The notes below the pieces were generated by a model. The model was not told the DNA's origin. It searched no databases and was given only the letters and a program-made list of their open reading frames with translations. Source: Mycolicibacterium helvum (GTDB lineage Bacteria; Actinomycetota; Actinomycetes; Mycobacteriales; Mycobacteriaceae). Taken from it: a stretch of 64,000 nucleotides of DNA. Shown piece after piece: positions 1-64,000 of this stretch (position 1 is the first letter of the stretch; each line of letters starts with the position of its first letter). The stretch is from NCBI RefSeq assembly GCF_010731895.1, contig NZ_AP022596.1:1550001-1614000 (forward strand), in the 5' to 3' direction. A program made the position numbers and the translations under genes.

Positions 1-314
1 GACAGGGCCACCACCGGCACCGCCAGCACCGCCGAGCCGATAAGCCGGGGGCGAAGCTGCTCGGTCGGGACGTCGTGGTTCATGTGGTCGTGACCGTGGC
101 CCGAATGGTCGACCACCGAAGCCTGATAGCCGGTGGATTCCACAGCCTGGATCAGATCGCGCTCAGAGACCTGCGGCCCGTGTTCGACGTGCGCGCGCTC
201 GACGGCGAAGTTCACCGTGGCGTGCACACCCTCCAAGTCGTTGAGTCCGCGTTCGATCCGCGCAGCGCAGGACGCGCAGCTCATGCCGCTCAGCTGAAGG
301 TCGGTCGTCGTCAT
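1..314 (-). CDS. Heavy-metal (copper-type) P1B ATPase, N-terminal part, cut by window edge
   Basis: About 104 N-terminal residues are present; the rest lies before the window. The N-terminus is a heavy-metal-associated (HMA) domain with the metal-binding loop GMSCASC near residues 9-15. A His-rich linker (HSGHGHDHMNH) follows, then the start of a first membrane helix. HMA plus a His-rich linker plus a helix fits a P1B ATPase that exports Cu(I) across the plasma membrane, rather than a free CopZ-type chaperone. The ATG at 314 is preceded by CAAGGC and, six bases upstream, TATCAT, so a leaderless transcript is possible. A CsoR-like palindrome overlaps this promoter. Silver or another soft metal cannot be excluded from this fragment. 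Confidence 0.85.
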   Translation of the reverse strand, partial: MTTTDLQLSGMSCASCAARIERGLNDLEGVHATVNFAVERAHVEHGPQVSERDLIQAVESTGYQASVVDHSGHGHDHMNHDVPTEQLRPRLIGSAVLAVPVVAL

Positions 315-320
315 GCCTTG

Positions 321-326
321 ATGATA
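321..326 (-). promoter_or_regulatory. -10 box of the metal ATPase (leaderless type)
   Basis: On the minus strand TATCAT is followed by six bases and then the ATG at 314. This matches the mycobacterial TANNNT-N6/7-RTG pattern for leaderless mRNAs. It overlaps the start-proximal half of the CsoR-like palindrome. Confidence 0.5.
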
Positions 327-340
327 CCCCTAGGGGGTAT
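324..340. promoter_or_regulatory. CsoR/RicR-type copper operator
   Basis: ATACCCC-TAG-GGGGTAT is a perfect 7-bp inverted repeat with a 3-bp spacer. It has the form known for actinobacterial CsoR-family operators. It lies 10 bp upstream of the ATPase start and shares its edge with the -10 box, so a bound repressor would occlude RNA polymerase; Cu(I) would release it. Confidence 0.75.
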
Positions 341-361
341 GTTGTCCAGTGCTCTCCAAGC

Positions 362-490
362 TCACCACAACAAGACACGGAGATCCTCGTCCGGCGGCTC
401 AGGCTCGTCGGGTTCGGGCGGATCGGGATCCTCATCGGGATCGCTGGGCGGAGAAACCAACCACAAGTGCCGACGCTCACGGGCGGTCAC
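362..490 (-). CDS. Small acidic proline-rich protein, 42 aa, coupled to the GPP34 gene
   Basis: A GTG at 490 overlaps the TGA of the upstream GPP34 gene by four bases (GTGA), an arrangement typical of translational coupling. The frame encodes 42 residues: a short basic start (TARERRHLWLV), a central run built almost entirely of P, D and E, and a hydrophobic end (DLRVLLW). It stops before the copper operator. There is no separate ribosome binding site. I recognise no family. The one-sided composition and exact overlap favour a real small gene, but codon statistics on 43 codons are weak; it could also be the remnant of a longer acidic tail of the GPP34 protein. Confidence 0.45.
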   Translation of the reverse strand: MTARERRHLWLVSPPSDPDEDPDPPEPDEPEPPDEDLRVLLW

Positions 491-1140
491 AGCGACCGAC
501 TCTGTATCGCTTCGGCCAGCCCACACACCGGCGCGATGGCATGCCGCTCCAGTTGTTGCAGCCGACGCCGATCGGCAGTAGCCGCAAAGTCGGCCAGTCC
601 AGGCAGCTCAGCGTGGACTGCCAGCAATCCACAGGCCAGCAACCACGGCTCGGCCGACTTTCCCGCGATCGCGTTCCGAAGAGCCCCAACGACACCACCG
701 GCCAGAGCGCCGACCCGACATGCGTCATAGGGTTCCAGGGCCGCGGCGGGGACCTCTAGAACCGCAAGCCGGCCAGTGCGTAGCCAGCCCTCGGTGATCA
801 GCTGGTCACGCACCAAGGAAACGGCGCTACCGTGCTGTCCGGCGATCAGTTGTGCCCAAGTCGCCCGATTGTGGACACCGACCTGGGCGAACGCGGAACC
901 TAAGACCTGATCGTCAGGGCTGGCCGCTTTGCCCGGAACGGGGTGACCGTCGCGCTCCACCAAAAAACCCGTCAGGTAGAGCTCGGTCAACATTGCCGCA
1001 CCCAAGGCCAACCCGAACAGCGTGGAATCGTGGCTAGCGAATCGACCCCGCTTGGGGTCGAAAGCGAGCAAAAACAGCTGGCCGTGAAGCGTCGCCGGAA
1101 CATGCGAGACGTCGGATAGAAGACCGCCAATGCGCTCCAT
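487..1140 (-). CDS. GPP34 (Golgi phosphoprotein 3-like) family protein
   Basis: The 217-residue product carries the GPP34 signature: GQLFLLAFD near residue 20 followed by LFGLALGAAMLTELYL near 41-56, with an alpha-helical remainder ending in ERHAIAPVCGLAEAI. In eukaryotes the family binds phosphatidylinositol 4-phosphate; the actinobacterial members have no settled function. There is no signal peptide, so it is probably cytosolic or peripheral on the membrane. I chose the ATG at 1140 because GAGGAGGGGG lies just upstream; the open frame extends further but without a site. It is followed by a coupled 42-residue ORF and then, in the same direction, the copper ATPase. Confidence 0.8.
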   Translation of the reverse strand: MERIGGLLSDVSHVPATLHGQLFLLAFDPKRGRFASHDSTLFGLALGAAMLTELYLTGFLVERDGHPVPGKAASPDDQVLGSAFAQVGVHNRATWAQLIAGQHGSAVSLVRDQLITEGWLRTGRLAVLEVPAAALEPYDACRVGALAGGVVGALRNAIAGKSAEPWLLACGLLAVHAELPGLADFAATADRRRLQQLERHAIAPVCGLAEAIQSRSL

Positions 1141-1365
1141 GCCCCCTCCTCGCTGCCCGCCTCTGCGTCGACTCAAATTCCAAGTTGTCGCAGAACAGGT
1201 TCGAGACTCACCCCCCAACCGGGCAACGGCACCGCCGCTCCGGCTGAAACAACTGTCCCGCAAGTACCGCAAAACGTCATGCGTATCCCACTACTTCACT
1301 TTTCCCCGAACCACGTGCACGCCGGTGGGACAATGAACGAGGGCAACGAAGAAACGGTGACCGGC

Positions 1366-2511
1366 ATGACTCTGACGCACATCGAGCAGCGGTCCGAACC
1401 GACCGAACACATCGCCGTGCGGTGCGTGGATTCCGACGTCCACCCCGTACCGCGACGCGGGGTGCTGATCGACTACATACCCGAGCCCTGGCGCTCGAAA
1501 TACTTCCTCTCCCACCCCGTCGGCGAACAGATCTACTACGACGCCCCCGACTACGCGCACGCGTTCGCGATGCGCACCGATACCTTCCCCGACGACGGCG
1601 AGTTCGCCGGTAGCGACCCTGACCTGGCATTTCGCCAGCTGATCATGGAGGCAGGCGCCGATATCGCCATCCTGGAACCGCTGGCCCCCGGCGCACGGCT
1701 CGCCCAGGCGACACAGGCCGCGGCGATCGCCACCAACCTCTGGCTCGACGAGCACTGGCTGGACAGCAAGACCAACTGGCACCAGCGTTGGCGCGGATCG
1801 ATCTCGGTGGCCATCGAGGACCCCGACGGGGCGGCCCGCGAGATCGAGAAGTGGGCCGGCCACCCCTACATGTCACAGGTCCTGATCAAGGCTGAACCCC
1901 GCCCGTCGTGGGGTGATCCGAAGTACGACCCGATCTGGGCGGCCGCCACCACACACGACATCACGGTGAGCTGCCATCTGGGCCGCGGTAAGTATGAGAA
2001 CCTGCCCATCCCACCGGTCGGTTTGCCCAGCTACAACCACGATTTCATGGTCAGCTACTCGCTACTGGCCGCCAACCAGGTGATGAGCCTGATCTTCGAC
2101 GGAGTCTTCGACCGCTACCCCACCCTGCGCATCGTGTTCGTCGAGCACGCCTTCAGCTGGATCCTGCCGCTGATGTGGCGCATGGACGCCCTCTACTCCG
2201 CGCGCAAGTCCTGGCTGGACATCACGCGCAAACCGTCCGAGTACGTCAAAGAACACATCAAATTCACCACCCAGCCCCTGGACTACCCCGAAGACAAAAC
2301 CGAACTGCTACGGGCCTTCGAATGGATGGAATGCGAGAAGATCCTGCTCTTCTCCTCCGACTACCCGCACTGGACGTACGACGACCCACGCTGGCTGATC
2401 AAACACCTGCCCGAGCACGCGCGCGACGCGGTGATGTGGCGCAACGGTGTGCAGACCTACAAGCTGCCTACGTCAGTTCCTGTACTGGAAGGTCAGACGC
2501 GGGTGTTCTGA
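1366..2511 (+). CDS. Amidohydrolase family protein (metal-dependent TIM barrel)
   Basis: The product of about 381 residues starts with the CVDSDVHPVPRRG motif, a D-x-D-x-H variant of the first metal-binding strand of amidohydrolase-2 enzymes (ACMSD/uracil-decarboxylase type). FSSDYPHW near the C-terminus supplies the late metal/catalytic Asp, and EHAFSWILPLMWRMD is the usual helix after strand six. Such enzymes hydrolyse or decarboxylate cyclic acids; the substrate is not predictable here. Starts at 1333 (ATG) or 1357 (GTG) are also in frame and none has a strong ribosome binding site; 1366 is chosen because the text after it matches family-like N-termini. Its 3' end overlaps the next, opposite gene by 44 bp. 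Confidence 0.85.
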   Translation: MTLTHIEQRSEPTEHIAVRCVDSDVHPVPRRGVLIDYIPEPWRSKYFLSHPVGEQIYYDAPDYAHAFAMRTDTFPDDGEFAGSDPDLAFRQLIMEAGADIAILEPLAPGARLAQATQAAAIATNLWLDEHWLDSKTNWHQRWRGSISVAIEDPDGAAREIEKWAGHPYMSQVLIKAEPRPSWGDPKYDPIWAAATTHDITVSCHLGRGKYENLPIPPVGLPSYNHDFMVSYSLLAANQVMSLIFDGVFDRYPTLRIVFVEHAFSWILPLMWRMDALYSARKSWLDITRKPSEYVKEHIKFTTQPLDYPEDKTELLRAFEWMECEKILLFSSDYPHWTYDDPRWLIKHLPEHARDAVMWRNGVQTYKLPTSVPVLEGQTRVF

Positions 2512-2755
2512 GCGTCACGCCACGAGCGCGCCTGGCCCGCACCAGACCGGCCACGCCCAGCACCGCCAGCACGCCGGCCGCGGTCACCAGAGCCCAGGTC
2601 AACATCATCAGCGGCGGGTCGTAGGCAGCCGAGGTCGTCGACGGCTGACCGTCGGCGACCGGCGCCACGAAGACCACGCTACGGACCTGCAGGCCGGTGA
2701 TCACCGCGCCGGCCAGCGCCAGCGCGGCCAGCACCAGCTGGATGACATGCCTCAT
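2468..2755 (-). CDS. Small two-helix membrane protein
   Basis: The 95-residue product has an N-terminal membrane helix (about residues 4-22), a loop of some 25 polar residues (GQPSTTSAAYD), a second helix (about 46-70) and a basic cytosolic tail (RARRARG). The ATG at 2755 overlaps the TGA of the upstream gene by four bases (ATGA), so it is the last gene of the hemA-C-D-B cluster string. In M. tuberculosis small membrane genes (Rv0513, Rv0514) sit at this place. No function is recognised. Its last 44 bp lie inside the convergent amidohydrolase gene. Confidence 0.7.
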   Translation of the reverse strand: MRHVIQLVLAALALAGAVITGLQVRSVVFVAPVADGQPSTTSAAYDPPLMMLTWALVTAAGVLAVLGVAGLVRARRARGVTLRTPASDLPVQELT

Positions 2756-3258
2756 AGGGTGCTCGCCGCCTTGCCCTCGACCAGATCGGTGAGGGCGGCC
2801 CGCAAGCCCCGGTGGTTTCGCGCCCACGCCTGCGCGGTGCGCTTCCCGGTGAGCTCGACGCCGATCCCGGTGCGGCCGCGGGGCACCCCGGACAATTCAC
2901 CCAGCGCCCGCGAGGTCTGCCACTTCTCCAGCGGCTCACGAGATTTCACGGAATGCTCCGCCACGGGGAACACCCTCACGATGTCACTCAAGGGGGTGAC
3001 CTCGGCGCCCTGCCGCAAGGCATTCCGGGTCAGCTCGACGCTGGTGTGGATCCGTGCGGCCTTGACCTGCAGGCCCAGGAACCCCGTCACCAACACCAGG
3101 AAGATCAGCGGGACCCAGGGCTGGAAGCCCACCCCGCCCTTGAACTGGATCAGCAGCATCGCGACCGCTGCCGCTGGCCCGGCCACCAGCCAGTACCAGC
3201 TGGCACCGCTCTCATAGAACAGCCGTTCCGGCTGTTCAAGCGGCTGATCCTCAAGCAT
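2752..3258 (-). CDS. Conserved membrane protein with cytosolic C-terminal domain
   Basis: The 168-residue product has a short cytosolic start (MLEDQPLEQPERLFYESGASW), two membrane helices at about 23-38 and 49-65, then a roughly 100-residue soluble part containing VELTRNALRQGAEVTPLSDIVRVFP, which reads like the beta strands of a small membrane-associated domain. I cannot name the family with confidence. It overlaps the upstream gene by 7 bp and the downstream gene by 4 bp, so four membrane genes here form one transcription unit with hemB. Confidence 0.7.
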   Translation of the reverse strand: MLEDQPLEQPERLFYESGASWYWLVAGPAAAVAMLLIQFKGGVGFQPWVPLIFLVLVTGFLGLQVKAARIHTSVELTRNALRQGAEVTPLSDIVRVFPVAEHSVKSREPLEKWQTSRALGELSGVPRGRTGIGVELTGKRTAQAWARNHRGLRAALTDLVEGKAASTL

Positions 3259-3646
3259 TGGACTCCGGCTCGTCGCCCGATTGGTACCACTGCTGTGCGG
3301 CGGGACGCATCACCAAGACGGCCGCGATTATCACCAGGACCAAGATAAACAACCACACCAGACCACTGGTCATCACCGAAAAAAGCGCCAACAGCACCGA
3401 CAGCGCGACCGACAGCGCGACCGCCGCGCGCCGGAACCGAGTGTCGCCGCTACGGGTACGCCCGGCCAGATAACTCAACAACGCTCCGCTGACAATCCAC
3501 AGCACGCCGACGCCTCGGAAGAACACCGGCACCGCATCACGCGACAACAACAACAGCAGGCCGGCCATGATCAGCAGGATCGCCGCCGCCAGCCAGCACC
3601 AGAAGGCTATGGAAACGAGACGCGGCCTGGGTTCGGTTGCGGTCAT
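3251..3646 (-). CDS. Four-helix small membrane protein
   Basis: The 131-residue product contains four predicted membrane helices (about 11-33, 40-60, 71-90 and 93-110) joined by short loops and ends in a charged tail (YQSGDEPESNA). No catalytic motif is visible. The ATG at 3646 has weak upstream pairing to the ribosome. It lies between two other small membrane genes in the same direction, in the string following hemB; function unknown. Confidence 0.7.
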   Translation of the reverse strand: MTATEPRPRLVSIAFWCWLAAAILLIMAGLLLLLSRDAVPVFFRGVGVLWIVSGALLSYLAGRTRSGDTRFRRAAVALSVALSVLLALFSVMTSGLVWLFILVLVIIAAVLVMRPAAQQWYQSGDEPESNA

Positions 3647-3666
3647 GGTCGGGCCAGCCTATCGGG

Positions 3667-4089
3667 TCACTTGGTGAAGAACCCGTGCGCGTCCTTCCGG
3701 TGCAACAGAACGGCGCCGCCCATGATCAGCACCGAGCCGATGATGCCGGTGACGGCAAAGATCACCGCCTGCGCGGTCTCGCGCTCGGTACTGAACAGAC
3801 TGGCCCCGGTGTAGATGACGGTGGCCACCCCGCCACCGGTCAGCACGGTACGCGTCCAGCGATACCCGGACCGCATCAAGAACAGGAAGGTCAGCACCAG
3901 GGCGGCCATCATCAGCGCGAACAGCACGGTGACACCGATGACCAGGACCGAGGCGTGCTTGCTCCCGGCGAAGTAGGCGTCGGCGAGGTAGCCGGTCACC
4001 ATCAACGGCAGCGCGATCAGCCACAGCCAGAATCCGGTGTCGACATCATCCGGGCGCGCGGGAGCCTCGGGCGGCGGTTGGTGGGTCAC
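3667..4089 (-). CDS. Small membrane protein downstream of hemB
   Basis: Starting at GTG 4089, which has a good GAGGTGG site 5 bases upstream, the product is 140 residues: a Pro-rich cytosolic start (THQPPPEAPARPDD), then four hydrophobic segments (about 20-37, 46-72, 82-97 and 107-128) and a polar end. An earlier GTG at 4143 is in frame but has no ribosome binding site. It follows hemB by 61 bp. No family recognised; position matches a conserved membrane gene after hemB in other mycobacteria. Confidence 0.7.
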   Translation of the reverse strand: MTHQPPPEAPARPDDVDTGFWLWLIALPLMVTGYLADAYFAGSKHASVLVIGVTVLFALMMAALVLTFLFLMRSGYRWTRTVLTGGGVATVIYTGASLFSTERETAQAVIFAVTGIIGSVLIMGGAVLLHRKDAHGFFTK

Positions 4090-4150
4090 GCCGCCACCTC
4101 GCAAGCGAGGGCGCGGCGTGTCCGCCCATGGTTCGCTCCGCACGCGTCGC

Positions 4151-5140
4151 TCACGCCAGCCAGCCCGCGACGTCGGCAGCCCAGTAGGTCAAGACGATGT
4201 CGGCGCCGGCCCGCCGGATGCTGGTCAGCGACTCCAGCGCGGCGGCCCGCCCGTCGATCCATCCGTTGGCCGCGGCCGCGCTGATCATCGCGTACTCCCC
4301 CGATACCTGGTAGGCGGCAACGGGTACGGGCGAGACATCGGCGGCCGCACGCACGATGTCCAGGTATGCCATCGCGGGCTTGACCATGATGATGTCGGCA
4401 CCCTCATCGATGTCGAGGGTGATCTCGCGTAACGCTTCTCGCGCGTTACCACTGTCCTGCTGATAGGTCCGCCGATCCCCCTGCAGGCTCGAGGCGACCG
4501 CATCGCGGAACGGCCCATAGAACGCGGACGCGAACTTCGCCGCATAAGCCAGGATCAGCACATCGGTGAAACCCGCCGCGTCGAGCCCGTCCCGGATGGC
4601 GGCGACCTGACCGTCCATCATGCCGCTCGGTCCGACCACCCGGGCACCCGATTCCGCCTGTGCCACAGCAAGTTTGACGTACTGCGCGTTGGTGGCTTCG
4701 TTATCGACGCGGCCACGGGCGTCGAGCACACCGCAGTGACCGTGATCGGTGAACTCATCAAGGCAGGTGTCGGCCATCAGTACGGTGTCATCGCCGAGGT
4801 CCTTGGCCAGGTCACGCAGAGCGACGTTGAGGATCCCGTCCGGGTCGACACCGCAGGATCCCAGGGCGTCCTTGTCCGTCTCGCGCGGCACCCCGAACAA
4901 CATCAGCCCACCGACACCTGCGCCGACGGCCTGCTCGGCGGCGCGGCGCAACGAGTCCCGCGTGTGCTGGTGAACACCGGGCATGGACGCGATCGGCTGC
5001 GGCTCGTCGATCCCGTCGACGACGAACATCGGGAGCACCAGATGCCGTGGCTCTAAGGAGGTCTCGGCAGCCAACCGGCGCAGTGCCGGAGTTGAGCGCA
5101 GCCGACGAGGGCGCTGTCGTGGATAGCCGGGCAAGGTCAT
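4151..5140 (-). CDS. hemB: Porphobilinogen synthase (delta-aminolevulinic acid dehydratase)
   Basis: A full-length 329-residue HemB condenses two 5-aminolevulinate molecules to porphobilinogen in the cytosol. The Schiff-base lysines are visible as K202 in AYAAKFASAFYGPFR and K254 in MVKPAMAYLD. The metal loop reads DTCLDEFTDHGHCG: C126 and C136 are kept but the middle cysteine of the three-Cys zinc site is D128. The gene is third of the haem string after hemA-hemC-hemD, 11 bp downstream of the hemD stop, and is read through into the small membrane genes. Confidence 0.97.
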   Translation of the reverse strand: MTLPGYPRQRPRRLRSTPALRRLAAETSLEPRHLVLPMFVVDGIDEPQPIASMPGVHQHTRDSLRRAAEQAVGAGVGGLMLFGVPRETDKDALGSCGVDPDGILNVALRDLAKDLGDDTVLMADTCLDEFTDHGHCGVLDARGRVDNEATNAQYVKLAVAQAESGARVVGPSGMMDGQVAAIRDGLDAAGFTDVLILAYAAKFASAFYGPFRDAVASSLQGDRRTYQQDSGNAREALREITLDIDEGADIIMVKPAMAYLDIVRAAADVSPVPVAAYQVSGEYAMISAAAANGWIDGRAAALESLTSIRRAGADIVLTYWAADVAGWLA

Positions 5141-5151
5141 GCCTTATCTGT

Positions 5152-6813
5152 TTAGCGGCGCCGGCTCTTCTTGCGCGGCGGCGGCAGCGCACCCTCGGCA
5201 CGCAGCCGGGCGGCATGCTCGGCCAGCGAATCGACCAGCGCACCCACGGCCGCCGTCTCGGGCTGAACATCGACCCGCAGGCCGAACTCCGCGGCCGTCT
5301 CCGCCGTCTTCGGTCCGATACATGCCACGATCGTGCGGGCGTGCGGCTTACCCGCGATGCCGACCAAGTTGCGCACCGTCGAGCTGGAGGTGAAGCACAC
5401 GGCGTCGAACCCGCCGGTCTTGATCATCTCGCGGGTCTCGGCCGGCGGCGGTGCCGCGCGCACGGTGCGGTAGGCGGTCACGTCCTCGATTTCCCAGCCA
5501 CGGTCGCGTAGGCCCTCGGCCAGGGTCTCGGTGGCGATATCGGCGCGCGGCAGCAGCACCCGGTTGACCGGATCGAAAATGCTGTCGTACTCCGGGAATT
5601 CGTCGAGCAGGCCCAACGAGGACTGCTCGCCGGATGGCACCAGCTCAGGGCTCACGCCGAAGGCCCGCACCCGGTCGGCCGTCGATTCGCCGACGCAGGC
5701 GATCTTGACACCGGAGAAGGCTCGGGCGTCCAGGCCGAACTCGCCGAACTTCTCCCACACCGCACGCACCGCGTTGGTGGAGGTGAACACCACCCACTGA
5801 TAGCGGCCGTCGACCAAACCCTTGACGGCCCTTTCCATTTGGGCCGGGCTGCGCGGCGGCTCGACGGCGATGGTAGGTACCTCGATGGGCAGCGCACCAT
5901 GGCCGACCAGCCGGTCGCTCATCTCGCCGGCCTGGTCCTTGGTGCGCGGCACCAGCACGGTCCAGCCGTACAGGGCCCGGCTCTCCCACCAGTTCAGCTT
6001 CGCGCGGTGGGCCACGGTCTTGCCGATGGTGGCCACCAGGGTGCCGGTCAACGGGCCGGCCGGATCGCTGTTGCAGGCCAGGGTCGCGCGGTCGGTCAGC
6101 CCGTTCAGGGTGGTCTCGACCGATCGTTGCGCACAGGTGGTTCCGTGGGAGGTGACCACGCACGGCGTGCCGTCGGCCAGGCCGTACTCGATCAGCGTGC
6201 GGGCGGCCTCGGGCAGGTGCGAGGCGCTCGCGGTCAGGATCAGCGGGCCGGGGGCGGCGGCCAGCGCTGCCCAGTCGACCTCGCCGCGCACGTCGGCGAC
6301 GGTGTGCGCCGACCCCAGCGGCAACCCCGCGTAGGTCGGCACCGCGCTGGTGGCGGGCAGGCCCGGCACGATCTCGAACTCGGCGTGGGTGCGGGCCACC
6401 GCATTCACCTCGGTGATCACCGAGTCGATCGACAGCGGGTCACCGGCGACCAGGCGCACCACATCGAAGCCGGTCTTGGCCTCGTTCACCAGGGTCTTGG
6501 CCACCTCAGCGGGGTCACCGAGCGCGGGGCGGATGTCGGGACCAACCAAGACGATCGGCGACGCGGTCTCGTTCTGGCCGTCGGCAGGTGCGCCGTCCGG
6601 CGCCGGGGCGGGACCAACCGCGGGTGGCAGGTCGATGCCGACCACTGCCAGCACGGCCTGCGGCACGTCCGGGTCGGTGAACACCAGCGCGGCATTGGCC
6701 AAAACGGTGCGGGCGCGCGTCGTCAGCAGGTTGGGGTCGCCTGGACCCGCGCCGACGAACGTGATGTGTCCCGGCTTCGCCTTACGTCCCCGACCGCTCA
6801 CATGCCCAGTCAT
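5152..6813 (-). CDS. hemD: Fused uroporphyrinogen-III C-methyltransferase / uroporphyrinogen-III synthase
   Basis: The 553-residue protein joins two enzymes. Residues about 15-270 are a CobA/SUMT-like tetrapyrrole methylase (VGAGPGDPNLLT at 20-31, GLPATSAVP near 151). Residues about 282-540 are HemD, which closes and inverts ring D to give uroporphyrinogen III (VLVPRTKDQAG, FTSTNAVRAVWE, FTSSSTVRNL). The tail is Arg/Lys-rich (PPPRKKSRRR). The ATG at 6813 follows hemC by 4 bp with GGAGTG in the hemC end as its ribosome site; an upstream in-frame extension lacks one. The fusion is the usual mycobacterial arrangement and would supply both haem and sirohaem/B12 branches. Confidence 0.95.
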   Translation of the reverse strand: MTGHVSGRGRKAKPGHITFVGAGPGDPNLLTTRARTVLANAALVFTDPDVPQAVLAVVGIDLPPAVGPAPAPDGAPADGQNETASPIVLVGPDIRPALGDPAEVAKTLVNEAKTGFDVVRLVAGDPLSIDSVITEVNAVARTHAEFEIVPGLPATSAVPTYAGLPLGSAHTVADVRGEVDWAALAAAPGPLILTASASHLPEAARTLIEYGLADGTPCVVTSHGTTCAQRSVETTLNGLTDRATLACNSDPAGPLTGTLVATIGKTVAHRAKLNWWESRALYGWTVLVPRTKDQAGEMSDRLVGHGALPIEVPTIAVEPPRSPAQMERAVKGLVDGRYQWVVFTSTNAVRAVWEKFGEFGLDARAFSGVKIACVGESTADRVRAFGVSPELVPSGEQSSLGLLDEFPEYDSIFDPVNRVLLPRADIATETLAEGLRDRGWEIEDVTAYRTVRAAPPPAETREMIKTGGFDAVCFTSSSTVRNLVGIAGKPHARTIVACIGPKTAETAAEFGLRVDVQPETAAVGALVDSLAEHAARLRAEGALPPPRKKSRRR

Positions 6814-6817
6814 CGTT

Positions 6818-7789
6818 TCACTCCCGCTCCACCGCATCATCGCGGAGTTGTACCGACATGACTTCGCGCGCACCGAGTTCGAACAACTCCGCGGCCACCG
6901 AGAGCCCCAGCTCTACGGGTCGGCCGGGAGTGCCGATACCGGACGCACGAATCACGTCGGATCCGTCTGCTGCCGCCACGCAGGCGCGCAGCGACAACTC
7001 GTCGAAGACGCGGCCGTCGTCATCGATGGACTCGACCACTTCGGCGATCGCGCCCACCGGTGCGGAACAACCCGCCTCCAGTTCGGCCAGCAGGACTCGC
7101 TCGGCGGTGACCGCGGCGCGGGTGTCGGGATCGTCCAACTCTCCCAACAGCGCCACGAGCTCGGTATCGCCCGCGCGGCACTCGACCGCAAGCGCACCTT
7201 GAGCCGGCGCTGGCAACATCTGCACCGGCTCCAGCGTCTCGGTGACATCGCCGAGTCGTCCGATGCGGGCCAGGCCCGCCCGGGCTACCACGATGGCGTC
7301 GAGATCACCACTGCTTACCCTGTTCAACCTGGTATCTAGGTTGCCTCTTAGGGGGCGAATTTCCAAACCGAGACCCAGTGCTCTAAGCTGCGCCGCCCGC
7401 CGCACGGAGCTCGTGCCGATCACCGAGCCCGCCGGCAACTCCCCCAACACCATCCCGTCGCGGGCCACCAACGCGTCGCGGGCGTCCTCCCGGCGAGGGA
7501 TCGCGGCGATGGCGAACCGGTCGTCGGATGCCGTCGGCAAATCCTTATATGAGTGCACAGCCATGTCCACGCGGCCGTCGGCGATCGCTTCGCGCAGGGC
7601 GGCGGTGAACACGCCCACCCCAATCTCGGCGACTGGTTTGTCAGATCGGTCACCCTCGGTGCTGATGATGACCAGCTCGGCGGGATGCCCTCGCTCGATG
7701 AGTTGATCTCTAATGGTCCCGGCCTGCGTTGTCGCCAGCAGACTGCCCCGGGTGCCGATCCGGATTACCGCGTCGTTACTGCCGGCCAA
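6818..7789 (-). CDS. hemC: Hydroxymethylbilane synthase (porphobilinogen deaminase)
   Basis: The 323-residue enzyme polymerises four porphobilinogen units. Visible landmarks are the start [14 protein letters not shown], the Arg-rich cofactor pocket ([22 protein letters not shown]) and the dipyrromethane-bearing Cys241 in [10 protein letters not shown]. No ATG lies near the conserved N-terminus; the only usable start is TTG at 7789, five bases after the hemA stop, so translation is probably coupled to hemA. An ATG start would delete the first strand. Confidence 0.96.
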
Positions 7790-7794
7790 CCGTA

Positions 7795-9162
7795 CTACCC
7801 GGTACCGTCGGCTCGGCCTTGATCGAACTCCGTTGCCGGCAGGGGTAATTCGCCTGCAGCAACGGCGTCGACGGCCTGTGGATCGAGTTCAAAAAGTTCC
7901 CGCAACGCCTCGGCGTAGGCGTCCCCGCCGGGCGAACTGGCCAGCTGCTTGACCCGCACGGTCGGCGCATGCAGCAGCTTGTCGACCACTCGGCGAACGG
8001 TGCGGGCGACCTCGTCACGCTGGGAATCGTTCAGACCGGGCAGCCGGTTGTCCAGCCGCAACAGTTCGGCCTCGACCACATCGGCGGCGCGCTGGCGAAG
8101 TGCGGTGACGGTGGGGGTGACCTCGGACATCCGCTGGCCGGCCAGGAAGCTGGCAACCTCGGCGGCGACGATCTGACGGGCGGCTTCGGCGTCGGCTGCC
8201 GCGGCGCGGGCGGACGGCTCACGCTGCACGCGGTCCATGTCGATGACCGAGACGCCGGGCAATCCAGCCACGGCGGGGTCGACATCGCGGGGCATCCCCA
8301 GGTCGCAGAGCACCAGCGGGGGGGCGGCCTCGTCGCGGCGGGTGCTGGCCAGCGCATGGTGCACATCGGCCAGCGACACCACCGGGCGGACCGCGCCGGT
8401 ACAGCTGACCACGACATCGGCGGCGGCCAGTGCGGCCGGCAGATGCTCCAGGGTCAGCGCCTGCGCGGTGGCGCCCTGCTGACGGATGCTCTCGGCCAGC
8501 CGCTCCGCACGGGGCAGCGACCGGTTGACGACGTCGATGTGGGTGATCCCGGCCCGCAGCAGGTGCGCGACCGACAGGCCGCCCATCGAGCCGGCGCCGA
8601 CGACGGTGGCGCTGCATCCGGCCAATCCGTCCAGGCGCGAACCAGCGATATCGAGTGCGACCGACACCACACTGGCGCCCGCGGCGTCGATCGCTGTCTC
8701 GGAGTGCACTCGCTTGCCCACCGACAGCGCGCGCTGGGCCAGGTCGTGCAGGATCCGGCCGACGGTCTTGTTGGTCTCGGCATTGGCGTAGGCACGACGG
8801 ACCTGGCCGAGTACCTGCTGTTCACCGATGACCGCGCTGTCCAGGCCGCTGGCAACGGCGAAGAGGTGCTCGACGGCGGCCTCGCTGTAGCGGACGTAGG
8901 CGTACTTGGTCAGATCGCCCATCGACATTCCGGAGTGCTCGGCAAGCACCTGCCCGATCGCCGACAGACCGCCGTGGAAGGCGTCTACCACCGCGTAGAC
9001 CTCGACCCGGTTACAGGTGGACAGCACCATCGCCTCGGTCACCAGCGGCGACTGCAAGAGCTCATCGACGATCTTGACCTGATCGGACTCATCCGTGGAC
9101 AACTGCTCAAGGACGGAAACCGGAGCGCTGCGATGCGACACCCCGAACAGCAGCACGCTCAC
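7795..9162 (-). CDS. hemA: Glutamyl-tRNA reductase
   Basis: The 455-residue protein makes glutamate-1-semialdehyde from Glu-tRNA, the committed step of C5-pathway haem synthesis. The catalytic Cys50 lies in [22 protein letters not shown] and a Rossmann motif [12 protein letters not shown] (about 187-198) follow; the C-terminal part is the dimerisation helix bundle. GTG at 9162 has AGGTG 10 bases upstream. The gene heads the hemA-hemC-hemD-hemB string. The 107 bp upstream of it contain no other gene and presumably hold the promoter. Confidence 0.97.
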
Positions 9163-9269
9163 GGCACGATCACCTGGCCCGCTCCCTTGCTGTCACGGAA
9201 TGCTCCGTTAGTGAAACTTACTTCCACGGTAAACGCTGCGCAGGCGGCTGGCCAAATTCCGGCGGTCGT

Positions 9270-9554
9270 TCACCCGTCGTCGTCGACGACCGCGCGGCCG
9301 CGAGCGAGATCAGCCCGTAGCCGCGCAACGTCGACATCCCAGTAGCTGTGCTCGCGCCCGTTGAGCAGGACGACGGGCAGACGGTCGCCGAATTCGGCTC
9401 GTAACGCGCTGTTCCCGGCAGTCGCCGCGGCGTCGACGTCGGTGGCGGACAGCTCGAAATCAAGTTCGGTGGCCAGCTCCGCCAGCCGGTCGTAGACCTG
9501 CTCGCAGATGGTGCACCCGGCCCGGGTCAACAGCTCGACGTGTGCGCGGCTCAC
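9270..9554 (-). CDS. Glutaredoxin-like (DUF836) thiol-redox protein
   Basis: The 94-residue product has a thioredoxin-fold start with the active site CTIC in LLTRAGCTICEQV (residues about 8-20), a cis-Pro region RLPVVLLNGRE and the strand SYWDVD. The size and pattern fit the DUF836/glutaredoxin family that follows hemA in mycobacteria (Rv0508 position). GTG at 9554 is used because the frame upstream is not homologous-looking; the site before it is poor. It is divergent from serB, whose start is 31 bp away, so their promoters must overlap. Confidence 0.85.
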   Translation of the reverse strand: MSRAHVELLTRAGCTICEQVYDRLAELATELDFELSATDVDAAATAGNSALRAEFGDRLPVVLLNGREHSYWDVDVARLRADLARGRAVVDDDG

Positions 9555-9572
9555 CCGAGCAAGTGTCGCAGT

Positions 9573-9578
9573 TAGGGT
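9573..9578 (+). promoter_or_regulatory. -10 box of serB (leaderless)
   Basis: TAGGGT, six bases, then ATG at 9585; no ribosome binding site lies between, so the mRNA probably begins at the start codon. Confidence 0.6.
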
Positions 9579-9584
9579 TGACCC

Positions 9585-10514
9585 ATGGGGCCCGGGGACC
9601 ACGACCAGGAACTTGCGGGAGATGCGAGCGCCGAACGCGCCGCCGACGAGTTGGTCGCCGAGCAGGTCAGCGCCGTGGCACGCGACGCCAGCATGGCCGC
9701 GCATCGTGAGCCGGGGCCGCAGGCCGCCGAGCCGGCCGAGCCGCCGCCCGCCGACCTCACCGCCGCGGCGTTCTTCGACGTGGACAACACGCTGGTGCAG
9801 GGCTCGTCGCTGGTGCATTTCGGTCGCGGCCTGGCCGCCCGCAAGTACTTCACCTACGCCGACATGGCCAAGTTCATCTACGCGCAGGCCAAGTTCCAGC
9901 TGACCGGCCGGGAGAACAGCGACGACGTCGCCGAGGGCAGGGCAAAGGCACTGGCCTTCATCGAGGGCCGGTCGACCGCCGAACTGATCGCGGTCGGCGA
10001 GGAGATCTACGACGACATCATCGCCGACAAGATCTGGCCCGGCACCCGGGCGCTGGCCCAGATGCATCTGGATGCCGGCCAGCAGGTCTGGCTGGTCACT
10101 GCCACGCCCTACGAGCTGGCGGACACGATCGCCCGGCGGCTGGGTTTGACTGGTGCGCTGGGTACCGTCGCCGAGTCCGAGAACGGGGTGTTCACCGGCC
10201 GGCTGGTGGGCGACATCCTGCACGGGGTCGGCAAGGCGCATGCGGTGCGACAGCTGGCCGTCCGCGAGGGGCTCAACCTCAAACGCTGCACCGCCTACTC
10301 CGACAGCTACAACGACGTGCCGATGCTGTCCCTGGTCGGAACGGCGGTCGCCATCAACCCGGACGCCAACCTGCGTGAGCTGGCTCGTGAGCGCGGCTGG
10401 GAGATCCGCGATTTCCGGACCGCGCGCAAGGCGGCCCGCATCGGCGTGCCCTCAGCGCTGGCGCTGGGAGCGGTCGGCGGGGCGCTCGCCGCGGCCGTCT
10501 CGCGCAGGCGCTAG
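9585..10514 (+). CDS. serB: HAD-IB family phosphatase, SerB-like
   Basis: The 309-residue product is a haloacid-dehalogenase-superfamily hydrolase of subfamily IB. D65 and D67 of FFDVDNTLV are the nucleophile and acid/base; VTATPYELA is motif II; the conserved Lys and [12 protein letters not shown] supply motifs III and IV. An unusual 57-residue N-terminal Glu/Ala-rich segment precedes the domain and a hydrophobic helix with a basic end ([12 protein letters not shown]) closes it, so it may be membrane-tethered. The closest named relatives are called SerB1, but activity on phosphoserine is not proven by the sequence. The mmpS2-mmpL2 genes that follow serB1 in M. tuberculosis are absent. Confidence 0.88.
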
Positions 10515-10561
10515 CTCCGCTCAACGCGGCTCACCCCCGCCGCCACCGCAATACCCGCTGA

Positions 10562-10567
10562 TAGGCT
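10562..10567 (+). promoter_or_regulatory. -10 box of hadD (leaderless)
   Basis: TAGGCT, six bases, GTG at 10574, without a ribosome binding site. It fits the same pattern as serB, ramB and lpdC in this window. Confidence 0.6.
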
Positions 10568-10573
10568 CCCCGG

Positions 10574-11086
10574 GTGTCAATCGCCAGCGACATCATCGGA
10601 ACGCACTACCGGTACCCGGACTATTACCTGGTCGGCCGGGAGAAGATCCGTGAGTACGCCAAAGCGATCCAGTCGGACAATGAGCTGTACTACAGCGAGG
10701 AAGCGGCCAAGGCCGCCGGCTACGCCGACGTGGTGGCCCCGCTGACGTTCATTGCGATCGCCGGCCGCCAAGTGCAGTTGGACATCTTCCGAAACTTCGA
10801 TGTCGGCATCAATATCGCCCGGGTCATTCACCGCGACCAGAAGATCCTTTTCCACCGGCCGATCGTGGCGGGTGACAAATTGTTCTTCGACTCCTGGCTG
10901 GATTCGGTGGTCGAATCATTCGGCACCGTCATCACTGAATTGCGCAGTGAAGTCACCGACGAAGACGGCAAACCCGTGATGACGACGATCGTGACAATGA
11001 TCGGCGAAGCCGAGGGCGACGAACAGACCAACGCTCAGGTGGCGGCGATCGCCGCGGCGGCGTTGGGCAGGCAAACCGCGCGCTGA
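10574..11086 (+). CDS. hadD: MaoC-like (3R)-hydroxyacyl-ACP dehydratase subunit HadD
   Basis: The 170-residue product is a single hot-dog domain of the MaoC N-terminal/HadA-HadC type ([19 protein letters not shown] at the start, [13 protein letters not shown] in the middle, a closing antiparallel sheet). Such subunits give substrate length specificity in the FAS-II beta-hydroxyacyl dehydratases that build mycolic acids; the catalytic D-x4-H hydratase motif of the B subunit is not seen here. The gene sits in the place of Rv0504c, and its M. smegmatis orthologue has been named HadD and linked to alpha- and epoxy-mycolates. It is 59 bp after serB, with its own promoter. Confidence 0.85.
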
Positions 11087-11116
11087 TTGGCGGCGCTGCG
11101 AGCTGACCCGAGCCGC

Positions 11117-12181
11117 TCAGCCCAAGAACATGTTGCGACGCTTGGTCAGCAACTGGTACAGCGTCTGCTGGATGGTCTCGCGTACCTGGTCGGTCAACTC
11201 GAAGGTGACCATCGGGTCGTCGGCTGCCGATTCGTCGTAGTCGGCCGTCTCGATCGGCGTCCCAAATGCGATGTGCCACTTGGACGGAAGCGGCACCAGC
11301 CCGGCAGGGCCGGCCAGCGGGAACAGCGGTGTGATCGGGAAGTAGGGCAACCCCAGCACCCGCGCGAGCAGCTTCACGTCGGCGATCATCGGGTAGATCT
11401 CCTCGGAGCCGACGATCGAGCACGGGATGATCGGCGCCTTGGTTCGCAGCGCCGCCGAGACGAACCCGCCGCGACCGAATCGCTGCAGCTTGTAGCGATC
11501 CCGGAAGTGCTTGCCCAAGCCCTTGTAGCCCTCGGGGAACACCGCCGTCAGCTCGCCGCCCACCAGCAGCCGGTGCGCATCGACGGTGGACGCCATGGTG
11601 TGGCCGGCCTTGCGGGCGATCGGGCCCATCATCGGCATGTCGAAGACCATGTCGGCCGCCAGCAACCGCAAGTCCCGGTTGTTCGGATGGTGGTCGTGCA
11701 CCGCCACCGACAACATCAACCCGTCGAACGGCAACGTCCCGGCGTGATTGGCGACCAGTAGGCCGGCGCCATTCTTCGGCAGGTTCTCAATGCCGCTGAC
11801 CTCAACCCGGAACCAATTCTGGAAAAAGAAACGCAGCAAAGGCAGGACGAGCGCGTTGTTGAACTGCGGATCGAAACCGAATTCGTCAACCGTGTAATCG
11901 CCGGTGAGTCGCTTGGACACGAAATCAGCGATTGCCGAAATACGTTGGGCCAGTTCATTAGGAGCCTCGGCGGCGCCACCAATTGTGCCCGCGCCGCGGC
12001 GCGCATCGATTTCTCTGACGACAGCGGCAATATCTTCCGCCGACGCGCGGGTACCGGGGTCGGCCAGCAGCGAGGGATGTCGGCGCGCCGCCTCCGCGCG
12101 CTGGGCGGCCCGTCGGGCAGCCGCAGCCCGCGTTGAATTTGAGTGCAGCGGAATCACTTTCGCCTTGGAATCACCCGCCAC
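11117..12181 (-). CDS. PlsC-type 1-acylglycerol-phosphate acyltransferase family protein
   Basis: The 354-residue product carries the acyltransferase motifs H-x4-D (NHAGTLPFD, H146 and D153), FPEG with the following Lys, and a proline-rich motif IIPCSIVGSEE. The first 100 residues are Ala/Arg-rich and look disordered. It should acylate a lysophospholipid or related glycerol acceptor at the membrane face. GTG at 12181 has GAGAAGG upstream, 30 bp after the galE2 stop, so both are one operon. In M. tuberculosis cmaA2 lies between the hadD and plsC orthologues; here the two genes converge with only 30 bp between them. Confidence 0.88.
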   Translation of the reverse strand: MAGDSKAKVIPLHSNSTRAAAARRAAQRAEAARRHPSLLADPGTRASAEDIAAVVREIDARRGAGTIGGAAEAPNELAQRISAIADFVSKRLTGDYTVDEFGFDPQFNNALVLPLLRFFFQNWFRVEVSGIENLPKNGAGLLVANHAGTLPFDGLMLSVAVHDHHPNNRDLRLLAADMVFDMPMMGPIARKAGHTMASTVDAHRLLVGGELTAVFPEGYKGLGKHFRDRYKLQRFGRGGFVSAALRTKAPIIPCSIVGSEEIYPMIADVKLLARVLGLPYFPITPLFPLAGPAGLVPLPSKWHIAFGTPIETADYDESAADDPMVTFELTDQVRETIQQTLYQLLTKRRNMFLG

Positions 12182-12211
12182 GTCGGCTACCTTCTCCCCA
12201 CCATCGGCCCA

Positions 12212-13285
12212 TCAGCCGCCCCATCGCTGCGCAACGGCGACCGCGCGACTCTCCAGAGAGCGTACCCATTTCGGGTCGATGATCGGGGTCAAACCTCGGC
12301 CACGCACGTAATCGTCGAAGGCCTCTATCGTCGTCCATTTCGGCGCAAAGCCCAACTCGGAGCGCATTCTGGTGGTGTCCATGACGCGTCCGTAATTTAG
12401 CCAGTCCATCTGGTCACGGTTGAGGTCGGAAGGCCGGCCCGTCCGTCGCAACGAATACAGTGCCCAAACCCCGGAATTCGGCAACGGAACCGCAACCCGT
12501 CCGGAACGCCGGATCGCCTGCGACATCATGATCACGCCGTCGGCTCCGATGTTGAACGTGCCCGACTTGCCCGCCATCGTGGCGCGCTCCAGCGCCCCCA
12601 ACGCGTCCTGCTCGTGCAGCAGCTGCAGTCGCGCGTCATGGCCCAGCACCGTGGTCACCAACGGACCGGCCAGATAGCGCGACAACGCGGTATCCATGGC
12701 CGGGCCGATCATGTTGGCCAGCCGCAGGATCGTGACGGCGATATCGGGCCTACGCCGGCCCAGCCCACGCACGTAGCCCTCGATGTCGATGCTGTCGCGG
12801 GCGAAGCCCTCACCCGGCGGCCGACGGCTACTGCTGTCCTCGGTGTAGACCACCGGGTCGTGCGCGTGCGACCCGTATACCTCGGAGGTCGACTTCAGGA
12901 TCACCCGGCGCACCGACGGCGCCTTCTGGCAGGCCGCGAACAACTGCATGGCGCCCATGACGTTGATTTCCTTCAACGTGGCACGCCCACCCGAACGCGG
13001 GGCATAGGAGGCCGCCGAGGCATGCACGACCGTGTCGACTTCGCCGTTTCGAATCACCTTGGCGATAAACGGGTTTCGAATGTCGGCGCGGACGAACTCG
13101 GCCCGACCCATCCGGCGCAGAAGGTCTTTGCTCGGTGCAACAGCATCGACCGCGATGACCTTGTTGATCAACGGGTTCTGCACCAGCCGCGCGGTCAGGT
13201 ACCCGCCGAGGAACCGGCAGGCCCCGGTGACCAGCACGACCTTCGGGTAGTGCGGGGCTTCGGTGTCGGTGCCGCCGGAATCCAT
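12212..13285 (-). CDS. galE2: NAD-dependent epimerase/dehydratase-like extended SDR
   Basis: The 357-residue protein is an extended short-chain dehydrogenase. The nucleotide motif is TGACRFLGGYL (about 20-30, G-x2-x-x-L-G variant), followed by ADIRNP and the active-site strand KSTSEVYGS. The expected catalytic YxxxK is degenerate: Y171 lies in GYVRGLG, with Leu where Lys should be. So it may bind NAD(P) and a sugar nucleotide without ordinary epimerase chemistry. It is the counterpart of Rv0501 (galE2) by context. It heads an operon with the acyltransferase and lies 83 bp after bS22. Confidence 0.8.
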   Translation of the reverse strand: MDSGGTDTEAPHYPKVVLVTGACRFLGGYLTARLVQNPLINKVIAVDAVAPSKDLLRRMGRAEFVRADIRNPFIAKVIRNGEVDTVVHASAASYAPRSGGRATLKEINVMGAMQLFAACQKAPSVRRVILKSTSEVYGSHAHDPVVYTEDSSSRRPPGEGFARDSIDIEGYVRGLGRRRPDIAVTILRLANMIGPAMDTALSRYLAGPLVTTVLGHDARLQLLHEQDALGALERATMAGKSGTFNIGADGVIMMSQAIRRSGRVAVPLPNSGVWALYSLRRTGRPSDLNRDQMDWLNYGRVMDTTRMRSELGFAPKWTTIEAFDDYVRGRGLTPIIDPKWVRSLESRAVAVAQRWGG

Positions 13286-13368
13286 CAGGACAGCCTATCG
13301 GCTTGCGACTGCACCCGGCATGGCTCAAGAGCTGCCGGGCTGGGACTGGCCCAGTGCCCGGCAGAGAG

Positions 13369-13470
13369 CTACTTACCGAGTTTTCTGCGCTGGACCCGGG
13401 TACGACGCAGCAACTTGCGGTGCTTCTTCTTCGACATGCGCTTGCGCCGCTTCTTGATGACTGAACCCAT
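13369..13470 (-). CDS. Small ribosomal protein bS22
   Basis: A 33-residue, extremely basic protein ([15 protein letters not shown], ending RRKLGK) too short for usual ORF cut-offs. It matches the actinobacterial 30S protein bS22, known from mycobacterial ribosome structures and annotated as an AURKAIP1/COX24-domain protein. The ATG at 13470 has AGGTAACGG upstream. A short hairpin (GCCTGC-N6-GCAGGC, 13498-13515) and a possible -10 TAAGGT lie upstream on the same strand. Confidence 0.93.
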
Positions 13471-13582
13471 GAAATCCGTTACCTAAACCTTTGCAGTGCC
13501 TGCACCAGAGCAGGCTTGTCTATGTCCCGGACACCTTACCTAAGCAGGGATGCGGAACGGAAAACGCCCTCGGCCCAACGAG

Positions 13583-13846
13583 CTAGCCCGCGTCGAAGTA
13601 CGACGTCTCCAGCAAGTCGTGGACGGCCTTGGCATGCACCCGGAACGACCGACCGACCCGCACTGCGGGCAGCTCACCGTTGTGCACCAGGCGGTACACC
13701 GTCATCTTGCTGACCCGCATCAGCGAGGCCACTTCGGCGACGGTCAGAAATTGAGCTCTGGCGGCCGGAGCACTATCGGCGCCACCGGCATCCCGCGCCG
13801 ATTTTCCAGCCGAATCCCGCGCCGATGGCCCGTTCATAGACGTCAT
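13583..13846 (-). CDS. BldC/excisionase-type helix-turn-helix DNA-binding protein
   Basis: The 87-residue product has a 30-residue Ala/Ser/Asp-rich start and then a compact MerR-like winged helix: FLTVAEVASLMRVSKMTVYRLVH, LPAVRVGRSFRVH, VHDLLE. This is the layout of BldC-type regulators, which bind DNA as head-to-tail oligomers rather than as dimers. It lies between proC and bS22 as Rv0500A does in M. tuberculosis. A second ATG at 13837 is also possible. Targets are not predictable. Confidence 0.85.
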   Translation of the reverse strand: MTSMNGPSARDSAGKSARDAGGADSAPAARAQFLTVAEVASLMRVSKMTVYRLVHNGELPAVRVGRSFRVHAKAVHDLLETSYFDAG

Positions 13847-13985
13847 CGCAACCCAATCCGTCAGGCACGGGCAGTTCCAGCGGCTTCCCCACCGCTGGCA
13901 CCCAGCCGTGCATACACGAGGAGAATAGCGTGGCGGGTGGGGTTACTGCGACGGGTGTGGGTAGATCCATCAGAAAATTGTTGAA

Positions 13986-14849
13986 CTACTCTGATGTAAT
14001 TCCTAGCTGCTCAGAGCGTGTTTTCGCGGCATCGATGGCAGCAGTGACGGCCGCCCGCACCCCACCACTCTCGAGTTCCCGCAGGCCAGCGGCGGTGGTC
14101 CCGCCCGGGGAGGTAACCATCGCGCGCAGCCGGGCCGGGGACGTGTCCAGCCCGCTGTCTACGCCGGCTGCGCGCTCGCTGTCGAGGCGTTCCAGGAGCA
14201 TGGCCGCCGATCCGGCCATCGTCTGCACCGCAAGATCGGTCGCGACTGCTCTGCTGAGGCCATTCGCGACCGCTGCGTCGACCAATGCTTCGACGAAAAG
14301 GAAGAAATACGCCGGCCCCGAACCGGAGACCGCGGTGACGGCGTCGAGCTGGCTTTCCGGCACGGTCAGCACGTCGCCGACGCACTTGAACACCGCCGCG
14401 ACGTCGGCGAGCTGCTCAGCTGTGGCAAACCGGCCCGCAGCGAGCGCGCTGACGCCCGCACCGACCAACGCGGGGGCGTTGGGCATCACCCGGACCACCG
14501 GCGAGCCAGCGGGCAGCCGGGACTCGTAAAAGCCGATCGTCACGCCAGCGACGACGGTCACGAAGACCTGTTCGATGGTGTCGCTCTCGGCCTGGGCGGC
14601 GGCGTCGGCGATGGCGGCGACGACCGACTCGGCGTCGCCGGGTTTCACAGCGACGATCACGAACGCCGCGGTTTCGACCGCCTCGGCGACCGTAGCCATC
14701 CGAACCGAGTACTTCTCGCCCAAGTAGCGGGCCCGTTCCGGCATCCGCTCCGACACCACAAGGTCTTTAACCTGCCGGCCCGCCCGAAGGAGCCCGGCAA
14801 GGATCGCCTCGCCCATACTGCCGCCGCCGATGATCGCGATTCTGGCCAT
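13986..14849 (-). CDS. proC: Pyrroline-5-carboxylate reductase
   Basis: The 287-residue enzyme reduces pyrroline-5-carboxylate to proline with NAD(P)H. Landmarks are IAIIGGGSMGEAIL at the N-terminus, VIVAVKP, VVRVMPNAPALVG, and the C-terminal helical dimerisation signature ending in MVTSPGGTTAAGLREL. ATG at 14849 starts directly at the Rossmann strand; the upstream open frame is not conserved-looking. It is 31 bp downstream of the thioesterase-like gene. Confidence 0.96.
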   Translation of the reverse strand: MARIAIIGGGSMGEAILAGLLRAGRQVKDLVVSERMPERARYLGEKYSVRMATVAEAVETAAFVIVAVKPGDAESVVAAIADAAAQAESDTIEQVFVTVVAGVTIGFYESRLPAGSPVVRVMPNAPALVGAGVSALAAGRFATAEQLADVAAVFKCVGDVLTVPESQLDAVTAVSGSGPAYFFLFVEALVDAAVANGLSRAVATDLAVQTMAGSAAMLLERLDSERAAGVDSGLDTSPARLRAMVTSPGGTTAAGLRELESGGVRAAVTAAIDAAKTRSEQLGITSE

Positions 14850-14880
14850 GTCGGAAGACCCTAGCGGGCCTGAGCAAACG

Positions 14881-15678
14881 TTATTGGGCGGGCACCAAGG
14901 CCAGCTGACGGGTCTGCACGATGATGCGCCCCGCGCTGTCAACCACAATGTGGTCTTCGTCGAACCAGTCCTGACCGATCTGCGTCGTCGTACAGGCCAC
15001 CCGCAGCCAGCCGTCATCGGGCCTGCCGCGTAGGTACGCGGTCATCTGCACCGTGGGAGCCCAGCCCCGGCGGTTCACCGCGTAGCAGACCGGCACCGAG
15101 ATGTCGCCGCACATCAGCGCGAACAACACGTCCACCGGACCCTCCTTGGGCCGGACCCAGATCGTGAACACCGGTGCCCCGGCCTCGGTGACCGTCTCGG
15201 TCAGCTCCGGACGGATGTCGCAGCCGCGAGCCAGATTGTTGATCGCCGCGGCGGGATGGCCCGGGCCGATCGGCTCGATATGCGCGGGCGGCTCCACACT
15301 CATCAACGCCGTCACCGGATTGGCCGACAGCAAGGGCGCCACGTGGTGCTCCGGATCACCCAGCGTGACGACGGCCCGCACGCAGACTCGCTCGCCCTGG
15401 GATAGCGCCACATCGACCAGGCCGATGCGACGGCCGCGCTTCTGCACTCCGGTGATCAGCCGGACCGGTCCGGGGTCGGGCGCGGACAGAAAATCCGCCG
15501 ACACCGCCACCGGTTCAAAGCCCTCATAGGCATACGCCTCGCGAGCCGCCTTGGCGCACAACGCCAACATCACGCCGCCGTGGATTTTCGGCCCAATTGT
15601 CCAGTGCTCGTTGAGATTTGCCTCGAAGCCGCCATCAAGCGGGTGCAACGCCATCACATCGTCGAACCGGGGGTACAT
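14881..15678 (-). CDS. Double hot-dog thioesterase-like protein
   Basis: The 265-residue product has two hot-dog halves: NEHWTIGPKIHGGVMLALCAKAARE (residues about 23-48) is the substrate-tunnel helix of the first, and YAVNRRGWAPTVQMTAYLRGRP begins the last strands of the second. This resembles acyl-CoA thioesterase (TesB-like) proteins. The typical catalytic Asp/Gln pair cannot be assigned by eye. ATG at 15678 has GAGAGG 6 bases upstream; a TTG one codon earlier is not needed. It lies 15 bp after the TIM-barrel gene, as Rv0499 after Rv0498. Confidence 0.8.
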   Translation of the reverse strand: MYPRFDDVMALHPLDGGFEANLNEHWTIGPKIHGGVMLALCAKAAREAYAYEGFEPVAVSADFLSAPDPGPVRLITGVQKRGRRIGLVDVALSQGERVCVRAVVTLGDPEHHVAPLLSANPVTALMSVEPPAHIEPIGPGHPAAAINNLARGCDIRPELTETVTEAGAPVFTIWVRPKEGPVDVLFALMCGDISVPVCYAVNRRGWAPTVQMTAYLRGRPDDGWLRVACTTTQIGQDWFDEDHIVVDSAGRIIVQTRQLALVPAQ

Positions 15679-15693
15679 CAATACCTCTCTCGT

Positions 15694-16539
15694 TCAGCGC
15701 AACAGGTGGGTGCGCGCGAACTGAAGCGACTCGACCAGAAGCTCCTCCCGCTCAGCTTTGGTGCGCGCACCCGAGGTGGTGACCTCGAGGATCACATGCC
15801 CGGTGAAGTCGCTGGCCGCCAGCATCTGGCATACCTCCGCGGTCGGCTGCGTCCCACGGCCGGGCACCAGATGTTCATCGGTCGACGCACCGTTGCCGTC
15901 GCACAGGTGCAGGTGCACCAGCCCGGAGCCCATCCGCTCGGCCATCTCCAGGGCGTCGGTGCCCGCCGTCGCGGTATGCGACAGGTCCAACGTGTAGTGG
16001 GCGTGGTTGCCGTCGAGCGGGTCGTAGGACGGCGCGAACGCCGAAATCCCAACGCCGGGACGGCCACCGCGCTTACGCATCCGTTCGATCGACGGGTCCC
16101 CTGAGCCGAAGAACCGGTCGGTGCGGAACGGGAACATATTCTCCACCGCCACCAGCACATCGCTGCGGCTCTCCAACTCGGCGACCTGCTCGCTGAATCC
16201 GTCGGCGTACCGGCGCTGCCACCGGAATGGTGGGTGCACCACCACGGTCTGTGCACCGAGCCGCTCGGCGGCCTGCACGCTGCGGGTCAGCTTCGGGATG
16301 GGGTTGGCCCCCCACACCCGCTGAGAGATCAGCAGACAGGGCGCGTGCACCGACAACACCGGCATGTTGTAGCGGCGCGACAGCTTGGCGATGGCCCCGA
16401 CGTCCTGGCTGACCGTCTCGGCCCACACCATGAGTTCGACACCGTCGTAACCTAATTCGGCCGCGTACTCGAAAGCGGCCTCGGTCCTCAGCGGATAGAC
16501 CGAGGCCGTCGACAGACCGACCTTGATTGCGGGGCGCAC
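15694..16539 (-). CDS. Sugar phosphate isomerase/epimerase-like TIM-barrel protein
   Basis: The 281-residue product is an AP-endonuclease-2-type TIM barrel: KVGLSTASVYPL at the first strand, GYDGVELMVW at the second, VHAPC, VVVHPP, VAVENMFPF, LDLSHTATAG, LVHLHLCDG and GHVILEVTT mark successive strands with metal-ligand His, Glu and Asp at their ends. Members isomerise sugars or cut DNA; the DNA-enzyme motifs are not obvious, so sugar chemistry is likelier. GTG at 16539 lies 7 bp after the upstream stop. Confidence 0.82.
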   Translation of the reverse strand: MRPAIKVGLSTASVYPLRTEAAFEYAAELGYDGVELMVWAETVSQDVGAIAKLSRRYNMPVLSVHAPCLLISQRVWGANPIPKLTRSVQAAERLGAQTVVVHPPFRWQRRYADGFSEQVAELESRSDVLVAVENMFPFRTDRFFGSGDPSIERMRKRGGRPGVGISAFAPSYDPLDGNHAHYTLDLSHTATAGTDALEMAERMGSGLVHLHLCDGNGASTDEHLVPGRGTQPTAEVCQMLAASDFTGHVILEVTTSGARTKAEREELLVESLQFARTHLLR

Positions 16540-16546
16540 TGATGAA

Positions 16547-17563
16547 TCAGGTCGATTGCAACAGCGCCAACGGGCCGAGTGTGACCAGCGCACCGACCGC
16601 AACCGCGATCAGAGTGCTGGCGATGTCCTCGGTTTTCCGGACGATTCGAACGGCCACCACAAGGCCAAGGATGACCAATACCGACAGCACGAGGGCGACG
16701 ATGTTGTTCCACCGCCACAGCTGGTCGAAAGCGATGAACAACCCCGCGCCGAACACGACGGCCAGAATCGACTGGCCGACCACCAGAAGGGCGCGCCACA
16801 GCGTGGTGAGCCTGCCCTCGCGGGGATGCTCCTCGGCTGCGTCGGCAGCCACGTCGGTGGCCACCGCCGCCGCGCCGCGGTCGTGTCCGTCGTCTTGCTC
16901 GACGCCGCGCCGAGCCAGATCGTCGGCCACTGTCTGGCCACTGAACAACGTGCCACCGGAGGACCGCAGATACGACTGCAGCTCGGCGGCCTCAGCGACC
17001 TGTTCGTCAGGAGCCAGGTCCAGCGCCGGGGCCGCTTCGTCGAGTGGATCGAAGGCCATCTGTTCGGCGTCCGAGGCTTCAGCGGCCGCAGAAGCCCCAG
17101 CGTCGGCTCCTTGGCCCTGTTCGGGCCGGCGCAGGGGACGGGGGTCGTAGCTACGCTCAGGGCCGCGTTCACGCCGTGGGAGCGGGCTGTCCGCGCGCGG
17201 CGGTGGTGCGTCGAACGGTCGTGCCGGCTCCTCGTCCACCTCGTCGACCGCGGGGGCCGATCCGTTGGTGACCGGTACCCCGACGGCTTCAGGGACGACC
17301 GGCTGCGCATCGACTGGCTCGTCGTCGACCGGCTCCCCGGCCACCTCGACATCGGTGACCTCGACATCGCGCGCGATGGGAATCTCGCCGGTCCGAATGA
17401 TCGGGATCTCGCCGGTCAGTTCGGCGACGGTCACCGCGTCACTGTTACCGCGCCGACGACGGCGCCGCCCGCCGACCGGCGGCGAGCCGATCGTTCCGTT
17501 CTTGGCAAGCAGCTCGGCGACTGAAATGGGCCGACTGTTCTCGCTGTCATCTGGTGCAGTCAT
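16547..17563 (-). CDS. Membrane protein with long acidic cytosolic N-terminus
   Basis: Of 338 residues about 245 form a low-complexity, Pro/Ala/Asp/Glu-rich N-terminal region with a basic patch (GGRRRRRRGNS near 32-42); the C-terminal 90 residues hold three membrane helices (about 253-276, 285-304 and 313-333). Its ATG overlaps the ppx stop by four bases, giving a ppx-membrane protein operon found at Rv0496-Rv0497 in M. tuberculosis. The linkage to ppx suggests an envelope or stringent-response role, but that is inference. Confidence 0.75.
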   Translation of the reverse strand: MTAPDDSENSRPISVAELLAKNGTIGSPPVGGRRRRRRGNSDAVTVAELTGEIPIIRTGEIPIARDVEVTDVEVAGEPVDDEPVDAQPVVPEAVGVPVTNGSAPAVDEVDEEPARPFDAPPPRADSPLPRRERGPERSYDPRPLRRPEQGQGADAGASAAAEASDAEQMAFDPLDEAAPALDLAPDEQVAEAAELQSYLRSSGGTLFSGQTVADDLARRGVEQDDGHDRGAAAVATDVAADAAEEHPREGRLTTLWRALLVVGQSILAVVFGAGLFIAFDQLWRWNNIVALVLSVLVILGLVVAVRIVRKTEDIASTLIAVAVGALVTLGPLALLQST

Positions 17564-18576
17564 CGTGTGCCTCTCGATCGGGCGCCAGTCGACCGATCAA
17601 AACCCTTGTGCCCAGCATCCCCCACGGAGGTTTCCACCAGGGCAGTTCCATCAGCTTCGCTGTCGAGTCGGCGCAGGATAATGCCCTCGCGCAGCGCCCA
17701 CGGACAGATATCGACCGATTCCAAGGAGAGTGCTCGCATGCTTGCCTCCGCCACCAAAGCACCGGCCACGATCTGTGGCGCACGCTCGGCACTGACTCCC
17801 TCCAACTCGGCACGATCTGTCGTGGTCATCCTAGAGATGAAAGATATGAGCTGCCTCAGGCCATTGGCCGTCAGCGTTCGCTTGACCCTGGGCCCCGCCC
17901 CAGAGGGCGCCGCACCAGTGAGGCGGGCCAGCGAGCGGAACGTTTTCGACGTCGCCACCGCGAGGTCGGGACGGCCGGCGTCCAGGACGAACGCACTGGC
18001 CTCGCCGAGCTCGTTGTCCAGCCAGTCACGGAGCATGGCCACCCGGCGCCGGCCCGGCGGATCGTCGGGCAGCCACTCGCGGGTGAGCCGGCCGGCGCCC
18101 AGCGGCAGCGACAACGCCACCTCAGGCGCCTCGTCGACCCCGTTGGACAGCTCCAGCGATCCACCACCGATGTCGAGGTTGATGATCCGCCCGGCACTCC
18201 AGCCGTACCACCGCCGCACGGCCAGGAAGGTCAGCCGGGATTCGTTGGCGCCGGACAGGACTTGCAGGTTGACCCCGGTTTCAGCCAGCACGCGGGCAAG
18301 GACGTCCTCAGAGTTCTTGGCGTCGCGGACGGCGGACGTCGCGAACGCCATCAGGTCGGCGCAGCCAGAACTCGCCGCGATCTTGGCAAACTCGTCGACG
18401 GTGTCGACCAGCTTGTCGGAGCCGCGACGGGTGAGCTTGCCGGAGTCGTCGATCGCCTCGGCGAGGCGAAGCGCCGCCTTTGTCGAACTCATCGGAGTTG
18501 GATGCCCGCCACGGTGCGCATCGACCACCAGCAGATGAACCGTATTGCTGCCCACGTCGAGCACACCTAATCGCAC
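17560..18576 (-). CDS. ppx: Exopolyphosphatase / pppGpp phosphohydrolase (Ppx-GppA family)
   Basis: The 338-residue product belongs to the ASKHA-fold Ppx/GppA family: phosphate-binding loop [16 protein letters not shown] at the start, [16 protein letters not shown], a second loop [12 protein letters not shown], and the conserved [11 protein letters not shown] near the end. It lacks the extra C-terminal HD domain, as do short mycobacterial Ppx1 proteins that cleave short polyphosphates. Start GTG 18576 has TAGTTT seven bases upstream (leaderless). It is divergent from the Cys-rich protein gene. Confidence 0.93.
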
Positions 18577-18583
18577 GTGATCA

Positions 18584-18589
18584 AAACTA
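18584..18589 (-). promoter_or_regulatory. -10 box of ppx (leaderless)
   Basis: Minus-strand TAGTTT, seven bases, GTG at 18576; no ribosome binding site. Confidence 0.5.
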
Positions 18590-18672
18590 GCCTGACGGTG
18601 ACGCGCTTCACGTGCGACATGGGGCAAAAGCCAACGAGAAGGCGGAGCGCAAGTGGGCTACCGTTGGGCGCT

Positions 18673-19449
18673 GTGACACAAGGGCACCCTGGCGAAGTTG
18701 AACTGGACTTCCCTCGTGAGTGGGTGGAGTTCTACGACCCGGATGATCCAGAACATCTCATCGCCGCGGATCTGACCTGGCTGCTGTCCCACTGGACCTG
18801 TGTCTTCGGAACCCCGGCCTGCAAAGGCACGGTCGAGGGCCGCCCGGACGACGGCTGTTGCTCACATGGTGCGTTCCTATCCGATGACGACGACCGCGCC
18901 AACCTCGACGACGCCGTCAAGCAGTTGACCGATGCCGATTGGCAGTTCCGGGACAAGGGCCTTGGCCGCAAGGGCTACCTGGAGAAGGACGAGTACGACG
19001 ACGAGCCGGCCCTACGCACCCGCAAATACAAGGGCGCCTGCATCTTCCTCAACCGACCCGGCTTCCCGACCGGCATCGGCTGCGCACTGCACACCAAGGC
19101 AATCAAGCTCGGCGTCGAACCGCTGACGATGAAACCCGAGGTGTGCTGGCAGCTGCCCATCCGGCGCACCCAGGAGCGGATCACCCGGCCGGACGGCAGC
19201 GAGATCCTCAAGACCATGATCACCGAATACGACCGGCGCGGCTGGGGCGAGGGCGGTTTGGATCTGCACTGGTATTGCACCGGCGACCCGGCGGCACACG
19301 TCGGAAAAAAGCAGGTGTGGCAGTCCTACGGCCCCGAACTGACGGCGCTGATCGGTGAGAAGGCGTACGCCGAACTGGCGGCCATGTGCAAACGGCGCGG
19401 TGGGTTTCCGCTGCTCGCCATCCACCCCGCCACTCGCGCTGCGCAGTAG
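18673..19449 (+). CDS. Cysteine-rich conserved protein (DUF3109/YkgJ-like metal-binding)
   Basis: From GTG 18673 the product is 258 residues with nine cysteines, most in the order [35 protein letters not shown] and EVCWQLP, which resembles the zinc/iron-chelating CxnCC...C...C...C pattern of YkgJ/DUF3109 proteins. No oxidoreductase partner is adjacent. A possible -10 TACCGT lies eight bases upstream of the GTG. Its M. tuberculosis counterpart by position is Rv0495c. The frame is open upstream but begins inside the ppx promoter, so the later start is preferred. Confidence 0.8.
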
Positions 19450-19643
19450 CCGCAGCGACTCGATCACGACAGTCTGACTCGACCGGCCGGGCGAACCCTA
19501 CCCAGCTGTTAATTTGCTAGATCCGCATTCCCGTGCACAAAGTTTGTGGCGAATGTCATCTTGACCGGTGGTTGCCTAACAGGGTTGCTGAAGTTACGGT
19601 GCAGTTAACAACAGTTCTCTGATACCGGGGGATCACTTTCGCT
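19450..19643. other. 194-bp intergenic leader of the sugar transferase gene
   Basis: A more A+T-rich stretch with TTGACC at 19561, paired TTAACAACA-type repeats around 19604 and GGGGGA at 19627-19632, 11 bases before the GTG. It probably holds the sugar transferase promoter; no small ORF stands out. Confidence 0.4.
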
Positions 19644-21191
19644 GTGTTGGCTGAACAGTCTGATAACCACATCTCAGTTGGTAACAACTGGGTCTCAGAT
19701 GTTCGCCAAAACTCAACCTCAGCGTTATTTGACGAGGACAGCGTCCCCGCCCTTTGGCCCGAGGCGCGCGCCTCGCAACGCGAGATACGACACGTCCGGC
19801 ATTCCAAGCGAGTGATCTTCGGCGACGCCGCGATCATTTGCTTGATGTCGACAGTCGCGACGGTGCTGGTGTTTGCCGGCGAACCGGACGCCTTGCTGAC
19901 CTACGCACTGGGCTCGGCAGGGCTGGCCGCGTTGTGGATGATCGCACTGGGTCTCAACGGCTACCGTGCGCGTCGGGTGGTCGGCCGTCGCGTCAGCGAA
20001 TGCACGAGCGTCGCACTTGCCACCCTGCAGCTGTTTGGCCTGATCGCGATCGGTGCGCTGCTGTTGGACGTCGACATCTCTCGGAGTTATCTCGCGATCC
20101 TCTGTCCGGCCGGACTGATCGGTCTGCTGTTGAATCGCCAGCACTGGCAGCGAGTAGCGGCCGCCGAACTCAGCCGTGCCGAGCATCAGGTCTCGGTGCT
20201 CGTCGTTGGTAGCTCGCGATCGGCCGCCGACGTTGCCGCTACCTTCGTCCGAGACCCCAGTTCCGCATATCGCGTCGTCGGGATCTGCACCCCAGCGGGA
20301 CCGACAGCGCGCGACCGCAGCATCGACGTCGACGGGCAGGCCATCCCCATCGTCGGGATCGACCAGGCCATTACCGATGCCGTACGCCGTACCGGGGCGG
20401 ACACCGTCGCGCTGACGGCCACCGATCATCTGCACCCCACCGAGGTCCGCCGATTGATCTGGGAACTCGACTCGCTGAGTGTGGATCTGATGATCGCCCC
20501 TGGGCTGGTCGACATCGCCGACGACCGGTTGCACAGCCGCCCGGTCGCAGGCATGGCCATGTTTGAGGTCACCAAGCCCCAGTACGAAGGGGCGAATTCA
20601 GCCGCCAAGCGGGCCTTCGACATCGTGTTCACCGCGATCGCGATGATCGTGGTTGCACCCCTGTTCGCACTGGCGGCACTGGCCGTGCGACTGTCCAGCC
20701 CCGGACCGGTTTTCTACGTCTCGGAGCGGATCGGAATCAAGGGCACCACGTTCAAAATGCTCAAGTTCCGCAGTATGGTCGCCGACGCCGACGCGGACGT
20801 GTCGGCGTTGATCTCCGCCGACGGCACCAGCCCGTTGTTTTGGAAAGCGAAGGACGATCCACGGGTTACCCGGGTCGGCAAGGTCATTCGCAAATACAGC
20901 ATTGACGAGCTGCCCCAATTCATCAACGTGCTGCGTGGCGATATGAGCGTTGTCGGACCGCGGCCGCAGGTCCGCCGTGAAGTCGACTCGTATGACTACC
21001 TGGTTCGCCGCCGGTTGAGCGTCAAGCCCGGGTTGACCGGTCTGTGGCAGGTCAGCGGACGGTCAGACCTCCAGACCGAGGATGCCGTCCGGCTGGACCT
21101 GAGCTACATCGAGAACTGGTCGCCGATCAAAGATCTGGTGATCATCGCCAAGACGATCAAGACCGTGCTGAAGGGCGACGGCGCCTACTAG
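19644..21191 (+). CDS. Polyprenyl-phosphate glycosyl-1-phosphate transferase (WbaP/CpsE type)
   Basis: The 515-residue product starts exopolysaccharide or glycan assembly by moving a sugar-1-phosphate onto a polyprenyl carrier at the inner membrane. An N-terminal multi-helix region (about 58-165), a CoA-binding-like soluble domain (VVGSSRSAADVA...) and the C-terminal transferase domain (about 327-513) are all present, with KFRSM, DELPQFINVLRGDMSVVGPRP and KPGLTGLWQVSGRS. GTG at 19644 is the only upstream start in frame. The gene stands alone, without other glycan genes, between the Cys-rich gene and regX3, whose end it overlaps by 4 bp tail to tail. Confidence 0.93.
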   Translation: MLAEQSDNHISVGNNWVSDVRQNSTSALFDEDSVPALWPEARASQREIRHVRHSKRVIFGDAAIICLMSTVATVLVFAGEPDALLTYALGSAGLAALWMIALGLNGYRARRVVGRRVSECTSVALATLQLFGLIAIGALLLDVDISRSYLAILCPAGLIGLLLNRQHWQRVAAAELSRAEHQVSVLVVGSSRSAADVAATFVRDPSSAYRVVGICTPAGPTARDRSIDVDGQAIPIVGIDQAITDAVRRTGADTVALTATDHLHPTEVRRLIWELDSLSVDLMIAPGLVDIADDRLHSRPVAGMAMFEVTKPQYEGANSAAKRAFDIVFTAIAMIVVAPLFALAALAVRLSSPGPVFYVSERIGIKGTTFKMLKFRSMVADADADVSALISADGTSPLFWKAKDDPRVTRVGKVIRKYSIDELPQFINVLRGDMSVVGPRPQVRREVDSYDYLVRRRLSVKPGLTGLWQVSGRSDLQTEDAVRLDLSYIENWSPIKDLVIIAKTIKTVLKGDGAY

Positions 21192-21874
21192 CCCTCCAGC
21201 TTGTAGCCCAGCCCGCGCACCGTGACCAGGTGCACCGGGTTGGCCGGGTCCGCCTCGATCTTCGACCGCAGCCGCTTGACATGGACGTCGAGCGTCTTCG
21301 TGTCCCCGACGTAGTCGGCACCCCAAACCCGGTCGATGAGCTGCCCGCGGGTGAGCACCCGGCCGCTGTTGCGCATCAGGTACTCCAACAGATCAAATTC
21401 CTTGAGCGGCAACGTGATCGGCTCGCCATTGACCGTGACGACGTGACGCTCGACATCCATCCGGACCGGGCCGGCCTCCAGGATGGCGTCGCCGCTGCCG
21501 GAGTCTTCGGTGTCGCTGCCGCGGCGCAGTACAGCACGGATGCGTGCGATCAGCTCGCGCGCCGAGTAGGGCTTGGTGACGTAATCGTCGGCACCGAGCT
21601 CGAGCCCGACCACCTTGTCGATCTCACTGTCACGCGCGGTGACCATGATCACCGGCACGCTGGAGCGGGCGCGCAGCTGCTTACAGACATCGGTGCCGGT
21701 CATTCCCGGCAACATCAGATCCAGCAGCACGATGTCGGCCCCGGATCGGTCGAATTCAGCAAGGGCGGACGGCCCGTCACCGACCACGGTGGCCTCGAAT
21801 CCCTCCTTGCGGAGCAGGAAGGCCAATGGATCGGCCAGCGATTCCTCGTCTTCCACGATCAACACATTGGTCAT
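21188..21874 (-). CDS. regX3: Two-component response regulator RegX3
   Basis: The 228-residue OmpR/PhoB-family regulator has the receiver domain with phospho-acceptor D52 ([10 protein letters not shown]), T-A in VMVTARD and Lys in DDYVTKPYS, then a winged helix with [24 protein letters not shown] and the DNA-binding [11 protein letters not shown]. With SenX3 it controls the phosphate-starvation response. Its ATG overlaps the senX3 stop by four bases; there is no repeat element between the two as there is in M. tuberculosis. Confidence 0.97.
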
Positions 21875-23079
21875 TGGCGTAGTGCCTCCTCGTCAATAGC
21901 CGATTGGTCGGCTGGTTCGTCATCGTCATTGTTGGGATAGGCGGGAATGGACAGGGTGAAGGTCGAGCCGGTTCCCGGCTGGCTCCACAGCCGGATACTG
22001 CCGTTGTGGTTGGCCGCCACATGCTTGACGATGGCCAACCCCAGACCAGTGCCGCCAGTGGCACGGGAGCGTGCTTTGTCGACCCGGAAGAATCGTTCGA
22101 ACACCCGCTCCTGATCGGCGCGGGCGATACCGATTCCCCGGTCGGTGACCGAGATCTCGATGTTGTCGCCGCGGCGACGGCGGCTGATCGACACCTTCGA
22201 TCCATCCGGTGAGTACGCGATCGCATTGGAGATCAGGTTCGCCAACGCGGTGACCAACAACGGCTGGTCACCCAACACCCGGAACCCGCTCGGCGCGTCG
22301 GTGGTCACCTTGATATCGGCGTTGTCGGCTGCCACCTTGTGGCGCGAAATCGCCTCGCTGACAACGGAGTCCACCTCAACACCATCGAGGTCTGGCAGCG
22401 GCTCGGCGCCCTGCAGACGCGACAGCTCAATCAGCTCATGGACCATATTGGCCAACCGCTGGGACTCGGTGAGGATCTTGCGGCTGAAGTGATGCACGGT
22501 CTCGGGGTCTTCAGCCGACTCCAGCAGTGCCTCGGCAAGCACGCCCATCGCGGCGACAGGTGTCTTGAGTTCGTGGCTGACGTTGGCCACGAAGTCGCGC
22601 CGGCTGGCCTCCATGCGAGCCTGCTCGGACTGATCGTCGACGTAGACCACGGCGAATCGCGGATCCTGCTTGCTCAGCAACTGGACGTGCCCGCGTACCG
22701 ACAACCCCGAGCGCCCGGGCGCAGCCCGCTGCGGCTGCTGGGACAGGTCGACCTCGACGCCCTCACCGGTGGCCAGCACGCGCTGAGCTGCGCTCCAGGC
22801 CCGCTCGTCAAGCTGCCGATCACGCACGAGCCCCAGCTCCGTGGCGCGGTCATTGATGAACACCACGTCGCGATGCGAATCGACGACCACCATGCCGATC
22901 GGCGCCAGCGCCACGACATGCTGCAGCATCTGCGAGACGGTGATCCCAGCCTCGGTGATCGCGCGGCGCCGCCTGCGCGCCACTATGCGCGGGGTGAGTG
23001 CGGCCCCGATTCCGAAACCGAGACCGAGCGCTACCAGCGCCGCGACGGTGACCGATAGTGCCACCGAGACAACACTCAC
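21871..23079 (-). CDS. senX3: Sensor histidine kinase SenX3
   Basis: The 402-residue membrane kinase has an N-terminal pair of hydrophobic segments (about 4-30), a PAS-like domain ([22 protein letters not shown]), the H-box [13 protein letters not shown] with His169, an N-box [11 protein letters not shown] and G-boxes DRGIGI and GGTGLGL. It senses phosphate status through the Pst/PhoU system and phosphorylates RegX3. The frame opens with TTG two codons earlier, but GTG 23079 is placed exactly six bases after TACGCT, so a leaderless start is likely. Confidence 0.96.
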
Positions 23080-23085
23080 ATGCAA

Positions 23086-23091
23086 AGCGTA
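23086..23091 (-). promoter_or_regulatory. -10 box of senX3 (leaderless)
   Basis: Minus-strand TACGCT, six bases, GTG 23079. A single GTGAAC half-site (plus strand, 23100-23105) lies just upstream, which could be part of a RegX3 site, but no second half with the right spacing is clear. Confidence 0.55.
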
Positions 23092-23212
23092 CGCATTGGG
23101 TGAACGTCATCCCAGCAGCGTGCGGCTGAATCGGGCTACGTCACACAGTTAGCGCGCATGTATTCCGCCGCCGTTTACCGGGCGTTTGCCAACCGGGCCG
23201 GCAATCGACCGC

Positions 23213-23959
23213 CTACTTGGCACCCTGGCTGGCCACCGCGGCAGCACCTGCAGCGGCGGCCTCGGGATCCAGGTACGTACCGCCGGCCACCAGCGGTTTC
23301 AGATCGGCGTCCAGGTCGTAGCGCAGCGGGATGCCGGTCGGGATGTTCAGGCCGACGACATCCGCGTCGGACATCCCGTCCAGGTACTTCACCAGCGCAC
23401 GCAGCGAGTTGCCGTGCGCGACCATCAGCACCGTTTTACCCGCCTGCAGATCCGGCACGATCGTCTCGGTGAAATAGGGAACGAAGCGGGCCACCACGTC
23501 GGCCAGGCATTCGGTCAGCGGGCCCCCGCCGATGTCGGCGTAACGCGGGTCGGTGTCCTGGCTGTAGGTGCTGCCCGGCTCGATCGGCGGCGGCGGCGTG
23601 TCATAGCTGCGCCGCCACAGCATGAACTGCTCCTCGCCGTACTTCTCTTTCGTCTCGGCCTTGTCCAGGCCCTGGAGGGCACCGTAATGCCGCTCGTTGA
23701 GCCGCCAGTCACGGCGCACGGGGATCCACAGCCGGTCGGCGGCATCCAGCGCCAGGTGCGCGGTGGTGATCGCGCGGCGCAGCAGCGAGGTGTAGAGAAC
23801 GTCAGGAAGCAGGCCCTGCTCGGCCATCAGCTTGCCGCCGCGCACCGCCTCGGCCCGGCCCTTGTCCGTGAGGTCGACGTCCACCCAGCCGGTGAACAGG
23901 TTCAGCGCGTTCCATTCGCTCTCGCCGTGCCGCAGCAGGATCAGTGTGGAGTCAGCCAT
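23213..23959 (-). CDS. gpmA: 2,3-bisphosphoglycerate-dependent phosphoglycerate mutase
   Basis: The 248-residue enzyme interconverts 3- and 2-phosphoglycerate in glycolysis. The catalytic phosphohistidine is His11 in [38 protein letters not shown] and the second His in [13 protein letters not shown] are all canonical for the dPGM type. ATG at 23959 has GAGAGGA upstream. It lies between the YbjN gene and senX3 in the same direction, as gpm1 does in M. tuberculosis. Confidence 0.97.
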
Positions 23960-23984
23960 GCCCGAAATCCTCTCACGACGGCGC

Positions 23985-24539
23985 TCAGTGGTCGCGGCCG
24001 TTCCCGTCTGTCTCATCGTCGATCAAGTGCTCGAACGCCTGAAGATTCTTCAGCGATTCACCGCGCGACACCCGCCACGCCCACTCCTTCTGGATGGACG
24101 ATTTGAAGCCCAGCTCCAGCAGGGTGTTGAAATCCGTGTCGACGGCCTCGAGCACCTGCCCGAGTACCCGATCGAGCTCGTCGGCGGTCACCGCTTCCAG
24201 TGCCATCCGCCCGACCAGGTAGATGTCGCCGGTGTTGTCCAGCGTGTAGGCCACACCGTAGAGCCGGCGGTTGCGCTTGAGCAGGAATCGGTAGACGCCC
24301 TCGTGGTTCTCGTCGGGCTGGCGGCAGACGAATGCCTCGACGCGCACCGAGTGCTCACCGATGCTCAGCAGGGTGTTGGTCTTGAGCTTGCGCTCCCCCG
24401 GCAGCTCGACGATCAGACCCGGCAGCCCGCCGTGGGCGCCCGGGTGGCGGCTGTAGACCAGGCCGTGCTCGTCCAGCGCGTCCTCGATGACCCGCTGGAC
24501 GCCCGGTTGGGCCCGATCCACCTTCGGCTGATCGCTCAT
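23985..24539 (-). CDS. YbjN-domain protein
   Basis: The 184-residue product contains a YbjN/type-III-chaperone-like domain ([37 protein letters not shown]... [20 protein letters not shown]). Such proteins are predicted chaperone-like helpers; the biochemical role is unknown. Its ATG overlaps the mshA stop (ATGA) and it is followed by gpmA after 25 bp, so mshA, this gene and gpmA form one unit, as Rv0486-Rv0487-Rv0489 do. Confidence 0.85.
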
Positions 24540-25873
24540 GCCCGCACGCCGCGTCGCATCGACCAGCGCCTGCCGTTGCGTCGGGCCAGCGCATCACCGG
24601 CCGCGCTACGCCGCCGGGCGCCGGCGTAGTCGGTGATCGCCCGCGCATAGCTGGCCAGCAGCCCGTCGACGGTGTTGGCCCAGGAGAACTCTTGCGCGTG
24701 CGCCACCGCGGCGCGGCTCAGCTCGTCCGGGTCGCGCCGCAGCACGCCTGCGATCGCGTCCGCCCACCGAGCAGGGTCGTGGCTGGACACCAGCGCTCCG
24801 CTGACACCGTCGGCCACCGCAACAGGCAGCCCACCCACCGCCGCGGCCACCACCGGCGTGCCGCAGGCCTGCGCCTCGACCGCGACCAGTCCGAAAGACT
24901 CCGAATAGCTGGGCACCGCGACCAGATCGGCAGCCCGGTAGACGTTCACCAACTGCTCGCGCGACTGCGGAGGAAGGAATGTCACCCGGTCTGCGATACC
25001 CAATTCAGCGGCAAGACCCACCAAGACGTCGGGGGCGGCCAGCCCACTGCCGGACGGACCGCCGGCGATCAGCACCCGCACACCGGGCAGCTGCGCCGCC
25101 GCGCGCAGCAGCACGTCGGGTGCCTTCAGCGGCTGGATACGCCCGACGAAGGCCACCACCTGCTCGTCGGCCCGCAAGCCCAGCACGGCCCGTGCGACGC
25201 GCCGGTCACCAGGGGTGAACATCTCCAGATCGACGCCTGGATACACCACATCGATCCGTCGCGGGCCGGCATTGTGCAGCGAAATCAATTGGCGGGCTTC
25301 GTCTTCGGTGTTGACCACTAGCCGGTCGGCTTCGTCGACCACTTGCTGTTCGCCCACCGCGCGCAGCGGTGGTTCCGGCGAGTCGCCATCGGCCAGGGCC
25401 GCGTTCTTCACCGCGGCCAGCGTGTGAGCGGTGTGTACCAGCGGCACCGTCCAGCGGTCGCGGGCCAGCCAGCCGACCTGGCCGGACAACCAGTAGTGCG
25501 AATGCACGATGTCGTAGTAGCCGGGCTCATGGTTGGCCTCGGCGCGCAGCACGCCTGCGGTGAATGCACACAGCTGAGTCGGCAAGTCGTACTTGTCGAG
25601 TCCCTCGAAGGGGCCCGCGACCACATTGCGCACCAGGACCCCAGGGGCGACGCGCACCAGCGGCTGGTCCGCGGACGAGGTCGCACGGGTGAAGATCTCC
25701 ACCTCGACCCCGCGCCGGGCCATGTGCAGTGCGGTCTGCAACACGTAGACGTTCATTCCGCCGGCATCACCGGTGCCAGGCTGGGCCAGCGGCGAGGTGT
25801 GCACCGACAACACCGCTACCCGACGCGGCATGCCGTCGGTCGAACTGTCAGTCAGTTCCCGGGCGTGCCGCAC
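24536..25873 (-). CDS. mshA: D-inositol-3-phosphate glycosyltransferase (mycothiol step 1)
   Basis: The 445-residue GT-B enzyme (GT4) moves N-acetylglucosamine from UDP-GlcNAc to inositol-3-phosphate, the first step of mycothiol synthesis. Motifs are [23 protein letters not shown] at the N-terminal loop, [23 protein letters not shown], and the donor-binding [25 protein letters not shown] 25873 is preceded by GGAGG too close to act as a normal site and by AAAGAT six bases off, so it may be leaderless. It follows the ROK regulator, whose stop is 11 bp upstream. Confidence 0.96.
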
Positions 25874-25883
25874 GCCTCCATCT

Positions 25884-27191
25884 TTACACCGCGGCTTCGC
25901 GGCGATTCTGCGCCCGTCTCAATGCGCCGATCGGGTCCGCGTACAACCCGCCCAACGACACGATGCCGGCACCGGCTTCCTGCACCCGGTTGCCGAACGC
26001 AGTCACCCGGATGTCGCGGGTCGGCAGCACCGAACGCTCGGCGAACGCCGCCTCGACCGCCTGCATGCCTTCGGGATATTCGGTGAATGCCTGGCCACCG
26101 ACGACGAGGTCGTCGGGGTTGAGCATGTCGCGCAGCAGCGCAACCGCTTCGCCGAGGACACGGGCGCGTTCGGCCAACAGCTCCTTGGCACCCAGCGCCG
26201 CGGGGGTATCACCCTGCCGGGCGGCGCGCAGCAGCGTGGCCATCGAAGCGCCGGGACCCGAGGCGGGCACGATGCCGCGCTTGCGGGCGGCGGCCAGCAC
26301 AGCCTCGTCGCTGACCGTCGATTCCAGTTGTCCGCTGCCGCCGAGCAATTCGGAGACCACGGGCAGTGCGGCGATGGTGCCCGGGCCACTGGACGGGCTG
26401 TGCACCCGCCCGCCGATCACCAGCGCGAAGCCGACCGTCTCGCGGGCGTAGACGTAAAGGCTGCTCGATGTCGGCGCCGGCGGGCGGCGCAGACCGAGCA
26501 GGACCTCGGCGCCGGCCATCGCGTCCACGTGGGACGCCACCGATATCGGCAGGCCCAACGCCTCGGCGAGCACGGGGCCCACCGGGGCCTGTGTCCAGCC
26601 CAGGCGGCTGTGGTCGACGTGGCCGGTGACGCTGTCGACCACACCACCGATCGCGACGCCGATCCAGAGCGGACGCCGGCGATGCCAACGACTCAGGTAG
26701 CGGCGGGCACTGCCGGCCAGCGAGGCCAGTGCGGCGGCCTGCCCGCCGCGCGGTGTCGGAGTCTCGACGGCGTCGAGGGTGCGGCCGAGCAAGTCGGTCG
26801 CGACGATGTTGGTCGTCCGCGCGCCGATGTGAATACCAAGGGTGAGGAACGGTTCGTGGTTGACCTCGACGGGAACCCGCGGGCGACCGATGGCGCCGGA
26901 CACAGCGAGGTCGGCGCGCTCGCGCAGGATTCCCGCGTCCAGCAGGGCGGTGACCTGGCGGTTCACCGTGGCGATCGACAGGTTGGTGACCTGGGCGATC
27001 ACATCTCGGCCGATGGCGCCCCGCTGGCGCACCGCGGCGAACACCGACGCGGCGGCGGCGTCGGGGATCCGCAGTGACGGGGCCACGATGTGGTGACGGG
27101 TGCGCAACGGATGCGGCCGGGCACCGATGCGGATCGCGTCATGGGCGGAAGTGCGGAGCGAATCACGGGAGGAAAGGGCGACGGTGCGCAT
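25884..27191 (-). CDS. ROK-family transcriptional regulator
   Basis: The 435-residue product combines an N-terminal winged helix ([38 protein letters not shown], about 50-90) with a ROK (sugar-kinase-like) domain from about 110 ([28 protein letters not shown]). The Cys-rich zinc site of ROK kinases is not visible, so it is probably a non-catalytic ligand sensor. ATG 27191 has AGAAGGA upstream. In M. tuberculosis the counterpart Rv0485 regulates the pe13-ppe18 pair. It is divergent from an SDR gene across 194 bp with a palindrome. Confidence 0.85.
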
Positions 27192-27317
27192 AGGGGGTGT
27201 CCTTCTCGAGTCGGAGTGGGGGCTTATGCCACACCTGGCGACTTGAGCAGGACGAAAAAGAAGTGTCTGCCTCTGTCAGGCGCAGCGAATCGCGCGACAA
27301 CAACACGCGGTGTGCGC

Positions 27318-27333
27318 GACCAGACAGCTGGTC
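27318..27333. promoter_or_regulatory. Palindrome in the ROK/SDR divergent promoter
   Basis: GACCAG-ACAG-CTGGTC is a perfect 6-bp inverted repeat with 4-bp spacer, 127 bp upstream of the ROK start and 53 bp upstream of the SDR start. It is a candidate operator for the ROK regulator. Confidence 0.45.
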
Positions 27334-27372
27334 AGACCGAAGCGGATCACGGGGAGAATTTAGCACAGTTAC

Positions 27373-27378
27373 TAGAGT
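27373..27378 (+). promoter_or_regulatory. -10 box of the SDR gene (leaderless)
   Basis: TAGAGT, seven bases, ATG 27386; no ribosome binding site. Confidence 0.55.
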
Positions 27379-27385
27379 TGGCCCC

Positions 27386-28135
27386 ATGACAACTCCAGAT
27401 GCTCATTCCCGGGTCGCGGTGGTCACCGGCGCGAGCTCCGGCATCGGCGAGGCGACAGCCAGAACCCTTGCCGCGCTTGGGTTTCACGTCGTAGCGGTGG
27501 CCCGTCGCGCGGATCGCCTGCAGCGACTGGCCGACGAAATCGGTGGGACCGCCGTTGTGGCCGACGTCACAGACGATGCCGCCGTCGAGGCCATGGCCGC
27601 GGCTCTGACCCGGGTCGACGTACTGGTCAACAATGCCGGCGGCGCCAAAGGACTTGAACCGATCGCCGAGGCCAACCTGGACAACTGGCGCTGGATGTGG
27701 GAGACCAACGTCCTCGGGACCCTGCGGGTGACGCGGGCATTGCTGCCCAAGCTCGTCGAGTCCGGGGATGGGCTGATCGTCACCATCACATCGATCGCCG
27801 CACTCGAGGTCTATGACGGTGGCGGCGGGTATACCGCCGCCAAACATGCCGAGGGTGCTTTGCACCGCACACTTCGCGGCGAGCTGCTCGGAAAACCTGT
27901 GCGGCTCACCGAGATTGCCCCCGGCGCAGTAGAGACGGAGTTCTCCCTGGTGCGCTTCGGCGGTGACGAGCAACGTGCCGACGCGGTCTATGCCGGCATC
28001 ACGCCCCTGGTGGCTGCCGACGTCGCCGAGGTGATCGGCTTCGTCGCATCCCGCCCGTCGCACGTCAACCTCGACCAGATCGTCATTCGGCCCCGGGATC
28101 AGGCCAGCGGCGGCCGGTTCAACCGCCGGTCGTAG
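27386..28135 (+). CDS. Short-chain dehydrogenase/reductase
   Basis: The 249-residue classical SDR has the cofactor motif TGASSGIG (residues about 16-23), NNAG, an active-site Ser in TITSIAAL and Y-x3-K in YTAAKHAEG, so it should be an active NAD(P)H oxidoreductase. The Arg-rich [11 protein letters not shown] after strand two suggests NADPH. The substrate is unknown; Rv0484c is the positional counterpart. The gene ends inside the last 17 bp of the convergent L,D-transpeptidase. Confidence 0.9.
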
Positions 28136-29537
28136 CCGTACGCGTTGTCGTCGGACTCGACGTTGTCTCGGTCGTCGTCTGACTCGACGTCGCCGTCGGA
28201 CTGGTCGATGTCGTCGTGGGAGTCGTCGTCGTGGGAGTCGTCGTCGTGGTGGTTGTGGTGGGCGTGCCCGACAGCGTCGGCGCATCGGTCGGGGTGGCCG
28301 GCGCGCTGGCGGGCATGCTGGTCTCCGGCGGCGTGTCGGACAGCGCCGACATGGCCTTCCATTGGTTCCAGTCCACCGCCCAGTCCCAGATGTCGCCGTC
28401 GGCGTAGGACAGCTGGATCGAGGTGCCGGTTACCTCGACCGGGTCGCCGTAGACGGCCGTGCCGAAGTACTGCTCGGCGTCGCCGGTGGACAGGTTGATG
28501 CAGCCGTTGGTGACGTTGGTGTTGCCCTGCGCGCCCGACGAGGCCGGGTTGGCGTGGATGAACTCACCGTTGTTGGAGATCCGCACCGCCCAGCGCTCGT
28601 GCACGTTGCTGTAGCCGGCGGCCTGATTGGTCATGTAGAAATCGGCATACTTCTCGCTGACAACGTGGATGCCGCTGCGGGTGACGTTGCGGGGCTGGTC
28701 GGCCTCGCCGTAGCTACAGGGGAAATCCATGATGACGCCTTCGTCGGTGATCACCTGGATGCGATGCGAGGTGGCGTCGGCCTTGACGACTTGGCGGCGG
28801 CCGATGTCGAAGTCGAGGGTCGAGTCGGCCGCGCCATAGGCGTCCTGGCCGAACTTCACCCCGTAGAGGCGGGCGTCCACGTGGACCTTGGTCCCGGCCG
28901 GGTAGTAGTCCCGCGTTCGCCAGTGCACCCGCGAACCCCCCACCTCGTCGGGCAGCCAGGCCCAACTGCCCTCAGCCGGCGGGGTCGTGGTGACGGTCAG
29001 CGCCTTTTCCACATCGGGCCTGTGCGCGTCGTCGATCGCGGCGTCGAACTGCAGGATGATCGGCGCCGCCACCCCGACGGTCTGCCCGTCGGACAGCTGG
29101 AACTGGCCGTTGACCTTGGTGGTGGGGTCGACCGTTGTGAACGACGCGGCGATGGGCAGCGCGTTCCCGTCCCGCCCGACCGCCGAACCTGCCCAGGTGT
29201 AGGAGGCGCCGTAGCCCAACGGCTCGGTGACGGTAAAGGCGGTGCGGTCACGGTTGAGTACCCCGGCGACGGGCTTGCCGGCGGCATTGGTCAGGGCGAC
29301 GTGCTGGAGCCAGCCGTCTTTGATCTGGAGGCTGGCCGCAGTCGTTGGCAGGACGTCCTTGGCGTCGTTGGACGGTGTGAAGCTCAGCGACGGCTTGGGC
29401 GGAGGACCCGATGCCGCGGTCTGTTTGCCGGGCCCCTTCATGCAGGCGGCCAGTGCGGTGGGGGCGGCCACACCGAGGAACAGCGCTGCCAACGCACGTC
29501 GTCGATTGATCGGCGGCAGTCGGTCGGCTGGGCTCAC
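28119..29537 (-). CDS. lprQ: L,D-transpeptidase lipoprotein with Thr-rich tail (Ldt5/LprQ type)
   Basis: Cross-links peptidoglycan stem peptides 3-3 outside the membrane. From GTG 29537 the product is 472 residues: a signal peptide with lipobox LAAC (lipidated Cys32), two Ig-like domains (about 50-240), and a YkuD domain with His328 and the catalytic Cys346 in VTNGCINLS. The usual S-H-G-C is N-G-C here, as in the LdtMt5 class. The last ~50 residues are Thr/Ser/Pro-rich, encoded by imperfect 15-bp and triplet repeats. A TTG 13 codons upstream is also possible. Rv0483 is the counterpart. Confidence 0.9.
28210..28249 (-). repeat. 15-bp tandem repeat in the L,D-transpeptidase tail
   Basis: GTCGTCGTGGGAGTC (plus strand) occurs twice in full and a third time in part, within a larger GTC/GTG triplet-rich stretch (28145-28265). 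It encodes Thr-rich TTTTP units and could vary in length by slippage. Confidence 0.8.
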
Positions 29538-29609
29538 GTCAATCCAAGATACGGAACCCAGTCGCCGTGCTGCCAATTGAGAGCGCTGGCGTAGCCGTGC
29601 GGCGGCGCC

Positions 29610-30590
29610 CTACGCGAGACCGAACAGTTGCAGGATCGCCGGGCCGACACCGCCGAACCGGGTGCCCGCAAAGGAGATGTCGACCGGGTCGACGGTCACT
29701 TCTGCCCCGGTGTTTTGATCCACGTAGCTGTAGCCCGCCCAGGTCACCGTTACCGGCTTAAGCGGAGCGAAGAACCCGCCGAACGGGATGCTCAGTTGCG
29801 CGGTTTGTCCCGTTGCGCCGAGGTCGATCGGCAATGTGAGCGACTGCTGGCCGAACAGAATGGCGTTCGTCAGCTTCGGCCCACCCTCGAGGAAGGCCTG
29901 CGCCGCCCCGACGAGGTTTCCGCTCTGCAGCGAGCTGAAGAACGAGGACGCGCTGTTGTAGGCCGAGACGGCGCCCAGCACCGCGGAGCCGGCCGAACTG
30001 ACCAGGAACGCCACCGGCGCGGGCACGACCAGCGTCCCGTCGGTGAGAGAAATCTGGGCCTTGGGCGTGGGAGTCGAGGTGAAGGTCTCCAGCCCAGCCA
30101 GCGAGAACTTGGCGTTCCCCAGCGGGGTGCGCGCGTTCAAGGCCAGTTCCACCGGGCCACTGTCGCCGGCGTCGGGAACGGTCGTGTTGATCTCCACCGT
30201 GATGGGGCCGAACGGAGTGTTGACCGTCTGACTGGTCGTGTTGGTCTGCGACGCGGCCGCGAGGGCGGCAACGGGTTTGACACTGGCTGCTGGGCGCGCG
30301 GAAGAGGTCGCCGACGACGACGTGGCGGACGCGTTGACCGACGGTGCGCTCACGCGCTTGGTCGAGGCCACCCCCGGGCTGCGCTTCGGCCCGGCGTCCG
30401 GCTTGCTCGACGAGGCGGACGAGGCCGAACTCGAGGCCTGGTGACCGGCGCTATCCGCTTGGGCAACCCCCGCCGCACCCGCGAGGGCAGCACCGACGCC
30501 CAGCGTCAAAGCGCCCGCACCCAGCCAAGTTCGGACGCCCAGCGTGCGGCCGCGGCCGCGCGTCACAGTTTTCGTGGTCCCAGTGGCCAT
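29610..30590 (-). CDS. Secreted mycobacterial protein, tandem paralogue 1
   Basis: The 326-residue product has a signal peptide (TWLGAGALTLGVGAALAGAAG, cut near AQAD), an 80-residue Ser/Ala/Pro-rich linker and a globular domain of about 200 residues (NTPFGPITVEI, TPLGNAKFSLAG, NAILFGQQSLTLPI, VPFGGFFAPLKPVTVTW, FAGTRFGGVGPAI). The same domain and order recur in the next gene. I do not recognise a named family; it reads like the exported beta-rich domains found beside PE/PPE-type proteins. ATG 30590 has GGGGGA 7 bases upstream. No equivalent lies between lprQ and murB in M. tuberculosis. Confidence 0.8.
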   Translation of the reverse strand: MATGTTKTVTRGRGRTLGVRTWLGAGALTLGVGAALAGAAGVAQADSAGHQASSSASSASSSKPDAGPKRSPGVASTKRVSAPSVNASATSSSATSSARPAASVKPVAALAAASQTNTTSQTVNTPFGPITVEINTTVPDAGDSGPVELALNARTPLGNAKFSLAGLETFTSTPTPKAQISLTDGTLVVPAPVAFLVSSAGSAVLGAVSAYNSASSFFSSLQSGNLVGAAQAFLEGGPKLTNAILFGQQSLTLPIDLGATGQTAQLSIPFGGFFAPLKPVTVTWAGYSYVDQNTGAEVTVDPVDISFAGTRFGGVGPAILQLFGLA

Positions 30591-30753
30591 TTCGAAATCC
30601 CCCGTCGTCGCTGAAACTAACCCGTAAGCGGGCTCACACCCGCAATTTTGCGCGTTCTTCGTCACCCCGGTTAATTATCTTCGATATTGGTCGGTCGTGT
30701 CGCGGCGAGGACGCGAAATCTCCCGTACCGGGAATCGAACGTGCCCGGTCCGG

Positions 30754-31707
30754 TTACCGAACGAACAGGTTGACAAACGCGGGCACCACGCCACCGAATT
30801 TCGTGCCCGCAAATTCGAGATTCCCTCCGTCAACCTTGTAGGCGACCCCGGTTTCATCGACGTAGGTGTAGGTCGACCAGCTCACCGACAGCGGCCGCAG
30901 GGGTGCGAACCACCCGCCGAATGGGACATGCAACTCAACGGACTGCGCCTGTTGATCGATGGAGGAGACCAGCGGAATCGTCAGCGTCTGGTGGCCGAAC
31001 AGCACAGCATTCGCGAAGTTGGGAGCGGCGGAGATGAGTGTCTGAAGCGCCCCGCCCAGATCCCCGTGGTGTACCGCGGAAGCAAACGAGTTTGCACTGT
31101 TGGACAACGACAGTCCGCCGGTCACGGCCGCGCCCGTGGCACTGACCAGGAATGCGACCTGCGGGGGCACAACGAGGTTCCCCTCATTGAGAGCGATCTC
31201 GTTCACCGGCGGGAGTCCGGCGATCACAGTCTGTGAGCCGGCCAGCGAACCTTCGGCGTTACCGATCGGCGTTGTTGCCTTCACGTTGATTGCTGCCGGA
31301 CCATTCGTAAACGGGATCGGAATGGTCGCGCTCAGCAACACCGTGATGGGACCTATCGGGGTGTTGACGGTCGCGCTGGATTCACGGGTCTGAGATGTCG
31401 TCGGGCCGATGACGGCCAGACCGGCTGCGGCCGGCTTGCCCGTGGCCTGCGACGGACGCGCCGTTGCGGCCGGCTTGCGTGAGGCGGCCGCGGCGACGCC
31501 CACAGCACGCTTCGACCCTGCCGACGGGCCAGCGTCGTGCTTGCTCGCCGATGCCGAGCCCGCAGCGGAGTGATCGCCGGTGTCAGCCTGGGCGACCCCC
31601 GGCGCAGCCGCCAGGGCGGTACCCACGCCCACGGCCAACACACCCGCGCCCAGCCATGTCCGGACTGCCGACGGGCGACGCCGCCCGTGCTTCGCGCGCG
31701 TAACCAC
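30754..31707 (-). CDS. Secreted mycobacterial protein, tandem paralogue 2
   Basis: The 317-residue product parallels its downstream neighbour segment by segment: basic n-region, TWLGAGVLAVGVGTALAAAPG signal, low-complexity Ala/Ser/Lys linker, then NTPIGPITVLL, TPIGNAEGSLAG, NAVLFGHQTLTIPL, VPFGGWFAPLRPLSVSW and FAGTKFGGVVPAF. The GTG at 31707 has GGGGGG seven bases upstream. The two genes are separated by 163 bp, enough for a separate promoter. A duplication with later divergence of the linkers is the simplest explanation. Function unknown. Confidence 0.8.
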   Translation of the reverse strand: MVTRAKHGRRRPSAVRTWLGAGVLAVGVGTALAAAPGVAQADTGDHSAAGSASASKHDAGPSAGSKRAVGVAAAASRKPAATARPSQATGKPAAAGLAVIGPTTSQTRESSATVNTPIGPITVLLSATIPIPFTNGPAAINVKATTPIGNAEGSLAGSQTVIAGLPPVNEIALNEGNLVVPPQVAFLVSATGAAVTGGLSLSNSANSFASAVHHGDLGGALQTLISAAPNFANAVLFGHQTLTIPLVSSIDQQAQSVELHVPFGGWFAPLRPLSVSWSTYTYVDETGVAYKVDGGNLEFAGTKFGGVVPAFVNLFVR

Positions 31708-31815
31708 TTACGAACCCCCCGTGTCGTTTGCGCAAACCTTAGAACAGCGTGACGCGTGCCGCGCACCCGGATTCGTCGCCGGGTGCGATTCCAGGAAACA
31801 CGCAGATCGGCGCGC

Positions 31816-32919
31816 CTACAGCGAACAACCGACGAGCACAGGTTCGGGCAGCAGCGAGATATCGAACACCTCGCGCACGCCGTCGCGGACGGTACGTGCC
31901 AGCGCCAGCACGTCGGCCGTGGTCGCGTCGCCGCGGTTGGTCAACGCCAGCGCGTGTTTGGTCGACAACCGGCACGGCACGCCGTCGGCTCCCGGATAGC
32001 CCTTGCCGAAGCCGGCCTGTTCGACCAGCCAGCCGGCGGCCAACTTGACCCCGTCCGGCGCCGGGTAGTGCGGCACCGGGGCGTCACGATGGGACTGGAG
32101 TTCGTCGAATCGGTCGGCAGGGACGACGGGGTTGGTGAAGAACGACCCGACGCTCCAGGTGTCGTGGTCGGCGGCGTCGAGCACCATGCCCTTGCGGGCA
32201 CGCAAACCCAACACGGCAGCACGAACCTCGGCGGGCTGGGCCCGCTCGCCGGCGGGCACACCGAGAGCCGCGGCCAGCTCCGCGTACCGCAGCGGGGCCG
32301 AGCGTCCGGCGTCGTCGAGGGCAAACTCCACCTCCAGAACCACCGCATCGGCGGAATTCTTCAGGCTGCTGTGCCGGTACCGGAGGCCGAGTTCACCGGC
32401 AGCCACCCAGCGCACCTGGGAACTCCGACGGTCCAGCAGCCGGACGCGCGTCAGATAGTCGGCCACCTCGACGCCGTAGGCGCCGACGTTCTGCACCGGG
32501 GTGGCCCCGGCCGACCCCGGAATACCGGACAGGCATTCCAACCCGCCCAATCCGGCCGCCACGGCAGCGACCACCACGTCGTCCCAGACCGCGCCCGCCT
32601 CGGCGCGCAGCAGGGCACCGTCGACGTTGACAGCCCGGTTGGCCAGCCGCACGACCGTCAGCTCGGTGAGGTCGTCGGCGATCACGACATTGGAGCCGCC
32701 GGCCAATACCAGGACCGGACCGTCGGCCGCGCGGTCGACGGTGCCCAGAGTCGCCACGATCTGCTCGGAGGTGGTGCAGGTGATGACCTGGCGCGCGATT
32801 GGGCCGACCCGCAGGGTGGTCATCGGGGCCAGCGGAACATTCTCGGCAACCGCCGCGCCGCCGTAGCCCTTTCCCGGGTCGCTTCGCGCCTGCCCACCGG
32901 AAGAAATCCCTGCAACCAC
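31816..32919 (-). CDS. murB: UDP-N-acetylenolpyruvoylglucosamine reductase
   Basis: The FAD enzyme (367 residues from GTG 32919) makes UDP-MurNAc for peptidoglycan. FAD-binding [26 protein letters not shown] and [22 protein letters not shown] are present, as are catalytic Ser in [11 protein letters not shown] and the late Glu in [13 protein letters not shown] at 32940 is in frame but lies only 5 bp from the divergent start, so 32919 is preferred; TACCGT stands eight bases upstream of it. Confidence 0.95.
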
Positions 32920-32927
32920 GGGCCATA

Positions 32928-32937
32928 ACGGTAGCCT
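32928..32937. promoter_or_regulatory. Overlapping divergent -10 boxes of murB and the DUF2505 gene
   Basis: TACCGT on the minus strand (32928-32933, eight bases before murB GTG 32919) and TAGCCT on the plus strand (32932-32937, eight bases before ATG 32946) share two bases, so polymerases would exclude each other. Confidence 0.35.
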
Positions 32938-32945
32938 CACCAGCT

Positions 32946-33452
32946 ATGCCTCGTTCATTCGACATGGCCACCGAGTACGAGGGCAGCGTTGAACAGGTGC
33001 ACCAGGCATTCCGCGACGAGCAGTACTGGTTGGCCCGGCTGGCCGATTCAGGTGCCGACGACGCGACGCTCAACTCGATCCGAGTGACCCCCGACGGTGG
33101 CGTCGAGGTGACCACCACCCAGGTGCTGCGGGCCAACCGGTTGCCGGCGGTCGTCACCCAGTTCCACCACGGTGATCTGGTAATCCGCCGTTCGGAGAGC
33201 TGGACCGGACTGGTGGCCGGCCTGGCCGAAGCCACTGTCAGTGGCAGCATCCCCGGCGCTCCGGTGACCTTGACCGGCAGTGCACAGCTGGCGCCGTCAG
33301 AGTTGCGGGCGCACTTGGCTTTTCGGGCCACCGTCGAGGTGCGGATCCCGCTGGTCGGCGGCAAGGTGGAGAACTTCATCGGCAATCAGCTCGTCGACCT
33401 GCTGATCGCCGAGCAACGGTTCACCACCATGTGGATCGCCGAAAACGGCTGA
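32946..33452 (+). CDS. DUF2505 family protein 1
   Basis: The 168-residue product belongs to the actinobacterial DUF2505 family, a START/SRPBCC-like alpha-beta fold expected to bind a small hydrophobic ligand (RSFDMATEYEGSVEQVHQAFRDEQYW; VPLVGGKVEN-type motif as IPLVGGKVENFI). No signal peptide. It is the Rv0481c counterpart and precedes a second copy of the same family by 21 bp, with which it shares the closing pattern G-G-K-x-E and ERFTTMWI. Confidence 0.85.
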   Translation: MPRSFDMATEYEGSVEQVHQAFRDEQYWLARLADSGADDATLNSIRVTPDGGVEVTTTQVLRANRLPAVVTQFHHGDLVIRRSESWTGLVAGLAEATVSGSIPGAPVTLTGSAQLAPSELRAHLAFRATVEVRIPLVGGKVENFIGNQLVDLLIAEQRFTTMWIAENG

Positions 33453-33461
33453 CGCCGCAGG

Positions 33462-33467
33462 TACGGT
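33462..33467 (+). promoter_or_regulatory. -10 box of the second DUF2505 gene (leaderless)
   Basis: TACGGT, six bases, ATG 33474; no ribosome binding site although the gene lies in an apparent operon. Confidence 0.5.
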
Positions 33468-33473
33468 TGCAAC

Positions 33474-33986
33474 ATGTCCCGCCGCATGGACTACGTCATC
33501 GGACTCGACCAACCGGTGGCTGGTCTCTACCAGAGCTTCACCAGCCGTGCATATTGGGAAGACTTGATCGCCGAACACCAGCAGCACACCGATTCTGAGC
33601 TCACTCGGTTCAATTCCGACGAGAGCGGCACCGACATCGTGTTCACCCACACGGTGTCGCGCAGGGATATGCCGTCGCTGGTCGCCGCCGTGGTTCCGTT
33701 GCGGCTCACCATCACCCGCGAGCAGCACTTCGACCCGTTCGACGCCGCGAAGAACTCGGCCGACGGGCACTACCGGGCGCTGGTGCCCGCGGCCCCGCTG
33801 AACTTCGACGGAACCTACGTTCTGCAGCAGACGCCAGCGGGCAGTGAGCTCCGGCTGCGCAGCCTGTGCAAGGTCAACGTGCCGCTGGTCGGCGGCAAGA
33901 TCGAGCAGTGGGTGTGCGACGGCCTGCGCGGATTGTTCGACAACGAACGGGATTTCACCCGCGACTGGATCGCCAGCCATTACTAG
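33474..33986 (+). CDS. DUF2505 family protein 2
   Basis: The 170-residue product has the same fold as its upstream neighbour (SRRMDYVIGLDQPVAGLYQSFTSRAYWEDL; VNVPLVGGKIEQWVCDGL; ERDFTRDWIASHY). The pair looks like an old duplication: the C-terminal VPLVGGK(V/I)E and R(F)T-x2-WI patterns coincide while the rest has drifted. It may have its own leaderless promoter. Ligand unknown. Confidence 0.82.
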   Translation: MSRRMDYVIGLDQPVAGLYQSFTSRAYWEDLIAEHQQHTDSELTRFNSDESGTDIVFTHTVSRRDMPSLVAAVVPLRLTITREQHFDPFDAAKNSADGHYRALVPAAPLNFDGTYVLQQTPAGSELRLRSLCKVNVPLVGGKIEQWVCDGLRGLFDNERDFTRDWIASHY

Positions 33987-34005
33987 ACCACCACGCCCGG
34001 TCGGC

Positions 34006-34764
34006 GTGCCGACCCGAGGCACCACCAACGCCAACCGGCTGCGGCGGGCCGACCGTTGGCTGGTGAACTCACCGCGCGTGCGCGCCGCGCTGGAATCGGC
34101 TGCCGAACCGGTGATCGTCGACCTGGGCTACGGGCGATTGCCGGTCACCACACTGGAACTGGCGGCGCGACTGCGGGCGGTGCGCCCCGACATCAGGGTG
34201 GTCGGACTCGAGATCGATCCGCAGCGAGTGGTGCCGAGTGTCGACGGTGTCGAATTCGGGGTCGGCGGTTTCGAACTCGCCGGATTGCATCCGGTCCTGG
34301 TGCGGGCGTTCAACGTCCTGCGGCAATACCCCGAGGATGCGGTGGACCAGGCATGGGCGCAGATGCGGGCGCGGCTGGCGCCGGGCGGGCTGATCCTCGA
34401 CGGCACCTGCGACGAGCTTGGCAGGCGCTGCTGCTGGGTGCTGCTGGATCGGGACGGTCCGGTGAGCCTGACTCTGGCGTGCGACCCGCGGCATATCGAA
34501 CGCCCGTCGGATCTGGCCGAGCGACTCCCGAAAGTCCTTATCCACCACAATGTTCCGGGCCAACCGATCCACACCCTGTTGTCATCGGCGGATCGCGCCT
34601 GGGCGGCTTCGGCCGGTCATTCGGTCTTCGGCCCGCGGGATCGTTGGCGAGCCATGCTCACCGAGCTGCGCACGGCCGGCCTTCCGATCGCAGCGCAGCG
34701 GCGCAATGCCCGCGATGCGGTGCTGACGGTGCCCTGGTCGACGGTGGCACCGCACGTAAGCTGA
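34006..34764 (+). CDS. Class I SAM-dependent methyltransferase-like protein
   Basis: The 252-residue product has a Rossmann-type start PVIVDLGYGRLPVTTLELAARL (residues about 28-49) in place of the usual D-x-G-x-G, then VVGLEIDPQRVVP as the acidic end of strand two, and LAPGGLILDGTC late in the fold. It looks like a methyltransferase whose glycine motif has changed, and activity is doubtful. GTG at 34006 begins 19 bp after the DUF2505 stop; no strong ribosome binding site. It precedes the nitrilase by 4 bp. Confidence 0.7.
   Translation: MPTRGTTNANRLRRADRWLVNSPRVRAALESAAEPVIVDLGYGRLPVTTLELAARLRAVRPDIRVVGLEIDPQRVVPSVDGVEFGVGGFELAGLHPVLVRAFNVLRQYPEDAVDQAWAQMRARLAPGGLILDGTCDELGRRCCWVLLDRDGPVSLTLACDPRHIERPSDLAERLPKVLIHHNVPGQPIHTLLSSADRAWAASAGHSVFGPRDRWRAMLTELRTAGLPIAAQRRNARDAVLTVPWSTVAPHVS
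34757..34762 (+). promoter_or_regulatory. -10 box of the nitrilase gene (leaderless)
   Basis: TAAGCT, six bases, ATG 34769. The box lies within the last codons of the methyltransferase-like gene. Confidence 0.5.
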
Positions 34765-34768
34765 CGGC

Positions 34769-35590
34769 ATGCGGATTGCGCTGGCCCAATTGCTCTCGGA
34801 CGCCGACCCGGCGGTGAACCTGAAGCTGGTCGAGGACTACACCCGCCGCGCCGCGGACGCCGGTGCCCGGTTGGTGGCGTTCCCCGAAGGCATGATGTGC
34901 CGCTTCGGCGTTCCGCTGGCGCCGGTGGCCCAGCCACTGGACGGTCCGTGGGCCGACGAAGTGCGCCGCATCGCCGACAGCTGCGGGATCACGGTGCTGG
35001 CCGGCATGTTCACCCCGGTTCCCGACGGCCGGGTCACCAACACGGTGCTGGCCGTCGGTGCAGGAGTGGATGCGCACTACGACAAGATCCACATGTACGA
35101 CGCGTTCGGGTTTGCTGAATCCGAGGCGGTGGCGCCCGGCCGTGAGCCGGTGGTGATCACCGTGGACGGTGTCGGCGTGGGGCTCACACTGTGTTACGAC
35201 ATCCGCTTCCCCACCCTGTACACCGAGCTCGCGGACCGCGGAGCGCAGCTGATCACCGTTCACGCGTCGTGGGGCGCCGGGCCGGGAAAGCTCGAGCAGT
35301 GGACCCTGCTGGCCCGCGCTCGCGCCCTGGACTCGACATGTTTCGTGGCCGCGGTCGACCAGGGCTATCCGGGCGAGCAGCTGGCTACCGCGTCCAAGGC
35401 GCCGACCGGCGTTGGCGGCAGCCTGGTGGCGTCCCCACTCGGCGAGGTGGTGGCATCGGCCGGCGACGATCCGCAACTGGTGGTGGCCGATATCGACATC
35501 GATCGGGTCGCACCGGTGCGGGAAACACTCGGAGTGCTGCGTAACCGCTCAGAGTTCGCTCAGGCTGATAAGGCAGAATCGCCCAGGTGA
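34769..35590 (+). CDS. Carbon-nitrogen hydrolase (nitrilase superfamily)
   Basis: The 273-residue enzyme has the full Glu-Lys-Cys triad: E in LVAFPEGMMCRF, K in HYDKIHMYDAFGF, C in LTLCYDIRFP, with the second Glu region HASWGAGPGKLEQW. The HMYDAFGF context is typical of the NIT/omega-amidase-like clade, which clears deaminated glutathione or amides. It is the Rv0480c counterpart. Its stop overlaps the next gene's GTG by four bases. Confidence 0.9.
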   Translation: MRIALAQLLSDADPAVNLKLVEDYTRRAADAGARLVAFPEGMMCRFGVPLAPVAQPLDGPWADEVRRIADSCGITVLAGMFTPVPDGRVTNTVLAVGAGVDAHYDKIHMYDAFGFAESEAVAPGREPVVITVDGVGVGLTLCYDIRFPTLYTELADRGAQLITVHASWGAGPGKLEQWTLLARARALDSTCFVAAVDQGYPGEQLATASKAPTGVGGSLVASPLGEVVASAGDDPQLVVADIDIDRVAPVRETLGVLRNRSEFAQADKAESPR

Positions 35591-36531
35591 CACACCCGCC
35601 ACAAGGTCCGAACCATCCCGTCGGCCCCGGCGACCCGACGACCCCGGCGTGGCCAGCGGCCCCGGGGCAGGGCACACCCACCGAGTACATCCCCCGGCCG
35701 GGCGCTCCGGTCGACCCGCCGACGCAGCAGTTCTCTCAGGTCCCGCCGCCGGTCCCGCCAGTCCCCCCGGTCCCGCCGGAGGAACCCGAGGAACCCCAGC
35801 GGCGGTTCCTGCGCGACCCACTGACGATCGCGCTGTCGCTGATCATCATCGTGGCAGTGGTGATCGCCGGGCTGTTGGGCACCGAACTCTACGTGCGCCA
35901 CGTAGCCGACACCGTGGTGTCCAGGGCCGTTTCCTGTGTGGTGCAGGACCAGACCAAGGTCTCCTTCGGCATCCGCCCGTTCCTGCTGCAGCACCTCACG
36001 AAGCACTACAACGACATCTCGGTGCAGACCGCAGGCAACCAGATCCGCCAAGCCAAGGGCATGAAGCTCGATCTTCTCCTCGATGACGTCCAGATCAACC
36101 AGACGGCCAGCTCGGCCGGGACGATGGGCGCGCTGGACGCCAACATCACCTGGTCCAGCGACGGCATCAAGCAGACCGTGCAGGATGCCATCCCGTTCCT
36201 GGGCAGTCTGGTCAGCGGGGTGAAGACCTCGCCTTCGGACGGCACCATCGAGCTGCAGGGCGGGCTGGGCAGCGTGATGATCAAACCGGCGGTGATCAAC
36301 AACGCACTGAGCCTGCAGGTGATGAGCCTGACTGGGCTGGGCTTCATGCTGCCGAAGGAATCGGTGCAGCCGGCGCTGGACGCGTTCATGACCACGCTGA
36401 CCAAGAACCTGCCGATGGGCATTCACGCGGACAGCGTCTCGGTGACCGACAGCGGGGTCAGCGCGAAATTCATCACCCGCAACGCGACGATCCCCAACGG
36501 CCAGCAGGATCCCTGCTTCGCCGGGGTCTAG
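35587..36531 (+). CDS. DUF2993 (LmeA-like) exported membrane-anchored protein
   Basis: The 314-residue product has a Pro-rich cytosolic start ([15 protein letters not shown]), one membrane helix (about 79-100) and an extracytoplasmic DUF2993 domain of about 200 residues ([48 protein letters not shown]). DUF2993 includes LmeA, which supports lipomannan elongation in mycobacteria; a lipid-binding role at the outer face is plausible. It ends with 4 bp inside deoC, tail to tail. Confidence 0.85.
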
Positions 36532-37229
36532 CTGGACAATCCGTCCAGGACGGACAATCCGTCCAGGACTGCGCGCGTCCCGGACAATCCGAGCCGGGTA
36601 GCACCCGCGTCGAGCATCGCCACCGCGTCCTCGGCGGTGCGGATACCGCCGCTGGCCTTGACACCCAGCCGACCGCCGACGGTGCCCGCCATGATCTCGA
36701 CGGCAACCACCGAAGCGCCGCCTGCGGGATGAAAGCCGGTGGAGGTCTTGACGAAATCGGCGCCGGATTCTTCGGCGGCCCGGCACACAGTCACCAACGT
36801 CCGTTCGTCGGCCAGGCTGAGCAGAGCGGCGGATTCGACGATGACCTTCAGCACCACACCGGGCACCGCGGACCGGACCGTCGCGATATCCGCGGCCACC
36901 TCGGCGAGATTTCCGGCCAGCGCGGCCCCGACGTCGATGACCATGTCGATCTCGGCGGCACCGGAATCGACGGCCATCGCGGCTTCCCTGGCCTTGATGG
37001 CCGGCAGGTGCTTGCCGGACGGGAAGCCGGCGACGGCGGCGATGACGAGGCCTTCGGGATGGGCGCCAGCCGCCTTATGAGCGACCGAAATCATCGACGG
37101 AGACACGCAAACCGCGAACACCCCGAGATCGGCGGCCTCCGCGACGACCGCGGCCACGTCGGCCTCGGTGGCCTCAGGTTTGAGCAGTGTGTGGTCGACG
37201 AGCGCCGCGACCTCACCGCGGGAGTACAT
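36528..37229 (-). CDS. deoC: Deoxyribose-phosphate aldolase
   Basis: The 233-residue class I aldolase cleaves deoxyribose-5-phosphate. The Schiff-base lysine lies in [11 protein letters not shown] and the partner lysine in [21 protein letters not shown] and AVCVSP mark the N-terminal strands. ATG 37229 has GAGGAG upstream. The last codons contain a perfect 18-bp tandem repeat that gives [12 protein letters not shown] at the very C-terminus, the region that normally closes over the active site. Confidence 0.95.
36534..36569 (-). repeat. 18-bp tandem duplication at the deoC 3' end
   Basis: GGACAATCCGTCCAGGAC (plus strand) is repeated perfectly head to tail, and GGACAATCC recurs at 36582. It adds six in-frame codons to deoC. 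Confidence 0.9.
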
Positions 37230-37648
37230 CAGAACGGCTCCTCGAGGCCGCCGGGATTGCAGCCCGTGGCCGTCATCGTCTCGTCGTCGACCACCGGCCG
37301 GAACGGCTCCAGGTTCCAGCTGGTCTTGCCGGGCTGCGCGAATTCGGCGAAGCGGAAGTGGCAGGCGAACTGGGCTCGCATGCCGGGCAGGTCGGCATCG
37401 GGAGCCAGGGTCAGCACCTCGCCCCAGGCCTCATCGATTTCCGAGGGGGGTTTGAGTAATTGCGCGGCCGCCTGCCGGCCGGCCGGGGTGGGATACACCC
37501 GCAGACTTTTCAAATCACCCCAGCTCACCCACGCAACGTGATCGATGAACGGCGGCGCGGGATTGGTGTCGGCCGCGGCGGGGGCGGCCAGACTCAGCCC
37601 TGCCGAGGCGATGACGAGCATCGCCGCCAGCCGACCTCGTGCGCTCAG
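37229..37648 (-). CDS. Small secreted DUF2599-like protein, probable CTG start
   Basis: The mature part ([26 protein letters not shown]...[27 protein letters not shown]...[16 protein letters not shown]) resembles the exported DUF2599 protein at Rv0477. The first ATG (37621) leaves a signal peptide with no positive charge and no ribosome site. A CTG at 37648 overlaps the upstream stop by four bases (CTGA), has AGGGG eight bases upstream and adds SARGRLAAM, giving a normal basic n-region, so I extend to it (139 residues). If CTG is not used, the product is 130 residues. Two Cys residues could form a disulfide. Confidence 0.65.
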
Positions 37649-37926
37649 CGCGATTTCCCCTGAACCTCGAGCAGCTTGGGCCGAACGTCCACCAGGTAGA
37701 CACCGGAAGCCACGGCAGCAATCGCCACACCGGTGATGCCCAGGAACAGCGACAACAGCCCTGCGACCCCCAGGATCACCAGCCATACCGGCTTGGTGAG
37801 CTTCTCGGCCGCGGCGTAGGCGTCAGGCCGCTGCATCGCCGCATGGACGAACGCGTAGATAGTCACCGCGGTGACCATCCAGAACACCACGTCAAGAACA
37901 AGACCCGCCACACCTTGCAGCATCAC
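37645..37926 (-). CDS. Two-helix membrane protein (Rv0476-like)
   Basis: The 93-residue product (DUF2516-like) has an N-terminal helix ([23 protein letters not shown]), a short loop ([12 protein letters not shown]) and a second hydrophobic stretch ([19 protein letters not shown] through [10 protein letters not shown]), then a basic end. GTG 37926 is seven bases after TACTCT; an ATG one codon on is also possible. It sits between hbhA and the small secreted gene. Confidence 0.75.
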
Positions 37927-37933
37927 GGCTACA

Positions 37934-37939
37934 AGAGTA
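37934..37939 (-). promoter_or_regulatory. -10 box of the Rv0476-like gene (leaderless)
   Basis: Minus-strand TACTCT, seven bases, GTG 37926. Confidence 0.5.
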
Positions 37940-37974
37940 AGCGGGTCTTGTCCCTGCGGTCGAACTAGCTGGTC

Positions 37975-38586
37975 TTACTTCTGGGTGACCTTCTTGGCCG
38001 GAGCAGCCTTCTTGGCCGGGGCCTTCTTGGCGGCGGCCTTCACCGGAGCGGCCTTCTTGGCCGGAGCGGCCTTCTTCGCCGGGGCCTTGGCCGGAGCCTT
38101 CTTGGCCGGCAAGTCGACACCGACCAGCTTGGCGGCACGTTCGCCGACCGCGCGAGTCTGCGACGACACGTTGCCCAGCGCCTCCTGGGTCAGCTCGACG
38201 GCCTGGTCGACGTAACCCTCGGCACGCGTGGCGGCTTCCTTGAGCTCGGGCTGGTTGCGCAGGCGCTCGAGGGCGGCCTCACCGCGCTCGACGAGGCTGT
38301 TGTAGGTCGCGGTGGCGGACTCTACGTAGCCCTCCGCAGCCTTACGCAGCTCTTCGGTGGACAGCTTGCCGCGCAGTTCCTCGGCACGCTGCGGCAGGTC
38401 TTCCTGCAGCTTGGTCAGTGCCGCGCGACGCTCCTCGACACGAGTGCTGGCCTCGGAACGGGCGTCCTCGGCGCGCTCGCGCAGGGTGGCCACGATCTCG
38501 TTGACGGTGGCCAGAGCCAGATCGGCGGCACCGACAGCAGCGAGCAGCGGGGCCTTCAGGTCCTCGACGTTTGGATTCTCAGCCAT
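37975..38586 (-). CDS. hbhA: Heparin-binding haemagglutinin
   Basis: The 203-residue surface adhesin has a long amphipathic coiled-coil region (about 1-150; [41 protein letters not shown]) and a Lys/Ala/Pro-rich tail ([19 protein letters not shown]...) that binds heparan sulphate and is methylated in M. tuberculosis. ATG 38586 has AAAGGAG upstream. The tail DNA is made of imperfect GGC/CTT-type repeats (about 37985-38110). No signal peptide, as usual for HBHA. Confidence 0.96.
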
Positions 38587-38658
38587 CTTGTGGCTCCTTT
38601 CGATGTTTCAACGTTCGAATCGGTTGTCAGTTAACGGATTTCAGAGGTAGCTGGTCTG

Positions 38659-39051
38659 TTACTCAGTCGACAGCTCCTCACTGGCAGCTTCGTTCTGCTG
38701 ACAGAACGACGTATAGATGTCGAGCAGAACCTGCTTTTGCCGCTCGGTGATCACGGTGTCTCCGATGATCGCGTCGTGCACCTTGCTCGTCTCTCCAGGC
38801 TCGAGAATCCCAGCCCGGATGTAGAGCACCTCGGCCGACATCCGCAGCGCCTTGGCAATCTGGCTCAGTACTTCCGCAGAGGGTTTCCGTAGACCTCGTT
38901 CGATCTGACTGAGGTACGGATTGCTGACACCGGCCTTCTCGGCCAACTGCCGCACCGAGACCTGAGCCGCTTCACGCTGCGCCCTGATGAAGCCACCGAT
39001 GTCGTGCGCGGCGGTGGCCACCACGGCCTGAAGATCGCCGTCTTGCGCCAT
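38659..39051 (-). CDS. XRE-family helix-turn-helix regulator
   Basis: The 130-residue product has a Cro/C1-type HTH (about 18-75: IRAQREAAQVSVRQLAEKAGVSNPYLSQIERGLRKPSAEVLSQIAKAL) followed by a short helical region with VITERQKQVLLDIYTSFCQQNE. It is the Rv0474 counterpart, reported as copper-responsive in M. tuberculosis. It precedes hbhA in the same direction by 72 bp and may control it. A palindrome 70 bp upstream is a candidate autoregulatory site. Confidence 0.88.
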   Translation of the reverse strand: MAQDGDLQAVVATAAHDIGGFIRAQREAAQVSVRQLAEKAGVSNPYLSQIERGLRKPSAEVLSQIAKALRMSAEVLYIRAGILEPGETSKVHDAIIGDTVITERQKQVLLDIYTSFCQQNEAASEELSTE

Positions 39052-39120
39052 GGTTCACCTCCCGTCGCGTTGGGTATCCGGTGCGTACAGATGCCACACT
39101 ACGTCGGGGTGCTAACTTTT

Positions 39121-39132
39121 GCAAGCACTTGC
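39121..39132. promoter_or_regulatory. Palindrome upstream of the XRE regulator
   Basis: GCAAG-CA-CTTGC, flanked by GCTAAC (39111-39116) and GCTAGC (39131-39136), lies in the 90-bp gap between the XRE gene and the DUF445 gene stop. A possible operator for the XRE protein. Confidence 0.4.
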
Positions 39133-39141
39133 TAGCGCAGG

Positions 39142-40476
39142 TCAGAACATGAATTGCGCCGCCGTGTAGATAATCAGGCCGGCCAGCGCGCCCACCACCG
39201 TGCCATTGATTCGAATGAATTGCAGGTCGCGGCCAACGTGCAATTCGATCCGTCGGCTGGCCTCCTCGGCATCCCAGCGCTCGATGGTGTCGGTGATGAT
39301 CGTGGTGATCTCGGACCCGTATTGGCCGACCAGATGCTGGGCTCCGCGCACGATCCAGTTGTTGACCTTGTCGCGCAACTCGGCGTCGTCACGTAGTGAT
39401 TCCCCGATACTCACGATCGAATCGGCGATACGCGCGCGAAGCGCACTCGATGGATCGTCGACACCGTCAAGCACCAAGCGCTTCAACGTCTTCCACGCGG
39501 TTTCGGCCGCTCGAGTGACTTCGTCGCGAGCCATCAGCTGTTCCTTGACCGCCTCGGCGCGGGCAATAGTCGCCTCGTCGTTCTGCAGATCATGGGCGAA
39601 CTCGAACAGGAAACGTGTAGCCGATTGTCGCAGTTCATGATTCGGGTCGCGGCGCACCTTGTCGGTGAAGTCCATCAGTTCTCGGTGGATCCGGTCGCCA
39701 ACCAACTGGTCGACGAATCGCGGTGACCAGGTGGGTGAGTCACGCGTGACGACGCGTTCGATGGTGTCACCGGCATTGATCGCCCATTGGAAGGCCCGGT
39801 CACACAACAGCTGGATCAATGCCTCCTGGCGGTGTTCGGCCAGGAGTTGCCCCAACACCCGGCCCACGGGCGGCCCCCACTGCGGCTCGGCGAGCCGTTT
39901 GACGATCGTGCGGTCGATCACCTGCTGGATGTCGTCGTCGTTGAGCAGTTCCACGACCACGCGCAGCACTGTGCCGGCTTCGCTGGCGACGCGGGCGGCG
40001 TGCGACGGTTCGGACAGCCATTTACCCAACCGGCCGGCCACCTCGGCGTCGCGCAGCTTGGTTTCCACTACCTCCGGTGAGAGGAAGTTCTCTCGCACGA
40101 AGGTACCGAGCCCCTCACCGAGCTGATCCTTCTTGCGCTTGATGATCGCCGTATGCGGAATCTTGAGCCCCAAGGGGTGACGGAAGAGCGCGGTGACGGC
40201 GAACCAATCGGCCAGTGCGCCGACCATCCCCGCCTCGGCGGCCGCCCCCACATAACCGACCCACCCCGGTCCTCCTTGGGCCTGCGCCCACCGACAGACC
40301 AGGAAGATCACCGTGGCACCGATGAGAAAACTCAGCGCGACAGCCTTCATCCGGCGCAGGCCACGACGCCGTTGCGCGTCCGCCTCCGGGTCGGCCCCGG
40401 CAAACGATTCTGCAAGCGACGTACCTACGCGGGCTGCCTCCGTCGGCAACGCCGGGAGGCGGTGTTTGGCTACCAC
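39142..40476 (-). CDS. DUF445 membrane protein
   Basis: The 444-residue product has two N-terminal membrane helices (about 44-62 and 75-95, ALADWFAVTALFRHPLGLKIPHTAII), a long helical cytosolic part, and a C-terminal membrane helix (VVGALAGLIIYTAAQFMF). This is the layout of DUF445/YheB-type proteins; function unknown. GTG 40476 follows GGAGGG too closely for a normal site, with GATGAT six bases off, so it may be leaderless. It is divergent from madR. Confidence 0.85.
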   Translation of the reverse strand: MVAKHRLPALPTEAARVGTSLAESFAGADPEADAQRRRGLRRMKAVALSFLIGATVIFLVCRWAQAQGGPGWVGYVGAAAEAGMVGALADWFAVTALFRHPLGLKIPHTAIIKRKKDQLGEGLGTFVRENFLSPEVVETKLRDAEVAGRLGKWLSEPSHAARVASEAGTVLRVVVELLNDDDIQQVIDRTIVKRLAEPQWGPPVGRVLGQLLAEHRQEALIQLLCDRAFQWAINAGDTIERVVTRDSPTWSPRFVDQLVGDRIHRELMDFTDKVRRDPNHELRQSATRFLFEFAHDLQNDEATIARAEAVKEQLMARDEVTRAAETAWKTLKRLVLDGVDDPSSALRARIADSIVSIGESLRDDAELRDKVNNWIVRGAQHLVGQYGSEITTIITDTIERWDAEEASRRIELHVGRDLQFIRINGTVVGALAGLIIYTAAQFMF

Positions 40477-40536
40477 CCCTCCATCATCCGCTATCCGGCG
40501 AGCCAGTTAATGTGACGCCGCCCATTGGTTAGACCG

Positions 40537-40542
40537 TAGAAT
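40537..40542 (+). promoter_or_regulatory. Possible -10 box of madR
   Basis: TAGAAT with a probable start point at A40548; the mRNA would carry a ~27-base leader containing GAGGGGAA (40553-40560). Confidence 0.35.
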
Positions 40543-40574
40543 CATCGAGAACGAGGGGAACGGACTCCGCGATA

Positions 40575-41276
40575 GTGGCACAGCAGATTAACCACGGGGT
40601 CGCCAAGACCGATGGTCGCAAGCGACGCTGGCATCAGCACAAGGTCGAGCGCCGCACCGAGTTGGTGGACGGTGCGCTCGAAGCTGTTCGCCAGCGCGGC
40701 CACGACGTCAGCATGGACGAAATAGCTGCGGAAATCGGTGTGTCCAAGACCGTGCTGTACCGCTACTTCGTGGACAAGAACGATCTGACGACCGCGGTCA
40801 TGATGCGGTTCGCACAGACCACCCTGATCCCCAATATGGCCTCGGCGTTGTCGTCGAATATGGACGGTTTCGACCTCACCCGCGAGATCATCCGTGTCTA
40901 CGTGGACACCGTCGCCAATGAGCCCGAACCGTACCGATTCGTGATGGCAAACAGTTCGGCCAGCAAAAACAAAGTCATCGCCGACTCAGAGCAAATCATC
41001 GCCAGGATGCTCGCGGTGGTGCTACGCAGGCGCATGCAGCGGGCCGGAATGGACACCGGCGGCGTCGAGCCCTGGGCCTACCTGATCGTCGGCGGCGTGC
41101 AGTTGGCGACGCACTCGTGGATGTCGAACCCGCGGATGACCAGTGCCGAGCTGATCGACTACCTGACAATGCTGTGCTGGAACGCGCTGTGCGGCATCGT
41201 CGAGGCCGGTGGCTCGCTGAACATGTTCAGCTCCAGCCCGCATCCGTCGCCGGTGCTGCCACCCAAGCTCACTTGA
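40575..41276 (+). CDS. madR: TetR-family regulator MadR
   Basis: The 233-residue product has a TetR HTH near residues 28-72 (ELVDGALEAVRQRGHDVSMDEIAAEIGVSKTVLYRYFVDKNDL) and a ligand domain with a long helix VEPWAYLIVGGVQLATHSWM. It is the counterpart of Rv0472c, shown to be MadR, an acyl-CoA-responsive repressor of the mycolate desaturases desA1/desA2. GTG 40575. It is next to envelope genes but its known targets are elsewhere. It overlaps the convergent metallopeptidase gene by 8 bp. Confidence 0.88.
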   Translation: MAQQINHGVAKTDGRKRRWHQHKVERRTELVDGALEAVRQRGHDVSMDEIAAEIGVSKTVLYRYFVDKNDLTTAVMMRFAQTTLIPNMASALSSNMDGFDLTREIIRVYVDTVANEPEPYRFVMANSSASKNKVIADSEQIIARMLAVVLRRRMQRAGMDTGGVEPWAYLIVGGVQLATHSWMSNPRMTSAELIDYLTMLCWNALCGIVEAGGSLNMFSSSPHPSPVLPPKLT

Positions 41277-42192
41277 GATACGGGCCGAGCAGCGTGTCCC
41301 AGGAGCTGCTCAGCTTGGCGTACTCGTCCGCGCAGCCACCGGCGCGGTCCTTTGGCAGCGAGCCGTTGTTGACCAGATCGGCGTTGCCGACGGGGTCGGC
41401 CCCGTAAACCCAGCATTCGAGGTTGTACATGCGGGCGAGGTCCAGCGAGTGCACATCCGAGAGCTGGCCCTCGTCGATCGCACCGCCCTTCTGATCGCTG
41501 TATCCCTTGAATTCGCGGGCGAAGTCCTTGACCGCCTGCACCGACGCGGGATCGATCTTCCCGTCTGGCCCCGGCGCCAGCAGGATGTACGCGGCCAGCT
41601 GATCGGCGACATCCTCTTCTTTGCCAGTCGCCGGCAGGTCGTAAAGGTCGATCACCATGTGACCGGTCTCGTGGTAGAACGTGGCGATCTCGGAGTTGAT
41701 CGCCGAGGCCTTGGGATCGGCATCCCCGGCCTTGGTGTAGATGTCCAGAGCGTCGGCCGCATCCTCGTAGCAGATGGTGATCGACTTGTCGCTTGGACTC
41801 CAGTAGGCGTTCGCCGTCCCGCACTGCTTACCGATCAACGGGATGTCGTGAGGCAGCTTCATGGAGTCGGTCATGCCGTCAGCGAGATCTTCCAGCAGGT
41901 GGTCGTTCTTCATGATGTCGCGACCGGTGATGGCCTCAGGTGAGGTCGCATCCTCGTAGGTCGCCGTCATCTTGCCCGGCCAGTCCTTGTCGTCGGTCGA
42001 CGCGTCTGGCACCCCGTTGGCGTTGACGTCGGGCTGGCCGGACACCTCCGGTGGCGCCTGGGCGGTCTTGGCGACCACCGCCGCTTCCGACGACGGGCCG
42101 GACGACTTCGATGCATCGTCGTGTCCACAACCGGCGGTGACGGCTGCAAGCGACAGCAGCGCCATTCCGATCGAGCAGGCTCGCCCGCGCAC
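41269..42192 (-). CDS. Secreted zinc metallopeptidase-like lipoprotein (DUF4344 type)
   Basis: The 307-residue product has a signal peptide with lipobox TAGC (Cys22) and a low-complexity linker, then a domain with HETGH (His174, Glu175, His178) followed by EEDVADQLAAYIL, the pattern of DUF4344 metallopeptidases (HExxH then an acidic third ligand). Five other cysteines could pair outside the cell. GTG 42192 follows GGGGGACAA. It is divergent, across 462 bp, from a repeat-rich surface protein; substrate unknown. Confidence 0.82.
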   Translation of the reverse strand: MRGRACSIGMALLSLAAVTAGCGHDDASKSSGPSSEAAVVAKTAQAPPEVSGQPDVNANGVPDASTDDKDWPGKMTATYEDATSPEAITGRDIMKNDHLLEDLADGMTDSMKLPHDIPLIGKQCGTANAYWSPSDKSITICYEDAADALDIYTKAGDADPKASAINSEIATFYHETGHMVIDLYDLPATGKEEDVADQLAAYILLAPGPDGKIDPASVQAVKDFAREFKGYSDQKGGAIDEGQLSDVHSLDLARMYNLECWVYGADPVGNADLVNNGSLPKDRAGGCADEYAKLSSSWDTLLGPYLK

Positions 42193-42654
42193 TTGTCCCC
42201 CAGACTCACTAATCCAACGCCGGATGATGTTAACTGGAGCACGCGCGCCACGCTGGGCGAACGCGGAACCGGTCGGCCAGGGGGTTGGTACAAGCGCATA
42301 CCAGATCTAGGGGGTTGTGCGGATGTGTCTCCCCGCCAACGGTGCTGCCGATTGATAGCGTCCTTTCCACGATCGCGGAACGCGCCGTGCCGCCGGCCCG
42401 AACGTGGGCAGTTCGGTGGCAATCCGCAACCATCTTGAGCGCCATGCCAATTCAAGGGCGAGTCTGCATGGGCCAGCCGATACGCCGTCGAAAGAGGTCA
42501 GCCGCTCCGTACGCCGCTGCTGCGAGGCAAACCACGAATGGAATGCGCCCAAACCATGTATGAAGGTCATTCAGGTTCAGATGAAAAGCGTTTCGATCAC
42601 ATAGGCATGGCTTCGACATCCGAGAAGCCAATCCGCACGTCGAGGGGAGTCAGG
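42193..42654. other. 462-bp divergent intergenic region
   Basis: It separates the metallopeptidase and repeat-rich surface-protein starts. It holds the 55-residue minus-strand ORF, a TTCAGGTTCAG direct repeat (42570-42580) and presumably the promoters of both flanking genes. I see no terminator, tRNA or mobile element. Confidence 0.5.
42452..42619 (-). CDS. Small single-helix membrane protein, 55 aa
   Basis: An ATG at 42619 opens a 55-codon frame with a clear membrane-protein pattern: polar start with HLNLNDLHTWFG, hydrophobic helix (IPFVVCLAAAAYGAADLF) and a basic end (RRRIGWPMQTRP), obeying the positive-inside rule. No ribosome binding site precedes the ATG. It lies inside the gap between two divergent envelope genes and is too short for usual cut-offs. 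The residue pattern looks protein-like rather than a chance frame, but codon evidence is limited. Function unknown. Confidence 0.45.
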   Translation of the reverse strand: MSKPCLCDRNAFHLNLNDLHTWFGRIPFVVCLAAAAYGAADLFRRRIGWPMQTRP

Positions 42655-44028
42655 GTGGGAACCGATAGTTCCGCGTATCGCAAGCCGGCAGGGGTCGTTG
42701 CCGCAGTAGCTGTGTCGTTGTGCACGGTGTTTGCTGGCGCCCCCGTTAGCGCTGCTGATCCATACGACGGCGACGACGGTGGCGGCAGCAGCTACGACGG
42801 GGGCGGCGATAGCGGTGGCGGCGGGTTCGAGGAGCCCTCGGGTGGCGGCTTTGAGGCACCCTCCAGCGGGGGCGTGGAGGAGCCCAGCGGCGGCGCAGAG
42901 GAGCCCAGTGGGGGCGGCACCCATGACGAACCCGGTGGCACGCACGAAGAGCCCAGCAGCGGCAACGAACCCGCCGGCGGCGGCACGCACGAAGAGCCCA
43001 GCGGCGGCAACGAACCCGCCGGCGGCGGCACCACGCACGAAGAACCCGGCGGCACACCCGAAGAGCCCGGCGGCGGCAACGAACCCGCCGGCGGCGGGGC
43101 GAACGAAGTGCCCGGCGAAGGATCTGATACCGGGAACGGTGGCAACGCACCCGAGCCGACACCGCAGGGTCCACAAGCATCGCAACCAGATGTCAAGACA
43201 GCCTCGGAGTCGGAGGTGACGACCACGACGTCAACTCAGATGACGTCTGAAGAGGTCACCAGCTACCAGGAGTCGATCTCGTCGACTGTGAGCAGCTCGT
43301 CGCTGACCAGCGGACTCAGTTTGAGCAGCCCCGTGACACTGTGGAATTCGGGCTGGATCTCCTACGACCGGTTCTACCGTCCGGTGTTCACCAACCCGTA
43401 CCGGACTCCGCTCAGTGTGGTGTACACCTCCGGCGGCCAACCTCAGGTCTTCACGGTTCCGCCGCTCCAGCGGGCCGCCCTGAACGTCCCCAGCACCGGC
43501 GTTTACAACTTCACCGCAATGACGCGCCCGGACTCCGGGCCGGCCACCAACCTTTCGGTGGGTAGCTTCTCCGGGGGCGGATACCAGCCGGCTCCCGGGC
43601 AGGCGCCGCCCCAAGCGCCGGCGTCCCTGAACACGCAGAAGAACGTGCTCGTCCAGGTGAAGTTCGACCGGGGGACGTCCACGCCATTCCGGGTGAAGAC
43701 CCTGACCGATCTCGGCGCCGATCCAACCGTCAACGGCACCACCAAGGTGCTCCTCGACGAGGAGATTCCGGCGTGGGGGCAGTGGTCGAAGACCGATAAG
43801 GGCGACGCTCTGTTCGTCATCAACCAGACCCAAACCCTGCCCGGCATCAATCCGCCGGCACAGCAACCGCTGCCCGGTTACAACGTGAAACTCACCGCCG
43901 CCGAGAAGACATCCTGGGTCGACAGGAACAAGACGTTGCTGATCAGCGTCGCCGTCGGCGCGGGCGTGCTGGCCTTGGCTGGCGTCGGGTTCATCCTGCT
44001 GACGAGGCGCCAACGCGGGACTCAGTAA
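42655..44028 (+). CDS. Repeat-rich, C-terminally anchored surface protein
   Basis: Starting at GTG 42655, with GAGGGGAG six bases upstream, the product is 457 residues. It has a signal peptide (cut near APVSAAD), an extracellular Gly/Pro/Glu region (about 40-165) of EEPSGGG, HEEP and NEPAGGG units, a Ser/Thr stretch, a globular part of about 200 residues (WNSGWISYDRFYRPVFTNPYRTP; VQVKFDRGTSTPFRV), and a C-terminal helix with a basic end (about 424-450). An earlier ATG (42607) has no ribosome binding site and would spoil the signal. It precedes the glutamate-receptor-like gene. Confidence 0.82.
   Translation: MGTDSSAYRKPAGVVAAVAVSLCTVFAGAPVSAADPYDGDDGGGSSYDGGGDSGGGGFEEPSGGGFEAPSSGGVEEPSGGAEEPSGGGTHDEPGGTHEEPSSGNEPAGGGTHEEPSGGNEPAGGGTTHEEPGGTPEEPGGGNEPAGGGANEVPGEGSDTGNGGNAPEPTPQGPQASQPDVKTASESEVTTTTSTQMTSEEVTSYQESISSTVSSSSLTSGLSLSSPVTLWNSGWISYDRFYRPVFTNPYRTPLSVVYTSGGQPQVFTVPPLQRAALNVPSTGVYNFTAMTRPDSGPATNLSVGSFSGGGYQPAPGQAPPQAPASLNTQKNVLVQVKFDRGTSTPFRVKTLTDLGADPTVNGTTKVLLDEEIPAWGQWSKTDKGDALFVINQTQTLPGINPPAQQPLPGYNVKLTAAEKTSWVDRNKTLLISVAVGAGVLALAGVGFILLTRRQRGTQ
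42816..43110 (+). repeat. Degenerate Gly/Glu/Pro-coding repeats
   Basis: Units such as GAAGAGCCCAGCGGCGGCAA and AACCCGCCGGCGGCGGCA recur many times within the surface-protein gene. They encode the EEPSGGN-EPAGGG stretch and could expand or contract by recombination. It is a coding repeat, not a CRISPR. Confidence 0.85.
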
Positions 44029-44159
44029 GGCCGGAAACCACCCGGTCCCCGCTCGCGACGAGGGCACAATGAGCTGACCGGTCCCGGTCAACGCGGGTTA
44101 CGATCCCCCTGCCTGGTCGCGTTGCTCACCCATATATCACCTTCTCCGGGAGGCTTCAT

Positions 44160-45281
44160 ATGAGCAGGCGCTGCTACGCACTGGTGCTGGTGGCGATCGT
44201 GGTCGCACTCTGCGGTGGCGCACCGGCATTGGCGCCACCAGCGGCTGCGCAGGAACGGACGGTGTCGCTGGCCGTGTACCAGATGTCACCGTTCGTGATC
44301 GAGAATCAGGGGCAGTGGACCGGGTTCACGATCGAGCTGTGGGAGCAGATCGCTCAGCGTCTCGGCTGGAAGACGAGTTACGTCAACGTCGGTGACGTCA
44401 AGAACCAGCTGCAGGCCGTCGCCGACGGCACGGCCGATATCGCCGCCGGCGGTCTGTCGATCACCGCCGAACGTGAACAGCGCTTTGACTTTTCACAGCC
44501 GATTCTCGACGCCGGGCTGCAGATCATGGTTCCCCGCGGGGACCACTCGGACTCCACACCAGGACTGCGCAGTTTCCTGGACCTGCTGTGGTCCAAGTCC
44601 ATGCTGGTCTGGCTGGGTGCGGCAGCGGTGGTCGCCCTCATTCCGGCCCACATCATGTGGTTGACCGAGCGCCGCCACCCGGAGTCAATGGTCGCCCGAT
44701 CATATTTCCCAGGCATATTCCAGGCCTTCGCCTGGGGCTTCGGTGCGCTCGCGGCTGTGCCTCCAGGTGAACCGCAGAACTGGGTGGGCCGCTCACTGGC
44801 GATTCTGTGGGGCTTCGCCGGCATCATCTTCGTCGCGCTGTACACCGCCAACCTCACGGCAAATCTGACCGTCGAACAGATCGAGAGCCGGATAGCCGGA
44901 CCGGACGACCTCTACGGCAAATCGGTTGCGACCGTGTCCAATACGACGTCCACCGACTACTTACAGGACATGGGCATCGGGTTCACCGCTCTACCCACCA
45001 TCGACGATTGCTATCAAGCCATCGAACAGGGCACGGCAGAGGCGGTGGTCTTCGACGCGCCGGTCCTGCGCTATTACGTGACCCACCGGGGTGTCGGTAA
45101 GACCGAGATGACCGGCGCCAGATTCCACGATGAAGACTACGGTGTGGCGTTCCGGTTGGGCAGCGACCTGCGCAAGCCCGTCGACGGAGCGCTGCTGGCC
45201 ATCCGCGAGGATGGCACCTACCAAACGATCTACCGGAAGTGGTTCGGCTCTGAAGTACACACATCCGGCGAGCGCAACTGA
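44160..45281 (+). CDS. Ionotropic-glutamate-receptor-like channel / periplasmic-binding fusion
   Basis: The 373-residue product has a signal peptide (about 1-30), then a ligand-binding domain split in two, as in GluR0-type prokaryotic glutamate receptors. S1 (about 33-140) carries LSITAEREQRFDFSQPI, whose Arg105 normally binds the ligand carboxylate. Next are a helix (145-168), a re-entrant pore-like segment (182-204), a second helix (209-231) and the iGluR gate motif as LYTANLTANLT (228-238). S2 (240-365) has the acidic ligand residue in VVFDAPVLRYY. The K+ filter TVGYG of GluR0 is absent. ATG 44160 follows GGGAGG. Alternatively it is an ABC-type receptor with membrane helices. Confidence 0.75.
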   Translation: MSRRCYALVLVAIVVALCGGAPALAPPAAAQERTVSLAVYQMSPFVIENQGQWTGFTIELWEQIAQRLGWKTSYVNVGDVKNQLQAVADGTADIAAGGLSITAEREQRFDFSQPILDAGLQIMVPRGDHSDSTPGLRSFLDLLWSKSMLVWLGAAAVVALIPAHIMWLTERRHPESMVARSYFPGIFQAFAWGFGALAAVPPGEPQNWVGRSLAILWGFAGIIFVALYTANLTANLTVEQIESRIAGPDDLYGKSVATVSNTTSTDYLQDMGIGFTALPTIDDCYQAIEQGTAEAVVFDAPVLRYYVTHRGVGKTEMTGARFHDEDYGVAFRLGSDLRKPVDGALLAIREDGTYQTIYRKWFGSEVHTSGERN

Positions 45282-45313
45282 TCCTCTCCCATCGCCGACT
45301 AATGTCGTCGGCT

Positions 45314-46171
45314 ATGACCGATCTGCCCTCTGAATGGACCCACGAGCCGCGCAAGATCCTGCAGTTCCGCCCGGGTAGCAAGGTCGGCGACATCGACCCC
45401 AACTCCAGCCCTGGATACCGCGGCGCCAAGAACGGTTCAGAATCGGTGCAGGCCGAGCGCAACACCCGCTTCGCCGGCTTGCAGGAGATGCTCTACGCCA
45501 ACGGCAAGGCCGGCGACAAGCGCTCTCTGCTGTTGGTGCTGCAAGGCATGGACACCGCAGGCAAGGGTGGCATCGTCAAGCATGTCGTGGGCGCCGGCGA
45601 CCCAATGGGCATCCGCTACACCAGTTTCGGCGTTCCGACCGAAGAAGAGCGCGCGCACCATTACCTGTGGCGCGTCCGCAAGGCGCTGCCGACCGGCGGA
45701 CATATCGGGGTATTCGACCGATCGCACTACGAGGACGTGCTGGTGGTTCGGGTGCACGACCTGGTGCCGCGCGACGTATGGGAACCACGCTACGACGAGA
45801 TCAACGCCTTCGAGAAGGAGCTCGTGGACTCCGGAACCACGATCGTCAAGTGCGCAATGTTCGTCTCCCTCGACGAGCAGAGACGCCGGCTGGCCGAACG
45901 CCTCGACCGGCCCGACAAGTACTGGAAGTACAACCCGGGCGACGTCACCGAACGCCTGCTCTGGCCGGCCTACCAGCAGGCCTATCAGGCTGTGCTGGAC
46001 CGGACTTCGACCGATTACGCGCCGTGGTTCGTCATCCCGAGTGACAAGAAGTGGTACAGCCGCCTCGCCATCAACGAGTTGCTGATCGAGGCACTCAAGA
46101 GCATGGGACTGTCCTGGCCGCCGGCCGGCTTCGACGTCGAGGCCGAGAAAAAGCGGCTGGCACAAGCCTGA
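45314..46171 (+). CDS. ppk2: Polyphosphate kinase 2 family protein
   Basis: The 285-residue product is a PPK2 with Walker A GMDTAGKGG (about 78-86), the following KHVVGAGDPMGIR lid region and Walker B VFDRSHYEDVL with Asp135. One-domain PPK2s mainly use polyphosphate to phosphorylate NDP or NMP. ATG 45302 is also in frame four codons earlier; 45314 is eight bases after TAATGT (45300-45305), which fits a leaderless start. It follows the receptor-like gene by 32 bp. M. smegmatis has a PPK2 (MSMEG_0891) in this neighbourhood. Confidence 0.92.
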   Translation: MTDLPSEWTHEPRKILQFRPGSKVGDIDPNSSPGYRGAKNGSESVQAERNTRFAGLQEMLYANGKAGDKRSLLLVLQGMDTAGKGGIVKHVVGAGDPMGIRYTSFGVPTEEERAHHYLWRVRKALPTGGHIGVFDRSHYEDVLVVRVHDLVPRDVWEPRYDEINAFEKELVDSGTTIVKCAMFVSLDEQRRRLAERLDRPDKYWKYNPGDVTERLLWPAYQQAYQAVLDRTSTDYAPWFVIPSDKKWYSRLAINELLIEALKSMGLSWPPAGFDVEAEKKRLAQA

Positions 46172-46174
46172 CGG

Positions 46175-47071
<897 letters not shown>

Positions 47072-47185
47072 TTACTTCATGGTCTGATGCCGCGAAAGCA
47101 GTGGTGCTGCAACGGCACCCCCCGACCAAAACCAGGAGCCTAGTCAATTCGTCTCCGAATTGCACAAGGCGCGAGGCGGCGTCGA

Positions 47186-47206
47186 GCGTCAGGCGTCAGG
47201 CGTCAG
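47186..47206. repeat. Three 7-bp direct repeats at the fadB2 stop
   Basis: GCGTCAG occurs three times head to tail and covers the fadB2 stop codon. It is of the size that arises by slippage. Confidence 0.85.
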
Positions 47207-48057
47207 TAGGTGTAAAAGCCTTGTCCGGACTTCTTGCCCAGCATTCCGGCCTCAACCATCCGGAGCAGCAGGGGCGGCGGGGCGTAGTGCGCGTCCTTGA
47301 GTTCGTCGTACATGGAGTCGGCGATGAGCTTCATGGTGTCCAGGCCGATGAGATCCGAGAGCCGCAACGGGCCCATCGGATGCGAGAGGCCGGCTACGAC
47401 GGCGGTGTCCACATCCTCGATGGTGGCAACGCCTGCCTCGACCATCCTGATGGCCGACAACAGGTAGGGCACCAGCAGTGCGTTGACGACGAATCCGGAG
47501 CGGTCGCCGCAGCGCACCACCTTCTTTCCGAGGACCTCGCTCGCGAATTGCTCAACCCTGGCGATAGCCCCGTCGGAGGTGACCAGCGTGTTGATCAGCT
47601 CGACCAGCGGCAGCACCGGTACCGGGTTGAAGAAGTGCAACCCCAGTACCCGGCTCGGATTCTGGGTGGCCGAAGCGATTTTCATGATCGGGATGCTCGA
47701 GGTGTTCGACGCCAGCACCGCGTCAGGGTCGGTGATGATCCGGTCGAGTTCACCGAAGATCTTTCCCTTGACGGTCTCGTCCTCCACGACCGCCTCGATA
47801 ACAAGCTGGCGATCGGCCATGTCAGCGAGGTCGGTGGTGAACCTCAGCCGGGCCAGCGCGGCGTCGCGATCCCCCTCGGTGAGCTTGCCCTTGCTCGCTG
47901 CCCGCTCGAGCGAGCCGGTGAGGCGGTTGCGCCCGCCGGCGAGGAGTTCTTCGGTCGGCTCGAAGACGACGACATCTGCGCCTGCCTTGGCTGCGACCTC
48001 GGCGATGCCGGAGCCCATCTGCCCCGCGCCGACCACACCAACTCGTTGAATGCTCAA
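47203..48057 (-). CDS. fadB2: 3-hydroxybutyryl-CoA dehydrogenase
   Basis: The product (284 residues) oxidises 3-hydroxyacyl-CoA with NAD: RVGVVGAGQMGSGIAEVAA at the N-terminus, SNTSSIPI and the catalytic His in HFFNPVPVLPLVE, and KKSGQGFYTY at the end. Three starts compete. ATG 48063 directly abuts GAGGAG and ATG 48075 lies in a strong hairpin. TTG 48057 has GAGGAG exactly six bases upstream, so I use it. The gene is 141 bp downstream of aceA in the same direction. Confidence 0.92.
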   Translation of the reverse strand: MSIQRVGVVGAGQMGSGIAEVAAKAGADVVVFEPTEELLAGGRNRLTGSLERAASKGKLTEGDRDAALARLRFTTDLADMADRQLVIEAVVEDETVKGKIFGELDRIITDPDAVLASNTSSIPIMKIASATQNPSRVLGLHFFNPVPVLPLVELINTLVTSDGAIARVEQFASEVLGKKVVRCGDRSGFVVNALLVPYLLSAIRMVEAGVATIEDVDTAVVAGLSHPMGPLRLSDLIGLDTMKLIADSMYDELKDAHYAPPPLLLRMVEAGMLGKKSGQGFYTY

Positions 48058-48071
48058 CTTCATCTCCTCAC

Positions 48072-48110
48072 ACATCAGGCCCCGCCCAATATAAGGACGG
48101 GGCCTGATGT
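48072..48110 (-). terminator. Strong hairpin between aceA and fadB2
   Basis: Arms ACATCAGGCCCCG (48072-48084) and CGGGGCCTGATGT (48098-48110) are perfect complements of 13 bp with a 13-base loop. No U-tract follows on either strand, so it is not a classic intrinsic terminator; it ends two bases before the fadB2 ribosome binding site and could attenuate, process or protect mRNA. Confidence 0.5.
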
Positions 48111-48197
48111 CACAAACAGCGACTCTCGCGGCAGCGAATTAGTGGCTCCGGCTTATCGGTTCCACGTCACTCCTCGCGGCCCGGGGGCCGCGCATCA

Positions 48198-49484
48198 TCA
48201 GTGGAACTGGCCCTCTTCGGTCGAGCCCGCGAGAGCTGTCGTCGAACTGGTCGGGTCCACGGTCGTGGCGATCCGGTCGAAGTACCCGGCGCCGACCTCA
48301 CGCTGGTGCTTGGTTGCGGTGTAGCCACGCTCCTCGGCGGCGAACTCGCGCTCCTGCAGCTCGACGTACGCGGTCATCTGGTTGCGGGCGTAGCCGTAGG
48401 CCAGATCGAACATCGAGTAGTTCAGGGCGTGGAAGCCGGCCAGCGTGATGAACTGGAACTTGAAGCCCATGGCGCCGAGCTCCTTCTGGAACCGGGCGAT
48501 GGTCGAATCGTCCAGGTGCTTGCGCCAGTTGAACGACGGCGAGCAGTTGTAGGCCAGCATCTGGTCGGGGAACTCGCTCTTGACGCCCTCGGCGAAGCGG
48601 CGGGCCAGGTCCAGGTCCGGGGTACCGGTCTCCATCCAGATCAGGTCGGAGTACGGCGCGTAGGACTTGGCGCGGGCGATGCACGGCTCGAGGCCGTTCT
48701 TCACCCGGTAGAAGCCCTCGGCGGTGCGCTCGCCGGTGATGAACGGCTGGTCACGCTCGTCGACGTCGGAGGTGATCAGCGTGGCGGCCTCGGCGTCGGT
48801 ACGGGCGATGACGACGGTCGGGACGTCCGCGACGTCGGCCGCAAGACGGGCCGAGGTCAGGGTGCGGATGTGCTGCTGGGTCGGGATCAGCACCTTGCCA
48901 CCGAGGTGGCCGCACTTCTTCTCCGAAGCCAGCTGGTCTTCCCAGTGCGAACCCGCGACACCGGCGGCGATCATCGCCTTCTGCAGTTCGTAGACGTTGA
49001 GTGCGCCACCGAAGCCGGCCTCACCGTCGGCGACGATCGGGGCCAGCCAGTTCTCCACGGAGGTGTCGCCCTCGACCTTGGCGATCTCGTCGGCGCGCAG
49101 CAGCGCGTTGTTGATGCGGCGCACCACCTGCGGCACCGAGTTGGCCGGGTAGAGGCTCTGGTCGGGGTAGGTGTGACCGGACAGGTTTGCGTCACCGGCG
49201 ACCTGCCAACCCGACAGGTAGATGGCCTTGAGGCCGGCGCGGACCTGCTGGACGGCCATGTTGCCGGTCAGCGCGCCCAGCGCGTTGACGAACTCCATAT
49301 CGTGCAGCTGGTTCCAGAGCACCTCAGCGCCGCGGCGGGCCAGGGTGGCCTCCTCGACGACACTGCCCTGCAGCGCGACGACGTCGGCCGGGGTGTAGGT
49401 GCGAGTGAGGCCCTTCCAGCGGGGATTGGTGTCCCAGTCGCGCTGGATTTCTTCTGCGGTCTTCGGCTGGCCAACGTTGGACAT
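48198..49484 (-). CDS. aceA: Isocitrate lyase
   Basis: The 428-residue enzyme splits isocitrate to glyoxylate and succinate and, in mycobacteria, also cleaves 2-methylisocitrate. The catalytic Cys191 lies in [34 protein letters not shown] and the C-terminal helix GYGARNQM are typical of the short (ICL1) class. ATG 49484 has AGAAGGAG upstream. The 260-bp upstream region contains RamB-like sites. Confidence 0.97.
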
Positions 49485-49744
49485 CGCCTACTCCTTCTCA
49501 ATCGAGGTCGCCACCTTGACGGGAAGTGAACTGTTAACGTCAATGCAGCTTCGCTTGTGTGCTCCCACGAGCATGCCTCGCATCATTAGTGCAGTTCAAG
49601 CCAATATGAGTGCCAATTTTCGCCAACAGCACCGACGAGTTTGCGAAGTTTGCGAAGGTCGCCGTCACCTGAACCGGTTCAGAAGTTACCGACGGGTAGC
49701 ACCTTTTCGCAGGTCAGTACGCTTGTACTGTTAAACCGCGACGC
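49485..49744. other. 260-bp promoter region of aceA
   Basis: It holds the tandem GTTTGCGAA sites, further TTTTCGC-type cores (49617-49626 and 49704-49711) and CACTAATGAT on the minus strand as a possible -10. No ORF is convincing. Confidence 0.45.
49639..49656. promoter_or_regulatory. ramB: Candidate RamB operator upstream of aceA
   Basis: GTTTGCGAA is repeated twice head to tail, sharing the TGCGAAG core with the ramB palindrome and resembling the TTTGC-AA-type RamB sites known from Corynebacterium and the M. tuberculosis icl promoter. It lies 155 bp upstream of the aceA start. Confidence 0.55.
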
Positions 49745-50566
49745 TCAGAGCGGGAAGATCGCGGCGAGAGCTTTGATCTCGTCGCCGACGACGTATGTGA
49801 GCGTTCTAACAGTGCGATCGGTCAGCTCCGGCCCGAACTTGTCGGTGGAGCCGGGCGGATACACGTGCAGCAGGATTTCGAGCTTGTCGCCCAGGGCCAC
49901 CGGCGCATCGTGCTCGATGGTGATGCGCAGCGGGGCGTCGAGTAACTCGGGATGGGGCGCCAGGAACTCCTCGACGACCTTCCAGTACACCGAGTTGTTG
50001 ACGTGGTCGAAAAAGTCGATATCGCTCACCCGAATCGGGAATTCGCGGATCTCGGTGGCATCGTGGCGCGCACCGGCGCTCAGGTAGGACTTCCAGCGCA
50101 GCCGATTGACTGCGGTGGTGCGTTTCAGACCGTCCAAGAAGTCATCGGAGATGCGGGCCGGCCCCTGCGTCTCCCGGTTGATGTTGATCCAGAAGGCCTC
50201 TGATTCAATCAACCCGCCCTTGCGGCCATCGATGCGGACCCGCATCTCACACCAGCGGTTCGAGGTGCCCGAGCACCAGCGGCGCATGCGGAGCATGTCC
50301 TGGAATTCGATGGGCCGGATCAGATCGACCATCGTGCGCCGGACGATCCACAACGGATGGGTTTCCTCGTGGCCCATCTCGCGTAACTGGTCCTGGCCGA
50401 CGTCCTGGATATGACGGCAGGCCGCGTCGAGCCGCAGTCGGCCCACGCGGTCGATGTCGCCGACCCGAAGCGGCCATTCCCGGTCGAAGACGTCGGGGTT
50501 CGGATCGGGAACGGGCATCAGCACCTTCGCCAATCCGGTGTCTGCGGTGCGCCCAGGTGCGCTCAT
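49745..50566 (-). CDS. Acyl-ACP thioesterase-like (FatA/FatB family) double hot-dog protein
   Basis: The 273-residue product contains two hot-dog domains: REWPLRVGDIDRVGRLRLDAACRHIQDVGQDQL (first helix-in-sheet) and REFPIRVSDIDFFDHVNNSVYWKVVEEFL, which carries the D-x2-x-HVNN pattern of acyl-ACP thioesterases. It should release fatty or mycolate intermediates from acyl carrier protein or CoA. ATG 50566 is preferred to the upstream open frame; GACGAGGCGAG precedes it. Rv0466 is the counterpart. It is divergent from ramB. Confidence 0.85.
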   Translation of the reverse strand: MSAPGRTADTGLAKVLMPVPDPNPDVFDREWPLRVGDIDRVGRLRLDAACRHIQDVGQDQLREMGHEETHPLWIVRRTMVDLIRPIEFQDMLRMRRWCSGTSNRWCEMRVRIDGRKGGLIESEAFWININRETQGPARISDDFLDGLKRTTAVNRLRWKSYLSAGARHDATEIREFPIRVSDIDFFDHVNNSVYWKVVEEFLAPHPELLDAPLRITIEHDAPVALGDKLEILLHVYPPGSTDKFGPELTDRTVRTLTYVVGDEIKALAAIFPL

Positions 50567-50652
50567 CTCGCCTCGTCCTCTCCCCATTCCCCGTCCCAGC
50601 GCAAGCATGCCAAAGGGCCCCTTGAATGCCAACCAGCCTGCGTTGCCAACGC

Positions 50653-50671
50653 TGCGAAGATGCTCTTCGCA
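50653..50671. promoter_or_regulatory. ramB: Candidate RamB autoregulatory operator
   Basis: TGCGAAGA-TGC-TCTTCGCA is a perfect 8-bp inverted repeat with 3-bp spacer. It occupies about -39 to -21 relative to the predicted ramB start point, so binding would block the -35 region. Confidence 0.7.
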
Positions 50672-50679
50672 GCCCTCGG

Positions 50680-50685
50680 TAGGCT
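50680..50685 (+). promoter_or_regulatory. -10 box of ramB (leaderless)
   Basis: TAGGCT, six bases, GTG 50692; the palindrome at 50653 lies directly upstream. Confidence 0.65.
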
Positions 50686-50691
50686 GGGCAG

Positions 50692-52107
50692 GTGTCCAAG
50701 ACGTTCGTCGGCTCCCGGATACGACAACTGCGCAGCGAACGCGGATTCAGCCAGGCCGCGTTGGCACAGATGCTCGAGATCTCACCCAGCTATCTCAACC
50801 AGATCGAGCACGACGTCCGTCCGCTGACGGTCGCGGTACTACTGCGCATCACCGAGGTGTTCGGGGTCGACGCCACCTTCTTCGCGTCCCAGGACGACAC
50901 CCGGCTGGTGGCCGAACTGCGTGAAGTCACGATGGATCGCGACCTCGAGATCGACGTCGACATGACCGAGGTGGCCGACATCGTCAACACCCACCCCGCC
51001 GTCGCCCGCGCGATCGTCAACCTGCACCGCCGCTACCGGATCACCACCGCACGGCTGGCCGCGGCCACCGAGGACCGCTTCAGCGACGGCAGCGGCAGCG
51101 GCGCGATCACGATGCCGCACGAGGAAGTCCGCGACTACTTCTACCAACGCCAGAACTATCTGCACGAACTCGACACCGCGGCAGAGGATCTCACCATCCG
51201 GATGCGCATGCACCGCGCCGAGCTGCCGCGGGAGCTGTCCGACCGGCTCACCATGGTGCACGGTGTGCACATCATCCGCCGCGTCGATCTCGGCGACACT
51301 GTGTTGCACCGCTACGATCCGGCATCTCGCACACTGGAGATCAGCAATCACCTGTCATCCGGCCAGCAGGTCTTCAAGATGGCAACCGAGCTGGCGTATT
51401 TGGAGTTCGGCGACCTGATCGACCGGCTGGTGGACGAGGGCAAGTTCACCAGCGAGGAATCACACAAGCTGGCCCGGCTCGGGCTGGCCAACTATTTCGC
51501 CGCAGCCACCGTGCTCCCCTACGGCCAGTTCCACCATATGGCGGAAAACTTCCGCTACGACGTCGAGCGCCTTTCGGCCTTCTATCAGGTCAGTTACGAG
51601 ACGATCTGCCACCGGCTCTCGACCCTGCAACGACCCTCGACGCGGGGCGTTCCCTTCTCGTTCGTCCGAGTGGACAAAGCCGGCAACATGTCGAAACGCC
51701 AGTCCGCCACCGGTTTTCACTTCTCCTCCGCCGGCGGGACCTGCCCGCTGTGGAACGTTTACGAGACGTTCGCCAACCCGGGCAAGATCCTGGTCCAGAT
51801 CGCCCAGATGCCCGACGGGCAGAACTACATGTGGGTGGCACGAACCGTCGAGCGACGCGCGTCCCGATACGGTCAGCCGGTCAAGACGTTCGCGATCGGC
51901 CTGGGTTGCGAGGCCCGGCACGCCAGCCGGCTGGTCTACTCGAAGGGTCTGGACCTCTCGTCGGACAGCGCCACACCGATCGGTGCCGGCTGCCGGGTGT
52001 GTGAACGCGACAACTGTCCCCAGCGCGCCTTCCCCGCCCTGGGCCGAGCATTGGATCTCGACGAGCACCGCAGCACAGTGTCGCCCTATTTGGTCAAGGA
52101 GTCATGA
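50692..52107 (+). CDS. ramB: Acetate/carbon-metabolism regulator RamB (XRE plus ScfR domain)
   Basis: The 471-residue product has an N-terminal Cro/C1 HTH (about 8-62: RIRQLRSERGFSQAALAQMLEISPSYLNQIEHDVRPL), then an IrrE-like central domain (SGQQVFKMATELAYLEFGDLID) and a Cys-rich ScfR-type C-terminus (GAGCRVCERDNCPQRAF). This is the RamB layout; RamB represses glyoxylate-bypass genes when acetate or fatty acids are not the carbon source. It lies next to aceA and shares operator cores with it. Its stop overlaps the following ATG (ATGA). Confidence 0.93.
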   Translation: MSKTFVGSRIRQLRSERGFSQAALAQMLEISPSYLNQIEHDVRPLTVAVLLRITEVFGVDATFFASQDDTRLVAELREVTMDRDLEIDVDMTEVADIVNTHPAVARAIVNLHRRYRITTARLAAATEDRFSDGSGSGAITMPHEEVRDYFYQRQNYLHELDTAAEDLTIRMRMHRAELPRELSDRLTMVHGVHIIRRVDLGDTVLHRYDPASRTLEISNHLSSGQQVFKMATELAYLEFGDLIDRLVDEGKFTSEESHKLARLGLANYFAAATVLPYGQFHHMAENFRYDVERLSAFYQVSYETICHRLSTLQRPSTRGVPFSFVRVDKAGNMSKRQSATGFHFSSAGGTCPLWNVYETFANPGKILVQIAQMPDGQNYMWVARTVERRASRYGQPVKTFAIGLGCEARHASRLVYSKGLDLSSDSATPIGAGCRVCERDNCPQRAFPALGRALDLDEHRSTVSPYLVKES

Positions 52108-52643
52108 TGGGTCAACGTATTCCGCCCGGCGGCCGACGCGAGCTCGGCTTGATCAACTGGGGTATCGCCCGATTGGGCGCCCGTTCGATTCGCGCCCCAC
52201 AGATGAACTTGTTCAACGTCCTCGGTCAGCACAAGCTGCTGTTCCTGTCGTTTCTGCCGTATTCGGGCGTTCTGCTGAATTGGGGCAAACTGCCCAAACG
52301 CGACAAGGAACTGGTGATCCTGCGGGTGGGGCACCTGCGCAACTCGGAGTACGAACTGCAGCAGCACCGCAGGCTGGCCAAGAGCCGCGGGCTTGATTCG
52401 GCGTTGCAGGACAAGATCTTTGCCGGCCCGACCGCCGAGGGGCTGACTGACCGACAGCGTGCCCTACTCACAGCGGTCGACGAGTTCATCCTCAACCGGG
52501 ACCTCACAGATGACACGTTCGCCGACCTGTCGGCGCACCTGACCCGCGAGCAGGTGATCGAATTCTGCGCCCTGGCAGGGCATTACGATGCGATCGCCGC
52601 AATCCTGGCCACGTTGCGCGTGCCGATGGACTTCCCGGACTGA
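52104..52643 (+). CDS. Carboxymuconolactone decarboxylase/AhpD-fold protein
   Basis: The 179-residue product has the AhpD-like alpha-helical fold with LVILRVGHLRNSEYELQQHRRLAKSRGL (E-x3-H motif of CMD proteins), but lacks the C-x-x-C of AhpD, so it is unlikely to be a peroxidase partner. It begins inside the last codon of ramB (ATGA overlap). Rv0464c is the counterpart. It stops head-on against the next gene's stop with no gap. Confidence 0.85.
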   Translation: MMGQRIPPGGRRELGLINWGIARLGARSIRAPQMNLFNVLGQHKLLFLSFLPYSGVLLNWGKLPKRDKELVILRVGHLRNSEYELQQHRRLAKSRGLDSALQDKIFAGPTAEGLTDRQRALLTAVDEFILNRDLTDDTFADLSAHLTREQVIEFCALAGHYDAIAAILATLRVPMDFPD

Positions 52644-52895
52644 CTACTCGCCGAAGTGCTTGGCCTTGACGGCCGGGGCCGCCTTCTCGGTGGCCAATGT
52701 CGCCGCCGCAATAGTCGTTGTCACGGTGTCGCCCTGCGTCATCGGGCCCGGCAGGATCGGCGCGGCCACCGGAGACACGTCGGGCGGGGCGCCCGTATCG
52801 GCTACGACGGCCAGCCCGCCCATCGCCACGATGGCGGCGCCCCCGGCCACCGCCAACAGGATTTTGGTACGCGAAGAACGCGTCGAATCAGCCAT
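52644..52895 (-). CDS. Small exported protein with N-terminal helix
   Basis: The 83-residue product has a basic start (RSSRTK), one hydrophobic helix (ILLAVAGGAAIVAMGGLAVV) and a Pro/Thr/Ala-rich outside segment (ADTGAPPDVSP...TTTIAAATLA). It could be a signal peptide or an anchor. ATG 52895 has GGGGGA six bases upstream. No family recognised. Confidence 0.65.
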   Translation of the reverse strand: MADSTRSSRTKILLAVAGGAAIVAMGGLAVVADTGAPPDVSPVAAPILPGPMTQGDTVTTTIAAATLATEKAAPAVKAKHFGE

Positions 52896-53009
52896 TTTTT
52901 CCCCCGTTTTCAGCACCGCGCTAACTGCAGCACAGGTGGTAGGGAGAGTGGACCAACATATGCTTGAGACAACCTGTAGCGAACCTGGCCAACGGCTGGC
53001 AGATGTCGT

Positions 53010-53279
53010 CTACAGGTAGGTGACCCCGAGCACGATCAGGGTGAAGATCACCGGGGACACCGGCACGCAGCCCAGAAACGCCGCCCACACCAGCCGTTTG
53101 CGCTGGTAGCTGCGCCACGCCAGGAATCCGATGACCGCGGCGAGCACCACGATCACCGCGGAAAGGACCAGCACCCAGAAGCTGACGTCCTCGCCATTGG
53201 TAGCGACGGAAATGCCGATCAGCCACAGGATGTGGCCGACCACAAGTCCGCCGATACCGGCGATCAGTGTCGGTCTCAA
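53010..53279 (-). CDS. Three-helix membrane protein coupled to lpdC
   Basis: The 89-residue product has hydrophobic segments [42 protein letters not shown] and [23 protein letters not shown], separated by short polar loops. The only start at the right place is TTG 53279, which overlaps the lpdC stop by four bases (TTGA); there is no ribosome binding site, so it depends on coupling. It matches Rv0463 by position. Confidence 0.65.
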
Positions 53280-54670
53280 AAGTTGATCATGTGGCCGGCG
53301 AGACCGTGGAAGCATTCCTGGAGTGCCTCCGACAGCGTCGGATGGGTGTGCACGTTGCGGGTCAGCTCGTTGACGGTCAGATCCCACTTCTGTGCCAGAG
53401 TCAGCTCCGGCAGGAGTTCGGAGACGTCGGGTCCGATCAGGTGGGCACCAAGCAGTTCCCCGTACTTGGCGTCGGCAATGACCTTGACGAACCCGGTGGG
53501 GTCGGCCAGTCCGTGCGCCTTGCCATTGGCGGTGAACGGGAACTTCGCCACCTTCACGTCGTAGCCTTCGTCGCGGGCCTGCTGCTCGGTCAGTCCGAAG
53601 CTGGCCACCTGCGGCTGACAGAACGTGGCCCGCGGCATCATCCGGTAGTCACCAAGGGCCAGCGTCTCGGCACCGGCGATGGTCTCGGCGGCAACCACGC
53701 CCATCGCCTCGGCGACGTGGGCCAGCTGGAGCTTGCCCGTGACGTCGCCGATGGCGTAGATATGCGGCACATTGGTGCGCATGTAGTCGTCGATGCCGAT
53801 GGCCTTGCGGTCGGTCAGGGCCACACCGGCCGCCTCGAGGCCGAAGCCGTCGACGTTGGGGGCAAAACCGATGGCCTGCAACACCTTATCGGCCTTGAGC
53901 GCATCGGTCTTGCCGTCCTTGCTGACCGTCACGGTGACGGAGGAGCCGTCATCGTCAATAGATTCCACCTTGGTGCCGGTGAGGATCTTCACGCCGAGCT
54001 TCTTGTACTGCTTCTCGATCTCCTTGGAGACCTCGGCGTCCTCGTTGGGCAGCGCACGCGGCAGGAACTCGACGATGGTGACGTCGACCCCGTAGTTCTT
54101 CAGCACGTAGGCGAACTCCATGCCGATCGCGCCGGCGCCGGCGATGATGATCGATGTCGGCAGCTCCCGCGACAGGATCTGCTTCTCGTAGGTGACGACG
54201 TTCTCGCTCAGCGAGGTGCCCGGCACCAGCCGGGTGCTGCTCCCCGTGGCGATGATGGCGTTGTCGAAGGTGACGGTTTCAGTCCCGCCCTCGTTGAGGG
54301 CGACCGACAGCGTGTGCGGGTCGGTGAACGTCCCGTAGCCGTGAATCTCGGTGATCTTGTTCTTCTTCATCAGGAAGTGCACGCCGGCCACCCGACCGTC
54401 GGCGACCTTGCGACTGCGGTCGAAAGCGGCACCGTAGTCGAAGGTGGCCTCGCCGCTGATACCGAACGTCTTGGCTTCCTTGGTGAAGATATGCGCCAGC
54501 TCGGCGTTGCGCAGCAACGCCTTCGACGGAATGCAACCGACATTGAGGCAGACCCCGCCCCAGTACTTTGGTTCGATGATGGCGGTGTTCAGCCCGAGCT
54601 GGGCGGCGCGGATCGCCGCGACGTACCCGCCAGGACCGGCTCCGAGAACGACGACGTCATAGTGAGTCAC
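53276..54670 (-). CDS. lpdC: Dihydrolipoamide dehydrogenase
   Basis: The 464-residue flavoenzyme is the E3 of the pyruvate and branched-chain complexes and, in mycobacteria, of the peroxynitrite reductase system. The redox pair is C41/C46 in [16 protein letters not shown] motif [14 protein letters not shown] motif [16 protein letters not shown], and His/Glu in [10 protein letters not shown] are complete. GTG 54670 follows TAGGCT by six bases (leaderless). It is followed by the coupled small membrane gene. Confidence 0.96.
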
Positions 54671-54674
54671 GCCG

Positions 54675-55226
54675 TCAGCCTATCGTCGGACGCGCGATCC
54701 ATTCGAAGTAGTAGGCACCGTGCAGCAGGGCGGCGGTGGCCACCGAGGCCAGCGGCGCCGACATCAGGGCGATGGCCAGCGCCGTTACCGATGGCCGGTT
54801 CTGCACCATGGAAACCAGCACGCTGCCGACCGAGCAGAAGATCAGGTAGATCAGCACGAAGAACACCGCCGGAGTCTTGCTCAGCGATGTGTACCACCAG
54901 AAGTAAAAGCCCAGGCCGGCGGCCGCGGCCAGCACCCAGACTGCGGCCACGATGAACACGAACTGCCACCGCTTCACGAATTGATAGGTGCCCGTCGCCG
55001 GCGCCGCGGGCGGCACCATGACCGGCTCGGCGTGCAGCGACCCGTTGACCGGATGCAGGAACGCATCGGTCTCGAAGCTCTCCAACTCGCTGAACGCGAT
55101 GGACGGCCCCGAGATCTCCGCCTCGGGTTCGTCGGTCAGCGACTTCAGAACCTCGGGATGCGGTCCGGTGTCGAAGATCGGCGCGTGATGCGGTTCTGTC
55201 GAAGGAAGGGACGTCTTGTCAGCCAC
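54675..55226 (-). CDS. Membrane protein with acidic N-terminus (Rv0461-like)
   Basis: The 183-residue product has an 80-residue polar N-terminus and three or four membrane helices (about 90-112, 118-139, 146-168). GTG 55226 follows AGGTGG and overlaps the upstream gene by 8 bp. It lies between lpdC and a small membrane gene and its coding sequence abuts lpdC's promoter. Confidence 0.7.
54677..54682 (-). promoter_or_regulatory. -10 box of lpdC (leaderless)
   Basis: Minus-strand TAGGCT, six bases, GTG 54670. Confidence 0.6.
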
Positions 55227-55497
55227 TGGACACCACCTGAACCAGAACTAATGCCCCCAACCAGCCCGGTGCCATCGCCAGGATGAACGCCCCCGCGGTG
55301 GTGATCCAGCGCCGCCTGGAGAACAGGATGAGCAGCATTCCGATCACACTGGGGACTGCCACCACTAAGCCCACCACCAGATCGGGGCGGACCGGAGTCT
55401 TGACCAGCAGCGTGGCCGCGACGGCCGCGACCAGACCGGTCACAGTCCCGACCAGCAACGCGCTTGTGAGCAGCCATGCCCGAGGCAGGGGTATCAC
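55219..55497 (-). CDS. Three-helix membrane protein (Rv0460-like)
   Basis: The 92-residue product is mostly membrane-embedded: WLLTSALLVGTVTGLVAAVAATLLV, PDLVVGLVVAVPSVIGMLLILF, and GAFILAMAPGWLGALVLVQVV separated by RRRWI. GTG 55497 follows TACCCT by seven bases (leaderless). No domain is recognised. Confidence 0.65.
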   Translation of the reverse strand: MIPLPRAWLLTSALLVGTVTGLVAAVAATLLVKTPVRPDLVVGLVVAVPSVIGMLLILFSRRRWITTAGAFILAMAPGWLGALVLVQVVSSG

Positions 55498-55504
55498 CCT
55501 TATG

Positions 55505-55510
55505 AGGGTA
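55505..55510 (-). promoter_or_regulatory. -10 box of the Rv0460-like gene (leaderless)
   Basis: Minus-strand TACCCT, seven bases, GTG 55497. Confidence 0.5.
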
Positions 55511-55526
55511 CGTGCCCTCGAGCCGA

Positions 55527-56075
55527 CTACGGCTGAACGGCGTCGGCGCGCCGACCAGGGATTGCACAGGCGTCAGCGGCCTCGGCGACCACGAGATCTG
55601 CCCGTTCGGGCAACCGCGCACCACGCTCGTAGTCGACGCCAGTCAGCGGTAACACACTGGCCAGCAACTCGTTTTCGGTGTCAGTGAAAGCCCGGCCCCG
55701 GCTCAGGAAGCGCATCCCCTCGGGTGTTTCCAGGCTGAAACCACCGCCGCGGCCGGGAACGACGTCAATGACCAGCTGGGTGTGTTTCCACGTCTCGAAT
55801 TGCGGGCCGGAGATCCACACCGGGGCGCCCTCGAGGACCCCGAGCAGGACGTCACGATCGCCGACGATGAACTCCCCGTCCAGGTAGCACATCGGTGACG
55901 ACCCGTCGCAGCAGCCGCCGGACTGGTGGAACATCACCGGGCCATGCCGCTCCTGCAGCAGGTGTAGGAGCTCAGCGGCCGCCGCGGTGATCAGTGACCG
56001 CGGCGGCGCCTCCGGCTCGCGATTTCGGCGCGCTTCCGATCGCTGCGCGGCGGATTGCGCGCCGAAGTCATTCAT
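55527..56075 (-). CDS. DUF779 protein, partner of the aldehyde dehydrogenase
   Basis: The 182-residue product contains the DUF779 signature MFHQSGGCCDGSSPMCYL with three close cysteines, then ISGPQFETWKHTQLVIDVVPGRGG. DUF779 genes commonly follow acetaldehyde dehydrogenases. The ATG 56075 overlaps the dehydrogenase stop by one base. An N-terminal Ala-rich stretch and a polar C-terminus (PERADLVVAEAAD) add length beyond the usual ~110-residue domain. A metal- or redox-related helper role is inferred. Confidence 0.82.
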   Translation of the reverse strand: MNDFGAQSAAQRSEARRNREPEAPPRSLITAAAAELLHLLQERHGPVMFHQSGGCCDGSSPMCYLDGEFIVGDRDVLLGVLEGAPVWISGPQFETWKHTQLVIDVVPGRGGGFSLETPEGMRFLSRGRAFTDTENELLASVLPLTGVDYERGARLPERADLVVAEAADACAIPGRRADAVQP

Positions 56076-57595
56076 CAGAAGAAGCCTTGGGCCTTGTTGG
56101 AGTAGGAGACGAGCAGGTTCTTGGTCTGTTGGTAGTGATCCAGCATCATCAGGTGGTTCTCCCGGCCGATGCCGGACTGCTTGTAACCACCGAAGGCCGC
56201 GTGCGCGGGGTACTGGTGGTAGCAGTTGGTCCACACCCGGCCGGCCTTGATATCGCGGCCGGCGCGGTAGGCGGTGTTGCCGTCGCGGCTCCACACCCCC
56301 GCACCCAGCCCGTAGAGGGTGTCGTTGGCGATGCCGATGGCGTCGTCGTAGTCCGTGAACGCGGTGACCGCCACGACGGGGCCGAAGATCTCTTCCTGGA
56401 AGATCCGCATGGCGTTGTTGCCGGTGAAGATCGTCGGCTGCACGTAGTAACCGCCACTGAGATCACCACCAAGCTCGGCACGCTCACCGCCGGTCATCAC
56501 CTTGGCGCCCTCGCTTTTGCCGATCTCGATATACGACAGGATCTTTTCCAGCTGATCATTAGAGGCCTGCGCCCCGATCATCGTCTCGGTGTCCAACGGA
56601 TCACCCTGCCGCACGGCCTTGGTGCGGATGGCGGCCATCGCCAGGAACTCGTCATAAATATCGGCCTGAATCAAGCTGCGCGACGGGCAGGTGCACACTT
56701 CGCCCTGGTTGAGGGCGAACATCGTGAAGCCCTCCAACGCCTTGTCCTGATAGTCGTCGTTGGCAGCCATCACATCGGAGAAGAAGATGTTGGGACTCTT
56801 ACCACCCAACTCCAACGTGACCGGGATCAGATTCTGCGAGGCGTACTGCATGATCAACCGCCCGGTGGTGGTCTCCCCAGTGAACGCGATCTTGGCGATC
56901 CGATTCGAGGACGCCAACGGCTTACCGGCCTCCACACCAAACCCATTAACCACGTTGAGAACACCAGCGGGCAACAGATCAGCGATCAACGACATCAAAT
57001 ACAGCACCGACGCCGGAGTCTGCTCGGCAGGCTTAAGCACCACCGCATTACCGGCCGCCAACGCCGGCGCCAACTTCCACACCGCCATCAGGATCGGGAA
57101 ATTCCACGGGATGATCTGCCCCACCACCCCCAACGGCTCATGAAAGTGATAGGCGACGGTGTCCTCATCGATCTGCGAGAGGGAGCCTTCTTGGGCGCGG
57201 ATCGCCCCGGCGAAATACCGAAAATGATCCACCGCCAACGGAATATCAGCATTCAGCGTTTCCCGAACCGGCTTACCGTTATCCCAGGATTCAGCGACGG
57301 CGATCTTCTCCAGATTGGCTTCGATACGATCAGCGATCTTGTTGAGGATCAGCGCGCGTTCGGCGGCCGAGGTCTTGCCCCAGGCCGGTGCGGCGGCGTG
57401 CGCGGCATCCAGAGCCAGCTCGACATCAGCCTCAGTGGACCGGGCCACCTCACAAAACACCTCGCCGGTCACCGGCGTCCGATTCTCAAAATACAAACCC
57501 CCCACCGGCGCAACCCACTCACCACCAATGAAATTCTCATAGCGGGACTGGAATGCCATGGCCGAGCCCGTGCCGGGGCGGGCGTAAACAGTCAT
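56075..57595 (-). CDS. NAD-dependent acetaldehyde/aldehyde dehydrogenase
   Basis: The 506-residue enzyme oxidises short aldehydes to acids. The nucleophile is in [11 protein letters not shown] (Cys301 or Cys303), the base is Glu262 in [10 protein letters not shown], and the NAD loop is [12 protein letters not shown] 57595 has GAAGGAG upstream. The first half of the gene (about 56,650-57,590) uses many codons that are rare elsewhere in the window (TTG, GGT, TAT, TTT), while the second half is ordinary. The best context is acetaldehyde removal together with the butanediol/acetoin genes upstream. Confidence 0.93.
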
Positions 57596-57608
57596 CAAGA
57601 CTCCTTCT

Positions 57609-58898
57609 CTAAGAGTTACTTTCGGTGTTACGAACAGCGCGAACCGCTGGTGAAATCGACGACGGCAACAACGTCGACATGTCCGCGGGATAGCGCACGG
57701 TCACGTCGATAGAACCGGCGAAACGATACGGCTGGGCGGCTAGCAGTCCGGCGAATTGTTTTCGCAGCCGCGATAGTTCGGCGCGAACGGTGACAACTCG
57801 GGTGCGGTCGCCGTACAGATCGGCGGCCAGTTCGGGGGCGGACCGCCCGCGGGGATCCCGCGCCAGAATCAGCAGGATTTCGGCGTGGCGCAACGAAATA
57901 TCGTTGCGCCAGCACCCGAACTGTCCCGTCATAGCCAACGAGGGCCCGCCCACACCGGTCAGGTCCAGGCACACCTGCGCCAGCTTTGGCGCCTCGTCGT
58001 CCTGGGTGAGCCGAACCAGCCAGCCGCCAGGAAGCACGTCGACGTCACAGATACCAAGGGCGGGGATCCACACCCGGCCCGCAGCGATGTCCTCCGGCAG
58101 CAGGATGCGGTGGTGCAGCGGCAGTGAGTCGACCGCCGCCACCCAGCCCTCAGGATCGACCGCCAGAGCGGGGGCGCCGATGCGGGCCAGAATCGGGGCC
58201 GCGACGGTCCGCAGCCGGTTGAGAATGCGGTCGTGCTGCTCCCGCAGATGCGACTCGGCCAGCCGGGCGACTGCGTCGACCAATGCCACCGTCGTGGGGT
58301 GCACGGTCGCGGCGGGGCCGGATACGTCGACGACGCCGATCACGTGTCCGGTTCGTGGGTCGCGAATGGGGGCACCGGCACAGGTCCAGGAGTGGTGGGT
58401 GCGCAGGAAATGCTCGGCCGAGAAGACCTGCACGGCACGGTTGGACACCAGGGCGGTGCCGATCGCGTTGGTGCCGACCTCGCCTTCGGCCCAGTGCGCA
58501 CCCTCGATGAACCCGAGGCGGTCGGCGTTGCCCAGCACCGCCGGCGAGCCGGAGCGCCACAGCACCCGCCCCTGGGAGTCCGCAACGACGAGAATGTTGG
58601 CGCCGTCGGCGACGATCGATTCCAGCCCGCGGGAGATCTCCTCGAGCACAGTCATCAGTCCCGATGCCCGCCGCAGCGTCTCCAGGCCGCCGGATTCCAC
58701 CACCGGACGCGCGCGGCGGTCTGGGTCGACACCGGCAGACATCATCCGCCGCCAGGAATCGCCGATAACGTCCCGCGGCCGGGCCGGTGCCCGGTGGCCG
58801 GACATCGTCGCGTCATAGACAGCCGACATCAGCCGCGCGTACGTGCGTGGATCCTCCCCGACGGCGACGGCGGGTTCAGGCACAGACAGACCTTGCAT
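57609..58898 (-). CDS. GAF-domain regulator with C-terminal winged helix (AcoR-like sensor, no AAA+)
   Basis: The 429-residue product begins like AcoR-type activators ([12 protein letters not shown]) and has a GAF domain (about 85-215: [57 protein letters not shown]). The sigma-54 AAA+ domain is absent; instead the C-terminus reads [29 protein letters not shown]...[15 protein letters not shown], a winged helix. Actinobacteria lack sigma-54, so a direct sigma-70-type control is expected. It sits between the SDR and the aldehyde dehydrogenase. Confidence 0.85.
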
Positions 58899-58921
58899 TA
58901 CTGCCGATTGTGCTCTGCATC

Positions 58922-59716
58922 TCAGCGGTAAACCAGACCGCCGTCGATGAGCCCGGCTTGTCCGGTCATGTAATCGGCGTCCGGCCCGGCCAGATACGAG
59001 ACGAACCCGGCGACGTCGTCGGGGGTTTCAGCGCGGCCCAGCGCGATGCCGCCGACGAACTTGTCGTAGGTCTCGCCCTCGGCCGCCCCGGTCAACTCGG
59101 CGAATCGTTTGTCGATTTCCACCCACATGTCGGTGCCGACGACGCCGGGGCAGTATGCGTTGACGGTGACGCCGTCAACGGCGTGTTCCTTGGCGGCGGC
59201 CTGGGTCAGCGCACGCACAGCGAACTTGGATGCGCTGTACGGCCCGAGCATCGCGAAGCCGTCGTGTCCGGCGATTGACGAGGCGTTGATAACTCGGCTG
59301 ATCTTTCCCTGATCTTTGTTCTTGAGTTGCTTGAACTTGGCCACGGCGGCTTGAGTGCCCCACAGCACGCCGTTGACGTTGATCGCCCAGAGCCTCTCGA
59401 TCTGCCGAGGGGTGACATCGGCGATCGGGCCGACGAGGGCGATGCCGGCATTGTTGACCATGATGTCGAAGCCGCCCAGAGTGGCGGCGGCATGGTCGAC
59501 GGCGGCGAATACCTCTTCACGTTCGCTCACGTCGGCCACGAAGATGGTTGCTTTGCAGCCGATTTCGGTGATCTCGTCGGCGACGGCAGCGAGACCGTCA
59601 GGCTGCACATCCACCAGAGCGATATCGGCGCCGTCCCGAGCGAGCCGCAACGCGATGCCGCGTCCGATGCCTCGTGCCGCACCGGTGACCAGAGCGACCC
59701 CTCCGTGCAGAGTCAT
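58922..59716 (-). CDS. SDR, probable (S)-acetoin-forming diacetyl reductase
   Basis: The 264-residue SDR has TGAARGIG (about 11-18), NNAG, active-site Ser in INASSIAG and Y-x3-K in YSASKFAVRAL. The C-terminal DYMTGQAGLIDGGLVY resembles acetoin/diacetyl reductases (BudC type). Its ATG overlaps the upstream dehydrogenase stop by four bases, so the two make a coupled pair, consistent with 2,3-butanediol-acetoin interconversion. Steroid or other substrates cannot be ruled out from sequence alone. Confidence 0.85.
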   Translation of the reverse strand: MTLHGGVALVTGAARGIGRGIALRLARDGADIALVDVQPDGLAAVADEITEIGCKATIFVADVSEREEVFAAVDHAAATLGGFDIMVNNAGIALVGPIADVTPRQIERLWAINVNGVLWGTQAAVAKFKQLKNKDQGKISRVINASSIAGHDGFAMLGPYSASKFAVRALTQAAAKEHAVDGVTVNAYCPGVVGTDMWVEIDKRFAELTGAAEGETYDKFVGGIALGRAETPDDVAGFVSYLAGPDADYMTGQAGLIDGGLVYR

Positions 59717-60765
59717 GATTCTCCGTTCGGGTCAACCAGGACTTTCATCTTCGTGCCGGCGTGCAGCGCCTCGAAGCCCTCGTCGATCACGTCGTCGAGG
59801 GGGATCGTAGTGACCCACCCAGTGGTGTCGTAGGCACCCTTGGCCATCAGGGCGATGACGGCCTCGAAGTCTGCACCCGTGTAGCACAATGACCCCTGGA
59901 TGCGACTCTCGTTCATGACCAGATTGAGAAGCGGTGTTTCCAAGGGCTTTTCGTAGATCGCCACGCTGACCATCGGCTTGCGTGAACCCACGCAGGCCAG
60001 CGCCGTCGCAACAGCCGGGGTGACACCGGCAGCGTCGAACACCGCATCGGCGCCGTCGCCGGCGGTGTGCTCGGCGATGAAGCCGGGGACGTCGAGCGCG
60101 GCAGGGTCCAGCGTCGCGGCGCCGAGCGCCTCGATGGCCGCGCGCCGGGTCGGGGACGGTTCAACGACGAAAACGTCGTCAAGTCCCTTGCCGCGCAACG
60201 CGAACCACAGACCGATCCCGATCGGCCCGGCACCGAAGACCATGGCGGTGTCGCCGGGACGGACGTCGCCGAGGGTGGCGGCGTGGTAGGCCACCGACAT
60301 CGGTTCGACGAGGGCCCCGAGCTCGAGTGAGACGTTGTCGGGCAGCTTGTGCAGCATGGAAGTCGGCACCACCGTGTACTCAGCCATGCCGCCGTCGGAC
60401 ATCAGGCCGTGGAAGCCGATCTGTTGACACACGTTGTAGTTGCCGGCCAGGCACGGTGCGCAGTGGTCGCATTTGTAGATCGGTTCGACGGCGACGCGGT
60501 CTCCCACCGCCCATCCGGTGACGCCGTCGCCCACGGCGGTGATGGTCCCGGAGAATTCGTGGCCGATTGTCAGCGGCAGCTGTTGATGAGTAAGCGGGTG
60601 CGGCGCGGTGGGGACGAAGATCGGCCCGGCGTAGTACTCGTGCAGGTCGGTGCCGCAGATGCCGTTGAAGCCCACCTTGAGCTTGACCGTCCCCGGGGTG
60701 GCCTCGGGTTCGGCGACGTCATCGATCTCGACCTTGTTGGGTCCGTAATAGACAGCTGCTCTCAT
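59713..60765 (-). CDS. Zinc alcohol dehydrogenase, probable 2,3-butanediol dehydrogenase
   Basis: The 350-residue medium-chain dehydrogenase has a catalytic zinc site (GICGTDLHEYYAG and GHEFSG), a structural zinc lobe (CDHCAPCLAGNYNVC) and Rossmann motif VFGAGPIGIG. DLHEYYAGPIFVP is characteristic of R,R-butanediol dehydrogenases. It heads the operon, running into the SDR. ATG 60765 has no clear ribosome binding site. Confidence 0.88.
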   Translation of the reverse strand: MRAAVYYGPNKVEIDDVAEPEATPGTVKLKVGFNGICGTDLHEYYAGPIFVPTAPHPLTHQQLPLTIGHEFSGTITAVGDGVTGWAVGDRVAVEPIYKCDHCAPCLAGNYNVCQQIGFHGLMSDGGMAEYTVVPTSMLHKLPDNVSLELGALVEPMSVAYHAATLGDVRPGDTAMVFGAGPIGIGLWFALRGKGLDDVFVVEPSPTRRAAIEALGAATLDPAALDVPGFIAEHTAGDGADAVFDAAGVTPAVATALACVGSRKPMVSVAIYEKPLETPLLNLVMNESRIQGSLCYTGADFEAVIALMAKGAYDTTGWVTTIPLDDVIDEGFEALHAGTKMKVLVDPNGES

Positions 60766-60803
60766 ACGCCAGTTCTATGTGACGGCGACCACACCCGGAA
60801 AGA

Positions 60804-60844
60804 GTTGCAGGGGGTTGCAGCCGGCCGTTGCAACTGTTCGCAAC
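60804..60844. promoter_or_regulatory. Cluster of GTTGCA sites in the butanediol/monooxygenase divergent promoter
   Basis: GTTGCA occurs at 60804, 60814 and 60827 and the last is paired with GCAAC at 60840-60844 as an inverted repeat (GTTGC-N8-GCAAC). It lies in the 118-bp gap between two divergent units, as an AcoR/GAF regulator site would. Confidence 0.5.
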
Positions 60845-60883
60845 CCTTGCCAGACCTTGGGACCCGGGTGTGGTGTGGCTCAC

Positions 60884-62704
60884 ATGACTACCACTCTCGA
60901 ACCTCAGACCACCGACGACGTGACGCCGCAGCAGCGGGTCGACGCGTGGCTCGCCGACTTCGAGGCGGCACTGGCTGCTCGCGACATCGACCGGGCCACC
61001 GCCAAATTCGCCACCGACAGCTTCTGGCGCGACCTCGTGTCCTTCACCTGGAACATCAAGACCGTCGAGGGCCGCGATCAGATCGCCGGCATGCTGGCCG
61101 CGCGGTTGGCCGACACCGCCCCGTCGGGGTTCCGCACCCGTGAGGCGCCGACCGCCGAAGGTGATGTGACCTCGGCGTTCATCGAATTCGAAACCGCGGC
61201 CGGGCGCGGGACCGGGCATCTACGACTCAAGGGTGACCAGGCCTGGACGTTGTTGACCGCACTGCAGGAGCTGAAGGGGTTCGAGGAGGCCAAGGGGTCC
61301 AGTCGGGTGATGGGCGCTGTGCACGGTAGCGACCCTGATCCCCGGTCGTGGGCCGAGAAACGCGCCCAAGAGGAAACCGAGCTGGGCCGGACCACCCAGC
61401 CCTACACACTGGTGATCGGTGGCGGTCAGGGCGGGATCGCGCTGGGCGCGCGACTGCGCCAACTCGGGGTGCCTGCCATCGTCGTCGACCGCCACGAGCG
61501 GCCCGGAGACCAGTGGCGCAAGCGATACAAGTCGCTGTGCCTACACGACCCGGTCTGGTATGACCACCTGCCCTATCTGCCGTTCCCGCAGAACTGGCCG
61601 GTATTCGCGCCGAAGGACAAGATCGGCGATTGGCTGGAGTTCTACACCCGGGTCATGGAAGTGCCGTACTGGTCGAAAACAACCTGCCTGTCGGCCTCCT
61701 TCGACGAGTCGGCTCACCGCTGGACAGTCGAAATCGATCGCGACGGTGAGCGGTTGACGCTGTATCCGGCCCAACTGGTGCTGGCCACCGGCATGTCGGG
61801 TAAGCCGAGCGTTCCCACCTTGCCGGGCCAGGACGTCTTCGCCGGCGAACAGCACCACTCCAGCGCCCATCCCGGGCCCGACGCGTATGTGGGCAAGAAG
61901 GCCGTGGTGATCGGCTCGAACAACTCGGCGCACGACATCTGCAAGGCGCTCTACGAGAACGGCGTCGACGTGACGATGGTGCAGCGGTCCTCGACGCACA
62001 TCGTCAAGTCGGACACCCTGATGGACATCGGCCTTGGTGACCTCTACTCCGAACGCGCGCTGGCGGCGGGGATGACCACCGAGAAAGCCGACCTGACGTT
62101 CGCGTCGCTGCCCTATCGGATCATGCACGAGTTCCAGATCCCGTTGTACGACCAGATGCGTGAACGCGACAAAGAGTTCTACGACCGGCTCGAGGCGGCC
62201 GGATTCGAATTAGACTGGGGCTCAGACGGTTCGGGGCTGTTCATGAAGTACCTGCGCCGCGGTTCGGGCTACTACATCGACGTCGGTGCCTGCGATTTGG
62301 TGGCCGACGGCAAGATCAAGCTGGCCCACGGTCAGGTCGATCGGCTCACCGAACATTCGGTGGTGCTGACCGACGGCACCGAACTGCCGGCCGATGTGGT
62401 GGTGTACGCGACCGGATACGGATCGATGAACGGCTGGGCAGCCGACCTGATCGGCCAGGACGTGGCCGACAAGGTCGGCAAGGTGTGGGGTCTGGGTTCG
62501 GACACCCCGAAAGACCCCGGACCATGGGAGGGCGAGCAGCGCAACATGTGGAAGCCCACCCAGCAGGAGAACCTGTGGTTCCACGGTGGCAACCTGCACC
62601 AGTCCCGGCATTACTCGCTCTATCTGGCGCTGCAGCTCAAGGCGCGCTATGAGGGAATCCCCACCCCGGTGTACGGGCTGCAGGAGGTGCACCACGTGAG
62701 CTGA
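60884..62704 (+). CDS. Flavin monooxygenase (Baeyer-Villiger/FMO type) with N-terminal NTF2-like domain
   Basis: The 606-residue product has an N-terminal SnoaL/NTF2-like domain (about 15-130), which is unusual, then a two-dinucleotide FMO: FAD motif VIGGGQGGIALG (about 176-187), NADPH motif VIGSNNSAHD (about 341-350), and VVYATGYGSMNGW. It should hydroxylate or Baeyer-Villiger-oxidise a small organic substrate. ATG 60884 has no strong ribosome binding site. It is divergent from the butanediol operon and its stop is 26 bp before the S9 peptidase. Confidence 0.88.
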   Translation: MTTTLEPQTTDDVTPQQRVDAWLADFEAALAARDIDRATAKFATDSFWRDLVSFTWNIKTVEGRDQIAGMLAARLADTAPSGFRTREAPTAEGDVTSAFIEFETAAGRGTGHLRLKGDQAWTLLTALQELKGFEEAKGSSRVMGAVHGSDPDPRSWAEKRAQEETELGRTTQPYTLVIGGGQGGIALGARLRQLGVPAIVVDRHERPGDQWRKRYKSLCLHDPVWYDHLPYLPFPQNWPVFAPKDKIGDWLEFYTRVMEVPYWSKTTCLSASFDESAHRWTVEIDRDGERLTLYPAQLVLATGMSGKPSVPTLPGQDVFAGEQHHSSAHPGPDAYVGKKAVVIGSNNSAHDICKALYENGVDVTMVQRSSTHIVKSDTLMDIGLGDLYSERALAAGMTTEKADLTFASLPYRIMHEFQIPLYDQMRERDKEFYDRLEAAGFELDWGSDGSGLFMKYLRRGSGYYIDVGACDLVADGKIKLAHGQVDRLTEHSVVLTDGTELPADVVVYATGYGSMNGWAADLIGQDVADKVGKVWGLGSDTPKDPGPWEGEQRNMWKPTQQENLWFHGGNLHQSRHYSLYLALQLKARYEGIPTPVYGLQEVHHVS

Positions 62705-62729
62705 TAGCACTGCCCGCAGAATAGGGGGC

Positions 62730-64000
62730 ATGGCTCACGACGACCCCTACCTCTGGCTCGAAGAAATCGCCGGTGAAGACCAGCTCGCATGGGTGCGCAA
62801 GCACAACGATCCGACAGTCGCCGAATTCAGCGGCGAGAGGTTCGAGCAGATGCGCGCCGAGGCGTTGGAGGTTCTCGACACCGACGCGCGGATTCCGTAC
62901 GTGCGCCGGCGCGGTGAGTATCTCTACAACTTCTGGCGCGACGCCACGAATCCGAGGGGGCTGTGGCGACGGACCACGCTGGAGAGCTACCCGACCGAGG
63001 ATCCCGACTGGGACGTGATCATCGACCTCGACGCACTCGCCGCCGCCGATGGCGAGAAGTGGGTGTGGGCGGGCGCCGACGTCATCGAGCCGGATCACAC
63101 GCTGGCGCTGATCAGTTTGTCGCCAGGCGGCTCGGATGCCGCGATCGTGCGCGAATTCGACATGGTGAAGCGGGAATTCGTGACCGGCGGCTTCGAGCTG
63201 CCGGAGGCGAAGTCGCGGGTGTCGTGGGAGGACCACGACACTCTGCTGGTGGGCACCGACTTCGGGCCCGATTCGATGACCGAATCCGGCTACCCGCGGA
63301 TGGTGAAGCGGTGGCGGCGCGGTGAGCCGCTGGCTGAGGCGCAGACGTTGTTCACCGGGCCGGTCACCGACGTCGCTGTGGGAGCGTCGGTCGACCGCAC
63401 CCCAGGCTACGAGCGCACGTTGCTGAGTCGAGCCGTCGATTTCTTCAATGATCAGGTGTACGAACTGCGTTCGGGTGAACTGGTTCGGATCGATGCACCG
63501 ACGGACGCGAGTCTGTCGGTGCATCGGGACTGGCTGCTGATCGAACTGCGCAGCGACTGGCTGACAGGCACCGCGTCATATCGGACCGGGTCGCTGCTGG
63601 CCGCCGACTACGAGCAATTCCTCGACGGGACAGCCGAATTAGCGGTCGTGTTCGAACCTGATGAGCATTCCAGTCTGCACCAATACTCCTGGACGCTCGA
63701 CCGTCTGCTGCTGGTGAGTCTGGTCGACGTCGCCAGTCGGGTCGAGATCGTCACACCGGGATCCTGGACACGCGAACCCGTTGCAGGCGTCGGAGACAAC
63801 ACCGTCATCGTTGCCACCGATCCGGATGGCGACGAGATCTTCTTGGATAGCAGCGATTTCATCACGCCGTCACGACTGCTGCACGGCAGCGCAGGTGGTG
63901 AGCTGACCGAGATCAAACGCGCTCCATCGTTCTTCGACGCTGCCGACCTTGAAGTAGCACAACATTTCGCAACCTCCGACGACGGGACGGCGATCCCCTA
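62730..64000 (+). CDS. S9 prolyl oligopeptidase family protein, N-terminal part, cut by window edge
   Basis: About 423 N-terminal residues are present. DDPYLWLEEIAGEDQLAWVRKHN and WRRTTLESYPTEDPDWDVI fit the N-terminal beta-propeller of prolyl oligopeptidases; the catalytic alpha/beta-hydrolase domain lies beyond the window. It is the Rv0457c counterpart. ATG 62730 is preceded by AGGGGG, one base away, and CAGAAT seven bases away, so it may be leaderless. No signal peptide, so cytosolic. Confidence 0.9.
   Translation, partial: MAHDDPYLWLEEIAGEDQLAWVRKHNDPTVAEFSGERFEQMRAEALEVLDTDARIPYVRRRGEYLYNFWRDATNPRGLWRRTTLESYPTEDPDWDVIIDLDALAAADGEKWVWAGADVIEPDHTLALISLSPGGSDAAIVREFDMVKREFVTGGFELPEAKSRVSWEDHDTLLVGTDFGPDSMTESGYPRMVKRWRRGEPLAEAQTLFTGPVTDVAVGASVDRTPGYERTLLSRAVDFFNDQVYELRSGELVRIDAPTDASLSVHRDWLLIELRSDWLTGTASYRTGSLLAADYEQFLDGTAELAVVFEPDEHSSLHQYSWTLDRLLLVSLVDVASRVEIVTPGSWTREPVAGVGDNTVIVATDPDGDEIFLDSSDFITPSRLLHGSAGGELTEIKRAPSFFDAADLEVAQHFATSDDGTAIP

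What the first reader, a model, noticed from the sequence alone, without database searches (positions are those of the whole stretch)
44160..45281. Mycobacterial ionotropic-glutamate-receptor-like channel
The product joins a bisected amino-acid-binding domain, a pore-like membrane unit and the gate-like sequence LYTANLTANLT. It has a candidate ligand Arg (105) and an acidic residue in VVFDAPVL. The K+ filter of GluR0 is missing, so ion preference is unknown. It is beside a repeat-rich surface protein and a polyphosphate kinase, which is not a normal amino-acid uptake locus.
Basis: partly seen in the sequence, partly recalled or inferred. Interest (0 to 1): 0.7.

Follow-up and report, generated by a model that had tools for sequence, protein, structure and literature searches.

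The report
Mycobacterial glutamate-receptor-type channel
This mycobacterial gene has the core build of the glutamate receptors of animal nerve cells and is predicted to make a membrane pore that opens when an amino acid binds; its filter lacks the potassium signature, and a second such gene in the same genome carries positive instead of negative charge there, so the two would likely pass different ions.

Summary
In detail: 44160-45281 (+) encodes a 373-residue protein with the S1-M1-P-M3-S2 build of ionotropic glutamate receptors (iGluRs). Pfam Lig_chan and SBP_bac_3 exceed their cut-offs; the pore segment alone retrieves GluK2; the predicted fold matches AMPA-receptor LBD-TMD chains and glutamate-bound Nostoc GluR0. 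Arg105 and Asp299 are conserved (98/98 and 95/98 rows), the gate LYTANLTANLTVE matches GluK2 at 10 of 13 positions, TxGYG is absent, and no ABC permease or ATPase was found nearby. It is a prokaryotic iGluR of the non-K+ kind described in 2010 (Ger Group 2), in a mycobacterial clade that I did not find in print. The flanking surface gene and PPK2 look incidental: 21 of 21 related PPK2 loci lack the channel gene, and in two of them the surface gene abuts PPK2. Three features look new: (i) the clade splits into acidic filters (32 of 33, window included) and basic, acid-free filters (20 of 20); (ii) this genome carries one of each; (iii) some mycobacterial MAGs carry operon-like arrays of two to four different iGluR genes, suggesting heteromers. 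Ligand, tetramer and ion flux are inferred, not shown.

The parts
44148..44153 (+). GGGAGG ribosome-binding-site-like sequence, 6 bases before the ATG
   Evidence: read
44160..45281 (+). whole iGluR-type gene, 373 aa plus stop
44160..44249 (+). N-terminal signal peptide (residues 1-30, end approximate)
   Evidence: hydrophobic peak at 1-30, helix 2-24; export and cleavage inferred
44253..44564 (+). S1 half of the ligand-binding domain (residues 32-135)
44472..44474 (+). Arg105, predicted alpha-carboxylate contact
   Evidence: 98 of 98 rows; role from known iGluRs
44595..44669 (+). M1 membrane helix (residues 146-170)
44703..44753 (+). re-entrant pore (M2) helix (residues 182-198)
44754..44780 (+). 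filter loop AVPPGEPQN (199-207): Ala199 at the Q/R/N site, Val200 at +1, Glu204 acidic
   Evidence: placed by the GluK2 alignment
44781..44885 (+). M3 helix (residues 208-242)
44838..44876 (+). gate LYTANLTANLTVE (227-239), counterpart of SYTANLAAFLTVE
44886..45254 (+). S2 half of the ligand-binding domain (residues 243-365)
45054..45056 (+). Asp299, predicted alpha-amino contact
   Evidence: 95 of 98 rows; role from known iGluRs

Best explanation
This mycobacterial protein has the S1-M1-P-M3-S2 layout of ionotropic glutamate receptors and likely works as an amino-acid-gated channel, predicted to pass small cations without K+ selectivity. Predicted steps: the signal peptide exports S1; S1 and S2 fold into a two-lobed pocket on the outer face of the plasma membrane; four subunits surround a pore lined by the M2 loop and closed by the M3 bundle at the YTANLTANLT gate. 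An alpha-amino acid (glutamate is the first candidate) would be held by Arg105 and Asp299, close the lobes and pull M3 open. Shown here: domain layout, sequence conservation, predicted monomer fold, absence of the K+ signature, absence of transporter partners among the neighbours scanned. Inferred: export, topology, tetramer, ligand, gating, ion preference. The physiological role would be fast coupling of external amino acids to membrane potential or osmotic balance, by analogy with what is proposed for GluR0.
Against: No current, ligand or oligomer has been measured here, and I found no such measurement for a non-K+ bacterial iGluR. The blocks of the model that hold the filter loop have low confidence (residues 191-200 mean pLDDT 72, 201-210 mean 66). 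Ala199 and Val200 match no filter of known selectivity that I know. The ligand half also resembles glutamine-, arginine- and lysine-binding proteins, so the ligand may not be glutamate. The gene family is patchy: full-length hits in 13 of 98 genomes of the genus, so it is dispensable.
Confidence: 0.72

Rival explanations
1. A flux-free sensor: the protein binds an amino acid and changes shape, and the signal is conformational (or goes to an unknown partner) while the pore no longer conducts.
For: Ala-Val-Pro-Pro in the filter loop is unusual; loop of low model confidence.
Against: Gate and pore helix are conserved across the clade; no partner gene is shared across the loci compared; the chain has no cytoplasmic domain beyond short linkers.
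Confidence: 0.1
2. A membrane-anchored amino-acid-binding protein that serves uptake or scavenging rather than conduction.
For: Source databases name some relatives 'polar amino acid transport system substrate-binding protein'; strong SBP_bac_3 match.
Against: No ABC permease or ATPase in 12 neighbouring ORFs; the binding domain is split by a pore that alone matches GluK2.
Confidence: 0.08
3. A K+-selective channel like Synechocystis GluR0.
For: Shared layout; 11 of 98 rows in the wider family have TxGYG.
Against: TxGYG in 0 of 53 rows of the mycobacterial clade and 0 of 118 parsed database homologues. A literal GYG occurs in 2 of 28 rows of one branch, but upstream in the pore helix.
Confidence: 0.04
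4. An amino-acid-gated channel that is anion-permeable or poorly selective rather than cationic.
For: Apolar residues at Q/R/N and +1; a 20-row group within the same 24-row set of the tree has a basic, acid-free filter.
Against: The window protein keeps Glu204 in the loop, net charge -1.
Confidence: 0.06

Closest known systems
Prokaryotic iGluR Group 2 of Ger et al. 2010 (PMC2950845), and the Nostoc iGluR homologue whose ligand core is 2pyy
   Different: The main text of the 2010 paper, with ten Group 2 entries, does not contain the word stem 'mycobacter'. This clade has its own filter loops, a basic-filter branch and tandem arrays.
Synechocystis GluR0 (1ii5; PMC13099474)
   Different: GluR0 has the Gly-Tyr-Gly K+ signature; here it is absent.
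Animal AMPA/kainate/NMDA receptors
   Same: Pore helix, gate motif and ligand residues; 47 of the 50 Foldseek rows shown are AMPA receptor chains, the others two of 2pyy and one GluK2.
   Different: No amino-terminal domain, no M4; Ala rather than Gln, Arg or Asn at the Q/R/N site.
SBP family 3 of ABC transporters (GlnH, ArtJ)
   Same: Fold and ligand chemistry of the two lobes.
   Different: Split by a pore; no transporter partners among the neighbours scanned.

Membership tests
Ionotropic glutamate receptor family (Pfam Lig_chan) | S1-M1-P-M3-S2 in one chain | tested here: met
Ionotropic glutamate receptor family (Pfam Lig_chan) | Arg in S1 and acidic residue in S2 for the alpha-amino acid | tested here: met
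   Arg105 98/98, Asp299 95/98 rows; feature from PMC2950845
Ionotropic glutamate receptor family (Pfam Lig_chan) | SYTANLAA-type M3 gate | tested here: met
   10 of 13 identical to GluK2; motif described in PMC3483616 (passages)
Ionotropic glutamate receptor family (Pfam Lig_chan) | tetramer with a ligand-opened ion pore | not testable with these tools
   only monomers were predicted
GluR0-type K+ channels (Ger Group 1) | TxGYG K+ filter | tested here: not met
   absent in the window; 0 of 53 rows of the mycobacterial clade
Prokaryotic iGluR Group 2 (Ger 2010) | iGluR topology, P region of unrecognised selectivity, no ABC-transporter domain | tested here: met
   definition
Eukaryotic iGluR | amino-terminal domain and M4 | tested here: not met
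   chain ends at 373, no helix of membrane length after S2
ABC-transporter SBP family 3 | uninterrupted binding domain with permease and ATPase partners | tested here: not met
   domain split by a pore; no permease or ATPase domain in the 12 neighbouring ORFs scanned

The most novel reading that the evidence does not exclude
Mycobacteria evolved two opposed kinds of amino-acid-gated channel from one iGluR ancestor: an acidic-filter cation type (this gene) and a basic-filter type (Gly-Lys/Arg at and after the Q/R/N site, no acid in the loop) that passes anions or excludes divalent cations. The window's host carries one of each, and other mycobacteria build heteromeric receptors from two- to four-gene iGluR operons: excitatory-like and inhibitory-like glutamate signalling in a bacterium.
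Probability: 0.15. Interest if true: 0.88.

Novelty: new variant of a known kind. Interest (0 to 1): 0.56.

Why it matters
GluR0, a K+ channel, is the only bacterial iGluR for which I found a functional description. A compact, two-helix iGluR without a K+ filter, with pore and gate resembling kainate receptors, would be a minimal model for how non-K+ glutamate receptors conduct. The natural acidic/basic filter pair in one genome makes charge control of selectivity directly testable, and the operon-like arrays offer a bacterial case of subunit mixing.

Tried and rejected
Neighbour-based function: PPK2 and the surface protein were considered as partners and rejected. Of the loci compared, many with short flanks, only L021 shares them (L058 and L070 each have one remote TetR or CMAS homologue). 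Of 21 other PPK2 loci (67-85% identical), 0 have the channel gene there, and in 2 (L126, L129) the surface gene lies directly against PPK2.

Shared neighbours across loci: a first clustering was swamped by shadow ORFs; after GC-position filtering only lineage-specific contexts remained, none universal.

Obligate pairing of acidic and basic types: not supported, since the L021 genome has only the window type at E <= 1e-30.

The motif-based class labels are rough: the window itself fell under the 'VG[KR]' label by pattern, and 17 of 98 rows were 'other'. The charge counts use aligned positions instead.

Rows dropped: 98 of 108 aligned rows were kept (over 270 aligned residues). In one search, 118 of 120 homologues were parsed.

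Papers: PMC2950845 abstract, passages and part 1 of Results; PMC13099474 abstract with start of the introduction, and Discussion; PMC6385376, PMC12226733, PMC6754398, PMC3483616 passages only; others as search listings. No report of a mycobacterial iGluR appeared in searches of an open-licence library (listings capped at 20 or 15 rows where more papers matched); subscription journals are mostly not covered.

Full report
What is there. The window is bases 1550001-1614000 of a single-contig 6.4 Mb genome, whose named relatives are Mycobacterium and Mycolicibacterium. ORF 44160-45281 encodes 373 residues with a GGGAGG upstream. SBP_bac_3 is split around Lig_chan, and Lig_chan-Glu_bd also passes its cut-off. 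NCBIfam gives only sub-threshold matches, mostly transporter SBPs. The nearest PDB sequence is the Nostoc iGluR ligand core, then glutamine-binding proteins and AMPA receptors. The pore alone (140-256) gives GluK2 at E 1.4e-7 and GluN1, with no K+ channel among the 60 rows shown of 228. In that alignment Ala199 falls on the Q/R/N site and Val200 on +1 (site names recalled; the site is described).

Is it alive? Against the L021 orthologue, 322 of 372 residues are identical, dN 0.073, dS 0.64 by NG86 (0.060 and 1.37 by YN00). Other genomes hold broken or partial copies: of 98 genus genomes, 13 have a full-length hit and three only pieces (G025, which runs to its contig end; G032; G043, one stop); G056 has an intact and a broken copy.

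Where does it come from? PF00060 passes its cut-off in 10 of 396 genomes of the phylum: two of this genus, seven others and G379. The seven others (L100-L106) all have TxGYG; G379 has short frames and was not analysed, nor were the 14 genomes below the cut-off. A scan of genome contigs gave 84 confirmed relatives, 79 loci kept: mycobacteria, Asticcacaulis, Rhodoplanes, Armatimonadota, Chloroflexota, Chlamydiota MAGs, Rhodobacteraceae, cyanobacteria and others. In a quick tree of 98 rows, 53 mycobacterial-type rows form one set (SH-aLRT 100), joined with Asticcacaulis at 99; the K+-filter rows lie outside the 66-row set that holds them. The root is at the midpoint only, so the direction of K+-filter loss or gain is open.

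The locus. DUF445-TetR-PPK2-CMAS recurs across the genus. The surface gene lies against PPK2 in 2 of 21 related loci, and the channel gene is present in the window and L021 but in 0 of those 21, so both look like later insertions. Elsewhere the family sits between an emb-type arabinosyltransferase and a carboxyltransferase and polyketide synthase (accD4 and pks13 by recall; L042), or behind an amine oxidase, a hydrolase, an LGFP-repeat protein and a small secreted protein, or near a dapD-like gene in Rhodobacteraceae (L079). Placement looks opportunistic, which fits a self-contained channel.

Filter split. In loop 199-207, one 20-row set has Gly199 in 20 of 20, Lys or Arg at 200 in 19 of 20 (Ser in one), at least one basic residue in 199-205 in 20 of 20 and an acidic residue in 0 of 20. 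The other 33 rows of the clade have an acid in 32 of 33 and a basic residue in 199-205 in 2 of 33. In 118 parsed database homologues: 17 basic, 95 acidic, 6 neither, 0 TxGYG. The window protein is acidic (AVPPGEPQN); its genome paralogue (C1:6107502-6108632, 51% identical) is basic (GRQTTQPTS), its Arg falling on Q/R+1 in a GluK2 alignment. Homomeric GluA2(R), with Arg at the neighbouring Q/R site, has detectable Cl- permeability (PCl/PCs 0.14), but negligible Cl- flux with the auxiliary subunit gamma-2 (PMC6754398, passages); so a basic ring here could cut divalent entry or admit anions, but need not. Pairing is not obligate: the L021 genome holds only the acidic type.

Arrays. L023 has four iGluR genes in a row, L029 three, L037 and L038 two each, L043 two and a piece, L039 one and pieces, L049 a divergent pair. 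L029 and L043 come from one MAG, L037 and L038 from another, so five MAGs are involved. An ATGA stop/start overlap in frame with the next gene occurs at L023 3-4, L029 2-3, L038 1-2 and L043 1-2. In the tree, genes group across genomes by type: L023-4 with L043-2 (97) and L038-2 (99), L023-3 with L043-1 (88) and L038-1 (91), L023-1 with L029-1 and L030 (99), L023-2 with L029-3 (93). They are therefore kept, distinct types rather than fresh duplicates. That they form heteromers is inference.

Known or new. The non-K+ bacterial iGluR is known as a kind since Ger et al. 2010. A mycobacterial clade, the acidic/basic filter split and the arrays did not turn up in searches. Function remains a prediction.

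Noticed in passing
L077, L079, L080, L082-L091, L097, L098 (Rhodobacteraceae): 15 rows carry a VNGGFEER pore with Asn on the Q/R/N site (L089 aligned to GluA2), as in NMDA receptors (recalled); one supported set (96) in the tree. Against a simple reading, K+ channels are also among the weak pore hits.
   Followed up: partly
L023 7896-12451; L029 2442-5929; L037; L038; L043; L049: Tandem or divergent arrays of two to four different iGluR genes in mycobacterial or actinobacterial MAGs, some with overlapping stop and start codons.
   Followed up: partly
L029 4130-5929 (third gene of the array): Aligned residue at the Asp299 position is Ala, so this subunit may not bind an amino acid; the alignment there was not checked further.
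   Followed up: no
L111 9479-10639 (own genome C1:6107502-6108632): Second iGluR-type gene with basic filter, behind a molybdopterin oxidoreductase-like gene and before a 6PGD-like and a G6PD gene.
   Followed up: yes
L063 (Mycobacterium sp. KBS0706); L025 and L040 (Bifidobacterium breve MAGs): Their iGluRs nest with Asticcacaulis and with mycobacteria respectively, so the names may be wrong; NCBI still lists KBS0706 as Mycobacterium.
   Followed up: partly
window 42538-44028: 496-aa repeat-rich protein with a C-terminal hydrophobic stretch and no Pfam family above cut-off; related copies beside PPK2 in 2 of 21 loci and in L021.
   Followed up: partly
G056:C1:1419992-1421072, G032:C320, G043:C1:133523-133792: Broken or partial iGluR copies in three genus genomes.
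   Followed up: no
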